Assembly: GCA_011048835.1 (NCBI GenBank)
Contig: DSDF01000123.1
Location: 1-41,261, forward strand
Direction of reading: 5' to 3'
DNA length: 41,261 bases
DNA from: Methanoculleus sp.
GTDB lineage: Archaea > Halobacteriota > Methanomicrobia > Methanomicrobiales > Methanomicrobiaceae
Shown in pieces: positions 1 through 41,261 of this stretch (position 1 is its first letter; every line of letters begins with the position of its first letter). The notes below the pieces were generated by a model. The model searched no databases, was not told where the DNA came from, and was given only the letters and a program-made list of their open reading frames with translations. A program made the translations under genes and the position numbers.

Positions 1-303
1 CGCCGGCATGCCGGCGAGCAGGAAGGTCACCCGCAGCGCCTCGTCCATCTCCTCCATTGAGATCCCCAGGTTCGGGGCTCCTGCCATCTGGGCCCGCACC
101 GCGTGGCGGTCGCGCAGCGCCGCGGCGATGCAGACAGCGATGATCTTCTTCGTCTGCTTGGAAAGGGCTCCTTCGGACCAGATCCACTGGTCGAGCCCCA
201 TGACGCCCTTGTAGAGTTCTGGATCCAGATCCTTGAGGTTCTCGAAGATCTTGGGGACTTTGCCGATCTTGTCCTCGAGGGTCCTGAGCTGTTCGTCCAT
301 CAT
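1..303 (-). CDS. Carboxymuconolactone decarboxylase/AhpD-like protein (C-terminus outside window)
   Basis: The visible 101 codons begin with tandem ATGs at 303 and 300, behind a strong GGAGGAG ribosome site, and run off the left edge. The pattern matches the CMD fold: a helix with IIAVCIAAALRD, then a His and an Ala-rich helix, then ISMEEMDEALRV. The family includes AhpD-like peroxidase partners and true decarboxylases. The usual redox CxxC of AhpD is not seen, because a single Cys lies where the pair would be, so a thiol-reductase role is doubtful. Only 3 nt separate it from the upstream desulforedoxin-like gene, so the two are surely cotranscribed. That context suggests oxygen or redox stress, which is inference. 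Confidence 0.8.
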   Translation of the reverse strand, partial: MMDEQLRTLEDKIGKVPKIFENLKDLDPELYKGVMGLDQWIWSEGALSKQTKKIIAVCIAAALRDRHAVRAQMAGAPNLGISMEEMDEALRVTFLLAGMPA

Positions 304-306
304 TGT

Positions 307-435
307 TCACTCCTCCTCCAGGATCATCGGTTCACCGCAACAGACCAGTTCGCCGCCGCCGACCACCTTGACTTCCACCACGTTGCCGCAGATCTCACAG
401 CGGTAGACCTGCCCTTCGGCCGATACATTTACCAT
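307..435 (-). CDS. Desulforedoxin-domain mini-protein
   Basis: This 42-residue protein carries Cys13-x2-Cys16 and the adjacent pair Cys32-Cys33 followed by GEPM. That is the signature of desulforedoxin and of the N-terminal domain of desulfoferrodoxin (superoxide reductase), where four Cys bind one iron. Here the domain stands alone without the catalytic superoxide reductase domain, so it is probably a small electron carrier. The start is an ATG behind GGTGAG. The stop lies 3 nt before the CMD-like gene, giving a two-gene operon. The gene is short and easily missed, but the motif is specific. Confidence 0.85.
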
Positions 436-503
436 TTTTCTCACCTTCTCCTGTTTTTACGCATTCAACACTGCTCAGGGTGATATCCCGTTCTCCGCAC
501 GGG

Positions 504-737
504 TTATTTCTTCCGCTCTGGTGGATGTCTGGCGTCTTCCGGCGTCTTGATGTCGGGGCGCATGTGCGTCATGGGGAAGCAGTTATAGATCTCACATGCA
601 CAGGAAGGGCACTTTGTCAGGTCTTTGTCCACCTCGTCGATGTGGAGCTCCCGACCGCAGTCGATGCAGACGTACTTGCCGGGACCGACTTTTTCACCGG
701 CCTTCACTTTTTTCGGACTCTCTGATGTCTCTGCCAT
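504..737 (-). CDS. Small zinc ribbon protein (rubredoxin-like)
   Basis: This is a 77-residue soluble protein. A Lys/Glu-rich N-terminus is followed by CIDCGRELHID and CPSCAC, a two-knuckle CxxC...CxxC zinc ribbon, and a charged tail. I chose the ATG at 737. A longer frame continues upstream but crosses the TATA-like element at 769-778, so the short form is preferred. The family is common in methanogens and has no established function. It could bind zinc or iron and might accompany the redox genes downstream on the same strand, from which it is separated by 68 nt. Confidence 0.75.
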   Translation of the reverse strand: MAETSESPKKVKAGEKVGPGKYVCIDCGRELHIDEVDKDLTKCPSCACEIYNCFPMTHMRPDIKTPEDARHPPERKK

Positions 738-768
738 GGTTTTACCACACAGGTCATAATCCCTAGGG

Positions 769-778
769 TTATATAAAA
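769..778 (-). promoter_or_regulatory. TATA box for the zinc ribbon gene
   Basis: Read on the minus strand the element is TTTATATAAC, lying about 35 nt upstream of the ATG at 737. This fits an archaeal TBP site with a short leader. The surrounding sequence is AT-rich compared with the coding DNA on either side. Confidence 0.55.
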
Positions 779-892
779 TTATGGGCTGTATGCTCGTGTA
801 CGGCACGAATCGGCTGTGTTTCCACCATGCTGCTTCGTTTCGCCGGCAACGCAACGAAAAGGTTGATGAAGGGCTTCTGCAAATATCCACCC

Positions 893-1504
893 ATGCGGCC
901 AACGATCATTGCACTGCTCGGGAGCCCCCTCGTCGGTGGGAACACCGCGAAGCTCCTCAATGAAGCGATACGGGGTGCGGAGGATGCCGGGTGCGAGGTG
1001 GAGAAGGTGGTCGTACCGCACCTGAAGTTCCGGCCCTGTATGGAGATCTTGCACTGCGTGGAGCACGAGACCTGCCGGATGCAGGATGATGTGACCCCCT
1101 TTTACGAGAAGTTCCGGGAGATGGACGGGCTGATCATCGCCGCCCCCATCATGACCATGGGCATTCCCGGGGCCCTGAAATCGTTCATGGACCGCTTCCA
1201 GGTCTACTATATGGCCAAGTACGAGCGAAAGCAGTCCTTCATCCCCCCCGACCACCGTGCCGTGCGCCGGATGCTGTTTCTCTCTATCGGCGGGATGGAC
1301 ATCCCGAACGACTTCGACGGGGCGCTGCTCACCGTGAAAGCGTTCGGCGAGATCATCGACTGCCCCCTGTGGGACACCGTGCTCAGGAACGACATGGACA
1401 CCATCAAGGACATCACCACCCGCCCCGAGGTGATGGAGGAGGCGTACGGAAAGGCACAAGAGATGTGTACGCTCATCGGGAAGGATAGGGCGCGAAAGGA
1501 GTGA
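893..1504 (+). CDS. Iron-sulfur flavoprotein-like / NADPH-dependent FMN reductase family protein
   Basis: The 203-residue product starts like an FMN reductase (IIALLGSPLVGGNTAKLL, the phosphate-binding loop) and contains the flavodoxin-fold stretch DGLIIAAPIMTMGIPGALKSFMDR. Methanogen Isf proteins carry a compact CxxCxxC...C cluster motif in this position. Here Cys49, Cys55 and Cys61 are present, but the residue expected to be the second Cys (position 52) is Ile. An intact 4Fe-4S cluster is therefore uncertain. The ATG at 893 is preferred over upstream in-frame ATGs because the family motif starts directly after it. It probably reduces a small acceptor such as a quinone, flavin or peroxide; the substrate is unknown. 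Confidence 0.75.
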   Translation: MRPTIIALLGSPLVGGNTAKLLNEAIRGAEDAGCEVEKVVVPHLKFRPCMEILHCVEHETCRMQDDVTPFYEKFREMDGLIIAAPIMTMGIPGALKSFMDRFQVYYMAKYERKQSFIPPDHRAVRRMLFLSIGGMDIPNDFDGALLTVKAFGEIIDCPLWDTVLRNDMDTIKDITTRPEVMEEAYGKAQEMCTLIGKDRARKE

Positions 1505-1512
1505 CCGCCCGC

Positions 1513-2175
1513 CTACAGGACCCCCCGTTCCTTCAGGCTCACGTGGCCCTTCTTTCCCACGATGAGGTGGTCGAGGACCCGGATGCCAAGGATCGATCCC
1601 GCCTCCGCCAGCTGCCGGGTGATCTCGAGGTCCTGGGCGCTCGGCTCTGGGTTGCCCGAAGGGTGGTTGTGGACGAAGATCACCGAGGCGGCGCGGTCGG
1701 TGATGGCGTCGGCGTAGACTTCCCGGGGGTGGACCGGGCTGTGGTTGAGCAGGCCCTTTGTGATTACCCGTTTTTCGATGAGTTCGCCTGCCCCGTTGAG
1801 GGTGAGGCAGAGGAAGTACTCCTGCTGTTTGTCCAGAAGATTTGAGACGAGGGGGAGGATGTCCTGCGGCCCGGTGATCTTCGCCGCGTCCTCGGCGATG
1901 AGATAGCGGCGGGCCAGCTCGAACCCTGCCATGATCTGGCAGGCCTTGGTCTCGCCGATCCCCTCCATGCAGGTGAGGTCCCCGACGGCGAGCCCGCTTC
2001 CCTGTTCCTTCAGGACGTTCATGATATCGCCTGCAACCTGATAGACATCGCGCCCCTTCGTGCCCTTGCCGATGATCGCCGCGATCAGCTCCCGGTCCGA
2101 GAGTGCTGCCGGCCCTTTCTTGGTGAGCTTTTCCCGGGGGCGGTCGATTTTCGGGACATCCCGCATCCGTCTCAT
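1513..2175 (-). CDS. radC: RadC family protein (JAMM/MPN+ domain)
   Basis: The 220-residue protein has the RadC layout. It begins with RPREKL and LSDREL, then a helix-hairpin-helix (MEGIGETKACQI, about 70-81) and a C-terminal JAMM metalloprotease-like motif HNHPSG with a downstream Asp (about 169-182). RadC proteins were named for DNA repair, but their biochemical role is unresolved; the JAMM site suggests a zinc hydrolase. In-frame starts exist at 2199 (GTG), 2175 and 2166 (both ATG). I favour 2175 because the conserved N-terminus follows directly, though 2166 is equally plausible. It is convergent with the flavoprotein gene, 8 nt apart. Confidence 0.88.
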   Translation of the reverse strand: MRRMRDVPKIDRPREKLTKKGPAALSDRELIAAIIGKGTKGRDVYQVAGDIMNVLKEQGSGLAVGDLTCMEGIGETKACQIMAGFELARRYLIAEDAAKITGPQDILPLVSNLLDKQQEYFLCLTLNGAGELIEKRVITKGLLNHSPVHPREVYADAITDRAASVIFVHNHPSGNPEPSAQDLEITRQLAEAGSILGIRVLDHLIVGKKGHVSLKERGVL

Positions 2176-2245
2176 GGTCTCGCATGATCCATTGGCCACA
2201 GGATGCTATAGCGCTGTTGATTTGCGCTTTTTGCTATCGACATCA

Positions 2246-2255
2246 CCTTTTATCT
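2246..2255 (+). promoter_or_regulatory. TATA-like element of the rubrerythrin gene
   Basis: CCTTTTATCT lies about 29 nt before the rubrerythrin ATG at 2279. No convincing Shine-Dalgarno sequence precedes the ATG, so the transcript may be leaderless or nearly so. Confidence 0.45.
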
Positions 2256-2278
2256 GGCATGGCGTGAAGGTTCTGTGC

Positions 2279-2782
2279 ATGAGCGATACACAGGAGAACC
2301 TCATGGACGCGTTCGCGGGCGAGTCGCAGGCGAACAGGAAATACGCCGTATTCGCGGAAAAAGCAGACGCGGAGGATTTCCCGAACGTAGCCCGCGTGTT
2401 CCGGGCCGCCTCGGAGGCCGAGGCGATCCACGCAAAGCGCCTCCTCTTCGTCCTCCAGGCGATCAAATCCACCGAGGAGAACCTCGCCGCCTCGATCGAG
2501 GGCGAGACCGATGAGTTCACCACCATGTACCCCGCCTTCATCGAGCAGGCGGAGACGGAGAACCAGCCGGAGGCGGCGAAGGTCTTCCGGCATGCCATGG
2601 GTGCGGAAAAGGTGCATGCGCAGCGCTATACCCGGGCGCTCGAGGCGGTCAGGCAGGAGAAGGACCTCGATCTCAGTGCAGTCTATCTCTGTCCTGTCTG
2701 CGGCAACGTGGAACTGGACGAGGTGCCGGAAAACTGCCCGATCTGCAATGTGCCGGGCCGGATGTTCCGGGAAGTCGGGTAA
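2279..2782 (+). CDS. rbr: Rubrerythrin
   Basis: The 167-residue product has an N-terminal ferritin-like four-helix domain with two ExxH motifs (E48-x2-H51 and E110-x2-H113) and other acidic ligands such as E15, forming a diiron site. A C-terminal rubredoxin domain follows, with CPVCG (138-142) and CPIC (153-156). Rubrerythrins in strict anaerobes reduce hydrogen peroxide in the cytoplasm, taking electrons through rubredoxin-type carriers. The ATG at 2279 is chosen because the family starts at this point; the open frame extends further upstream across the promoter. The gene sits just before the glutaredoxin-thioredoxin reductase fusion, supporting a peroxide-defence locus. Confidence 0.93.
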   Translation: MSDTQENLMDAFAGESQANRKYAVFAEKADAEDFPNVARVFRAASEAEAIHAKRLLFVLQAIKSTEENLAASIEGETDEFTTMYPAFIEQAETENQPEAAKVFRHAMGAEKVHAQRYTRALEAVRQEKDLDLSAVYLCPVCGNVELDEVPENCPICNVPGRMFREVG

Positions 2783-2838
2783 ACGACGCAGCGGTCTCTC
2801 TGCCCCCCACCTTTGTCCGCCGGGGTGCATCCCGACAC

Positions 2839-2848
2839 GCATAAATAG
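2839..2848 (+). promoter_or_regulatory. TATA box of the glutaredoxin-reductase fusion gene
   Basis: GCATAAATAG lies about 30 nt before the ATG at 2873. No ribosome-binding sequence lies between them, so a leaderless transcript is likely. Confidence 0.5.
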
Positions 2849-2872
2849 CAGCGTCCAGATACCCTCGCAAAT

Positions 2873-4027
2873 ATGCCAGAAGTGAGGGTGTACTCCACCC
2901 GGGGGTGCCAGTACTGCCGTATGGTCAAGGCCTTGCTCGACAGGCTGGGTGTCGCATACGAGGACATCGACGTCGGAGCGGACCCTGCGAAAGCTGCAGA
3001 GATGATCGAGCTCTCCGGCCAGTTCGCCGTGCCGGTGACGGCGGTGGGCGGCGAGATCATCGTGGGCTATGACGCGAAGCGTCTCAATGAACTCTTCGGC
3101 AGCGAACAACGGGGCGACCTGTATGATGTCATCATCATCGGCGGCGGGCCCGCTGGGCTGACCGCGGGGATGTACGTGGCGCGCAAGAACATGCGGGGCA
3201 TTCTCCTCACCGAGAACATCGGCGGGCAGGCGACAGAGTCCTGGGCCATCGAGAACTACATGGGCTACCGAATGGTCACCGGGCAGGAACTGATCGCCAA
3301 GTTCGAGGAGCAGGTGCGGGAGCTCCACCTGCACATCGAGCTGGACAGCGTCACCTCGGTCGTCAAAGAAGGCACGCTCTTCCGGGTGGACACCGTCTCC
3401 GAGCAGACCTTCACCGGCAAAAGCCTCATCCTCTGTTCCGGGGTGCGCCCCCGCTGGCTCGGCCTCGAAAACGAGGAGAAGTTCATCGGGCACGGCGAGA
3501 GCGTCTGCTCCACCTGCGACGGTCCCCTCTTCCGGGGCAAGGTGGTGGCCATCGTCGGCGGCGGCAACTACGCCCTCACCACCGCCATCGAGATGAGCGA
3601 TATCGCGAAAGCGGTCTACCTGATCGTGCGCAGCACGATCAAGGCGGACGAGGTGTACCTCAAGCCCTACCGGGAGAAGGACACCATCACCACCTACCAA
3701 AACTACGTGGTCTCCGCGCTCCACGGTGACCGGTTCCTGGAGGCGATCACCATCCGCGAGCGGGATTCAGGCGAGGAGATCGAACTGCCGGTGGACGGGC
3801 TCTTCCTCTCCATCGGCCACGAGCCCAACACCGGGTTTTTGGACGGGCTGGTCGAGCTCAACGAGGCGGGGGAAGTGGTGGTGGACCAAAACTGCCACAC
3901 CAGCGAGCCGGGCGTCTTCGCCGCCGGTGACATCACCAGCATCAACGGCAAGCAGGTGGTCATCGCCTGCGGCGAGGGGGCGAAGGCGGCGCTCGAGGCC
4001 TACGCCTACGTGATGAAGCAGGAATAA
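2873..4027 (+). CDS. Glutaredoxin-thioredoxin reductase (AhpF-like) fusion protein
   Basis: This 384-residue protein joins two redox modules. Residues 1-75 form a glutaredoxin/NrdH-like domain with the dithiol CQYC (C12, C15) and a cis-Pro loop (AVPV, near 54). Residues 84-384 form a thioredoxin-reductase-type flavoprotein with the FAD motif GGGPAG (90-95), the disulfide centre CSTCDG (C212, C215) and an NAD(P)-type glycine motif GGGN (229-232). The layout resembles AhpF, which uses an N-terminal thioredoxin-like domain to pass electrons from flavin to a peroxidase. The likely role is NAD(P)H- or F420-linked reduction of a peroxiredoxin or other disulfide; the electron donor is not decided by sequence. 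The rubrerythrin gene lies 90 nt upstream. Confidence 0.9.
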   Translation: MPEVRVYSTRGCQYCRMVKALLDRLGVAYEDIDVGADPAKAAEMIELSGQFAVPVTAVGGEIIVGYDAKRLNELFGSEQRGDLYDVIIIGGGPAGLTAGMYVARKNMRGILLTENIGGQATESWAIENYMGYRMVTGQELIAKFEEQVRELHLHIELDSVTSVVKEGTLFRVDTVSEQTFTGKSLILCSGVRPRWLGLENEEKFIGHGESVCSTCDGPLFRGKVVAIVGGGNYALTTAIEMSDIAKAVYLIVRSTIKADEVYLKPYREKDTITTYQNYVVSALHGDRFLEAITIRERDSGEEIELPVDGLFLSIGHEPNTGFLDGLVELNEAGEVVVDQNCHTSEPGVFAAGDITSINGKQVVIACGEGAKAALEAYAYVMKQE

Positions 4028-4126
4028 CCTCGAAAAACGGGGTGCGGTGGGTGGGTTGCACCAGCGCACCGAATCCACCCCTCCCCGGCAATGCTTTTTG
4101 TGCCCTGCCCGCCCACCTGAGAGGTA

Positions 4127-4720
4127 ATGGCAACCGATCGGGTGCTGCTCCTGCTCCTTGCGGGAGTGCTGGGCGTGCTGGCGGCAACCTTTGCCTGCGG
4201 CTGTGCTGGCGGCGGAGTGCAGCCGCTCATCGACGACCTCTCTTCGGATGACGCGGCCACCCAGAAGGCGGCGGCGGAACAGCTGGCCGACATCGGCACC
4301 CCCGCCGTCGAGCCCCTCATCGGGGTGTTCTCCTCCGGCGACCAGAGCGCCTCCCTGTGGGCGGCGGTCGCCCTCTGCGAGATCGGCGATGAGTCCATCG
4401 CTCCTCTGATCGATAGGCTCGGGGCGCCGGGCACGGAGGAGCGGATGTGGGCGGCAAATACCCTCGCCTGCATCGGCAGGCCTGCGATCCTGCCGCTGAT
4501 CAGCGAGGTGGAGACCGGGACGGCGGCCTCGAAGGAGTCGGCACAGGTGGCGCTGATCAAGATAGGCGCCGATGCGGTGCCGATCATCGAGCAGCGCATG
4601 GCGGTGGTGGACGCGGAGCAGAAGGCAGTCTACCAATCCCTGCTCCAGTCGATCTACCTCACGGAGCAGCTGCGGGCGGGGAACGCGATCGGGAATACGA
4701 CGGGGATGACGAGCGGATAG
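4127..4720 (+). CDS. Exported HEAT-repeat (PBS lyase-like) protein
   Basis: A hydrophobic N-terminal segment (residues 6-23) ends in ACGCAGGG, so the protein is exported and could be lipid-anchored at Cys24 or Cys26. The residue three before either Cys is not the usual Leu, so the lipobox is atypical. The remainder is four or so repeats of about 31 residues (for example GTPAVEPLIGVF, WAAVALCEIGDESIAPLI, WAANTLACIGRPAILPLI), a helical scaffold that usually mediates protein binding. The start ATG follows GAGAGGTA. No enzyme function is implied. A cytoplasmic paralogue without the leader lies at 34215-34589. Confidence 0.8.
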   Translation: MATDRVLLLLLAGVLGVLAATFACGCAGGGVQPLIDDLSSDDAATQKAAAEQLADIGTPAVEPLIGVFSSGDQSASLWAAVALCEIGDESIAPLIDRLGAPGTEERMWAANTLACIGRPAILPLISEVETGTAASKESAQVALIKIGADAVPIIEQRMAVVDAEQKAVYQSLLQSIYLTEQLRAGNAIGNTTGMTSG

Positions 4721-4918
4721 GGAGCGGGGCAGGGGACGGACCGGCGGCTGTGTGCCGCCGTCTCGTCCTCCCCCGATGAGCGCTCCAGATGCATCGCACA
4801 TTCCCTACGAATAAATATCGGTCCTTATTACAAACTATTGTCCCCTATAGTTTATTTTAGAAATCAATATTTGTTGAGCCCTCGAACATCTTCCGCAAGA
4901 CTGTCTGCGGAGAGATGG

Positions 4919-5347
4919 ATGGGTAGCGGTTCCGTGTTTTTCGGGCAGCGTTCTGGCAGGATAATGTTCCTCCAGCTCCGGCTGCAGGGGCTCTTCGAGA
5001 AGGTCCGGCGCTTCAAACCGAAACGAATCTGGGAGAAATATCAGCAGATCTGTTATATATACGGACGAAGTCTCGATCGCAAGGAATACCCCGAGATCGC
5101 AAAGATGATCTACCAGGCGGACATGGAGATGACGCCGGGGCTGTTCCTCTCACTGCTCACCATGAGCGCGTTGCTCTGCTCGACGCTGGCCTTTTTCGTC
5201 TTCTGGTTGCCTTTGCGGCACGGGATCATGTCGGGGAATGGTGGCCGGCAGCCTCTCCCCGGCAGGATTACGCATGTAGAGTGCGATATAGCTCCCCTTT
5301 CCCCGACGAGGGGTCAATCGTACAGCCGGCCTTCTTCGGTCTCCTGA
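4919..5347 (+). pseudogene. Remnant of a type II secretion F / TadC-like membrane protein
   Basis: The readable part, from about 4964, runs FEKVRRFKPKRIWEKY, then YGRSLDRKEYPEIAKMIYQAD, then MTPGLFLSLLTMSALLCSTLAFFVFW. This resembles the N-terminus of archaeal type II secretion F/FlaJ-like proteins: an amphipathic region, then EY and QADM motifs, then a first membrane helix. After about residue 115 the reading becomes unrelated (Arg/Pro/Ser-rich) and stops at 5347. Full-length family members have several hundred residues, and the partner ATPase gene is absent. I read it as a truncated, decayed copy. Family assignment is moderate. Confidence 0.5.
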
Positions 5348-5832
5348 GAATGGCATCGGAAGGGATCAGGGGGGAGGTATTTCATCCCTCGGCCTCGATC
5401 ACCGAGGCGGACCTCTGGGGGGGTGAGCACCGGCTCGAGATCCTGCACCATGTCAGGAGCCCGGGCATGTTCGTAGACGAGATCGATCCCCTCCCTGCCG
5501 GTGTTCCAGCGGAGAGGGGACTCGCAGGAGGGGCAGGTGGTGGCGACGATCTCCGCACCCGGTCTTTTCGTTCTCCTCGTCGCAGAGCCTGAAGCCGCAC
5601 ATCCACTGGAGTTCGCCGTCGCGCCCGGGGGAAGTGAATTTCTCTCTCCATGGCGTTCGTGAGGCTATCGGGAGAACAGATTGGTATATACGGGGAATCA
5701 AGATAGATCCCCCGTATCCTTCTCATCCGCTGTGCTGCGGTATCGTATCGGGGCCCTCATCCCAGGTACGGGTAGATCGGTTCCAGCTCCCGGTACCCGA
5801 CCAGCCGTCCCGCGGCCCGCATAGAGGAGATC
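5348..5832. other. Region without an intact gene (decayed sequence)
   Basis: No complete gene can be supported here. The minus strand holds a frameshifted Fe-S oxidoreductase tail (listed separately). A short minus-strand reading at about 5757-5820 (RLVGYRELEPIYPYLG, then stop) looks like a natural protein end that I cannot assign. Frames are interrupted on both strands, which fits loss of function. Confidence 0.5.
5380..5638 (-). pseudogene. Frameshifted C-terminal fragment of a CCG-type Fe-S oxidoreductase (TfrB/HdrD-like)
   Basis: On the minus strand a reading with SPGRDGELQW, MCGFRLCDEENEKTG and, after a one-base shift near 5557, AEIVATTCPSCESPL reproduces the end of a cysteine-rich CCG domain. 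The nucleotide sequence of this stretch is closely similar to the matching part of tfrB (around 6430-6480), where the same words are in one frame (DEEIRKTG then AEIVVTICPFCEF). The extra base breaks the frame, and no start or upstream domains remain. It may be a partial duplicate of tfrB or a remnant of a related oxidoreductase. Confidence 0.6.
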
Positions 5833-6183
5833 CTAGTACCGCCCGGTCTCGATTGCGGCATGGCCGAGCTCCCTCATCGAGAGAGGAAGGAGCTTGACGA
5901 TCCCGACCCTGCCGGCAAGGGACTGGGATATCCGCTCCATCATCAGGAAATTCTGGGAGCCGGTGAGGATGAACCGCCCCGGCTTCGTGTGCCTGTCCAG
6001 GACACCCTGGAGATACGAAAACAGCTCCGGGACCCTCTGCACCTCATCAAAAACCGCCCCGGTCCCTTCGTACTGTGCGAGAAAGCTGCGCGGATCCTCC
6101 TCGGCGAAGGCGCGGGTGTCAGGGTCTTCCAGATGCCTCCCCGCTCTGGGGAGCGACAGCATCGGGCTCATGCCGAACATCAT
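5833..6183 (-). pseudogene. Truncated AAA ATPase (DUF4143-type) lacking its P-loop
   Basis: The 116-residue reading contains the middle of a bacterial/archaeal DUF4143-type ATPase: LEDPDTRAFAEEDPRSFL, the Walker B region VFDEVQRVPELFSYLQGV, the sensor motif FILTGSQNFLMMERISQSL and AGRVGIVKLLPLSM. The Walker A part that should precede it is missing, as is the C-terminal DUF4143 domain of roughly 200 residues. A stop follows GRY. These ATPases are often in antitoxin-like or mobile accessory contexts, and truncated copies are common. It cannot bind ATP as encoded. Confidence 0.8.
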
Positions 6184-6317
6184 CGCCGATGGACAGAGAC
6201 CAGCGCCTGCGAGCGTGGAACGAAAACGCTCCGCTGATTGCAGGGATCACCGGACTTCCTGCCGGAAGATCGAAAAATCGCGGATGGGTTCTTTCAGGAG
6301 AGACGGTATGGCGGGTC

Positions 6318-7784
6318 TCAGTGCCCCTTCCGCCTATCCTTTTCCCTATATCCCTCGAGCAGCACCGAGCAGATGTTCTTCACGGGCCGGTCGGTGTTTT
6401 CGCTGATGTGGAACTCGCAGAAGGGGCAGATGGTGACCACGATCTCCGCCCCGGTCTTCCGGATCTCCTCGTCGCGGAGCTTACCGAGCGCCGCCGCCTC
6501 CTCGGGCAGCCCGGAGCGCACGCCCCCGCCGGCGCCGCAGCACTGGTTGGGCATCTCCACAAACTCTTTCACCGCCATGCGCAGGAGCTCGCGGGGCTGC
6601 GCGGAGATCCCCTGGCCGCGCAGCAGGTGGCAGGGATCGTGGTAGGTGGCCCGGAGGTCGAGCTTCGCCGGGGGCTCGATGCCGTACTCGGTGAGGATCT
6701 CGGAGACGTCTTTGACCTCGAAGGGCGTGTCGTAGTCGTTTTTCAGGGTGGAGCCGCAGCCGGCGCACATGGTCATCACCGTCGCGATGCCCCGGCTCTC
6801 GAACGCTGCGATGTTCTTTTTCTTCAGGGCCTCGAGCACCCATGTCTGCCCGGTCCGGATCAGGGGGGATCCGCAGCAGACCTGGTCGTGGGGCACGATC
6901 ACCCGGATGCCGTTCCGTTTCATGACCTCGATCATGTCGAGCGCGTTCTGCGGCACCCGGCCGTTGTACATGCAGCCCACGAAGAACCCCACCTCGCCCC
7001 GCACCGGCGCGTCGGGCTCGATCACCTCGGGCACCTGCTCCAGGAAGGTCGCTTCGGTGCGCACCACGCTCCTCCCCGTGTCCCGGACCAGGTTGGCCAC
7101 CTCGACGTGGCGGGGGAGGGTGAGGCCCTTGCGGTTGGCGATCTCCCGCAGCTTCTCGATAGCCTTGCCCGGAGTCCGGATCTCTTTCGGGCAGACCTGC
7201 ACGCAGCGCTGGCAGGTGGTGCAGGTAAACAACCCCTCCTCGATGGCCTTCTCGATGCGGTCGTCGGTGCACCGGGGGTCGAGAGCGATGCGCATCTCCT
7301 GGCGCATGTGGGTGGGGCCCAGGAACTCGGCCACCTTGATGGCCGGGCACTCCGAGACGCAGGAGAGGCACTCGATGCAGTCCCGCAGGGGTTTGATGGC
7401 CTCGATCTCCTCCTTTGTGGGGAGCTGTGCGTCGGCGGCGGTGGCGGGGGCGGCGAGCCGGTCCAGCAGCGGGGCGAGGTCGACGGTGAGGTCTTTGATC
7501 ACCGGCAGGTTCAGGGGCTCGACGGTCATCCCGTCCTCGGCCTCCTTCATGCAGGCGAGCGCCGGCTCGCCGTTGACCCGCACCGCACAGCTGCCGCACT
7601 GGCCCGACCCGCAACAGTAGCGGTAGGAGAGCGAAGGGTCGAGGTCGTCGTGGATGGCGTGGAGGACGTGGAGCACCCGCGCCCCCTCGTTCGCGTCCAC
7701 GGTGTAGGTCTCGTAGCGGGGTGCGTCATCGGTGGCGGGGTCATAGCGGGAGACCCGCACGGTGAGGGGCTTTGTTTTGTTCAT
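6318..7784 (-). CDS. tfrB: CoM/CoB-dependent fumarate reductase subunit B (thiol:fumarate reductase)
   Basis: The 488-residue iron-sulfur subunit starts with a plant-type 2Fe-2S domain (C58, C63, C66, C78). Two 4Fe-4S motifs follow (CIECLSCVSECP at 136-147 and CTTCQRCVQVCP at 188-199), then two CCG cysteine domains in the C-terminal half (CCGSPL and CCGAGGG). The CCG domains are those of heterodisulfide reductase HdrD-type proteins and mark this as methanogen TfrB rather than an ordinary succinate dehydrogenase B. With TfrA it oxidises coenzyme M and coenzyme B to the heterodisulfide and reduces fumarate to succinate for biosynthesis. Its ATG overlaps the tfrA stop (ATGA), indicating coupled translation. 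Confidence 0.93.
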   Translation of the reverse strand: MNKTKPLTVRVSRYDPATDDAPRYETYTVDANEGARVLHVLHAIHDDLDPSLSYRYCCGSGQCGSCAVRVNGEPALACMKEAEDGMTVEPLNLPVIKDLTVDLAPLLDRLAAPATAADAQLPTKEEIEAIKPLRDCIECLSCVSECPAIKVAEFLGPTHMRQEMRIALDPRCTDDRIEKAIEEGLFTCTTCQRCVQVCPKEIRTPGKAIEKLREIANRKGLTLPRHVEVANLVRDTGRSVVRTEATFLEQVPEVIEPDAPVRGEVGFFVGCMYNGRVPQNALDMIEVMKRNGIRVIVPHDQVCCGSPLIRTGQTWVLEALKKKNIAAFESRGIATVMTMCAGCGSTLKNDYDTPFEVKDVSEILTEYGIEPPAKLDLRATYHDPCHLLRGQGISAQPRELLRMAVKEFVEMPNQCCGAGGGVRSGLPEEAAALGKLRDEEIRKTGAEIVVTICPFCEFHISENTDRPVKNICSVLLEGYREKDRRKGH

Positions 7785-9403
7785 GGCCGCACCCCCTCGA
7801 TGCCCTTCCCTCTGATCGACTGGTAGGTGTGCCCGAAGGGGGACGCCTCGGGCGGCCATGCCGTCTCCAGATCGGTGCGCACGTGGGCGCCCCGGGATTC
7901 CCTGCGCAGAAGGGCGCCGGAGACGATCAGGGAGGAGAGGACGAGCATGTTCTCCACCGTGCAGCACTCCAGCAGGTTGGCCGGACCGGATGCCTTCGGC
8001 TTTTCTGCGGAGAGCTCCGTGAGCGTGGCGGCGAGGCTGCGCAGGCCGGCCCCGGTGCGGAATATCCCGGCGTCGCGCCACATGGCAAGCTTCAGGCGGT
8101 CGGTGATGGTCGAGGGAGGGGCGGTGCCCTCGAAGAAGGCATCGAGGCGGTCGTACTGCGCATCCACCTGGGCGATGTCGACGGAATGGGCGCGGACCGG
8201 GGCGCGCCCGGCGGACTCCCCGGCCCGTTTGCCGAAGACCTGGGTGTCGGCGAGGGCGTTGCCGCCCAGGCGGTTGGCCCCGTGGACCCCGCCGGTCACC
8301 TCGCCGCAGGCAAAGAGTCCAGGGATTGTGGTCGTCGCCTCCGGGGTGATCCGCAAGCCCCCCATGAGGTGGTGGGCGGTGGGCGCCACCTCCATGGGCT
8401 GTGTCCTGATATCCACCCCGAACTGCAAAAACTGCTCCAGCATGATGGGCAGCCGCTCCTCAATGGTCTCGGGCGAAAGATGGGTGACGTCCAGGTACAC
8501 CCCGCCGTGGACGGTGCCCCTCCCCTCGAGCACCTCGGTGGCGATGGCGCGGGCGACCACGTCGCGGGTGGAGAGCTCCATCCGGTCGGGATCGTAGCGG
8601 TGCATGAACCGCTCTCCTGCGGCGTTGACGAGGATGCCCCCCTCGCCCCGCACCGCCTCGGTGATCAGCCGGCCCCGGGCGTCGTAGGGATAGACCGCCC
8701 CCGTGGGGTGGAACTGCACCATCTCCATATCCACGAGCTCCGCTCCCGCACGGTAGCCGAGGGCGTAGCCGTCCCCGGTGCCGGCGGCGGAGTTGGTGGA
8801 AATGTCGTAGACTTGCGTGCCCCCGCCGGTGGCGAGCACCGTGGCGTCGGCGCAGATCACCACCATCTCCCCCCGCCGGTCGAGGGCGACGGCCCCGCTC
8901 ACCCGGTCGCCGTCCCGGAGCAGCTCGATGACCGTCATCTCCTGCAAGTGCTCGACAGGGCTCGCCCGCAGGCGCTCGGCGAGGGTCATCATCATCTCGT
9001 GGCCGGTGCGGTCGCCGGCGTAGCAGGTCCGGGGGAACCGCTGCCCGCCGAAGGGCCGCTGGGCCACCTGCCCGTCGTCGGTGACATCGAAGACCGCCCC
9101 CCAGCGGACGAGGTCGGCCATCCTCGCGGGCGCTTCTGTGACGAGGGCGTCCACCAGTGCGGTATCGTTGAGAAAGGCGCCGCCCCGCAGGGTATCCTCC
9201 ACGTGCATCGGGCAGCCGTCGAGCTCGCGCAGCACGGCGTTGTAGCCCCCCTCGGCCATGGTGGTGCACCCGCCCTTGCCGATGAGCGTCTTGGAGATCA
9301 TCACGGTCTCGCCGTATGCCGCCGCCTCGACCGCGGCACGCGCGCCGGCGCCGCCGCTCCCGATGACCAGCACATGGCAGCGAACCACGTCATCTGCATG
9401 CAT
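7781..9403 (-). CDS. tfrA: CoM/CoB-dependent fumarate reductase subunit A (flavoprotein)
   Basis: The 540-residue product is an FAD-dependent fumarate reductase/succinate dehydrogenase flavoprotein. The dinucleotide-binding GSGGAG lies at 15-20. The GGCTTMAEGGYNA segment is typical of the FAD-attachment region, and FHPTG, RGEGG and HHLMGG are conserved active-site stretches. It catalyses the fumarate-to-succinate step, receiving electrons from TfrB. I chose the ATG at 9403 because the family N-terminus starts there; a longer open frame goes through the intergenic region into lysC on the opposite strand. No ribosome site is visible and a TATA-like run lies about 30 nt upstream, so a leaderless start is likely. 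Confidence 0.93.
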   Translation of the reverse strand: MHADDVVRCHVLVIGSGGAGARAAVEAAAYGETVMISKTLIGKGGCTTMAEGGYNAVLRELDGCPMHVEDTLRGGAFLNDTALVDALVTEAPARMADLVRWGAVFDVTDDGQVAQRPFGGQRFPRTCYAGDRTGHEMMMTLAERLRASPVEHLQEMTVIELLRDGDRVSGAVALDRRGEMVVICADATVLATGGGTQVYDISTNSAAGTGDGYALGYRAGAELVDMEMVQFHPTGAVYPYDARGRLITEAVRGEGGILVNAAGERFMHRYDPDRMELSTRDVVARAIATEVLEGRGTVHGGVYLDVTHLSPETIEERLPIMLEQFLQFGVDIRTQPMEVAPTAHHLMGGLRITPEATTTIPGLFACGEVTGGVHGANRLGGNALADTQVFGKRAGESAGRAPVRAHSVDIAQVDAQYDRLDAFFEGTAPPSTITDRLKLAMWRDAGIFRTGAGLRSLAATLTELSAEKPKASGPANLLECCTVENMLVLSSLIVSGALLRRESRGAHVRTDLETAWPPEASPFGHTYQSIRGKGIEGVRP

Positions 9404-9427
9404 CTTATATTCGGTTAGATGTAAATG

Positions 9428-9442
9428 TACATAAAAAATTGG
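9428..9442. promoter_or_regulatory. Shared AT-rich core of the divergent tfrA/lysC promoters
   Basis: The run ACATAAAAAATT lies about 30 nt from the tfrA ATG (minus strand) and about 30 nt from the lysC ATG (plus strand). It is the only good TBP-binding candidate in the 61-nt gap, so the two divergent promoters must overlap here and both transcripts would have little or no leader. Confidence 0.45.
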
Positions 9443-9464
9443 TAAGAGACAGAGTGAGCCAGAA

Positions 9465-10871
9465 ATGAGGCTTTTAATGAAGTTTGGCGGCACGTCCGTT
9501 GCCGATGAAAAATGCATCCGCCAGGTCGTTGATATCCTCGAAGGCCACCGTGCCGCCGGTGCCGAACTGGCGGTGGTGGTCTCCGCGATGTCCGGGATCA
9601 CCGACCAGCTCCTGGCCATTGCCGAAGAGGTGGTGGACGCGCGGGACGAACCTCCCGTGGACACCTTCATCGATGCGCTGCGCACCCGGCACCTGCGGGT
9701 GCTCGACCACGTGGCAGGGGATGACGGCGAGGAGGTCCGGGAACTCATCGATGCGCGCCTGGACAACCTGAAAAACATCCTCAACGCCGTCCACACCCTG
9801 CGGGAGCTGACGCCCCGGTCGAGGGACTACGTGATCTCCTTCGGCGAGCGCCTCTCGGCGATCATCGTGAGTGCGGCGCTCCGCAGCCGGGGCATCCGGT
9901 CGGTCGCCCTCGACGGCTGCGAGGCGGGGCTCGTCACCTCCGACAACCACGGGGCATCCAGGGTGCTTCCCGAGAGCGCCACCCACATCCTGAGCAGGAT
10001 CGAACCCCTGCTCCCCGACACCGTGCCGGTGATCATGGGCTTCATGGGCTGCACGAAGCAGGGCGTGCTCACCACGCTCGGCCGCAGCGGGTCCGACTAC
10101 TCGGCGGCGGTGGTGGGAGCGGCCATCAACGCCGACGAGATCTGGATCTGGACCGACGTGGACGGCGTGATGACCGCCGATCCCCGGATCATCCATGATG
10201 CCCGGGTCCTTCCCTCGGTCTCGTACCTCGAGGCCATGGAGCTCTCCTATTTCGGGGCGAAAGTCCTTCACCCCCGCTCCATCGAGCCGGCGATGCAGAA
10301 GGACATCCCGGTCCGGGTGAAGCACACCTTCAACCCCTCGCATCCCGGCAGCCTCGTGGTGCAGGGCGAGCAGCGCGATCAACGCGTGGTCAAGGCCATC
10401 TCCTACATCGAGCGGGTCTCCCTCATCACCATCGCCGGCGCCCAGATGATCGGGCGGCCCGGCGTGGCGCAGGGCATCTTTTCGGCCCTTGCGGGGCGGG
10501 ACGTCAACGTGATGATGATCTCGCAGGGCTCCTCGGAGGCCAATATCTCCCTGATCGTGGACGACGACCACCTTGACCGGGCCCTCGAGGCGCTGGGGGA
10601 CGTCCAGAAAGCGGGGCTCATCCGCGACGTGACCCACAACCGGGACGTCATCGCCGTCGCCGTCGTCGGTTCGGGGATGGCCGGCACCCCCGGTATCAGC
10701 GGCCGCATCTTCACCGCCCTCGGGCGCGCACGGATCAACGTGATGATGATCTCGCAGGGCTCATCGGAGGTCAACGTTTCGTTCGTCGTGCGGCGCGAAG
10801 ACGGGCCCGCAGCACTCCGGGTGCTTCACGACGAGTTCAGGCTCTCGGAGGAGTGCGATGACGACGCGTAG
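9465..10871 (+). CDS. lysC: Aspartate kinase
   Basis: The 468-residue enzyme starts with the diagnostic MKFGGTSVAD nucleotide loop. It has the amino-acid kinase domain to about residue 295 (including GRSGSDYSAA and WTDVDGVMTADPR), then two ACT domains (about 310-380 and 390-460), each with VMMISQGSSE. It phosphorylates aspartate, the first step to lysine, threonine, methionine and diaminopimelate-family products, and the ACT pair normally gives feedback inhibition. The ACT repeats share a 36-bp nearly identical DNA segment. The stop overlaps the purM start by 14 nt. No other aspartate-pathway gene is adjacent. Confidence 0.95.
   Translation: MRLLMKFGGTSVADEKCIRQVVDILEGHRAAGAELAVVVSAMSGITDQLLAIAEEVVDARDEPPVDTFIDALRTRHLRVLDHVAGDDGEEVRELIDARLDNLKNILNAVHTLRELTPRSRDYVISFGERLSAIIVSAALRSRGIRSVALDGCEAGLVTSDNHGASRVLPESATHILSRIEPLLPDTVPVIMGFMGCTKQGVLTTLGRSGSDYSAAVVGAAINADEIWIWTDVDGVMTADPRIIHDARVLPSVSYLEAMELSYFGAKVLHPRSIEPAMQKDIPVRVKHTFNPSHPGSLVVQGEQRDQRVVKAISYIERVSLITIAGAQMIGRPGVAQGIFSALAGRDVNVMMISQGSSEANISLIVDDDHLDRALEALGDVQKAGLIRDVTHNRDVIAVAVVGSGMAGTPGISGRIFTALGRARINVMMISQGSSEVNVSFVVRREDGPAALRVLHDEFRLSEECDDDA
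10504..10539 (+). repeat. 36-bp direct repeat, copy 1 (first ACT domain of lysC)
   Basis: This segment, starting TCAACGTGATGATG and ending CTCGGAGG, is repeated at 10735-10770 with a single mismatch. The copies encode the same residues in the two ACT domains, and their spacing of 231 bp is exactly 77 codons. Confidence 0.85.
10735..10770 (+). repeat. 36-bp direct repeat, copy 2 (second ACT domain of lysC)
   Basis: This is the second copy of the 10504-10539 segment, with one difference (CTCCTCGG versus CTCATCGG). Because the spacing keeps the reading frame, recombination between copies would fuse the two ACT domains without a frameshift. Confidence 0.85.
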
Positions 10872-11850
10872 CTACCGGGAGGCGGGGGTCGACATCGACC
10901 TCGAGGCCGCCGCCGTCGCCGCGCTCGTCGCCCAGCTGACCTTCCGGCGGCGGGGATCGTTTTCCATGCACGGGGGCGTGGGCCATTTCGCCGGGCTGAT
11001 CGAGTTCGGGGAGATGGCGCTGGCGCTCGCCGTGGACGGCGTGGGCACCAAGATGCTCCTCGCCGACCGCCTGCAGGACTGGACCACCGTGGGCATCGAC
11101 TGCATCGCCATGAACGTCAACGACCTCTACGTGATGAACATGGAACCTGTGGCGTTCGTCGATTATATCGCCACCGACGCCCTCTCCGTGGAGAAAATGG
11201 CCCAGATCGGGGTGGGGCTCAACCGGGGGGCCGAACTGGCCAACCTCAATATCATCGGCGGGGAGACGGCGACGCTCAAAGGCCTCGTCAACGGCCTCGA
11301 CCTCGCCGGCACCTGCCTCGGCGTCCAGAAGCGGGACCGCATCGTCACCGGGGAGCGGATCACCCCCGGGGATGCAATCGTCGGGGTGCCGTCGAGCGGC
11401 ATCCACAGCAACGGCCTCACCCTCGCCCGGAAACTGGTGGAGGAACACGCATCGTTCGAGGAGCGGCTCGGGGGAGGGAGGACCTTCGGGGAGGAGTTGC
11501 TCACCCCCACACGCATCTACGCCGAGGCGCTCGCGGTTACCGCGGCGGCGGAAGTACACGGGATGTGCCATATCACCGGCGGGGGCCTGCGCAATTTAAC
11601 CCGGCTCGGCAGCGTCGGGTTCTCGATCACCGACCCCTTCCCTCCCCAGCCCATTTTCCGCTGGATGGCCGAGGCGGGCGGCGTGGCGGCGGAGGAGATG
11701 TACCGCACCTTCAACATGGGCATGGGCTACGCCTTCGTCGTGGCCCCGGAGGCGGTCGATGCCGTGGCTGCCATCGTGCCCGACGCCCGTCTGGTCGGCG
11801 AGATCGTGGCGGCGCCCGGCGTGTGGCTGGAAGGAACAGAAATTACCTGA
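10858..11850 (+). CDS. purM: Phosphoribosylformylglycinamidine cyclo-ligase (AIR synthase)
   Basis: The 330-residue protein begins with YREAGVDID and carries the PurM/AIR synthase pattern: HGGVGHFAGL, the metal/ATP motif AVDGVGTKMLLAD, the conserved GIDCIAMNVND, the IIGGETATL segment, GVPSSGIHSNGLTLARK and HITGGGLRNLTR. It closes the imidazole ring in step five of de novo purine synthesis. The ATG at 10858 is preceded by GGAGGAG and overlaps the end of lysC by 14 nt, so the two genes form one transcript even though their pathways differ. purF lies 2.4 kb downstream. Confidence 0.94.
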   Translation: MTTRSYREAGVDIDLEAAAVAALVAQLTFRRRGSFSMHGGVGHFAGLIEFGEMALALAVDGVGTKMLLADRLQDWTTVGIDCIAMNVNDLYVMNMEPVAFVDYIATDALSVEKMAQIGVGLNRGAELANLNIIGGETATLKGLVNGLDLAGTCLGVQKRDRIVTGERITPGDAIVGVPSSGIHSNGLTLARKLVEEHASFEERLGGGRTFGEELLTPTRIYAEALAVTAAAEVHGMCHITGGGLRNLTRLGSVGFSITDPFPPQPIFRWMAEAGGVAAEEMYRTFNMGMGYAFVVAPEAVDAVAAIVPDARLVGEIVAAPGVWLEGTEIT

Positions 11851-11901
11851 ACCCGTTTTTTCGGTGGGCGAGACCGCTGCAGGGCGGAAAATGGAAATAA
11901 A

Positions 11902-12123
11902 TCAGTCGGCCCCGCCCCTTCCCTCGAAGACGATCATCGCTTTAGGAGCGTATTCTCCGAGCTCTTCGTAGAAATATTTCACCATTGCAGGATCGGAGTC
12001 TTCGATTGCCGCCTGGATGGTGCGGACGAGCCACTGGGGAAGTTCGTTCTGCTCATCCAGCGAATTCATAATCACCACGATCGCCTCATCAACATCGACT
12101 TTCTTGAACCAGCGGTACGCCAT
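11902..12123 (-). CDS. Conserved-looking small acidic protein of unknown function
   Basis: The 73-residue protein has no motif that I recognise. It is acidic and predicted helical (WFKKVDVDEAIVVIMNSL, then QWLVRTIQAAI), with no membrane segment or Cys. It appears real: a good TATA box lies 45-55 nt upstream at 12167-12177, GGTGTG precedes the ATG, and codon use matches the neighbours. It is convergent with purM (51 nt apart) and lies just downstream of the ZPR1 gene on the same strand, but has its own promoter. Confidence 0.65.
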   Translation of the reverse strand: MAYRWFKKVDVDEAIVVIMNSLDEQNELPQWLVRTIQAAIEDSDPAMVKYFYEELGEYAPKAMIVFEGRGGAD

Positions 12124-12166
12124 TGTTGCATCACACCTTGAAGACAGGCGTAAATGGCATATGGCT

Positions 12167-12177
12167 CTATAAAAAGG
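12167..12177 (-). promoter_or_regulatory. TATA box of the 73-residue protein gene
   Basis: On the minus strand the element reads CCTTTTTATAG, giving a predicted transcription start about 20 nt before the ATG at 12123. Confidence 0.55.
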
Positions 12178-12198
12178 TAGCGGTGGCGGGTGCAGGGC

Positions 12199-12726
12199 TT
12201 ATTCGCCCTTCCGCTCCACCTCGAGGGGTTCCTGCGCGGCATTCGGGCTGATGAGAGCCGAATTGCCGTCGGGATCCTCGAGGATGACGGTGAAGGGGAA
12301 TGCGAGGTGGCGGGCGTCGTTGATCTTTGCTTTGAGCGCCAGGGCGACGTCGCGCTGCTCGCCCTCCGCCCAGGAGAGCACGCGGTCGACGACGCTCTCG
12401 AAGCGGTAGAGCACGCCTTCCACGTTGCTGATGAACGCTTCGCAGATCGGTCCCGGCTCGACTTTGATCCCCAGTTCCGGCACCTCGATGGTGCCCGTGG
12501 TGCTCCTGACCACCCGGGCCTCGAGATCCTCCTCCGTCTCGACGGCGAGGGTGTAGCGAACCGGCTCGCCCGCACCGAGGATGATGGTGTCCACGAGACG
12601 GTAGCCGCATTCGCACGAGGCGGTCATAAGAAGGATATCGGAGAAAAAAGGGATGTTTTCCGTCTGGTATAGGTATTCAATCTCGGTATTACACACAGGA
12701 CAGGGGCCGGGAACCACGCGCCGCAC
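12199..12726 (-). CDS. ZPR1-type zinc finger protein
   Basis: The 175-residue archaeal ZPR1 has one zinc finger (CPVCN...C-x-CGYR, residues 9-41) and the ZPR1 beta domain, including the GTIEVPELGIKVEPG stretch. Eukaryotic ZPR1 has two such modules, assists eEF1A biogenesis and binds signalling receptors; the archaeal single-module protein is less studied. Translation starts at a GTG sharing one base with the sepF stop (TAGTG), behind GGAGGA, so it is coupled to sepF. Confidence 0.88.
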   Translation of the reverse strand: MRRVVPGPCPVCNTEIEYLYQTENIPFFSDILLMTASCECGYRLVDTIILGAGEPVRYTLAVETEEDLEARVVRSTTGTIEVPELGIKVEPGPICEAFISNVEGVLYRFESVVDRVLSWAEGEQRDVALALKAKINDARHLAFPFTVILEDPDGNSALISPNAAQEPLEVERKGE

Positions 12727-13100
12727 TACAGTCCTCCGCCGATCTTCTCGCGGGAGATCTTTACCGACATGGGTGTCACCACCACATAGCGCGCCTCGCC
12801 GAGGCCCACGATATCGCCTTTGACGTCGGCTGCCACCTCGCGCAGATCCTTGAGCACCCGCTCGTAGGTGATCTTGTCCATCTTCAGGCGCGACACGTCG
12901 ACAATGACGATATTGCCGTTGTAGATCTCGTCCTTGATCCGAGGCGTATCCTTGAGGTCGCCGATATTTGCGATCTTGACGTACATCGAGGCGGGCGCCT
13001 CTTCGCCCACGGATTCGTAACTCTGCAGATCGAGTTCCATATACTCCATTTCGCTCGAAGGAGTCCCTTTCCCCAACAGAGAATCAAGGAATTTGGCCAT
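12726..13100 (-). CDS. sepF: Cell division protein SepF (archaeal)
   Basis: This 124-residue protein starts MAKFLDSLLGK, a short amphipathic membrane-targeting helix. The SepF fold follows a linker: VKIANIGDLKDTPRIKDEIYNGNIVIVDVSRL, then DKITYERVLKDLREVAADVKGDIVGLGEARYVVVTP. Archaeal SepF anchors FtsZ at the division site. The ATG at 13100 is used because it places the targeting helix at the N-terminus; a longer upstream frame crosses an AT-rich promoter region. The gene is followed, with a one-base overlap, by the ZPR1 gene. Confidence 0.9.
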   Translation of the reverse strand: MAKFLDSLLGKGTPSSEMEYMELDLQSYESVGEEAPASMYVKIANIGDLKDTPRIKDEIYNGNIVIVDVSRLKMDKITYERVLKDLREVAADVKGDIVGLGEARYVVVTPMSVKISREKIGGGL

Positions 13101-13149
13101 AAAAAGATTGTACAATGAATTTTATTTAATAGTATCCATTCTGTGGTTC

Positions 13150-13647
13150 TTAGAGCTCGAAATTCCAGATGTCGTCTCCGACATAGTGGACATTCCTGAC
13201 TGCTTTTCCTTTTTCAAGGTGCCGGATTTCTGCCGCGTCGTAGAGGGCGATGCCGATGGCGAGCGGCGTGCCGTACCGCTCCTCGGCGATGACCACCGGG
13301 CCGCCCGCGACCACGTCGTCCGTGACCGAGATGATGCCGGGGCGCATCACGTCGGCGCCGTTGGCCATGAACCTGACCGCGCCCGAATCGACGACCACGC
13401 GGCGCGCCGGAAACGGCCGCGCAATCGCCCCGCGGAGGGTCGGGAAGATGTGCCCCTCGATCTCCATCAGCAGCGGCTGTTTGTCCACCAGGATGAACGT
13501 CACGTCGCCGTCCGTCTCTGCCATCTCCATCTTTTCGGGGGCAAAGAGGGATGCGCTCTCTCCAATCTCCGCGCCGAGCCGGTCCCGTACCTCTGCAGTT
13601 TTCGACTTCTTCATTGCATGGCGTTTCTTTACTCTCAGCGGTGGCAT
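13150..13647 (-). CDS. PUA-domain RNA-binding protein (MCT-1/DUF1947-like)
   Basis: The 165-residue product has a charged N-terminal part (KKSKTAEVRDRLG) and a C-terminal PUA domain from about residue 80 (ARRVVVDSGAVRFMANGADVMRPGII, and further on RYGTPLAIGIALYDA). This is the organisation of archaeal MCT-1/DENR-related proteins thought to bind RNA or ribosomes. In-frame ATGs lie at 13647 and 13614. The first follows closely behind the predicted transcription start, so the shorter form (MKKSK) is possible. It is divergent from the LSm gene, sharing a compact promoter region with the translation-related LSm-L37e pair. Confidence 0.85.
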   Translation of the reverse strand: MPPLRVKKRHAMKKSKTAEVRDRLGAEIGESASLFAPEKMEMAETDGDVTFILVDKQPLLMEIEGHIFPTLRGAIARPFPARRVVVDSGAVRFMANGADVMRPGIISVTDDVVAGGPVVIAEERYGTPLAIGIALYDAAEIRHLEKGKAVRNVHYVGDDIWNFEL

Positions 13648-13675
13648 GAAATCGAGAAAATGTATTGGCTCCTCA

Positions 13676-13717
13676 TCAATAAATGGTTTTTTGGCTGACT
13701 GCGCTAGATTTATCTAT
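13676..13717. promoter_or_regulatory. Back-to-back TATA boxes of the PUA and LSm genes
   Basis: The minus-strand box CCATTTATTG (13677-13686) serves the PUA gene. The plus-strand box GATTTATCTA (13708-13717) serves LSm. They are about 30 bp apart, so pre-initiation complexes for the two directions would be close neighbours. Confidence 0.5.
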
Positions 13718-13766
13718 CTTCCTCTCGCAATTGTAGTACTCCTCATCGAACAGTTAAGGGAATTCT

Positions 13767-13994
13767 ATGACCAGAAGACCGTTGGAAATTTTAGATCAGG
13801 CCCTCAATCGGAACCCTGTCATCGTAAGCCTGAAGGGGGGCCGGGAAATCCGGGGTATCCTGCAGGGCTATGACGTGCATATGAACCTCGTCCTCGATAA
13901 AGCGGAGGAGGAGGTTGAGGGGTCGCTCCAGAGTTTCGGTACACTCATTATTCGCGGGGACAATGTGATCTACATCTCCCCGTCCGTGGATTAA
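13767..13994 (+). CDS. Archaeal Sm-like (LSm/SmAP) small nuclear ribonucleoprotein
   Basis: The 75-residue protein has both Sm motifs: Sm1 [25 protein letters not shown] and Sm2 [14 protein letters not shown]. These proteins form seven-subunit rings that bind U-rich RNA in RNA processing. The length is normal for SmAP1. It is followed 17 nt later by the gene for ribosomal protein L37e and then purF, an arrangement known from many euryarchaea. Confidence 0.96.
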
Positions 13995-14011
13995 TACACA
14001 GGTGATTGACA

Positions 14012-14194
14012 ATGTCCAAAGGTACGCCTTCAATGGGTAAACGCCAGAAGAATACGCATATCGTCTGCAGACGATGCGGCAGGAAATCTTTTCACGCCCG
14101 CCACAAGGTCTGCGCGTCCTGCGGGTTCGGGAACAGTAAACGAATACGGAAATATTCCTGGGTAACCAAGAAGCCGAAGATCCCCACTCACTAG
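14012..14194 (+). CDS. rpl37e: Ribosomal protein eL37 (L37e)
   Basis: The 60-residue basic protein carries two zinc knuckles, CRRCG (19-23) and CASCG (34-38), and the characteristic [13 protein letters not shown] and KRIRKYSW stretches. It is a component of the large ribosomal subunit, found in archaea and eukaryotes. The ATG at 14012 gives the usual length. It lies between LSm and purF in one operon-like run. Confidence 0.96.
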
Positions 14195-14203
14195 AGTCCT
14201 GCT

Positions 14204-15643
14204 ATGTGTGGTATCGTTGGCATCGTCGATGTCGGCGGAGCGTCCTTCCCTCTCTACTATGCCCTGTTTGCGCTCCAGCACCGGGGGCAGGAGAGTGCCG
14301 GCATCACCACATACGACGGCGAGGGGCTCCGCAAACACAAGGCGCAGGGGCTCGTTGCCGAGGTGTTCGATGAGTCTGTGTTACGGGAGCTGGAAGGGAC
14401 GGTTGGCATCGGCCATGTCCGCTACCCCACGACGGGGGCAAAGATCCCCGAGAACATCCAGCCCTTCAATGTCACGTACCGGGACCGGAAAATCGCCATC
14501 GCCCATAACGGCAACCTCGTCAATGCCGCAGAGCTTCGTGAACACTATGCACAGCGGGGCCAGATCTTCTGCACGACCACCGACACGGAGGTCATTGCCA
14601 ATATCATCGCCGACGAGCTGCGCAAATCGTCCGATATCACCGATGCGGTCCTGCTCTGCATGAAGCGGCTCCGCGGCTCCTATTCTGTCGTGATGCTGGT
14701 GGACAATGCCGTGTATGCCTTTCGTGACCCCCTCGGCATCCGCCCGCTCTGCATCGGGGAGACCGACCGGGGCTACATCGTGGCCTCGGAGAGCGTGGCG
14801 ATCGATGCCCTCAACGGCCGGTTTCTGCGCGATGTGCGCCCCGGGGAGCTGGTCTGCCTGACCGGGTCCGGGATCCGCTGCATGCAGATCGCGGTCGCCA
14901 ACCACCGGGCGCACTGCATTTTCGAGTACATCTATTTTGCCCGGGCCGACTCGGTGCTCGACGGCCGCCTGGTCTACGAGGTGCGGCGCAACATCGGCAG
15001 GTACCTCTACGAGGAGCAGCCGGTTCCCGCCGACATCGTCTCGCCCGTTCCTGACTCAGGCATCGCCCACGCCATCGGCTATGCCGAAGGCTCGGGGATC
15101 CCCTACCGCGAGGGCCTGATGAAGAACCGCTATATGGGCCGCACGTTCATCATGCCCACCCAGGAGGCGCGGGAGAATGCCGTGCGCATGAAGCTCAACC
15201 CCGTCAGGGGTCATATCGCCGAAAAATCGGTCGTCCTGATCGACGACTCCATCGTGCGGGGGACCACATCGCGGCGGATCATCAATATCGTGAAGGAGGC
15301 GGGCGCCGCAGCGGTCCACATGCGCATCGGCTCGCCGCCCATCCGGTCGCCCTGCTATCTTGGCGTGGACATGCCCACGCAGGAGGAGCTGATCGCCAGC
15401 GGCAGGGAATGCGACGCGGTCAGGGAGAGCATCGGGGCAACCTCCCTCCACCACGTCTCGCTGGAAAATCTCATCCGCGCCATCGGCATGGATGAGGCGG
15501 ACCTCTGCACCGGGTGCATCACCGGCTGCTACCCCATGGCCATACGCAAGGAGAAGTGTGCGGAGCGCGTCGTGGACTTCGTGGCCGGCAGTTACCAGTC
15601 CCACCTGGCAACATTTGAGAAAGAAACCTCTCAGGATTCCTGA
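14204..15643 (+). CDS. purF: Amidophosphoribosyltransferase
   Basis: The 479-residue enzyme begins MCGIVGI, so Cys2 becomes the N-terminal nucleophile of the glutaminase domain after Met removal, with no propeptide. GHVRYPTTG and AHNGNLVN are glutaminase-domain signatures. The C-terminal phosphoribosyltransferase half has the PRPP loop VVLIDDSIVRGTT (about 343-355). Late Cys residues (CTGCITGCY) may be remnants of, or ligands for, the Fe-S cluster seen in some PurF proteins. It commits PRPP to purine synthesis and complements purM in this window. Confidence 0.96.
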   Translation: MCGIVGIVDVGGASFPLYYALFALQHRGQESAGITTYDGEGLRKHKAQGLVAEVFDESVLRELEGTVGIGHVRYPTTGAKIPENIQPFNVTYRDRKIAIAHNGNLVNAAELREHYAQRGQIFCTTTDTEVIANIIADELRKSSDITDAVLLCMKRLRGSYSVVMLVDNAVYAFRDPLGIRPLCIGETDRGYIVASESVAIDALNGRFLRDVRPGELVCLTGSGIRCMQIAVANHRAHCIFEYIYFARADSVLDGRLVYEVRRNIGRYLYEEQPVPADIVSPVPDSGIAHAIGYAEGSGIPYREGLMKNRYMGRTFIMPTQEARENAVRMKLNPVRGHIAEKSVVLIDDSIVRGTTSRRIINIVKEAGAAAVHMRIGSPPIRSPCYLGVDMPTQEELIASGRECDAVRESIGATSLHHVSLENLIRAIGMDEADLCTGCITGCYPMAIRKEKCAERVVDFVAGSYQSHLATFEKETSQDS

Positions 15644-15687
15644 GACGGCCCCTCGCGCAAATTTTTGTTCGGACAGAACGCGTAATA

Positions 15688-15701
15688 GCTCCTGCAGGAG
15701 C
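15688..15701. repeat. Perfect 14-bp palindrome between purF and the tRNA gene
   Basis: GCTCCTGCAGGAGC is fully self-complementary. It lies 45 nt after the purF stop and 20 nt beyond the 3' end of the convergent tRNA gene. It could act in termination or 3'-end formation, but it has almost no loop and no strong T-run, so its role is open. Confidence 0.5.
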
Positions 15702-15720
15702 GATGAAAGGAATGAAACGA

Positions 15721-15795
15721 TAGCGAGGGATGGATTTGAACCATCGGTCTACGGGTTATGAGCCCGTCGGGATTTCCTGACTACCCCACCTCGCT
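15721..15795 (-). tRNA. Initiator tRNA-Met (anticodon CAT)
   Basis: The minus strand folds into a full cloverleaf of 75 nt. The acceptor stem is AGCGAGG/CCTCGCT with discriminator A, and the D arm is built on GGG/CCC. The anticodon stem ACGGG/CCCGT has loop CTCATAA, and the T stem GATGG/CCATC has loop TTCAAAT. The A1:U72 pair and the three G:C pairs beside the anticodon loop mark it as the initiator rather than the elongator. CCA is not encoded. It is convergent with purF. A TATA box lies just upstream on the minus strand. Confidence 0.96.
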
Positions 15796-15814
15796 GCATG
15801 GGCGGATATATACA

Positions 15815-15826
15815 TAGCATATAGGG
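15815..15826 (-). promoter_or_regulatory. TATA box of the initiator tRNA gene
   Basis: CCTATATGC on the minus strand is centred about 26 nt upstream of the mature tRNA 5' end. A second AT element (TATATATCC) lies closer. Both fit an archaeal stable-RNA promoter. Confidence 0.55.
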
Positions 15827-15923
15827 GAAGATATAGTTTTTCATCCCGTCGTTTCTCCGTTTCGCAACAATCATCCCCCTGCCGCAACAGGCTCATGTGG
15901 GTGGGCGATCTAATCTCTGATCC

Positions 15924-16340
15924 ATGGAGCCAGAAGATCCACTCGACGACGAACTGCAGGAGCTGCGAAAGAAGCGCCTGCGCGAGATGGAGCAGGCACT
16001 GTTCCGGAGCGAAGGGGCGGCGGTTATCGACGTGACCGACGCAACCATCGGTGGCATGGTCCGGGCCCATCCCTATGTGCTCGTCGATTTCTGGGCGGAA
16101 TGGTGCGGGCCGTGCCGCACCGTGGGCCCGGTGGTCGAGGAGCTCGCTCTGGAGTTCGAAGGAAGGGTGACCATCGCGAAGTGCAATGTCGATGAAAACC
16201 CGCGCGTCGCGGCGCAGCTCTCCATATCCGCGATCCCGACTCTGATCCTCTTTGCCCACGGGCAGATGGTCGATCGCATCACCGGCGCATACCCGAAGGC
16301 GCAGATACGGCAGCGGATGCAGCGGGCGTTCGGGCACTAG
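15924..16340 (+). CDS. Thioredoxin with an N-terminal charged helix
   Basis: The 138-residue protein has a standard thioredoxin domain from about residue 33. The active site is WAEWCGPC (C61, C64), and a cis-Pro loop (AIPTLILF) and a conserved Asp in VDFW are present. Before it is an extra helix of about 30 residues rich in Glu, Arg and Lys (DDELQELRKKRLREMEQ). That resembles the N-terminal helix of PDCD5/archaeal DNA-binding proteins, although the similarity covers only a short charged segment. It reduces protein disulfides in the cytoplasm. The extension may target it to a partner or to nucleic acid, which is inference. Confidence 0.92.
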   Translation: MEPEDPLDDELQELRKKRLREMEQALFRSEGAAVIDVTDATIGGMVRAHPYVLVDFWAEWCGPCRTVGPVVEELALEFEGRVTIAKCNVDENPRVAAQLSISAIPTLILFAHGQMVDRITGAYPKAQIRQRMQRAFGH

Positions 16341-16348
16341 GGCGGAGG

Positions 16349-16696
16349 TCAGATCTGCATTCCGCTCCGGGTGAATGCGCGTGAATTGATCTTTGCCGCC
16401 ATGATGAAGTCGTTGAGCGTCAGCCCGCCGCAGGCATAACTGTACCAGGCGATCTCCACGTACCGCTGTTCGGTAATGGCGATGTCGGGGAAGTGCCCCT
16501 GCTGTGCGGCAAGCCCGGCGATTTCTCCGATGAAGTCTAAGCATTCCTGGAAGCTTTTCAGGGCGAACCTTCGTGTGAGGCGGCCGTCGGCCAGCGACCA
16601 CCCGGCGACCTCATGCCTGAGATCGAACACCTCCTTTCTGGTCAGCGGGCTGATGCCCTCGATATTGGGGGTGCACGTCATGGACGCCAGTTCCAT
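16349..16696 (-). CDS. 4a-hydroxytetrahydrobiopterin (pterin) dehydratase-like protein
   Basis: The 115-residue protein matches the PCD/DCoH fold: WSLADGRLTRRFALKSF, then HFPDIAI and GGLTLNDFIMAAKI. The classic enzyme uses a His-His-Pro motif and a third His before GGLT. Here the motif is His68-Phe69-Pro70, and the third position is Tyr87 (WYSYACGG). Pterin dehydratase activity is therefore uncertain. Methanogens lack tetrahydrobiopterin-dependent hydroxylases, so a role with another pterin (methanopterin, molybdopterin) or as a binding protein is possible. It is convergent with thioredoxin, 8 nt apart. Confidence 0.82.
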   Translation of the reverse strand: MELASMTCTPNIEGISPLTRKEVFDLRHEVAGWSLADGRLTRRFALKSFQECLDFIGEIAGLAAQQGHFPDIAITEQRYVEIAWYSYACGGLTLNDFIMAAKINSRAFTRSGMQI

Positions 16697-16726
16697 GGTA
16701 GGCGTTTGACCGGTCGGAAAAAAAGG

Positions 16727-18322
16727 TTATCTGAGGGCCTCGCCCGCCTCGCCGTCGCCGGTGGTCTCACCGGTCTCTGCACCGGTCCGGTCGAGGGCCG
16801 TGCCCACGAGCAGGACGACGGTGGAGAGGGGCAGGGCGATGATCAGGGGGTCGACCGCCTGCCAGAAACTGGAGAGGAGTGCCGGTACCCCGAAGATCGC
16901 CTGGGATACGCCGAGTACCGAGGACTCTGCCTTATGCACGAACGCTGTCCACATAAACCACGCAATGGTGCCGGCGACCAGGCTGGCGATGGCGGCGTTC
17001 CTGGAGGGGGTGCGTGCGTAGAGGGCGGCCGCGTAGGCGGGGAGGAACGCAGCTGCGCAGAGGCCCATGAACATCGCTGTCGCACGGGCGATGATGCTCA
17101 CCGGCATGAGGTAGGCGAGCCCCACGCTCGCCACGATCATGAGCACGCAGCCGGTCTGGCTTGCCCGCAGCGAGGGAACGTTGCCCCTGATGCTCCGCCA
17201 GATATCGTGGCCGAGGGCGGTGCCCATGGTGTGGATGAGCGAGGAGAGCGTGGACATGGCCGCGGCGAGGAGGGCGAGCATGAACACGATGATGAAGATG
17301 TCGGGCATGGAGGCGTTGATGTACGCGGGGATGATGGCATCGACGTTGCCGCCCGCCACCTCGAGGGCGATCGAGCCGGTGTTCTGGACGAAGTAGACGT
17401 TGGTGAGGGCTCCCACGGTGAAGGCAACCCCGGTCATCATGAGGATGAACGGTCCGCCGATGAATATCGCACGGTGAATGGCCCGGCTGTCTTTTACGGT
17501 CATGAACCGCACCACGAGCTGGGGCTGGGCCAGCACCCCGATCCCCACGCCGAGCACGATGGTGGTCACGAGTGTCAGCCATATGGGGCTTCCCAGCACC
17601 GGCATGGACGTCCACCCGGTATGGCCCGCGGCGGCCATCGCCTCGGGCACCATGGACGTGAGGCCGTCAAGGGCGGCATGCGCTTCCATCACGCCGCCGA
17701 GGTGGACATAGGTGAGCACCAGGAGGATTGTCATGCCGACGAGCATGATGGCCCCCTGCATGGCATCCGTGTACATCACGGCGATCAGGCCGCCGAGCAC
17801 GACGTAGAGGGCAACAATGGCTGCAAACCCGAGGAGCGCCGAATCGTAGGGGATGGCGAGCGTCGTCTCGATGAACCGCGCCCCGCCGATGAGGATGGCC
17901 GCGGTATACAGGGGCATGGCGACGACGATCACCAGGCCGGCGGCATACCGCATGAACTTCGATGCGTAGCATTTTCCCAGCAGATCGGGGAAGGTTACCG
18001 CATGCAGGCGCTGGCCTATCTCCCTGGTCTTTTTGCCGAAGATGACGAACGCCAGAAAGATGCCGACCCCGATGTTGAGCACGGTCAGCCAGATCAGCCC
18101 CATGCCCAGCTGGGCGGCGACGCCGCCGAACCCGACGATGGCCGAGGTGCTGATGAAGGTGGCCCCGTAGGAGAGCGCCAGGATGGCCGGATGGATGCGC
18201 CGTCCGGCGACCAGGTAGTCCTCGTGCTCCTTCGTATGCCGGTACCCGAGCCAGCCGAGGGTGATGATGGCTGCAAGGTAGAGGAGCGTGACCGCGGCGA
18301 GGGTGAGGGTATTAACTGCCAT
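16727..18322 (-). CDS. Sodium:solute symporter (SSS family)
   Basis: The product of about 531 residues has 13 or so membrane helices and typical SSS features: an N-terminal helix, DYLVAGRRIHP, SYGATFISTSAIVGFGG (Na+ site region) and ALLAAAMSTLSSLIHTMGTALGHDI (helix 8 Na+ site with Ser/Thr pairs). The substrate is not predictable; relatives transport organic acids, proline or pantothenate. The cytoplasmic C-tail is rich in Gly, Glu and Thr. The ATG at 18322 lies inside the end of a 41-residue membrane protein gene, overlapping it by 11 nt, which indicates translational coupling. Confidence 0.93.
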   Translation of the reverse strand: MAVNTLTLAAVTLLYLAAIITLGWLGYRHTKEHEDYLVAGRRIHPAILALSYGATFISTSAIVGFGGVAAQLGMGLIWLTVLNIGVGIFLAFVIFGKKTREIGQRLHAVTFPDLLGKCYASKFMRYAAGLVIVVAMPLYTAAILIGGARFIETTLAIPYDSALLGFAAIVALYVVLGGLIAVMYTDAMQGAIMLVGMTILLVLTYVHLGGVMEAHAALDGLTSMVPEAMAAAGHTGWTSMPVLGSPIWLTLVTTIVLGVGIGVLAQPQLVVRFMTVKDSRAIHRAIFIGGPFILMMTGVAFTVGALTNVYFVQNTGSIALEVAGGNVDAIIPAYINASMPDIFIIVFMLALLAAAMSTLSSLIHTMGTALGHDIWRSIRGNVPSLRASQTGCVLMIVASVGLAYLMPVSIIARATAMFMGLCAAAFLPAYAAALYARTPSRNAAIASLVAGTIAWFMWTAFVHKAESSVLGVSQAIFGVPALLSSFWQAVDPLIIALPLSTVVLLVGTALDRTGAETGETTGDGEAGEALR

Positions 18323-18437
18323 GCATCTCATCTCCTCCGCTGTTCCAGTTCAGCAGACCATACACCATACACGCGAGCGTAAAGCCGAGTGCGAGCAGAT
18401 ACGCACACCAGATTTGTGGATCGTTAATTCCAAACAT
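18312..18437 (-). CDS. Symporter small accessory membrane protein (41 residues)
   Basis: This tiny gene reads MFGINDPQIWCAYLLALG, then a hydrophobic helix (FTLACMVYGLLNW) and a short hydrophilic tail. The pattern MFG-x2-DP, one membrane helix and a YG-x2-NW end is that of the small companion proteins encoded directly upstream of many SSS-family symporters in methanogens. The ATG at 18437 lies 8 nt behind GGAGGT; another in-frame ATG is at 18443. The gene overlaps the symporter start by 11 nt. The companion probably assembles with the transporter as a stoichiometric partner, but its role has not been shown here. Confidence 0.8.
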   Translation of the reverse strand: MFGINDPQIWCAYLLALGFTLACMVYGLLNWNSGGDEMHGS

Positions 18438-18609
18438 GAACATTACCTCCCGGTATGTGACAACCGGATCCAATGCACGGGAACTCAGCGCAGAGCCGGT
18501 TCCCTACCTAAAGAAGAACGCAAAAAAGCCAATTCCGCATGCAACGATGCGGTCCGATGGGCAGATGCGGGCATTCATGCGCGAATACCAACTATGCTGT
18601 GCGCCTCCC

Positions 18610-18620
18610 GCCTATTTAAT
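18610..18620 (+). promoter_or_regulatory. TATA box of the GATE-domain gene
   Basis: CCTATTTAATAC lies about 85-95 nt before the probable start of the gene at 18705. It is the best TBP-binding sequence in the gap from 18444 to 18695, which otherwise shows no gene. Confidence 0.4.
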
Positions 18621-18704
18621 ACTACGCCCGGTACGTTCATGGGGGCCGGAGGAGAGTGTACTGCGCGGGAACGGGCATGACAGCGGAAGGAGGGGATGTT
18701 CCGG

Positions 18705-19655
18705 GTGAATGATGTGCTGGCCGGTGCTGCGGATCTCGCCTTCTCGCTGCTGGCGCAATCGGTGCCCGCTATCGTGATCGGCGTGCTGATCGCCGAAGTG
18801 TTCGTCGCCCTGCATATCACGGAGGCGATCGCTCGCCTGGTGCGGCCCGTCACCCGGTTCGCCCACCTCTGCGACGAGGCCGGGGCATCGTTCATGCTGG
18901 CTTTCATCTCGCCCAATGCGGCCAATGCGATGCTCGTGGACTTCTACCAGAAGGACACCATCGACCGCACCGAGCTGATTCTCGCCTCGCTGTTGAACTC
19001 GTTTCCTGCAATCGTCATGCACTGGCGCGTTCTTTTGCCCGTGTATATTCCGCTGCTCGGGACCGCCGGGCTGATCTACTTTCTCCTGCTCACCGCGGTG
19101 GGTTTTTGCAAGTCCGGGCTCATCATGCTTGTTGCGCGTCTCCTCCTCCCCGGCCGGTCGCACTGCGATCCGGCGGTGCCCCAGGCGCGGCGGATCCCGC
19201 TCTCCAGGCTTCCGCGGGAGGTGTTCTGTGCGGCGAAAGCGCCCCTCCGCCGTATCCTTGTCATCACTGTCCCCACGATCCTGCTCGTCGCCCTGCTCAT
19301 CGAACTGGGCGTTTTCGATAGGCTCGCCGACGTACTCGAGGGCGCCACCCGGCTCTTTCCCGTGCCGGCGGAAGGCCTTGGCATCATCGCCGCCCAGTTT
19401 GCCAACTTCGTGGCGGCGGCAAGCGTCGCCTCGCCGCTCTATTACAGCGGGGCGATTTCGACCCGCGATCTGGTGATCACCCTGCTGGCGGGCAACGTGC
19501 TCTCGAGCGTCACCCGGAGCTTCCGCTGGCTCGGCTCCTATTACATCGCCATCTTCGGGCCGCGGCTGGGCACCGAGATCATGGTGATCTCGACGGCGAT
19601 GCGAAACGGGCTGATGGTGATCCTGATCTTCGCCCTTGCCCGGATCTGGCAGTGA
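18705..19655 (+). CDS. Nucleoside-recognition (GATE) domain membrane protein
   Basis: The 316-residue integral membrane protein has about eight hydrophobic segments in two halves. One centres on SFMLAFISPNAANAMLVDFY and the other on ANFVAAASVASPLYYSGAIS. Both halves resemble the GATE/nucleoside-recognition domain of spore maturation and transporter-like proteins, and they probably arose by duplication. The start is uncertain: ATG 18696 touches GGAGGGG, whereas GTG 18705 has the proper spacing, so I use the latter. Substrate and function are unknown. Confidence 0.82.
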   Translation: MNDVLAGAADLAFSLLAQSVPAIVIGVLIAEVFVALHITEAIARLVRPVTRFAHLCDEAGASFMLAFISPNAANAMLVDFYQKDTIDRTELILASLLNSFPAIVMHWRVLLPVYIPLLGTAGLIYFLLLTAVGFCKSGLIMLVARLLLPGRSHCDPAVPQARRIPLSRLPREVFCAAKAPLRRILVITVPTILLVALLIELGVFDRLADVLEGATRLFPVPAEGLGIIAAQFANFVAAASVASPLYYSGAISTRDLVITLLAGNVLSSVTRSFRWLGSYYIAIFGPRLGTEIMVISTAMRNGLMVILIFALARIWQ

Positions 19656-19663
19656 ACGGTGGT

Positions 19664-19683
19664 CCCGTGCGGTGGGGCACGGG
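19664..19683 (+). terminator. Hairpin after the GATE gene
   Basis: CCCGTGC and GCACGGG form a perfect 7-bp stem around a 6-nt loop, beginning 8 nt after the stop at 19655. There is no adjacent T-run, so it may stabilise the transcript end rather than terminate. Confidence 0.4.
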
Positions 19684-19968
19684 CTTCTCGGGCGGGGAGG
19701 GGAGGCAGGAAATCGCCCGGAATCGGTGCCCGGTCTGCGCGCCCTGCGGGCCAGAATTCGTGCCTCAAAATGAAAAAACGCCATTGCAGGAATTATATGC
19801 ATGATTGTGGATATATCGGCCGTTTCTCCCGTTTCCGCCGGGGGGTGCCCCGGTGGCAGGTCCGGGCCCGTCGCTCTGGCAGGTATGCAGGAAATGGCGC
19901 TACCATTTCCGGTATTTCAGGCCGTTCCGCAGGGCCGGGGACGTGCGGCACGGGCCGCCGCGACCACA

Positions 19969-19978
19969 AACTATATAA
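19969..19978 (+). promoter_or_regulatory. TATA box of the 59-residue protein gene
   Basis: AACTATATAA is an excellent archaeal TATA box. It predicts a transcript start near 19999 and a leader of about 20 nt containing AAGGA before the ATG at 20018. Confidence 0.65.
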
Positions 19979-20017
19979 CGCCTCCTTAAAACCAGTTGTT
20001 TGTAGGATTGCAAGGAA

Positions 20018-20197
20018 ATGAGTGCAATGGATGCCCACTTTGTGCTAAAACCAATGGAAATGTATGATATGGAAGAACGGGACGAAATCCCTCTTGATAT
20101 CGGCGAAAAACCCTTCCCATTCGACTATCAGGCGTATATGAGGGTCAAAAACTCCTCCCTTCTCTCCATGATGTACGAGCGGGACGAACTCGACTGA
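20018..20197 (+). CDS. Small acidic protein of unknown function (59 residues)
   Basis: The product has no recognised motif. It is acidic and contains MEMYDMEERDEIPLDIGE, a Pro/Phe turn (KPFPFDYQAYM) and a Met-rich end (LLSMMYERDELD). Evidence that it is real: an excellent TATA box 40 nt upstream, AAGGA directly before the ATG, and a hairpin plus T-run after the stop. It stands alone as a single-gene transcript. It could be a small regulator or binding protein, but nothing in the sequence decides this. Confidence 0.65.
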   Translation: MSAMDAHFVLKPMEMYDMEERDEIPLDIGEKPFPFDYQAYMRVKNSSLLSMMYERDELD

Positions 20198-20212
20198 TAC
20201 CACCACCCGGAG

Positions 20213-20272
20213 TGTCCCGTCAGGCGCACCTGGCGCCTCTGTCAGTGCGGGATACGCATTCTTGTTTTTTGG
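20213..20272 (+). terminator. Hairpin and T-run after the 59-residue protein gene
   Basis: An inner stem AGGCGC/GCGCCT (20222-20238, loop ACCTG) sits inside an outer imperfect stem TCCCG/CGGGA. It is followed by CTTGTTTTTTGG around 20262-20272, in the direction of the small gene. This looks like a transcription terminator. Confidence 0.5.
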
Positions 20273-20308
20273 CAGTGATGCGGCAGTGAGCGCCCGGCAT
20301 GCATGTCG

Positions 20309-21418
20309 TCAGAGGTACTCGAGCCGGTAGTCCGTCGTGCCGAGTCCGAGGCGCTCGGCATGGACGATCTGGATATCGCCATCGGTATGGGGCCACGTTC
20401 CCCTGAACTTATGCTCTCCCGGCCGGTGGTGTGCGGAGAGCAGCGATCCGGCCAGCCCCTGCTGCCGGTTGACCAGATCGAGGCTCGCCCTGTCCAGTGC
20501 GACGGGATCCGTCGAGGCGAGGATGCCGATGTCGGGCACGATCGGGGCATCGCTCCATGGAACGCAGTCGCAGTCGGGGGTGATGTGCAGGAGAAAGTTG
20601 AGATAGCCGACCTTTCCTGCCTTTTGGGCGGCGATGCCGCAGGCGTACTCCGCCATCCGCTCCAGAAACACCGGCACGCCGTGTTCCCAATCGAAGGCGA
20701 TTGCCCCGGCAGGGCAGACGGTGATGCACTCCCCGCACCCGATACATCGTTCGATGCGGATGCGGGATGCCCCCTCAACCGCCTCGATTGCCGCGCGCGG
20801 GCAGGCGAGGGCGCATTCGCCGCACCCGGTGCAGAGGGCGGGGTCGACTGCCGGTTGCAGGCCCGCATGCTGCTCCAGTTTTCCTGCGGCGGGTGCGCAG
20901 CCCATGGCGAGGTTCTTGATCGCCCCGCCGAACCCGGCGAGTTCGTGGCCCTTGAAGTGGGAGAGCACGATCATGCTGTCCGCGTCGCAGATATCGCCGG
21001 CGATCTTCACCGAGGAGAAATGGGTGCCGGCAACGGGCGCCTCACGGGAATGGGCGCTTGTTAAGCCGTCGGCGATGATCACCGGAGCCCCGGCAACCGC
21101 ATAGGCGAACCCGTGCTCGATGGCGGTGGTGAGGTGGTCGACGGCGTTGTCCCTGCTCCCAGTGTACAGGGTGTTGGTATCGGTGAGAAAAGGGCGGGCG
21201 CCGCACTGCCGCACCCGGTCGACGAGAGCACGCACGAACACGGGGGAGAGGTAGGTGGTGTTCCCTTTCTCGCCGAAGTGCAGCTTGATCGCCGTGCGGT
21301 CCCCTTTCGCAACCAATGTGTCGAATCCGGCAGCATCGAAGAGGCGCTGCAGTTTGTGAGGGATGCTGTCGCCGGGCCCGCGGGCCCGAAGATCGGCAAC
21401 GTAGACGGTGCTTGCCAT
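20309..21418 (-). CDS. DUF362 protein with two 4Fe-4S ferredoxin motifs
   Basis: The 369-residue protein has an N-terminal DUF362 domain (KLHFGEKGNTTYL, TDTNTLYTGSR, SHFKGHELAGFGGAIKNLAMG). A ferredoxin insert carries CTGCGECALACP and CIGCGECITVCP. The C-terminal part returns to the DUF362 fold (DCDCVPWSDAPIVPDIGILAS). Such proteins are frequent in methanogens and clostridia and are presumed electron carriers or Fe-S flavoprotein partners, without a proven role. The start is the ATG at 21418, and the gene stands alone. Confidence 0.88.
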   Translation of the reverse strand: MASTVYVADLRARGPGDSIPHKLQRLFDAAGFDTLVAKGDRTAIKLHFGEKGNTTYLSPVFVRALVDRVRQCGARPFLTDTNTLYTGSRDNAVDHLTTAIEHGFAYAVAGAPVIIADGLTSAHSREAPVAGTHFSSVKIAGDICDADSMIVLSHFKGHELAGFGGAIKNLAMGCAPAAGKLEQHAGLQPAVDPALCTGCGECALACPRAAIEAVEGASRIRIERCIGCGECITVCPAGAIAFDWEHGVPVFLERMAEYACGIAAQKAGKVGYLNFLLHITPDCDCVPWSDAPIVPDIGILASTDPVALDRASLDLVNRQQGLAGSLLSAHHRPGEHKFRGTWPHTDGDIQIVHAERLGLGTTDYRLEYL

Positions 21419-21487
21419 GGTGTATGCCCCGCAAATACCGCGATATTTGCGTTATTTATACAAATAATGTCGTCCTCCGGCGGAAAT

Positions 21488-22324
21488 TCACGTGACCACG
21501 GCCCGGTTGAACGCCCAGCGGGAGAGGAGGAACATCCCGACGCAGAAGCCCAGCAGCACGAGGTAGGAGGCGAGGATGATCTGCGGCGTATAGACAAATT
21601 CGATGCCTATTGCGGAGAAGCTGCTGCCGATGGCAAAGTACCGGATGCCGTTGATGAGGTGGGTGAGGGGGTTCGCGACGGCAAGGGCCTGCAGGAATGG
21701 CGGGAACGCGGTGGTGGGATAGAGGGCGTTGCTGGTGAAAAAGATAGGCAGGGTGAGCAGGGTGATGATCCCCTGCAGGCCCTCGGGGCTCTCCATGCTC
21801 ACCGCGATCGTTGCCGAGAGGAAGAGGAACCCGAGGGCGAACGTCCCGACAAATGCGAGGATGCCGAGCACGGCGATCGCGGTCTCCACCCCCGTATACC
21901 CCGAGAAGAACCGGACCCCGAGGATGAGACCGAAGACCATGATGATGATCGACTGGATCCACGCTTTCGTCACCCCCGAGAGCCCGATGCCGAGGACGAT
22001 GTGGGTTCTCGGGAGAGGGCTCGCGAATATCTCCCGCATCAGCCCCCAGTTTTTATCGAACAGGATGACCACCCCTCCGAAAAGACTGGTAAACAGGGTG
22101 GTCATGGCGATCACGCCGGCGCCCATGAAGGTCAGGTAGCCGATCTGCTCGATCCCGGCGCCCGGCGTGAAGCGTGCGCTCAACCGGTCGAAATTGCTTG
22201 ACATGGCCACCCCGAAAAACGCCATCCAGAGCGCGGGCTGGACCAGCGAGGAGACGAGCAGTGTTTTGAACCGGAAAAACCGGAGCATGTCCCTCCAGTA
22301 CACGGTCGCGAACCCGACGTTCAT
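21488..22324 (-). CDS. ABC-2 type exporter permease
   Basis: The 278-residue membrane protein has six helices in the ABC-2/DrrB pattern. A cytoplasmic N-terminus (YWRDMLRFFRFKTLLVSSL) comes first, and a conserved segment between helices 2 and 3 reads LMREIFASPLPRTHIVLG. The late helix motif is PLTHLINGIRYFAIG. With the ATPase encoded just upstream it would export a hydrophobic or drug-like compound or a lipid; the substrate is unknown. Its ATG overlaps the ATPase stop (ATGA), giving tight coupling. Confidence 0.9.
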   Translation of the reverse strand: MNVGFATVYWRDMLRFFRFKTLLVSSLVQPALWMAFFGVAMSSNFDRLSARFTPGAGIEQIGYLTFMGAGVIAMTTLFTSLFGGVVILFDKNWGLMREIFASPLPRTHIVLGIGLSGVTKAWIQSIIIMVFGLILGVRFFSGYTGVETAIAVLGILAFVGTFALGFLFLSATIAVSMESPEGLQGIITLLTLPIFFTSNALYPTTAFPPFLQALAVANPLTHLINGIRYFAIGSSFSAIGIEFVYTPQIILASYLVLLGFCVGMFLLSRWAFNRAVVT

Positions 22325-23301
22325 CGGGATCGCCCCCGTCCGGCCCCCCACTTCTGCGCCCCCTCGTCCCGCAAATCGCGCCCCGTATAATGGACGAAGA
22401 CATCATCCATGGAGGGTTTTTTCAGATTCACCGCGGTGACGGCGATACCCCGGCTCCTGATCGCATCCATGATGGCGGGGAGCACCCTGGTCCCGTCCTC
22501 TGTGACGGTAAACACCGTACCATTGCGCTTCTGGCGGACATCCCGCACGTATGCGAGGCTCCCGAGCACGTCTTCGGTCCCTGCGGTGTCGCTGGTTTCC
22601 ACGTACATCACGTCCTCTCCAAGACCGTTTTTCAGGGCGAGCGGGGTGCCGGTGACGATGATCCTGCCGTGATCGATGATGCTGATCCGGTTGCTCAGGT
22701 GGTCTGCCTCGTCCATATAATGGGTGGTGAGAAATATGGTGGTCCCCGCGCGGTTGACCTCCCGGAGATATTCCCACATCCTGATCCGGGTCTGGGGATC
22801 GAGGCCGATGGTGGGCTCGTCGAGGAAAAGGACCTGCGGCCTCGTCATGAGGCCGCGGGCGATCTCGAGCCTCCGTTTCATCCCGCCCGAGAGTTCCTTG
22901 GTGCGTGCGTCGCGTTTTTCTTCGAGCTCGACCAGCCCGAGCAGCTCGTCGATACGCCTCCTCCGCTCCTGCCGGGGGAGATTGTAGAGCCGGCCGTGAA
23001 ATTCGAGGATTTCCCAGACGGTCATGTCCCGGTCGAGGGTGACCTCCTGGAAGACGATCCCGATCGAGCGGCGCACCATGTCCGGTGCGGTGCGCACGTC
23101 GTGGCCTGCGATGCGGACCTCGCCGGCCTGGATGGCAAGCAGCGTGATCAGCACGTTGATCACGGTGCTTTTTCCGGCGCCGTTCGGCCCGAGGAACGCA
23201 AATATCTCGCCGCGGTCGACCGAGAAACGAATGGTGTCGACGGCCAGCACGTCGCCGTAGGCGTGGGAAAGGTTCCTGACCTCGATGATAGCGTCGCCCA
23301 T
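22321..23301 (-). CDS. ABC exporter ATPase (DrrA/daunorubicin-type)
   Basis: The 326-residue ATPase has Walker A GPNGAGKST (38-46), Q-loop VFQEVTLD, signature ELSGGMKRRLEIARGL, Walker B VLFLDEPTIGLD and switch His in LTTHYMDEA. The long C-terminal domain (about 235-326) with the SMDDVFVHYTGRDLRD ending is typical of DrrA-type exporter ATPases. It powers the permease encoded next. The ATG at 23301 is chosen because the domain starts directly after it. The flavodoxin-like gene ends 44 nt upstream of it on the same strand. Confidence 0.93.
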   Translation of the reverse strand: MGDAIIEVRNLSHAYGDVLAVDTIRFSVDRGEIFAFLGPNGAGKSTVINVLITLLAIQAGEVRIAGHDVRTAPDMVRRSIGIVFQEVTLDRDMTVWEILEFHGRLYNLPRQERRRRIDELLGLVELEEKRDARTKELSGGMKRRLEIARGLMTRPQVLFLDEPTIGLDPQTRIRMWEYLREVNRAGTTIFLTTHYMDEADHLSNRISIIDHGRIIVTGTPLALKNGLGEDVMYVETSDTAGTEDVLGSLAYVRDVRQKRNGTVFTVTEDGTRVLPAIMDAIRSRGIAVTAVNLKKPSMDDVFVHYTGRDLRDEGAQKWGAGRGRSR

Positions 23302-23345
23302 GTGCGTCTCCTGCGGCAGCAGCGTGAGGGACAGGTCCTGCCCGG

Positions 23346-23996
23346 TCACCGGCTGACCGTCTTCGCCTCCGCGTCGAGCCGGGCGAGGTTCGTGGGGATG
23401 GGGTGCTCGGCGAGGAGCCGGGCCATGAAGGTGGTGTTGTGCACCATGTAGCGCACCGTCCGGTTGGTATAGAGGTGCCGGTCGCCGCCGGCCTCGATGT
23501 AGCTCGGGCCGGGGCCGGCATCGCCGACCCAGTAGCAGTCGGCGTTGGGAGGGACGGTGCACCCGAGGTGGGTGAGGTTGAAGAGGGTGTGGGCGGCGAC
23601 GTTGTGAGCCCCGTCCTCGTTGCCGGTGACGATCACGCCGGCAACCTTGCCGTAGAGGGGATACTGCCCGGTTTGCGGGTCGCCCTCCACGAAGGTCCCG
23701 TCCAGCCGCTCCATGACCATCTGGGCCACCGACCCCCGGACCCCGAACCAGATGGGCGAGCTGATAACGAGGATGTCGCACGCCTTGACGCGCTCGAGGA
23801 TGCCGGGCCATGCGTCCCCGCCGCCCATATCCGACGCCACCCCGAAAAAGACATCGTGGTCCACCACGCGGATGGTCTCGGTCTCCACGCCGAGGTCCCG
23901 GAACAATGCTGCCGCCTTGTCGATCAGCGCCTGGGTATTGGAGACTTCGGGGGATTTTTTCAGGGTGCAGTTGAGAAACAGCGCCTTGAGTGCCAT
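23346..23996 (-). CDS. Flavodoxin-like NAD(P)H-dependent oxidoreductase
   Basis: The 216-residue protein has a flavodoxin fold: ALFLNCTLKKSPEVSNTQALI (FMN phosphate loop), DILVISSPIWFGVRGSVAQMVMERLDG and VTGNEDGAHNVAAHTL. It likely binds FMN and reduces quinones or other acceptors in the cytosol. It precedes the ABC exporter on the same strand and may be cotranscribed, which would suggest a shared detoxification task; that link is inference. It is divergent from the SRAP gene. Confidence 0.85.
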   Translation of the reverse strand: MALKALFLNCTLKKSPEVSNTQALIDKAAALFRDLGVETETIRVVDHDVFFGVASDMGGGDAWPGILERVKACDILVISSPIWFGVRGSVAQMVMERLDGTFVEGDPQTGQYPLYGKVAGVIVTGNEDGAHNVAAHTLFNLTHLGCTVPPNADCYWVGDAGPGPSYIEAGGDRHLYTNRTVRYMVHNTTFMARLLAEHPIPTNLARLDAEAKTVSR

Positions 23997-24079
23997 GGTG
24001 GGGGAATGGTGCGATGGTGCAAAATATGTTTCCCCCGCAGGGAACAGGATGATATAGTGGTCTGCCCTATCTCCCCCTG

Positions 24080-24757
24080 ATGTGCGGCCGCTACTCCCTC
24101 ATCGTCACCGATGATCTCGGGGCGCGGTTCCGTGTCCACGATCCCCTCATCGGCCTGCGTTCGCAGTTCAACGTCACCCCGGGCCGGGAGATGCCGGTGG
24201 TGCGCGACGGCGCAGAAGTCCGCATGGAGTGCATGGTCTGGGGCCTGGTCCCCTCGTGGGCGAAGGACCCGTCGGTCGGAAGGAGGCTGATCAACGCACG
24301 GGCGGAGACGGTCGCGGAAAAACCGGCTTTCAGGGCATCGTTTGCAACGAGGCGCTGCCTTGTCCCGGCGAGCGGGTTTTACGAGTGGCGACGAGAGAAA
24401 GGGGAGGCCATCCCCTTCTACTACCGTCTCGAGCGGGGCGGGCACTTCGCCTTCGCCGGGCTCTTCGATACATGGCACGACCCTGCCGGGGGCGAGCGTC
24501 GAGGGTATGTCATTCTCACCACTGACGCCAATGCACTGGTGGGGCGGGTCCACGACCGCATGCCGGTCATCCTGCACCGGGAGGACGAGGAGGCCTGGAT
24601 GGACGGGAAGAGCAGCGCCGGGCTGCTCGAGCGCTTCTTCGCGCCCTTCCCTCCGGAGGAGATGACGGGCTGGCGCGTCTCGACGAAGGTCAACAGCCCC
24701 GACAACGACAGCCCGGACCTGATCGAGCCGCAGGAGACCGCACGGAGATGGTGGTGA
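24080..24757 (+). CDS. SRAP domain protein (HMCES/YedK family)
   Basis: The 225-residue protein starts MCGRY. Cys2 is the residue that forms a crosslink with abasic sites in single-stranded DNA. Asn31 (FNVTPG), Glu102 (ASGFYEWR) and His158 (VHDRMP) complete the known catalytic set, so activity should be retained. WGLVPSW and INARAETVAEKP are family signatures. These proteins shield abasic sites and also act as autopeptidases. The ATG is used because Cys2 must be N-terminal. Its last bases overlap the next small gene. Confidence 0.95.
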   Translation: MCGRYSLIVTDDLGARFRVHDPLIGLRSQFNVTPGREMPVVRDGAEVRMECMVWGLVPSWAKDPSVGRRLINARAETVAEKPAFRASFATRRCLVPASGFYEWRREKGEAIPFYYRLERGGHFAFAGLFDTWHDPAGGERRGYVILTTDANALVGRVHDRMPVILHREDEEAWMDGKSSAGLLERFFAPFPPEEMTGWRVSTKVNSPDNDSPDLIEPQETARRWW

Positions 24758-25023
24758 AAGCAGAGATGGTTGACAGGACCCTGCAACAGGAGACGGAGGC
24801 GCAGGCGGCGGAAGCACTGGCGCCGTGCCGGGCGCAGCCGGTCGCGTGCGCCGGGGAACAACTCGCCCCTCTCGGGTTCGTGCAGAAGGGCGGCAATCCC
24901 TTCCACGTGACCTTCGAGAACAAGGAAGCTGAGGTCTTCATCATGGTGGAACTGGACCGTGAGCAGCGTGTTGCAGACTTCACGATCCTGCGGTTCGGCG
25001 AGATGGACCTCAAACCCCGGTGA
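24748..25023 (+). CDS. Small protein of unknown function overlapping the SRAP gene
   Basis: This 91-residue frame has a low-complexity, Gln/Glu/Ala-rich N-terminus and a better-structured C-terminal half (LGFVQKGGNPFHVTFENKEAEVFIMVELDREQRVADFTILRFGEMDL) that looks like alternating beta strands and a helix. The ATG overlaps the end of the SRAP gene by 10 nt behind CGGAG, suggesting coupling. A later ATG at 24766 is also possible. I recognise no family. The protein ends 18 nt before the convergent HNH gene. Confidence 0.5.
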   Translation: MVVKAEMVDRTLQQETEAQAAEALAPCRAQPVACAGEQLAPLGFVQKGGNPFHVTFENKEAEVFIMVELDREQRVADFTILRFGEMDLKPR

Positions 25024-25041
25024 TCGCCCGGGCCGCCGGCA

Positions 25042-25521
25042 TCATGGGCCGGGCCAGTCCCGCAGTGCGGTGAGCACCTGCGCCGCCCGGGCTGCTTCCC
25101 CTTCCCGGTAGAGCTCGCGGTGCGCCCGGGCGTGGCATGCCTCGCAGAGGGTGACCAGGTTGCCGGGGGCGTCGTTGGTTGGGTCACGGTCGATGTGGTG
25201 GACGTGGAGGTGGGTGATCGCCCCGCAGACGGCACACCTCCCCCCGTCCCGCACGAGAATCGAGGTGCGTAGCGCCTTCCACCCGGCAAGGCCGTACTTG
25301 TCCCGGGCGGTGATGGCGCGATCGAAGACCGTGCAGTACACCGCCCCCCCTTCCCGCAGGGCATGCGGGCACTGGCAGCAGAGCCTGCGGAACACGTTGC
25401 AATCAGGGCTGCCGCTGCATAACGGGGGAAGCGTGCGGTCAAAGGCACCGAGGGTAAGCTGGAGGTCGTCGGGCACGCGAACATCGGCTCCTGCGATCTC
25501 TGTACCCCGCCCGATCGGCAT
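25042..25521 (-). CDS. HNH endonuclease
   Basis: The 159-residue protein has a C-terminal HNH nuclease domain with CAVCG, the catalytic HVHHIDRDPTND and CEACHARAH, giving two zinc-binding Cys pairs around the His-rich active site. The N-terminal part has further Cys residues (LCCQCPH, and Cys36 and Cys41) that may form another zinc site. It is a stand-alone nuclease with no adjacent methylase or mobile-element genes. It is convergent with the SRAP-linked genes, and a role in DNA repair or processing is possible. Confidence 0.87.
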   Translation of the reverse strand: MPIGRGTEIAGADVRVPDDLQLTLGAFDRTLPPLCSGSPDCNVFRRLCCQCPHALREGGAVYCTVFDRAITARDKYGLAGWKALRTSILVRDGGRCAVCGAITHLHVHHIDRDPTNDAPGNLVTLCEACHARAHRELYREGEAARAAQVLTALRDWPGP

Positions 25522-25632
25522 AAGGGTTCAGGTAGGGGACCGCCCGCGAAAGAGAGCCTTTTTGTGCGCCTGCCTTCCATGTACTGGTATGCAACGGGAA
25601 TCCCGGGTATCGGGAAAACCGGGGCGGAGAAG

Positions 25633-26811
25633 ATGAACTACCGTTTTGCAGACCGCATGCAGCGTGTGCCGGAATCATTTCTGGGAGAGCTCTTCCGGGT
25701 GTCGCGGCACCCCGGGATCATCTCCTTCGCCGGGGGGCTGCCCGACACTTCGCTGATCGATGCGCCGGGGATCGCCGCCGCCGCCCGCGAGGTGATGGAA
25801 GAGGAGGGGCCCCTTGCCCTGCAGTACTCCACGACGGACGGGTACCTGCCCCTGCGGGAGTACATCGCCGCCCGCTACCGCACACGGCTGGGCATCCCCG
25901 CAGAGGCGGCGGAGATCCAGATCGTCAACGGTTCGCAGCAGTGCTTGGATCTCGTGGCCAAGATATTCTGCAACCCCGGCGATCCCATCGGCATGGAGCG
26001 TCCCGGCTACCTGGGCGCGATCGAGGCGTTCTCGCTCTACGAGCCGGTGGTTTACGGCGTCGACCTCTGCGACGACGGCCCCGATCTGGCGATGTTCGGC
26101 CGGGTCGTCGAGGAGCATTCCCCGAAGTTCTTCTACGGCATCCCCAACTCGCAGAACCCCTCGGGCAGGTCCTATGCGGCGGAGACGCGCCGGGCCATCG
26201 CTCGCATCCTCGAGGGGACGGATACGGTGTTCTACGAGGACGACGCCTTCGGGGAGCTCTTCTTCGACGGGCGGCCGCGCCCGCCGGTGAAGAAGCACCT
26301 CCCGGAGAGGGGGATTCTCAGCGGATCGTTTTCAAAGATCGTCGCCCCGGGTATGCGCATCGGGTGGCTGCTGGCCCCTGAACCGGTCCTCACGCAGTTC
26401 AACGTGGCAAAACAGGCGGCGGACCTGCACTCCAACTTCCTCTGCCAGGTGATCCTGCACCGCTACCTCTCGTCGTTCGACCTCGACGCCCACGCGCAAA
26501 GGGTGGCGGCGGTCTATGCGGAGCGGTGCCGGGTGATGTGCGACCTCCTCGACGACCTCCTCCCCGCCGGGGTGACCCACACAACACCCGAGGGCGGGAT
26601 GTTTTTAATGGCGTTTCTGCCCGATCATATCTCTTCGATGGACGTATTTCGAGAGGGGGTCCGGCAGAAGGTGGCGGTGCTCCCCGGCGTCCCGTTCTAT
26701 GTCAACGGGGGCGGCGACCACAGCATCCGGCTCAACTTTTCCCGCTCAACAGCGGAGGAGATCAAGGAGGGGATGGCGCGGCTGGCAGGCGTGATCCGGT
26801 CCCTGTCCTGA
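25633..26811 (+). CDS. PLP-dependent aminotransferase (class I/II)
   Basis: The 392-residue fold-type I enzyme resembles LysN/aminoadipate aminotransferases and the catalytic part of MocR proteins. ISFAGGLPD is near the start, followed by LQYSTTDGYLPLREYIA, NGSQQCLDLVAK, IPNSQNPSGRSY, DDAFGEL and the Schiff-base lysine in GSFSKIVAPGMRIGW (Lys235), then a final IRLNFS. No HTH is attached, so it is an enzyme. The exact substrate pair is not decided by sequence. The ATG at 25633 matches the family length; upstream in-frame ATGs would add unrelated residues. Confidence 0.92.
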   Translation: MNYRFADRMQRVPESFLGELFRVSRHPGIISFAGGLPDTSLIDAPGIAAAAREVMEEEGPLALQYSTTDGYLPLREYIAARYRTRLGIPAEAAEIQIVNGSQQCLDLVAKIFCNPGDPIGMERPGYLGAIEAFSLYEPVVYGVDLCDDGPDLAMFGRVVEEHSPKFFYGIPNSQNPSGRSYAAETRRAIARILEGTDTVFYEDDAFGELFFDGRPRPPVKKHLPERGILSGSFSKIVAPGMRIGWLLAPEPVLTQFNVAKQAADLHSNFLCQVILHRYLSSFDLDAHAQRVAAVYAERCRVMCDLLDDLLPAGVTHTTPEGGMFLMAFLPDHISSMDVFREGVRQKVAVLPGVPFYVNGGGDHSIRLNFSRSTAEEIKEGMARLAGVIRSLS

Positions 26812-26821
26812 GCTCCCCGCA

Positions 26822-26977
26822 TCACTGGCGCCTGTCGCCGGATTCGGGTTCTTCTTCGTCGTACTCGAGGACGAGCGCACCCTGGTAGCCGCATTTCTTG
26901 CAGCGGTAGATCCATCCGGTGTAGCCTCCGGCGACGGGATAGATCTCCCTGCTCCCGCATTTCGGGCAGCGCAGCAT
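26822..26977 (-). CDS. Small zinc ribbon protein (51 residues)
   Basis: The product carries CPKCG (4-8) and CKKCG (26-30), one compact zinc ribbon, then an acidic tail (LEYDEEEPESGD). It resembles the many free-standing zinc ribbons of methanogens and the N-terminal ribbons of transcription-related factors. No partner domain is present. A TATA-like CCAATAAACC lies about 25-30 nt upstream at 26997-27006, so it may be a leaderless transcript. It is convergent with the aminotransferase gene, 10 nt apart. Confidence 0.75.
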   Translation of the reverse strand: MLRCPKCGSREIYPVAGGYTGWIYRCKKCGYQGALVLEYDEEEPESGDRRQ

Positions 26978-27204
26978 TGATGTACCTCGGAGTGACGGGG
27001 TTTATTGGTTGCGGGGACTTCCCCCGCCGGTGCACGTCCATGCACCGTCCCTCCCCCGGCTGAACGAACCCGTCAACCAGCCCGAGATCGCCCGCGGTCC
27101 CGCCGGTTGCCCCATTCGCGGCGTCTCGCTGGCTCTGCCGCTGCTGCACCCGTGCGGAGGGGCGCATCGCCGGGGGAGGAGGCAGAAACACGGTCTCCGG
27201 AGAC

Positions 27205-28119
27205 CTAGATGATGAGCATGCCGAGGTAGGCGGCGTAGCCTGCGATCATGAGGGCTGCCCAGACCCGGATCATGCGCCCGTGCCCCCAGATCAGGGGGAT
27301 GACCGCGAGCGAGAAGCCCCCCATGATGGCGAGGTTGACCATATCGGGAATGGGCACGGGGCGGATGAGCGTGCCACAGCCCATGACGAAGAGCAGGTTG
27401 AAGATGTTGCTGCCGAGGATGTTGCCGACCGAGATCCCCCCGCTCCCTTTGAGAATCGCCACGGCCGAGGTCACCAGCTCCGGCAGCGAGGTTCCCACCG
27501 CCACCATGGACAGGCCGATGATGTAGGCGGGGATGCCGAAGGCGTCGGCGATGGCCACCGCACTGTCCAGCACGAGCTGCGCACCGATGATCACGGCGAT
27601 CAGCCCCCCGGCGGTTTCCGCGTAGTCCCGGTTTCCGTGGCTGACGATGGGTTCATCCTCGGTCCGTCCCGATTTCCACAGGGAATTGAGGAGAAAGGCG
27701 AAGACGACGAGGGAGGCGATACCCGAGACGACGTCGAGGACGCCGCGGAGGGAGAGCCCGATGAAGACCGCGGTGGCGGCGAGCATGAGCAGGGTCTCGT
27801 GGCGCAGGGGTGCCTGGCCGCGCCGCTCCCCGACCACCGCGGGTTTGAGGACCGCGCAGAGGGCGAGCACGAGCCCGATGTTGGCGATATTGCTGCCCAC
27901 CACGTTGCCAAGCCCGATATCGGCATTCCCGGTGGCAATGGCGTTGACGCTCACCACGAACTCGGGCAGCGAGGTGCCGAAGGCGATCACCGTAAAGCCG
28001 ATGGTGGTCGTGGAGACGCCGTAGCGGGCGGCAAGACCCCCGCCCCCCTCCACAAAATAATCCGCACCCTTGATGAGCAGGGCGAGGCCGAGAACGAACA
28101 GGACAACGGATAGGATCAT
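27205..28119 (-). CDS. Na+/Ca2+ exchanger family protein (CaCA)
   Basis: The 304-residue membrane protein has two inverted halves, each with the alpha-repeat GTSLPE signature (IAFGTSLPEFVVSVNAIATG, VAVGTSLPELVTSAVAILKG) and a following N(V/I)xGSNIxN ion-site motif (GLGNVVGSNIANIG, SVGNILGSNIFNLL). About ten helices surround a short cytoplasmic loop (SLWKSGRTEDEPIVSHGNRDY). It exchanges Na+ for Ca2+ or a similar cation. The ATG at 28119 starts with the first helix; an upstream extension is not membrane-like. A TATA-like CGATAAAAAGG lies at about 28166-28178. Confidence 0.94.
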   Translation of the reverse strand: MILSVVLFVLGLALLIKGADYFVEGGGGLAARYGVSTTTIGFTVIAFGTSLPEFVVSVNAIATGNADIGLGNVVGSNIANIGLVLALCAVLKPAVVGERRGQAPLRHETLLMLAATAVFIGLSLRGVLDVVSGIASLVVFAFLLNSLWKSGRTEDEPIVSHGNRDYAETAGGLIAVIIGAQLVLDSAVAIADAFGIPAYIIGLSMVAVGTSLPELVTSAVAILKGSGGISVGNILGSNIFNLLFVMGCGTLIRPVPIPDMVNLAIMGGFSLAVIPLIWGHGRMIRVWAALMIAGYAAYLGMLII

Positions 28120-28204
28120 CGCAGATGCAGCACTCCGGGCTTGCTGGTTACAGAAAAGGGGGATGTGCCTTTTTATCGTTTCGCTTTGTGCCGTGCTGGA
28201 AGCC

Positions 28205-29476
28205 TCAGGGGTGCCGCAACCGCCCCGGGCGTACATTTCTTGAGGGGGATACGGGGAAGGTCCGCGCAAGGGCTTCCACCTCGAGCCGCGCCTCATTGAT
28301 GCGGGCCGGGTGATCGGGGTTCCGAAGGACGCCGGCGATGAGGGCGGCCAGCGCCTTCATCTCCTCCTCCCCCATCCCCCGGGTGGTAGCGGCGGGAGTG
28401 CCCAGCCGGATGCCGCTGGCCGCTTCGTAGCCCTCTCCCCGGCCCGGAACCGGGCAGCGGTCCGCGGCGATCCCCGCACGGGAGAGCGCGTCTTCCGCAT
28501 CACGGCCGCGGATCCCCGCACCGGCAAGGTCGAGGACGAGGAGGTGGGTGTCGGTCCCGCCCGTGACCGCCGAAAACCCCTCCGCGGCCAGTGCGGTGGC
28601 GAGAACCTTTGCATTGGCGACCACGCGACGGCAGTAGTCGGTGAACGCAGGCGTCATCGCCTCGGCAAAGCAGACCGCTTTTGCGGCGATGATATGCATG
28701 AGCGGCCCCCCCTGCAGGCAGGGGTAGACTGCGGCATCGATCCGGTCTGCACATTCCGCATCGCAGAGGATGGCGCCGCCGCGGGGGCCCCTGAGGGTCT
28801 TGTGGGTGGTGGTGGTGATGAGAGGGACGGCGCCTGCCGGCGAGGGGTGCTGCCCGCTGGCGATCAGCCCGGCGAGGTGGGCGATGTCGGCGAGACAGAG
28901 TGCGCCTGCCTCGGCGGCGATCTCGGCAAATGCCCCGAAATCGATCTGTCTCGGGTAGAAACTGCCCCCGCAGATGAGCAGGTCCGGCCGGTCGCGGCGT
29001 GCCGCCGCGGCGATCTCCGCGTAGTCGAGCAGCCCCGTCGCCGGGTCGACCCCGTAGCGTGCGGCGCGGTACAGCCTGCCGGAGAGATGCTCGGGCGACC
29101 CGTGGGTGTGGTGGCCTCCGTCCTCCACTTTCATGGAGAGGATGCGGTCGCCCGGGGTGAGCAGGGCGCAGTAGACGGCGAGGTTCGCCACCGACCCCGA
29201 GTAGGGCTGGACGTTGGCGTGCCCGGCCCCGAACAGGCGGCAGAGGCGTTCCCGGGCGAGGGTCTCGATGTCGTCGCAGACCTCGCACCCGGGGTAGTCG
29301 CGGGCACCCGGGTAGCCGTCGGCATACTTGTTGGTGAGGGCGGAGCCGGCGGCGGCGAGGACGGCATGGCTCGCGTAGTTTTCGGATGCGACGAGGGTGA
29401 GAGCGGCGTTCTGGCGCGCGGTCTCGCGGGCGATGAGGGCGGCGACCTCAGGGTCGTGTGCGGTAATGGGCGGCAT
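28205..29476 (-). CDS. glyA: Serine hydroxymethyltransferase
   Basis: The 423-residue PLP enzyme has LVASENYAS, the tetramer/PLP region LTNKYADGYPGARDYPGCE, GGHHTHG, the Schiff-base Lys226 in TTTTHKTLRGPRGG and HLLVLDL. It makes glycine and a methylene-pterin from serine; methanogens normally use tetrahydromethanopterin as the C1 acceptor. The C-terminal part is slightly shorter and more Arg-rich than in bacteria. It is followed after 85 nt by the exchanger gene and preceded, 43 nt upstream, by the end of the permease gene on the same strand, so it may be the last gene of a long transcript. Confidence 0.95.
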   Translation of the reverse strand: MPPITAHDPEVAALIARETARQNAALTLVASENYASHAVLAAAGSALTNKYADGYPGARDYPGCEVCDDIETLARERLCRLFGAGHANVQPYSGSVANLAVYCALLTPGDRILSMKVEDGGHHTHGSPEHLSGRLYRAARYGVDPATGLLDYAEIAAAARRDRPDLLICGGSFYPRQIDFGAFAEIAAEAGALCLADIAHLAGLIASGQHPSPAGAVPLITTTTHKTLRGPRGGAILCDAECADRIDAAVYPCLQGGPLMHIIAAKAVCFAEAMTPAFTDYCRRVVANAKVLATALAAEGFSAVTGGTDTHLLVLDLAGAGIRGRDAEDALSRAGIAADRCPVPGRGEGYEAASGIRLGTPAATTRGMGEEEMKALAALIAGVLRNPDHPARINEARLEVEALARTFPVSPSRNVRPGRLRHP

Positions 29477-29519
29477 ATACTGGAAATATGAGAAAACAAG
29501 GTGATAGTGGTTTTCTCCC

Positions 29520-30932
29520 TCAGAACAGCCGCTGCTCCACCTGCGACCAGCGCCGCTCCCCGCGGTCGACGAGGAGGGCCGCGGGCAGGACGAGCACGAT
29601 GCCCGCGGCGACGAGGCGGGGGTCGGGCAGGGAGATGAAAATCAGGGCCAGCATGGCGGGGGCGACAAGGCCGATAAAGGAGAGCAGGGTGCGGGTGTTG
29701 TAGAGCAGGATGTTGGGCTGCAGCCCGGCGCAGTAGACGACCACCGCCACCGCGTAACTGGAGAGACCGGCGAAGGCGAGGAGGGAGGGGAGCAGGCGGT
29801 CCATCTGCCCAAACCCGGCGGCGGCGATGACGAGCGTCGCCACCGGAATGATGGTGAGCATGAGGTAGGTCTGCAGTTTCGCCCGGATCACGTCGCCGGG
29901 GGTGACCGGGAAGAAGGCATACGGGGCGAAGTCGTCGAATTCGGTCAGCCAGTTGTAGATGGTGGTGGAGAACGCGGCGAGCAGGATGGCGAAGACGGCA
30001 AGAGCGTTGAGCCCCGGGAGGATGAAGAGCAGCACCTCGAGGAGCAGCCAGATGATGCCGATGGGGAAGAGAAAGGAGAAGAGGATCTTGCCGAGCCCGC
30101 CCTCGCTGCGCTTCAGGTCGAGGAGGTCTTTGGCCACGAAATGGGGGGTGCGCAGCCGGGAGAGGGTGGCCGTGAGGGGGCGGAAGGCGTTGGGGTAGTG
30201 CCGGGCGGCGCCGGTGTACTCCACCTGCACGAACCAGATGCCGGCAGCCGCCATGGCCCCGCTTGCGAGCAGGGAGATGAGCAGGGATGCGGCGGAGCGA
30301 TCGTGGAAGAATGCCAGCGGGGGAAAGAGCGCCTCGACCGGTGTGCCGGTTGCGCCGAGTGCGGCGGCGGTGCCGAGGGCCAGCAGCCCCATGAGCACCA
30401 GCAGGGCGCGGCGGGAATGGGCGTAGACGGTGGAGAGCAGAAACACCGCCGAGAGCCCGAACAAAAAGGAGAGGCCGAGGGAGACGAGAAAGAGGGGGGT
30501 CAGGGCACGGGGGATGCCGAGCACGACCGAGGCGATCCCGAACCCGATGATGGGGGGGAGCACCCAGAAACAGAAGTAGTAGAGCGTCTCTTTGGCGAAG
30601 AACGCGGTCATGATCGTCCGGTTGGAGACGGGAAAGGTCCTCGATGCATAGGCGATCATCGATGCCTGCCCGAACCGCCGGTTCAGTGCCTCCCGGCCCA
30701 GCAGCCCGAACGCGCCGATGGTCATCCCCATCAGCCCGAACGCGAGGTGGGCGATGGCAACGAGCGTGCCGGTGTCGATATGCCGGGTGAAGACAGGCAG
30801 CATCAGGGCCCCCAGTGCGGCGAAAAAGACGAGGGTGAAGGGCAGCAGGGCGAAGCCGAGGTGGCCGAAGAGGGCCGAGTGGACCCGCCACTCCTCCTTC
30901 AGCATGGCGGCAAAGAGGGTGTACAGGGCCAC
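29520..30932 (-). CDS. Large multi-helix ABC exporter permease
   Basis: The 470-residue protein has about 12 predicted membrane helices and soluble loops (FGHLG-to-FTRHI, then YTGAARHYPNAFRPLTA, DLLDLKRSEGGLGKILFS). It resembles the two-half permease subunits of ABC-2 exporters in archaea. Its N-terminus (VALYTLFAAMLKEEWRVHSALFGHLG) begins at a GTG 8 nt behind GGGAGG and 4 nt after the ATPase stop, so I chose 30932. An ATG lies nine codons later. It works with the ATPase encoded immediately upstream. The cargo is unknown. Confidence 0.82.
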   Translation of the reverse strand: MALYTLFAAMLKEEWRVHSALFGHLGFALLPFTLVFFAALGALMLPVFTRHIDTGTLVAIAHLAFGLMGMTIGAFGLLGREALNRRFGQASMIAYASRTFPVSNRTIMTAFFAKETLYYFCFWVLPPIIGFGIASVVLGIPRALTPLFLVSLGLSFLFGLSAVFLLSTVYAHSRRALLVLMGLLALGTAAALGATGTPVEALFPPLAFFHDRSAASLLISLLASGAMAAAGIWFVQVEYTGAARHYPNAFRPLTATLSRLRTPHFVAKDLLDLKRSEGGLGKILFSFLFPIGIIWLLLEVLLFILPGLNALAVFAILLAAFSTTIYNWLTEFDDFAPYAFFPVTPGDVIRAKLQTYLMLTIIPVATLVIAAAGFGQMDRLLPSLLAFAGLSSYAVAVVVYCAGLQPNILLYNTRTLLSFIGLVAPAMLALIFISLPDPRLVAAGIVLVLPAALLVDRGERRWSQVEQRLF

Positions 30933-30936
30933 CGGT

Positions 30937-31668
30937 TCAGGCCTCCCGTGCGGGTTTGCCCACGAGGGCCAGAAATGCCCCTTCGAGGGAGGAATGCTCC
31001 TCGCGGAGGGTGTCGATGCCGCCCTGGTAGCGCAGCGCCCCCCGGTGGAGGATGCCCACCGACGAGCAGATCTCCTCGGCGATGGAGAGGATGTGGGTGG
31101 AGAGAAAGACGGTGTTGCCATGCCGCACGTAGTCTGTCAGGAAATCCTTTATCGTCCGCTGCATCACCGGGTCGAGGTTGATGAGCGGCTCGTCGATGAT
31201 GGCCAGCCGCGGTTCGTGGAGAAACGCCTGCGCGACCATCAGCTTCTGGCGGGTGCCCCGGGAGAGGTCCTTGCAGAGCTGGTCCCGCGTCTCCCCGAAC
31301 TCGAGGAGATCGAACCAGTACGCGATCCGCTCGTCGACGCCGTTGTCGAGGGTGCGGATGCGGGCGGCGAACTGCAGGTACTCCTCGGCGGTGAGAAACG
31401 AGGGCGGCGTCTCCTGTTCGGGGATGATCCCCACCTTCGCCCGCACCGCCACCGGGTCGGCGAGAACGTCGGCATCAAGCACCCTCATGCTCCCCGTATC
31501 GGGCCGGATCTGCCCGGTGAGCAGTTTCACCGTGGTGCTCTTGCCCGAGCCGTTCGGCCCGAGCAGGCCGAAGAGTTCTCCTTCTGCAACCTCAAGGTCG
31601 ATGCTCTTCACGGCGACGACGTCGCCGTAGGTTCTCGTGAGATCTGTGGTGGATATGACCGTGTGCAT
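30937..31668 (-). CDS. ABC transporter ATPase
   Basis: The 243-residue ATPase has Walker A GPNGSGKST (37-45), Q-loop region IIPEQETPP, Walker B LAIIDEPLINLD and switch His in LSTHILSI. The signature is LSRGTRQKL rather than LSGG, a change seen in some exporter ATPases. It should energise the permease encoded 4 nt downstream. The ATG at 31668 lies 7 nt after the TetR stop. The gene order TetR-ATPase-permease suggests an exporter under local repressor control. Confidence 0.92.
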   Translation of the reverse strand: MHTVISTTDLTRTYGDVVAVKSIDLEVAEGELFGLLGPNGSGKSTTVKLLTGQIRPDTGSMRVLDADVLADPVAVRAKVGIIPEQETPPSFLTAEEYLQFAARIRTLDNGVDERIAYWFDLLEFGETRDQLCKDLSRGTRQKLMVAQAFLHEPRLAIIDEPLINLDPVMQRTIKDFLTDYVRHGNTVFLSTHILSIAEEICSSVGILHRGALRYQGGIDTLREEHSSLEGAFLALVGKPAREA

Positions 31669-31675
31669 GCGAAAA

Positions 31676-32278
31676 TCACCGTGATGGGGTTGGGCCGGCG
31701 GCGGGGGCGGCGATGCCGTCCCAGATGAGATCGAAGGCCTGGTCGATGAGGGCATCGGCCTCCTCTCCCCCGCTCCCGGAGAGGATCAGGCGGAGAACGG
31801 CCGAGCTGGAGGCGCCGAAGAGGGCGAACTGCAGGCCGGGGGGGCACGGTTTGAGGACGCCCTCGTCGATGCCCTGCCGCACGATATCGCGGATGAAGGC
31901 GAACCGGGACATCCCCTCTTCATGGGTATGCGGCGAAATCTGCGGTGCGTTGTAGAACTGCTCCATGAACCGGAATTTTCGGGGGTTCTCCTCGCCCCAG
32001 CGGACGTAGCCGGCGAAAATGCAGCGGATCTGTTCCCTGACCGGGTCCTGCGTCCCGGCATGGGCGCAGAGCGCATTCCCCAGCTCGCCCTTGATGTCCA
32101 GGTAAAGGGTCTCGATCAGGGTTTCTTTGGTGCGGAAATAGTGAAACAGCGTTCCCGTGGCGACCCCGGCCTGTCGGCTGATCATCGAGGTGGGCGTGCC
32201 GTGGAAGCCCCGCTCACAGAAGAGGTCGAGGGCGGCATCCAGGATCGCCTGCCGTTTATCGGTATATGGTCCGTCCAT
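31676..32278 (-). CDS. TetR/AcrR family transcriptional regulator
   Basis: The 200-residue protein has an N-terminal TetR HTH (AILDAALDLFCERGFHGTPTSMISRQAGVATGTLFHYFRTKETLIETLY, about residues 10-58) and a helical ligand-binding domain. In this family a small molecule lifts repression, usually of an adjacent exporter. It lies in the middle of the aldo/keto reductase-ABC gene run. Two near-identical palindromes (33519-33534 and 33929-33944) are the best candidate operators, the first overlapping the predicted start of this operon's transcript. Autoregulation is inferred. Confidence 0.92.
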   Translation of the reverse strand: MDGPYTDKRQAILDAALDLFCERGFHGTPTSMISRQAGVATGTLFHYFRTKETLIETLYLDIKGELGNALCAHAGTQDPVREQIRCIFAGYVRWGEENPRKFRFMEQFYNAPQISPHTHEEGMSRFAFIRDIVRQGIDEGVLKPCPPGLQFALFGASSSAVLRLILSGSGGEEADALIDQAFDLIWDGIAAPAAGPTPSR

Positions 32279-32292
32279 GTGCTCGTACTCGT

Positions 32293-33513
32293 TCAGCGGA
32301 TCAGCCGTCGTTGCGCAAGAGAGAAGGCCATCTTCATCAGGGGCACCTTGACCTTCATGGCCCTTCCTTCGAAGGTGCGGGAGACATCGGCGAGGAGATC
32401 CCGGATGGGCAGGTGCTGGGGACAGGCCTTCTCGCATTTGCCGCAGGAGGTGCACAGCCCGGCAAAGGCCTCGGCGCCGAGGATCCCCCCGAGCCGGCCC
32501 AGGTACATGACCCTGGTCTCGAGTTTGTTGTCGAACATGTGGTAGTTGTTGTAATAGCTGAAGCATTCCGGGATGTTGACGCCGGAAGGGCAGGGCATGC
32601 AGTAGTTGCAGCCCGTGCAGTCGACCTGCATCAAAGCCCGGTAGGCCTCTTTCACCCGGCCGATCAGGGCCCGCTCTTCCGGGTCGAGCGAATGCGGGAG
32701 GGCGGCATCGGCGATGGCCAGGTTCTCGTCGATGTGCGCTTCCTCGTTCATCCCGGAGAGGACCACCGTCACCTCCGGGTGGTCCCAGATCCAGCGCAGT
32801 GCCCATGCGGCGGGAGAGCGCTGCACCGCTGCCGAGGCATAGATCTCCCGCACGGGGGCGGGGATGCTGCTCGCGAGGCGCCCGCCCCGGAGGGGCTCCA
32901 TGACGATGATTGCAAGCCCGCGTTCGGCTGCGTACAGGAGTCCTTCCGTGCCGGCCTGGGTGTGCTCGTCGAGGATGTTGTACTGGATCTGGCAGAACTC
33001 CCAGGGGTAGGCGTCGACGATCTCCTGAAACGTCGCGTGATCCCCGTGGAAGGAGAACCCGGCGCGGGTGATCCTCCCGTCTGCCTTTGCCCGGTCGAGA
33101 AACTCCAGCACCCCCAGGTCGTTCATCTTCGCCCAGTTGGTGCCGTTGAGGCTGTGGAGGAGATAGTAATCGATATGGCCGGTGCGCAGGCGCTCCCGCT
33201 GGGCGTCGAGGATGCGGTCCATGTCCTCAGCAGTGTGCACCTGCCAGGGCGGAAGTTTGGTGGCGAGGAACACCTTCTCCCGGTAGCCGCCGGCCAGCGC
33301 CTGCCCGAGAAACGGTTCGCTCTCCCCGTTATGGTAGGGCACCGCGGTGTCGATGTAGTTGACCCCGCGGTCGATGGCGGAGCGCACCTGCAGGGTTGCC
33401 CGCTCAACATCGATCTTCCCACCCTTTTTTGGCAGGCGCATGCAGCCGAATCCGAGAATGGAGAGGCAATCGCCGGTTTTGGGGACGGTCCGGTAACGCA
33501 TGTGCAGCACCAT
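32293..33513 (-). CDS. Aldo/keto reductase with C-terminal 4Fe-4S domain
   Basis: The 406-residue protein has an aldo/keto reductase barrel (LGFGCMRLPKKGGK, YIDTAVPYHNGESEPFLGQAL, then KLPPW, DYYLLHSLNG). Its C-terminus is ferredoxin-like with CTGCNYCMPCPSGVNIPECF and CTSCGKCEKACPQHLPIR, typical of the AKR-ferredoxin fusion proteins of anaerobes. It likely passes electrons to an aldehyde or ketone from ferredoxin rather than plain NADPH. The Tyr of the AKR catalytic tetrad is present (near AVPYHNG). Starts at 33513 or 33501 are possible. It is first in the TetR-ABC run. Confidence 0.92.
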   Translation of the reverse strand: MVLHMRYRTVPKTGDCLSILGFGCMRLPKKGGKIDVERATLQVRSAIDRGVNYIDTAVPYHNGESEPFLGQALAGGYREKVFLATKLPPWQVHTAEDMDRILDAQRERLRTGHIDYYLLHSLNGTNWAKMNDLGVLEFLDRAKADGRITRAGFSFHGDHATFQEIVDAYPWEFCQIQYNILDEHTQAGTEGLLYAAERGLAIIVMEPLRGGRLASSIPAPVREIYASAAVQRSPAAWALRWIWDHPEVTVVLSGMNEEAHIDENLAIADAALPHSLDPEERALIGRVKEAYRALMQVDCTGCNYCMPCPSGVNIPECFSYYNNYHMFDNKLETRVMYLGRLGGILGAEAFAGLCTSCGKCEKACPQHLPIRDLLADVSRTFEGRAMKVKVPLMKMAFSLAQRRLIR

Positions 33514-33518
33514 GTCGA

Positions 33519-33534
33519 TTGACTAATCAGTCTG
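33519..33534 (-). promoter_or_regulatory. Operator-like palindrome next to the aldo/keto reductase start
   Basis: TTGACTAATCAGTCTG is 13/16 identical to the perfect palindrome TTGACTAATTAGTCAA. It begins 6 nt upstream of the ATG at 33513 and overlaps the transcription start predicted from the TATA box at 33547-33556, so a bound repressor would block initiation. A sister site lies at 33929-33944. Confidence 0.6.
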
Positions 33535-33546
33535 TTATGAGGACTC

Positions 33547-33556
33547 CTATAAATCG
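33547..33556 (-). promoter_or_regulatory. TATA box of the aldo/keto reductase operon
   Basis: Minus-strand reading GATTTATAGG, about 35-40 nt upstream of the ATG at 33513, places the transcription start inside the palindrome. Confidence 0.5.
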
Positions 33557-34214
33557 TTGCCGTTCCGGCGCCGGAGGGCTGACCCCTGGCCGGGGATGGG
33601 GGCTATCCCGTTCTCTGCAGGAGGAAGGCGCAATGGTGGGTATTTGCCGGGTAACGACCCGCATCAGTGAAAACCATTGTTGAGAGAAGCCGGACGGACG
33701 AGCTCGGCCCGGCTTTCAGTGGGGGATGGGATGGTCATCAGCAGCGCTGCCTTCAATTGCGACGCCCACGGGAGATACGGCAGTCCTTACCGCCACAGCC
33801 CGTTTTTTCCGGCGCGCAGGGCCTGGTGCCCTCTCATCGCAGCACAACCGCGTACCCTCCAGTCCCACCGGGGGCGGCATGCGGTTTGCGGGCACTGAAC
33901 GGTCCTGAACGGAATAAAGGGGCGAAATTGGGCTAATTAGTCAAATTTAGCTTAAATTATGGCCCAGAATTTGAAATAAGGACGAAATACCGGTTTTTTA
34001 GGGGTCCCATGCGCATTGCATGGCAGATCTGCATGGCAATAGAACCGGCTTCTGCGTGGCAAAATACTTTTTTATGCGCCATGAGAGTGGTTTTTGTGCC
34101 TGTACAGGATCCATATGCCTGAGCTGGATCGGACACGCGCATCGTCAGGGAAGTTCTCTTGTATGCGCTGTCCTGGAAAAATCGCGACAATGCGTGCGGG
34201 CACGGGTGGTGACG
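33557..34214. other. Long intergenic region without a supported gene
   Basis: Several plus-strand frames of 60-90 codons exist (for example around 33730-33930), but none has a recognisable motif, good codon use or ribosome site. The region holds the second operator-like palindrome (33929-33944), an AT-rich stretch to about 33960, a TATA-like run (34066-34076) and short perfect palindromes GCAGATCTGC (34023-34032) and CCTGTACAGG (34099-34108). The base composition turns AT-rich from 33905. Confidence 0.5.
33929..33944. promoter_or_regulatory. Second operator-like palindrome
   Basis: TGGGCTAATTAGTCAA is 14/16 identical to the perfect palindrome TTGACTAATTAGTCAA, and its right half is the exact complement of the left half of the site at 33519-33534. 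It sits upstream of an AT-rich run (TTTAGCTTAAATTATG) that could be a plus-strand promoter. Confidence 0.55.
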
Positions 34215-34589
34215 ATGATGAATGAGACTGAATCCCTGGATATGCTGCTGGGGGAACTCGAGGACGCGGGGACCGGCAGGCGATGGTACGTGGCGATGAC
34301 GCTTTCCAGGATGGGCGCTCCCGCTCTGGATCCCCTGATCGATCTGGTGCGGAATGGTTCTGTCGCGAAAGCCGCGGCAATGTGGGCAATTTCTGAAATC
34401 GGAGATAAAAAAGCAGTCCCCCTTCTCGTGGATGAGCTGCATTCCGGGGAGGATGCATTCCACAGGGCGATAGCGGCAAGCGCCCTGATGAAGATCGACG
34501 ATCCCGAGGGCGTGGCCCAGGTGAAGCTGGCGCTCTCCGAGGGAAACGAGATGTTTGCCGAACTGTTCAGGGAGGTGCACAACAGGTAG
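34215..34589 (+). CDS. Cytoplasmic HEAT-repeat protein
   Basis: The product of about 124 residues is composed of HEAT/PBS-lyase repeats (ALDPLIDLVRNGS, AAAMWAISEIGDKKAVPLLVDEL, RAIAASALMKIDDPEGVAQVKLAL). It resembles the exported protein at 4127-4720 but lacks a leader peptide. Tandem ATGs at 34215 and 34218 follow GGTGGTGA; a longer upstream frame is not motif-bearing. Repeat proteins of this type serve as protein-binding platforms. The neighbouring PAS regulator is on the same strand, 176 nt downstream, but evidence of a shared transcript is lacking. Confidence 0.75.
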   Translation: MMNETESLDMLLGELEDAGTGRRWYVAMTLSRMGAPALDPLIDLVRNGSVAKAAAMWAISEIGDKKAVPLLVDELHSGEDAFHRAIAASALMKIDDPEGVAQVKLALSEGNEMFAELFREVHNR

Positions 34590-34721
34590 CGACGCAAAGT
34601 TCACATACGGTGCAACACACGTTTATTTCGACACTATTTTGGAGGAGCGGGAATATCCCCCCCTCTGCCATGTGCGGCGGGACGGAACGCCGATCAAACC
34701 GCGTGCTCTCGAATTCCGATA

Positions 34722-34733
34722 GACTTTTATTCA
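34722..34733 (+). promoter_or_regulatory. TATA-like element of the PAS regulator gene
   Basis: GACTTTTATTCA precedes the GGAGGTG ribosome site (34757-34763) by about 25 nt, fitting a short-leader archaeal transcript. Confidence 0.45.
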
Positions 34734-34764
34734 ATAATATTTGTATTGAAACAGATGGAGGTGT

Positions 34765-35826
34765 GTGTTTGAACAGGTGCAGCGAGGTGAGCTGGTGGCG
34801 GATCCATCCGGGAATGCCCGGATTCTTGAGCGTCTGAGCAATGTGGTGCGGGCTCATCCCGGCGGGATCTCGATATCGAAACTCTCCCGCGAGACCGGCA
34901 TCAACCGCAATTCAGTCGCGAAATACCTGGACATCATGCTTGCCACCGGCCAGGTGGGGATGAAGAGCGTCGGGGCGGCCAAAGTCTTTTTTCATGCGGA
35001 GAAAATGCACGTTTCGCACATTGTCGATAATTTTCCGGGTTGTATCATCGTCATCGACGCCTCCGGGAAGGTCGTGCTCGCAAACAGGGCGTGCACCGCA
35101 TTTTTCGGTCTCTCGAAAGGAGAACTGACAGGCACGCTCCTGACGGAGGCCCGGCTCCCGGGAATGCCACGGGCATTCTTCGAGGCGGTGCACGCGGGCA
35201 TGGCGGGAACGCGCCGTGTGGATGAGTTTGTGGTGGAGCGGAACGGGGAAACAGCATATCTCACCGGACACTTCATTCCCACTGCGATTGACGCGGGGAA
35301 GAACGGGCTGTTCCTCCTTCTTAAGGACATCACCGGGGAAAGACGATCGGAGATCCTTCTCGAAGAGAGCGAAAACAAGTTCCGCACCCTGTTCAACAAC
35401 TCCTGTGCCATGATCTTCGTTCACGAAATCTCGAAAGAAGGCGTTCCGGGGCCGTTTCTCGAGGTCAATTCCTTTGCGTGCGAGAAACTGGGTTTTTCCC
35501 GTGATGAGCTGCTCTCCATGACCGTGGTCGACCTGCTCAGGGCCCCCGCCCGGATGACCGAGGGGTCGACCGCCCTCGAGCAGCTGCAGCGGGGGGAATG
35601 TTTGCGGATGGAGAGAGACCTGTTCGAGAAACAAGGCACAAAGATCCCGGTGGAGATCCACTCCCACCTCATCGACTTTGAGGGCAGGACGGTGGTCCTC
35701 TCCGTCCTCCTCGATCGCACCTATCAGGTGAAATACGAAATACGAGGAGAAAATCCTGGAAAACCTCAAGAACCTCGAATTTCTCTCGCAGATGGCGCTC
35801 TCGTTTCTCGATTACCCGGAGGATGA
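34765..35826 (+). CDS. HTH-PAS-PAS sensory regulator, N-terminal half (frameshifted)
   Basis: The 353-residue reading contains an N-terminal winged HTH (about 20-70: RILERLSNVVRAHPGGISISKLSRETGINRNSVAKYLDIMLATG). Two PAS domains follow, one from HIVDNFPGCIIVIDASGKVV to LLLKDITGER (about 85-193) and one from NKFRTLFNNSCAMIFVHEI to about 310. The last 25 or so residues (after QVKYE) are unrelated, because the frame is shifted by a 7-bp duplication at 35730-35743. The correct continuation is the next reading frame. The start is uncertain: GTG 34765 lies too close to GGAGGTG, and GTG 34777 is better spaced. Confidence 0.8.
   Translation: MFEQVQRGELVADPSGNARILERLSNVVRAHPGGISISKLSRETGINRNSVAKYLDIMLATGQVGMKSVGAAKVFFHAEKMHVSHIVDNFPGCIIVIDASGKVVLANRACTAFFGLSKGELTGTLLTEARLPGMPRAFFEAVHAGMAGTRRVDEFVVERNGETAYLTGHFIPTAIDAGKNGLFLLLKDITGERRSEILLEESENKFRTLFNNSCAMIFVHEISKEGVPGPFLEVNSFACEKLGFSRDELLSMTVVDLLRAPARMTEGSTALEQLQRGECLRMERDLFEKQGTKIPVEIHSHLIDFEGRTVVLSVLLDRTYQVKYEIRGENPGKPQEPRISLADGALVSRLPGG
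35730..35743 (+). repeat. 7-bp tandem duplication GAAATAC x2 causing a frameshift
   Basis: The sequence GAAATACGAAATAC is two adjacent copies of GAAATAC. Removing one copy converts the broken reading into a continuous one: QVKYE joins directly to EKILENLKNLEFLSQ and then MALSFLDYPEDED. The reading shifts by one base because 7 is not a multiple of 3. It is the only interruption visible between the two halves. Confidence 0.85.
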
Positions 35827-36808
35827 AGATCCCTATGCATCCGTCGCAGATCAGCTGGCTGGCATGTGCCCCGGGGCGCTCGTGATGATCAATACGGTTG
35901 ATGAACGCTCGGGGAAATGGCAGAACAAAGCGTTGAGAGGGCTGAAACGGCGCGAGCCCTTTGTCACGCGGTTGCTCACCTTCCTCGCGCACGCGGAATG
36001 CGGGGCGTTCGAGAAAAGCAATGCCGCACTCATGCGGTCCGGAACGCTCATGCATTTTACATCCACATCGTTTCTGGAGTCGTTTACCAATGCGGAACAG
36101 CGTGAACTGATTGAATTGATGGTCGAGGAAGGGTACGGAGAGTGCTATGCCATGGCGCTCCTCAGGGATGTCGAGCAGGTGGGGATCGTGGCGATCGCTG
36201 TCCCGCGTGGCTACACGCTTGAACGCCCGGAACTCGTGGAGGCGTTCCTCAACCAGGCGGCGGTGGCGCTCGGGAAGCGCAATGCGGAGGTGCGCCTGAA
36301 GAAGGCGAACCAGGCCCTGATGCAGAAACTGGTGGATCATGAGCGGCAGCTGATGAAGTATCGGGAAATCCTGAATATCTCCGCGATTGAGAGCCGGGAG
36401 GTTGAAAAATCGCTCCATAATCAGACCGAATTAACGCGACGGTGCCTCGAGCTCATGCATATCGCCATGGTGACGGTGCAGGAGGACGGGACGATCGTGG
36501 CGGCGAATTCCTGTGCGTGCGATCTGCTCGAGACCTCCCCGTCTGCGGTGATCGGGAAGAACTGGTTCGAAGACTGCCTCTCCGGGGGCATGACCGGCAA
36601 TGCGCAGAAAATGCACCAGAGAATCATACAGAATCCCCGGTACAGTGGTATTCTCAAAAACCCGGTGCAATGCGAAAAATCGCGAACAAAGGAAATGGTG
36701 TGGATGGTGCGGGAGGGATGGGACTTCTCGAACGGCAAAAAGCGTATCCTCTGGCTCGGCGAAGCGATGCCCGGCCTGCATCTACTGGAACTCTCCCGGC
36801 TGGGCTGA
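35792..36808 (+). CDS. GAF-like and PAS C-terminal half of the split regulator
   Basis: This 338-residue reading continues the protein of 34765-35826. A GAF-like sensor domain (SVADQLAGMCPGALVMINTVDE to EQVGIVAIAVPRG, about 15-160) is followed by a helical linker (LKKANQALMQKLVDHERQLMKYREIL). A final PAS domain reads RRCLELMHIAMVTVQEDGTIVAANSCACDLLE. No histidine kinase or GGDEF-type output domain is present, so the HTH at the N-terminus is the only obvious output. In-frame coding starts further upstream, around 35744 (EKILENLKNLEFLSQ); the ATG at 35792 is simply the first Met. Confidence 0.75.
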   Translation: MALSFLDYPEDEDPYASVADQLAGMCPGALVMINTVDERSGKWQNKALRGLKRREPFVTRLLTFLAHAECGAFEKSNAALMRSGTLMHFTSTSFLESFTNAEQRELIELMVEEGYGECYAMALLRDVEQVGIVAIAVPRGYTLERPELVEAFLNQAAVALGKRNAEVRLKKANQALMQKLVDHERQLMKYREILNISAIESREVEKSLHNQTELTRRCLELMHIAMVTVQEDGTIVAANSCACDLLETSPSAVIGKNWFEDCLSGGMTGNAQKMHQRIIQNPRYSGILKNPVQCEKSRTKEMVWMVREGWDFSNGKKRILWLGEAMPGLHLLELSRLG

Positions 36809-36816
36809 TGCACCGC

Positions 36817-38691
36817 TCATGGGAGTTGTGAAGCTGTTTCGAGCGTGAAGGCAATCGAGAGCAGATCCCCGGGATCGCTGCCGATACCGACATGCAGGTC
36901 GCTTCCGTACCGCTGCAGGATGAGGCGGGCTATCTCGAATTCCGGGTGCCGGGAGAGCCACTGGTCACTGATATCAATCGTCTGTGAGGGCGTGGATTCC
37001 TGCACCGAAAGTGTGATGCGGACGCCTGCGGTGCCTTCTTTCTCATCGATCGCGATGCTGATAGCACCGTCATCGTGTATCCTGGTACAGAACTGGATCA
37101 GGGTGAACACGGCGAGTCCCAGCAGTTCGTCGGCGTACACCATGACGCTGACCCCCGTGAAGCGCACGGAGGCGTGGTGGTCGCGGAGTGCGTCTTCAAT
37201 AGCGTCGTGGAGATCGACCGGGTGCAGGCGGGGGGACTCGCCGAACATCGATTCCCTGCGCAGTGCATAGATGGTCGCGATGGTCTTCTCCGTGCGGCGG
37301 GCGGTGGCGAGCGCGGCATCGAGAAACGACGTGTCTGCGCTTTCGAGCGAGGCTCTCTGGAGCGTGAGATAGGATTGTATCTCGGCGCTTGCGTTTCTCG
37401 TCGAGTACTTCAGGAGGTCGAGATAGCGGTTGAGGTCGACGTTGGTCGCCTGCAACCTCGCGGTCCGTTCGTTGATGATCTGCTCGAGGTGGTCGCTGTA
37501 CTCCCCGACTGCGGCGAGGTTGTCCTTCAGGCGCGCCACCAGGTACGCAATATTGCGGGAAAGTGCCCTGATCTCGCCGTTCCATGGCGTCCTGATGGGA
37601 TGGTCGAGATCGCCGTCCGCAATGGTTTTTACGTCTTCGGCGAGCATGGTGACCGGCCTGGAGACGTACCGGGAGGCACCGAAGGCGACAACCCCGCCGA
37701 GCAGGATGGCGACGAGTGCAATGATGACGTGGTAGAGCAGTTGTTCGGCAATGGCGAGGTTCAGGGCATGTTGTGAATAGGTGATCTGCGCCACGAGGTC
37801 CATGTGGGCGGACGATACACACTCGCTGTCCGGCATGTCGAGATAGATGTACCGGATCTGGGTTTCATCCGCAGGAACGGAGATTTCCTGCGGCATTTCT
37901 GTCGAAAACGCCCGGTTCACCAGTGCCACGACGTCGGCCCCCGGGACGTAGTCGGAGGGAAAGAACCCGGAGGTGGCGTTGCACCGGTAGCGGGGCATGC
38001 GGTCAAAGAGGCGGATCTCGACGATATCCGGGTTGATGTGCATGCACTGCTGCAATGCCATCTGGTACGAGAACTCCTCCCGGATCGCATGGAACTCGGG
38101 GGACGCAAGACTCATTTGCACGACAGAGCGGTGATCGGGCATGGGGAGATAGGCAAACTTTCGCAGGACCCCCTGCGTGCCGAACGTGCTCCTGTCTGCG
38201 GAGAACGCGTCGCCGAGCCGGATATCCGTGTACCGAGCGTAGTACTCCGGCCACCGCTTGAAATCAACGCCAATATCATTTTGGTAGGTGGAATACTCGA
38301 TGACGCCGGTCTCGTTGATCACGTAGAATTCTATCGTCCCGTCAAATGATCCCTGCAGTCTCGCTTGCAGGGCGGTATAATCGACCTTCCCGGGGTCGTT
38401 GTCCGCATCGACATAGGCCCGGCGTGCTTCTTCCAGGGCCTCCCGCATGGCAGCGTCCGGCAACGCGTCGAACAGTGCCAGCCCCTTGTCCACGAGCACC
38501 AGGGAAGAGGCGAGCCCCTCTTCGCTCTGGCGCTGGGATGCCTGGAAATTGGAGCTGAGATCCTCCTGCGTCGCCAGAAACGAAACCGCGGAAAATATCC
38601 CGATGATAGCGATGAAGAGGACGAGGATGACCGCCATGATATGGCGGGTGAAGGTATCATTCTCGATAGAGAGGCGTATCGATCCTTTCAT
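36817..38691 (-). CDS. Cache-HAMP membrane sensor with degenerate histidine-kinase-like region
   Basis: The 624-residue protein has a first membrane helix (about 18-40) and an extracellular Cache-type sensor (about 45-315, with Cys and aromatic residues). A second helix (IIALVAILLGGVVAFGASRYV, about 318-342) leads into a HAMP domain (RPVTMLAEDVKTIADGDLDHPIR). A coiled-coil follows, then a dimerisation-like helix (LLKYSTRNASAEIQSYLTLQ) without the phospho-accepting His. The last 180 residues have the helical/beta profile of an ATPase domain but no N- or G-box motifs. I read it as a signal-transmitting sensor without kinase activity. It is convergent with the split regulator, 8 nt apart. Confidence 0.8.
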   Translation of the reverse strand: MKGSIRLSIENDTFTRHIMAVILVLFIAIIGIFSAVSFLATQEDLSSNFQASQRQSEEGLASSLVLVDKGLALFDALPDAAMREALEEARRAYVDADNDPGKVDYTALQARLQGSFDGTIEFYVINETGVIEYSTYQNDIGVDFKRWPEYYARYTDIRLGDAFSADRSTFGTQGVLRKFAYLPMPDHRSVVQMSLASPEFHAIREEFSYQMALQQCMHINPDIVEIRLFDRMPRYRCNATSGFFPSDYVPGADVVALVNRAFSTEMPQEISVPADETQIRYIYLDMPDSECVSSAHMDLVAQITYSQHALNLAIAEQLLYHVIIALVAILLGGVVAFGASRYVSRPVTMLAEDVKTIADGDLDHPIRTPWNGEIRALSRNIAYLVARLKDNLAAVGEYSDHLEQIINERTARLQATNVDLNRYLDLLKYSTRNASAEIQSYLTLQRASLESADTSFLDAALATARRTEKTIATIYALRRESMFGESPRLHPVDLHDAIEDALRDHHASVRFTGVSVMVYADELLGLAVFTLIQFCTRIHDDGAISIAIDEKEGTAGVRITLSVQESTPSQTIDISDQWLSRHPEFEIARLILQRYGSDLHVGIGSDPGDLLSIAFTLETASQLP

Positions 38692-38919
38692 GGATGATCA
38701 AATGTGGGCATTTTTCGTAACCTCTCATTGCGAGCCTTCCACGTTAAACGTTACCATTTCATTTTCTGGAAAAAAGGCACCTGTGGCTAGGGCATTCCCC
38801 GTGGAACGCGGTTCCATGTGGCGGCAGGCTGCATGCTGGTTCGCCGTCGAGGGAGAGGCGGATCCCTCCGGGGCACCGGGCCGGCCGCGTGGGGGCATGC
38901 TCCCGGAGTCGGCGGGTTG
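38692..38919. other. Gap between the sensor gene and the transporter ATPase
   Basis: No gene is seen. It contains a hairpin TGGAAC-GCG-GTTCCA (38802-38816). An A-run at 38771-38776 would be T6 in a minus-strand transcript, consistent with transcript end formation after the ABC transporter operon. The AT-rich left part (CGTTAAACGTTACC, 38748-38761) may carry the promoter of the sensor gene. Confidence 0.45.
38802..38816 (-). terminator. Possible terminator hairpin of the ABC transporter operon
   Basis: Six perfect base pairs close a 3-nt loop; on the minus strand a T-run follows about 25 nt further on. It lies about 100 nt beyond the ATPase stop. Confidence 0.35.
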
Positions 38920-39969
38920 TTATCCGGGACATGCGTGGACTGCCGATGCCTTGAAGGTGAGATAGACCGTTTCTCCTTCGGCCAGTTCCAGTCGCCGGAT
39001 GCTCTGGCGTGTCAGGGCGCAGACGAACGGGACCCCTGCATCCACCACGATCCGTGAGAACATGCCGTTCTGCTGGATTTCTGTCACCGTGCCCCGGAAG
39101 GTGTTGATTGCGCTGGACTCGAACGGTTCGCGGGAGACGATCACCTCTTCCGGCCGGATACCGACGTAGACGTCGCCCTCGATCCCGGCGACGGTCTGGA
39201 TGCTGATGGGGCCGACATCGATCAGCGCCGCGCCATCCCTGAGCCGTGACCTGCCGCAAAAGACGTTCTCCATGCCGGTGAACGACGCGACGAACTCGGT
39301 TTCGGGGCGCTGGAAGATCTCCTCGGGCGTACCCACCTGCACGATGGTGCCGTTCTGCATGATCGCCACCCGGTCCGCGAGGGCAAAGATATCCTCGAAG
39401 TGATGGGTGATGTGGATAATCGTCGTCTTCATCATCCGGTGAATGGTCCTCAGCTCCCGGCGCAGCCGTTCCCTTGTGGTGACATCGAGCGCCGAGAGCG
39501 GTTCGTCCAGAAGCAGGACCCGCGGGCCGAGCGCGAGCGCGCGTGCGATCGCCGCCCGCTGCTGCTCGCCGCCGGAGAGGGTCTCGGGGTACCGCTCCCG
39601 CAGGTGCCAGATGCCGAGCATCTCCGCGGTTTGTCTGACCCTGTTCCGGATCGTCACGGGATCAATGTGCCGCTGCCGGAGTCCGAACCCGATATTCTCC
39701 TCGATGGTCAGGTGGGGAAAGAGCATGTAGACCTGGTAGACCATCCCGATGCCGCGGTGCTTCGGGTCGGTACGGGTGATATCGCTGCCGTGCAGGGCGA
39801 TGGTCCCGCCATCCGGGGAGTATATGCCCGCGATCGTCTCGAGGAGGATGGTCTTTCCGGCACCGGTCGGTCCCAGGATAATGAAGTACTCCCCCTCTTC
39901 GATATGCAGGTTCACCCCTTTGAGCGAGAAACTGCCGAGGGTTTTGGTGAGTCCAGTGATCCGTAGCAT
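38920..39969 (-). CDS. Molybdate/tungstate-type ABC transporter ATPase
   Basis: The 349-residue ATPase belongs to the CUT1/Mod-type importer class. Walker A is GPTGAGKT (33-40), the Q-loop MVYQVYMLFPHLT, the signature LSGGEQQRAAIARAL, Walker B VLLLDEPLSALD and the switch His lies in HITHHFEDI. A C-terminal TOBE-like regulatory domain follows (about 245-345, ending AVHACPG). It powers uptake of molybdate, tungstate or a similar oxyanion. Together with the permease and binding protein encoded upstream it forms a complete ModABC/WtpABC-type system. The start lies 9 nt after the permease stop. Confidence 0.88.
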   Translation of the reverse strand: MLRITGLTKTLGSFSLKGVNLHIEEGEYFIILGPTGAGKTILLETIAGIYSPDGGTIALHGSDITRTDPKHRGIGMVYQVYMLFPHLTIEENIGFGLRQRHIDPVTIRNRVRQTAEMLGIWHLRERYPETLSGGEQQRAAIARALALGPRVLLLDEPLSALDVTTRERLRRELRTIHRMMKTTIIHITHHFEDIFALADRVAIMQNGTIVQVGTPEEIFQRPETEFVASFTGMENVFCGRSRLRDGAALIDVGPISIQTVAGIEGDVYVGIRPEEVIVSREPFESSAINTFRGTVTEIQQNGMFSRIVVDAGVPFVCALTRQSIRRLELAEGETVYLTFKASAVHACPG

Positions 39970-39978
39970 CCGTGCCTC

Positions 39979-40791
39979 CTAGATGACCTGTGTCCCGTCG
40001 CCGTACTGTTCGAAGATCAGGAGCGAGACGAGCGCGATGCCGATGAGCACGATCGATGCCGCGATGGCCTCGTTCAGGTCTCCGGTGGAGATGTTCAGGT
40101 AGACGGCGATGGGGAGGGTTTCGGTCTTCATGGCCGTGGCCCCTGCGAGCAGGAGCACCGCCCCGAACTCACCGATGGATTTCGACCAGGTAATGACCAG
40201 CCCCGCGATCAGCCCTTTTGCCGCGAGCGGAAGGGTGACCTGCCTGAATGCGCTCCACTCGGAGCACCCCAGGGTCCGTGCGACGTACTCGTAGCGGGGA
40301 TTGATTACCGCAGAGGCAGCGCGGGTGATCCGTATCATGTAGGGAACGTTCACGAAGAACTGCGCCACGATGATGGCGGTCACGTTGAAGACGATGTCGA
40401 TGCCCGAACCCCTCAGCACGGTCCCGATAAGGGACGGGCCGAAAAAGATCAGCAGGGCGACGCCCGCCACGAGGGGCGGGAGGGAGAGGGGGAGATTCAT
40501 GATGACATTGGCGAGCGATTTGCCGGGAAACGAGAACCGGGTCATCGCGTAGGCGACAGGGATGGCGATAATGATGCAGAGCGCGGTGGAGACTGCCGAG
40601 GTGACAAGGGAGAGCTGGATCGCAAAGAGGATCTCCGGAGACGTGATGCTGGCAAGGAGCTCTCGTTGTGACGGATAGAGGACGAGCCCCCCGATGACGA
40701 TGGTCATGAAAATAACCAGGACGGCAGAAATCGCAAGAAAACTCGCCGAAAAGAGGCTTGATCGCGAACGTCTCTGCATCAGTCTCTCCAT
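39979..40791 (-). CDS. Molybdate/tungstate-type ABC transporter permease
   Basis: The 270-residue inner-membrane permease has about six helices in the BPD_transp_1 fold and the EAA loop (about 175-195) with EYVARTLGCSEWSAFRQVTLPLA, the site that docks the ATPase. The SKSIGEFGAVLLLAG stretch after the loop is typical of ModB/WtpB and sulfate permeases. The oxyanion preference (molybdate, tungstate, sulfate) cannot be decided here. It belongs to the binding-protein-permease-ATPase operon. Confidence 0.88.
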   Translation of the reverse strand: MERLMQRRSRSSLFSASFLAISAVLVIFMTIVIGGLVLYPSQRELLASITSPEILFAIQLSLVTSAVSTALCIIIAIPVAYAMTRFSFPGKSLANVIMNLPLSLPPLVAGVALLIFFGPSLIGTVLRGSGIDIVFNVTAIIVAQFFVNVPYMIRITRAASAVINPRYEYVARTLGCSEWSAFRQVTLPLAAKGLIAGLVITWSKSIGEFGAVLLLAGATAMKTETLPIAVYLNISTGDLNEAIAASIVLIGIALVSLLIFEQYGDGTQVI

Positions 40792-40843
40792 ATGCCTTAT
40801 CCTGAAGCAATAGAGTCAAATGCGCAATCCGGCGCCCACGGCC

Positions 40844-40857
40844 GGGGAGATCTCCCC
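40844..40857 (-). promoter_or_regulatory. Palindromic hairpin between binding-protein and permease genes
   Basis: GGGGAGATCTCCCC is a perfect 14-bp palindrome in the 131-nt gap between the binding-protein stop (40923) and the permease start (40791), flanked by CC/GG bases that could extend the stem. Such intercistronic hairpins often protect the upstream message and let the binding protein be made in excess. That role is inferred. Confidence 0.45.
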
Positions 40858-40922
40858 CGGGCGGGAGGGAGATGCAGCGGGGAGCACCCCGAGAGCCCTG
40901 CAGCCATACCGTTCATTGCCGA

Positions 40923-41261
40923 TCAGGGCTCGATCCCTGCATACGTCGGGTCCGGGTAGGTGGGGAAGCCGTGGTTGGCGAATATCGCCTTTCCCTCGTC
41001 GGAGGAGACGAAATCAACATACTGCCGGGCCAGGTCCGGTTGCTTCGTGAAGGCGGTCGTGCCGATAGGAACGATCAGCGCCATGTTGTCTTTCAGCGGG
41101 AGCCGGACGGCCTCCATCGTTTCGAGGTTCACCGTATCGATGGTGATGAGCGTGGCATCGACGGTGCCCATGTTCATGGCCACCACGAGTTCGTTGATTG
41201 TGGGTGCCCGGAGCACGACGTGCTCCTCGACTGCGTCGGCGATGCCGTACTTCCTGAAGAG
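40923..41261 (-). CDS. Oxyanion ABC transporter substrate-binding protein (N-terminus outside window)
   Basis: Only the C-terminal 112 residues are inside the window. They show the end of a type II periplasmic-binding-protein fold: FRKYGIADAVEEHVVLRAPT, then DATLITIDTVN, then IVPIGTTAF, and the closing QYVDFVSSDEGKAIFANHGF as in ModA proteins. The signal peptide and first lobe lie beyond the right edge. Its position just before the permease and ATPase supports a molybdate/tungstate-like uptake system. The protein would sit outside the cytoplasmic membrane, probably lipid-anchored, but that part is not visible. Confidence 0.85.
   Translation of the reverse strand, partial: LFRKYGIADAVEEHVVLRAPTINELVVAMNMGTVDATLITIDTVNLETMEAVRLPLKDNMALIVPIGTTAFTKQPDLARQYVDFVSSDEGKAIFANHGFPTYPDPTYAGIEP

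Follow-up and report, generated by a model that had tools for sequence, protein, structure and literature searches.

A 7-bp tandem duplication and the split reading frame of a PAS- and GAF-containing regulator in Methanoculleus sp.

Comparison with relatives supports the view that two adjacent open reading frames of Methanoculleus sp. represent one regulator gene that was probably broken by a lineage-specific 7-bp duplication. The tandem GAAATAC-GAAATAC was read directly from the sequence of the window, i.e. the whole stretch of 41,261 nt that was analysed, and lies exactly at 35730-35743, where the original prediction had placed it; the period-7 match extends over 9 nt, giving a repeat tract of 16 nt at 35730-35745. 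In the upstream frame the product runs to RTYQVKYE and continues with a 28-residue nonsense tail as far as a TGA at 35824-35826, while in the frame shifted by one the regulator reads on as EKILENLKNLEFLSQMALSFLDYP to a stop at 36806-36808. Deletion of one GAAATAC unit gave a single frame of 678 codons, running from the GTG at 34765 through to the 36806-36808 stop, as expected from the proposal that removing one copy fuses the halves. The observation is thus real, and the locus is an ordinary frameshifted regulator gene; the hypothesis that it acts as a switch is unsupported. The features concerned are as follows.

34765 to 35826, forward strand: upstream open reading frame of 353 aa (wHTH-PAS-PAS), native as far as the doublet; start codon provisional
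35730 to 35743, forward strand: doublet of GAAATAC, net insertion of +7 (+1 in frame), opposite a 7-nt gap in the relative's orthologue L032
35744 to 36808, forward strand: downstream half of the regulator gene, open, with linker helix, GAF-like domain, coiled coil and PAS3
36817 to 38691, reverse strand: convergent gene for a HAMP-containing membrane sensor, intact, 85% identical to the relative's orthologue

Intact orthologues and domain order

The nearest relative is the Methanomicrobiaceae MAG M17C-73-02 (G002; JARVGI010000008.1), in which the syntenic regulator gene, L032, carries one GAAATAC in a single uninterrupted frame. Nucleotide alignment to L032 left a clean 7-nt gap opposite the doublet, so that the insertion is absent from the relative, and the joined product matched L032 at 67% identity along 672 residues, the alignment passing through the junction without a change of frame. 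A relative with one copy and a full-length protein had been named beforehand as the check on a recent duplication, and M17C-73-02 has both. Uninterrupted orthologues of 662-675 codons were also found in G005, G011 and G039 (31-32% identity), and a more distant one in G003 (24%); the split arrangement was found in none of the relatives examined. The earlier claim of one gene broken by a duplication is borne out by full-length genes in relatives and a single-copy site in the nearest of them. Frameshifts were also surveyed by comparison with 551 kb of G002, although shadow ORFs and gene-boundary effects blurred the picture: 222 of the 258 orthologue-bearing genes kept a single frame in alignments spanning more than 90% of the gene, and among 11 candidates for a change of frame the regulator was the clearest tandem duplication. 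Literature searches found no published report of the regulator locus.

The domain order of the regulator is wHTH-PAS-PAS-GAF-coil-PAS. Pfam detected PAS in both halves and GAF in two members of A1, with weak, sub-threshold matches to HTH models at the N-terminus. In the intact relative, modelled with AlphaFold2 at a mean pLDDT of 74, the elements follow in this order.

N-terminal to PAS1: winged-helix-like N-terminus
Residues about 88-183: PAS1
Residues about 211-312: PAS2
Residues 314-341: linker helix
Residues about 349-472: GAF-like alpha/beta domain
Residues 480-555: long helix
Residues 559-659: PAS3

The break maps to residues 316-322 of the relative, inside the linker helix between PAS2 and GAF. 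The three Methanomicrobiales orthologues of 662-675 codons share the same domain order, whereas the Methanoculleus sp. copy loses the frame beyond PAS2; Pfam, AlphaFold2 and the relatives agree with the earlier reading that the two halves together match intact methanogen regulators of the HTH-PAS-PAS-GAF-PAS kind. The wHTH suggests that the regulator is a soluble DNA-binding sensor.

The doublet itself is not unusual. In 1.325 Mb of the Methanoculleus sp. genome 91 doublets of 7 nt were counted, about one per 14.6 kb, and the density in G002 was similar (46 in 0.55 Mb); the window held 4 against 3.1 expected under a Markov model of the window, and 2 period-7 runs of at least 9 against 0.34 expected. 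Random 7-nt deletions were simulated and scored as joining open frames when the joined frame reached at least 250 aa with a gain of at least 100 aa, which occurred in 126 of 3000 trials (4.2%). Because doublets are common and about 4% of random deletions join frames, the doublet and the frame join together are weak evidence on their own, and the case rests on homology. A genome-wide scan for frames joined by repeat collapse was also tried (the scans covered 1.33 Mb of 1.99 Mb); it was not specific, since it returned hundreds of matches in this GC-rich genome, and alignment to the relative was used instead.

Origin of the break and competing explanations

The reading that we favour, at a probability of roughly 0.72, is that a young 7-bp tandem duplication frameshifted the wHTH-PAS-PAS-GAF-coil-PAS regulator, with loss or alteration of its function to be expected. 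The ancestral sequence was likely GTGAAATACGAGGAG, and replication slippage across GA-AATAC-GA, in which two GA dinucleotides stand seven bases apart, may have copied GAAATAC once; judged from the sequence, slippage would be the simplest origin. The added seven bases would shift the frame so that N-terminal translation stops 28 codons past the doublet, and the predicted product would keep wHTH-PAS-PAS and lose the GAF-PAS sensor half (GAF and PAS3), by which the function of the regulator is probably lost or altered. The break appears young because both halves are still open and alignable without a further stop, and a recent duplication is inferred. The dN/dS ratios against the relative, 0.24 for the N half and 0.48 for the C half, are averaged over the whole divergence and are blind to recent relaxation. 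Reversion could occur at a low rate, as for any short tandem duplication, but nothing points to an evolved switch.

Antonov et al. (2013, PMC3711429) attributed singleton frameshifted genes to indel mutations or to errors of sequencing. The locus resembles these singleton frameshifted genes or pseudogenes in its occurrence in one genome, its net +1 indel, its lack of a conserved recoding motif and its intact relatives, but the change here is a 7-bp tandem duplication instead of 1 nt. It looks like an ordinary one-off gene break.

The strongest competitor, though an unlikely one, is an error of assembly or consensus, in which the organism really carries a single copy and an intact regulator gene. 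The assembly is a draft of 139 contigs (96% complete), some other aligned genes differ from the relative by apparent 1-nt frame shifts, and both halves of the regulator are otherwise undamaged, all of which would fit such an error. A perfect 7-nt duplication, however, is atypical of base-calling or homopolymer errors. Furthermore, the tandem doublets alignable to the relative numbered about 1600, including 24 of period 7, and just two of the 1600 were one-unit insertions, namely the GAAATAC doublet and an 8-bp duplication at C7:17995, so that the assembly is not prone to tandem insertions. A real allele is favoured over an artefact, since a 7-bp duplication would be unusual as a sequencing error.

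It is highly improbable that wHTH-PAS-PAS and GAF-PAS are maintained as two functional proteins in a stable split through translational re-initiation. The break does fall between domains, the reading frames overlap by 35 nt, and the family includes shorter wHTH-PAS-PAS proteins (L008, 421 aa; L009, 416 aa), but the truncated regulator is not equivalent to the latter because their C-terminus differs. The N product would carry the 28-aa nonsense tail, and no relative with a split was found. The first in-frame ATG of the downstream half, at 35792, has no obvious Shine-Dalgarno sequence, which makes efficient re-initiation unlikely, and a start there would omit a large part of the linker helix; GAGGAG precedes an in-frame CTG at 35756. 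The pattern of a translationally coupled pair was not found, the ATG at 35792 lying 32 nt before the stop at 35824 and the split being absent from the relatives examined.

Equally improbable is a phase-variable switch, in which slippage of the copy number turns the regulator on and off. As in phase variation by slipped-strand mispairing of simple sequence repeats, gain or loss of a tandem unit would shift the frame: since 7 is not divisible by 3, every such step does so, and the gene would be regained on return to a single copy. Unlike those systems, the doublet has two copies only, the minimum, is lineage-specific, and faces a single-copy site without a multi-copy repeat tract in G002. Moreover, tracts of three copies were absent from the 1.33 Mb of genome scanned, and the genome showed no enrichment of unit-length insertions. 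A call of phase variation requires characteristic repeats and a family history or precedent (Antonov et al., PMC3711429), and neither was found at the regulator. The original prediction's phase-variable allele is thereby disfavoured, and a reversible on/off switch kept as a mixed population in the methanogen is less credible still. Programmed frameshifting was rejected because the recoding is not conserved in the intact relative, where the frame is unshifted.

Neighbourhood and decay of sensory genes

The switch had also been proposed to adjoin a convergent sensor gene; this neighbour is real, but nothing ties the sensor to switching. Adjoining the sensor at 38920-41216 is an ABC transporter (ATPase, permease and a substrate-binding protein truncated where the contig ends) that resembles molybdate/tungstate importers. 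The regulator is far more diverged between Methanoculleus sp. and G002 than its neighbours, its dS being 0.82 in the N half and 0.44 in the C half, compared with 0.18-0.24 for the sensor and transporter genes. From 33511 to 36300, which covers an intergenic region, a HEAT-repeat gene and the regulator, identity to the relative was 47-87% in most 150-nt bins but rose to 87-93% at 34261-34560, and both flanks stood at about 90%; recombinational replacement or fast divergence is possible for this segment, as judged from the alignment. In a third genus member, G001 (84% complete), the flanking oxidoreductase was matched, and no good syntenic DNA match was found to the regulator, the sensor or the adjacent transporter ATPase and permease. 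The block 33578-40800 may thus be variable within the genus, given a G001 assembly of 84% completeness; the raised dS and the lack of a match in this incomplete genome point to an evolutionarily variable regulator region.

The 8-bp tandem duplication at C7:17995, two copies of TATGGTCT, lies within L086 (G000 C7, about 17126-18797), a decayed sensor-kinase pseudogene with about 1 kb missing just upstream, whose orthologue in G002 C21 is an intact REC-PAS-GAF-kinase of 785 aa (response regulator, PAS, GAF and kinase). That the only other one-unit insertion falls in a sensor-kinase gene which has itself decayed suggests an ordinary loss of sensory genes, rather than a class of switches, in a lineage whose assembly is somewhat smaller than that of the relative (1.99 Mb against 2.2 Mb).

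If a mixed copy number were true, it would represent an unusual reversible frame switching of an archaeal regulator, and nothing here points to a mixture. In conclusion, the main value of the finding is annotation hygiene, in that the two open reading frames should be annotated as a single frameshifted regulator gene.
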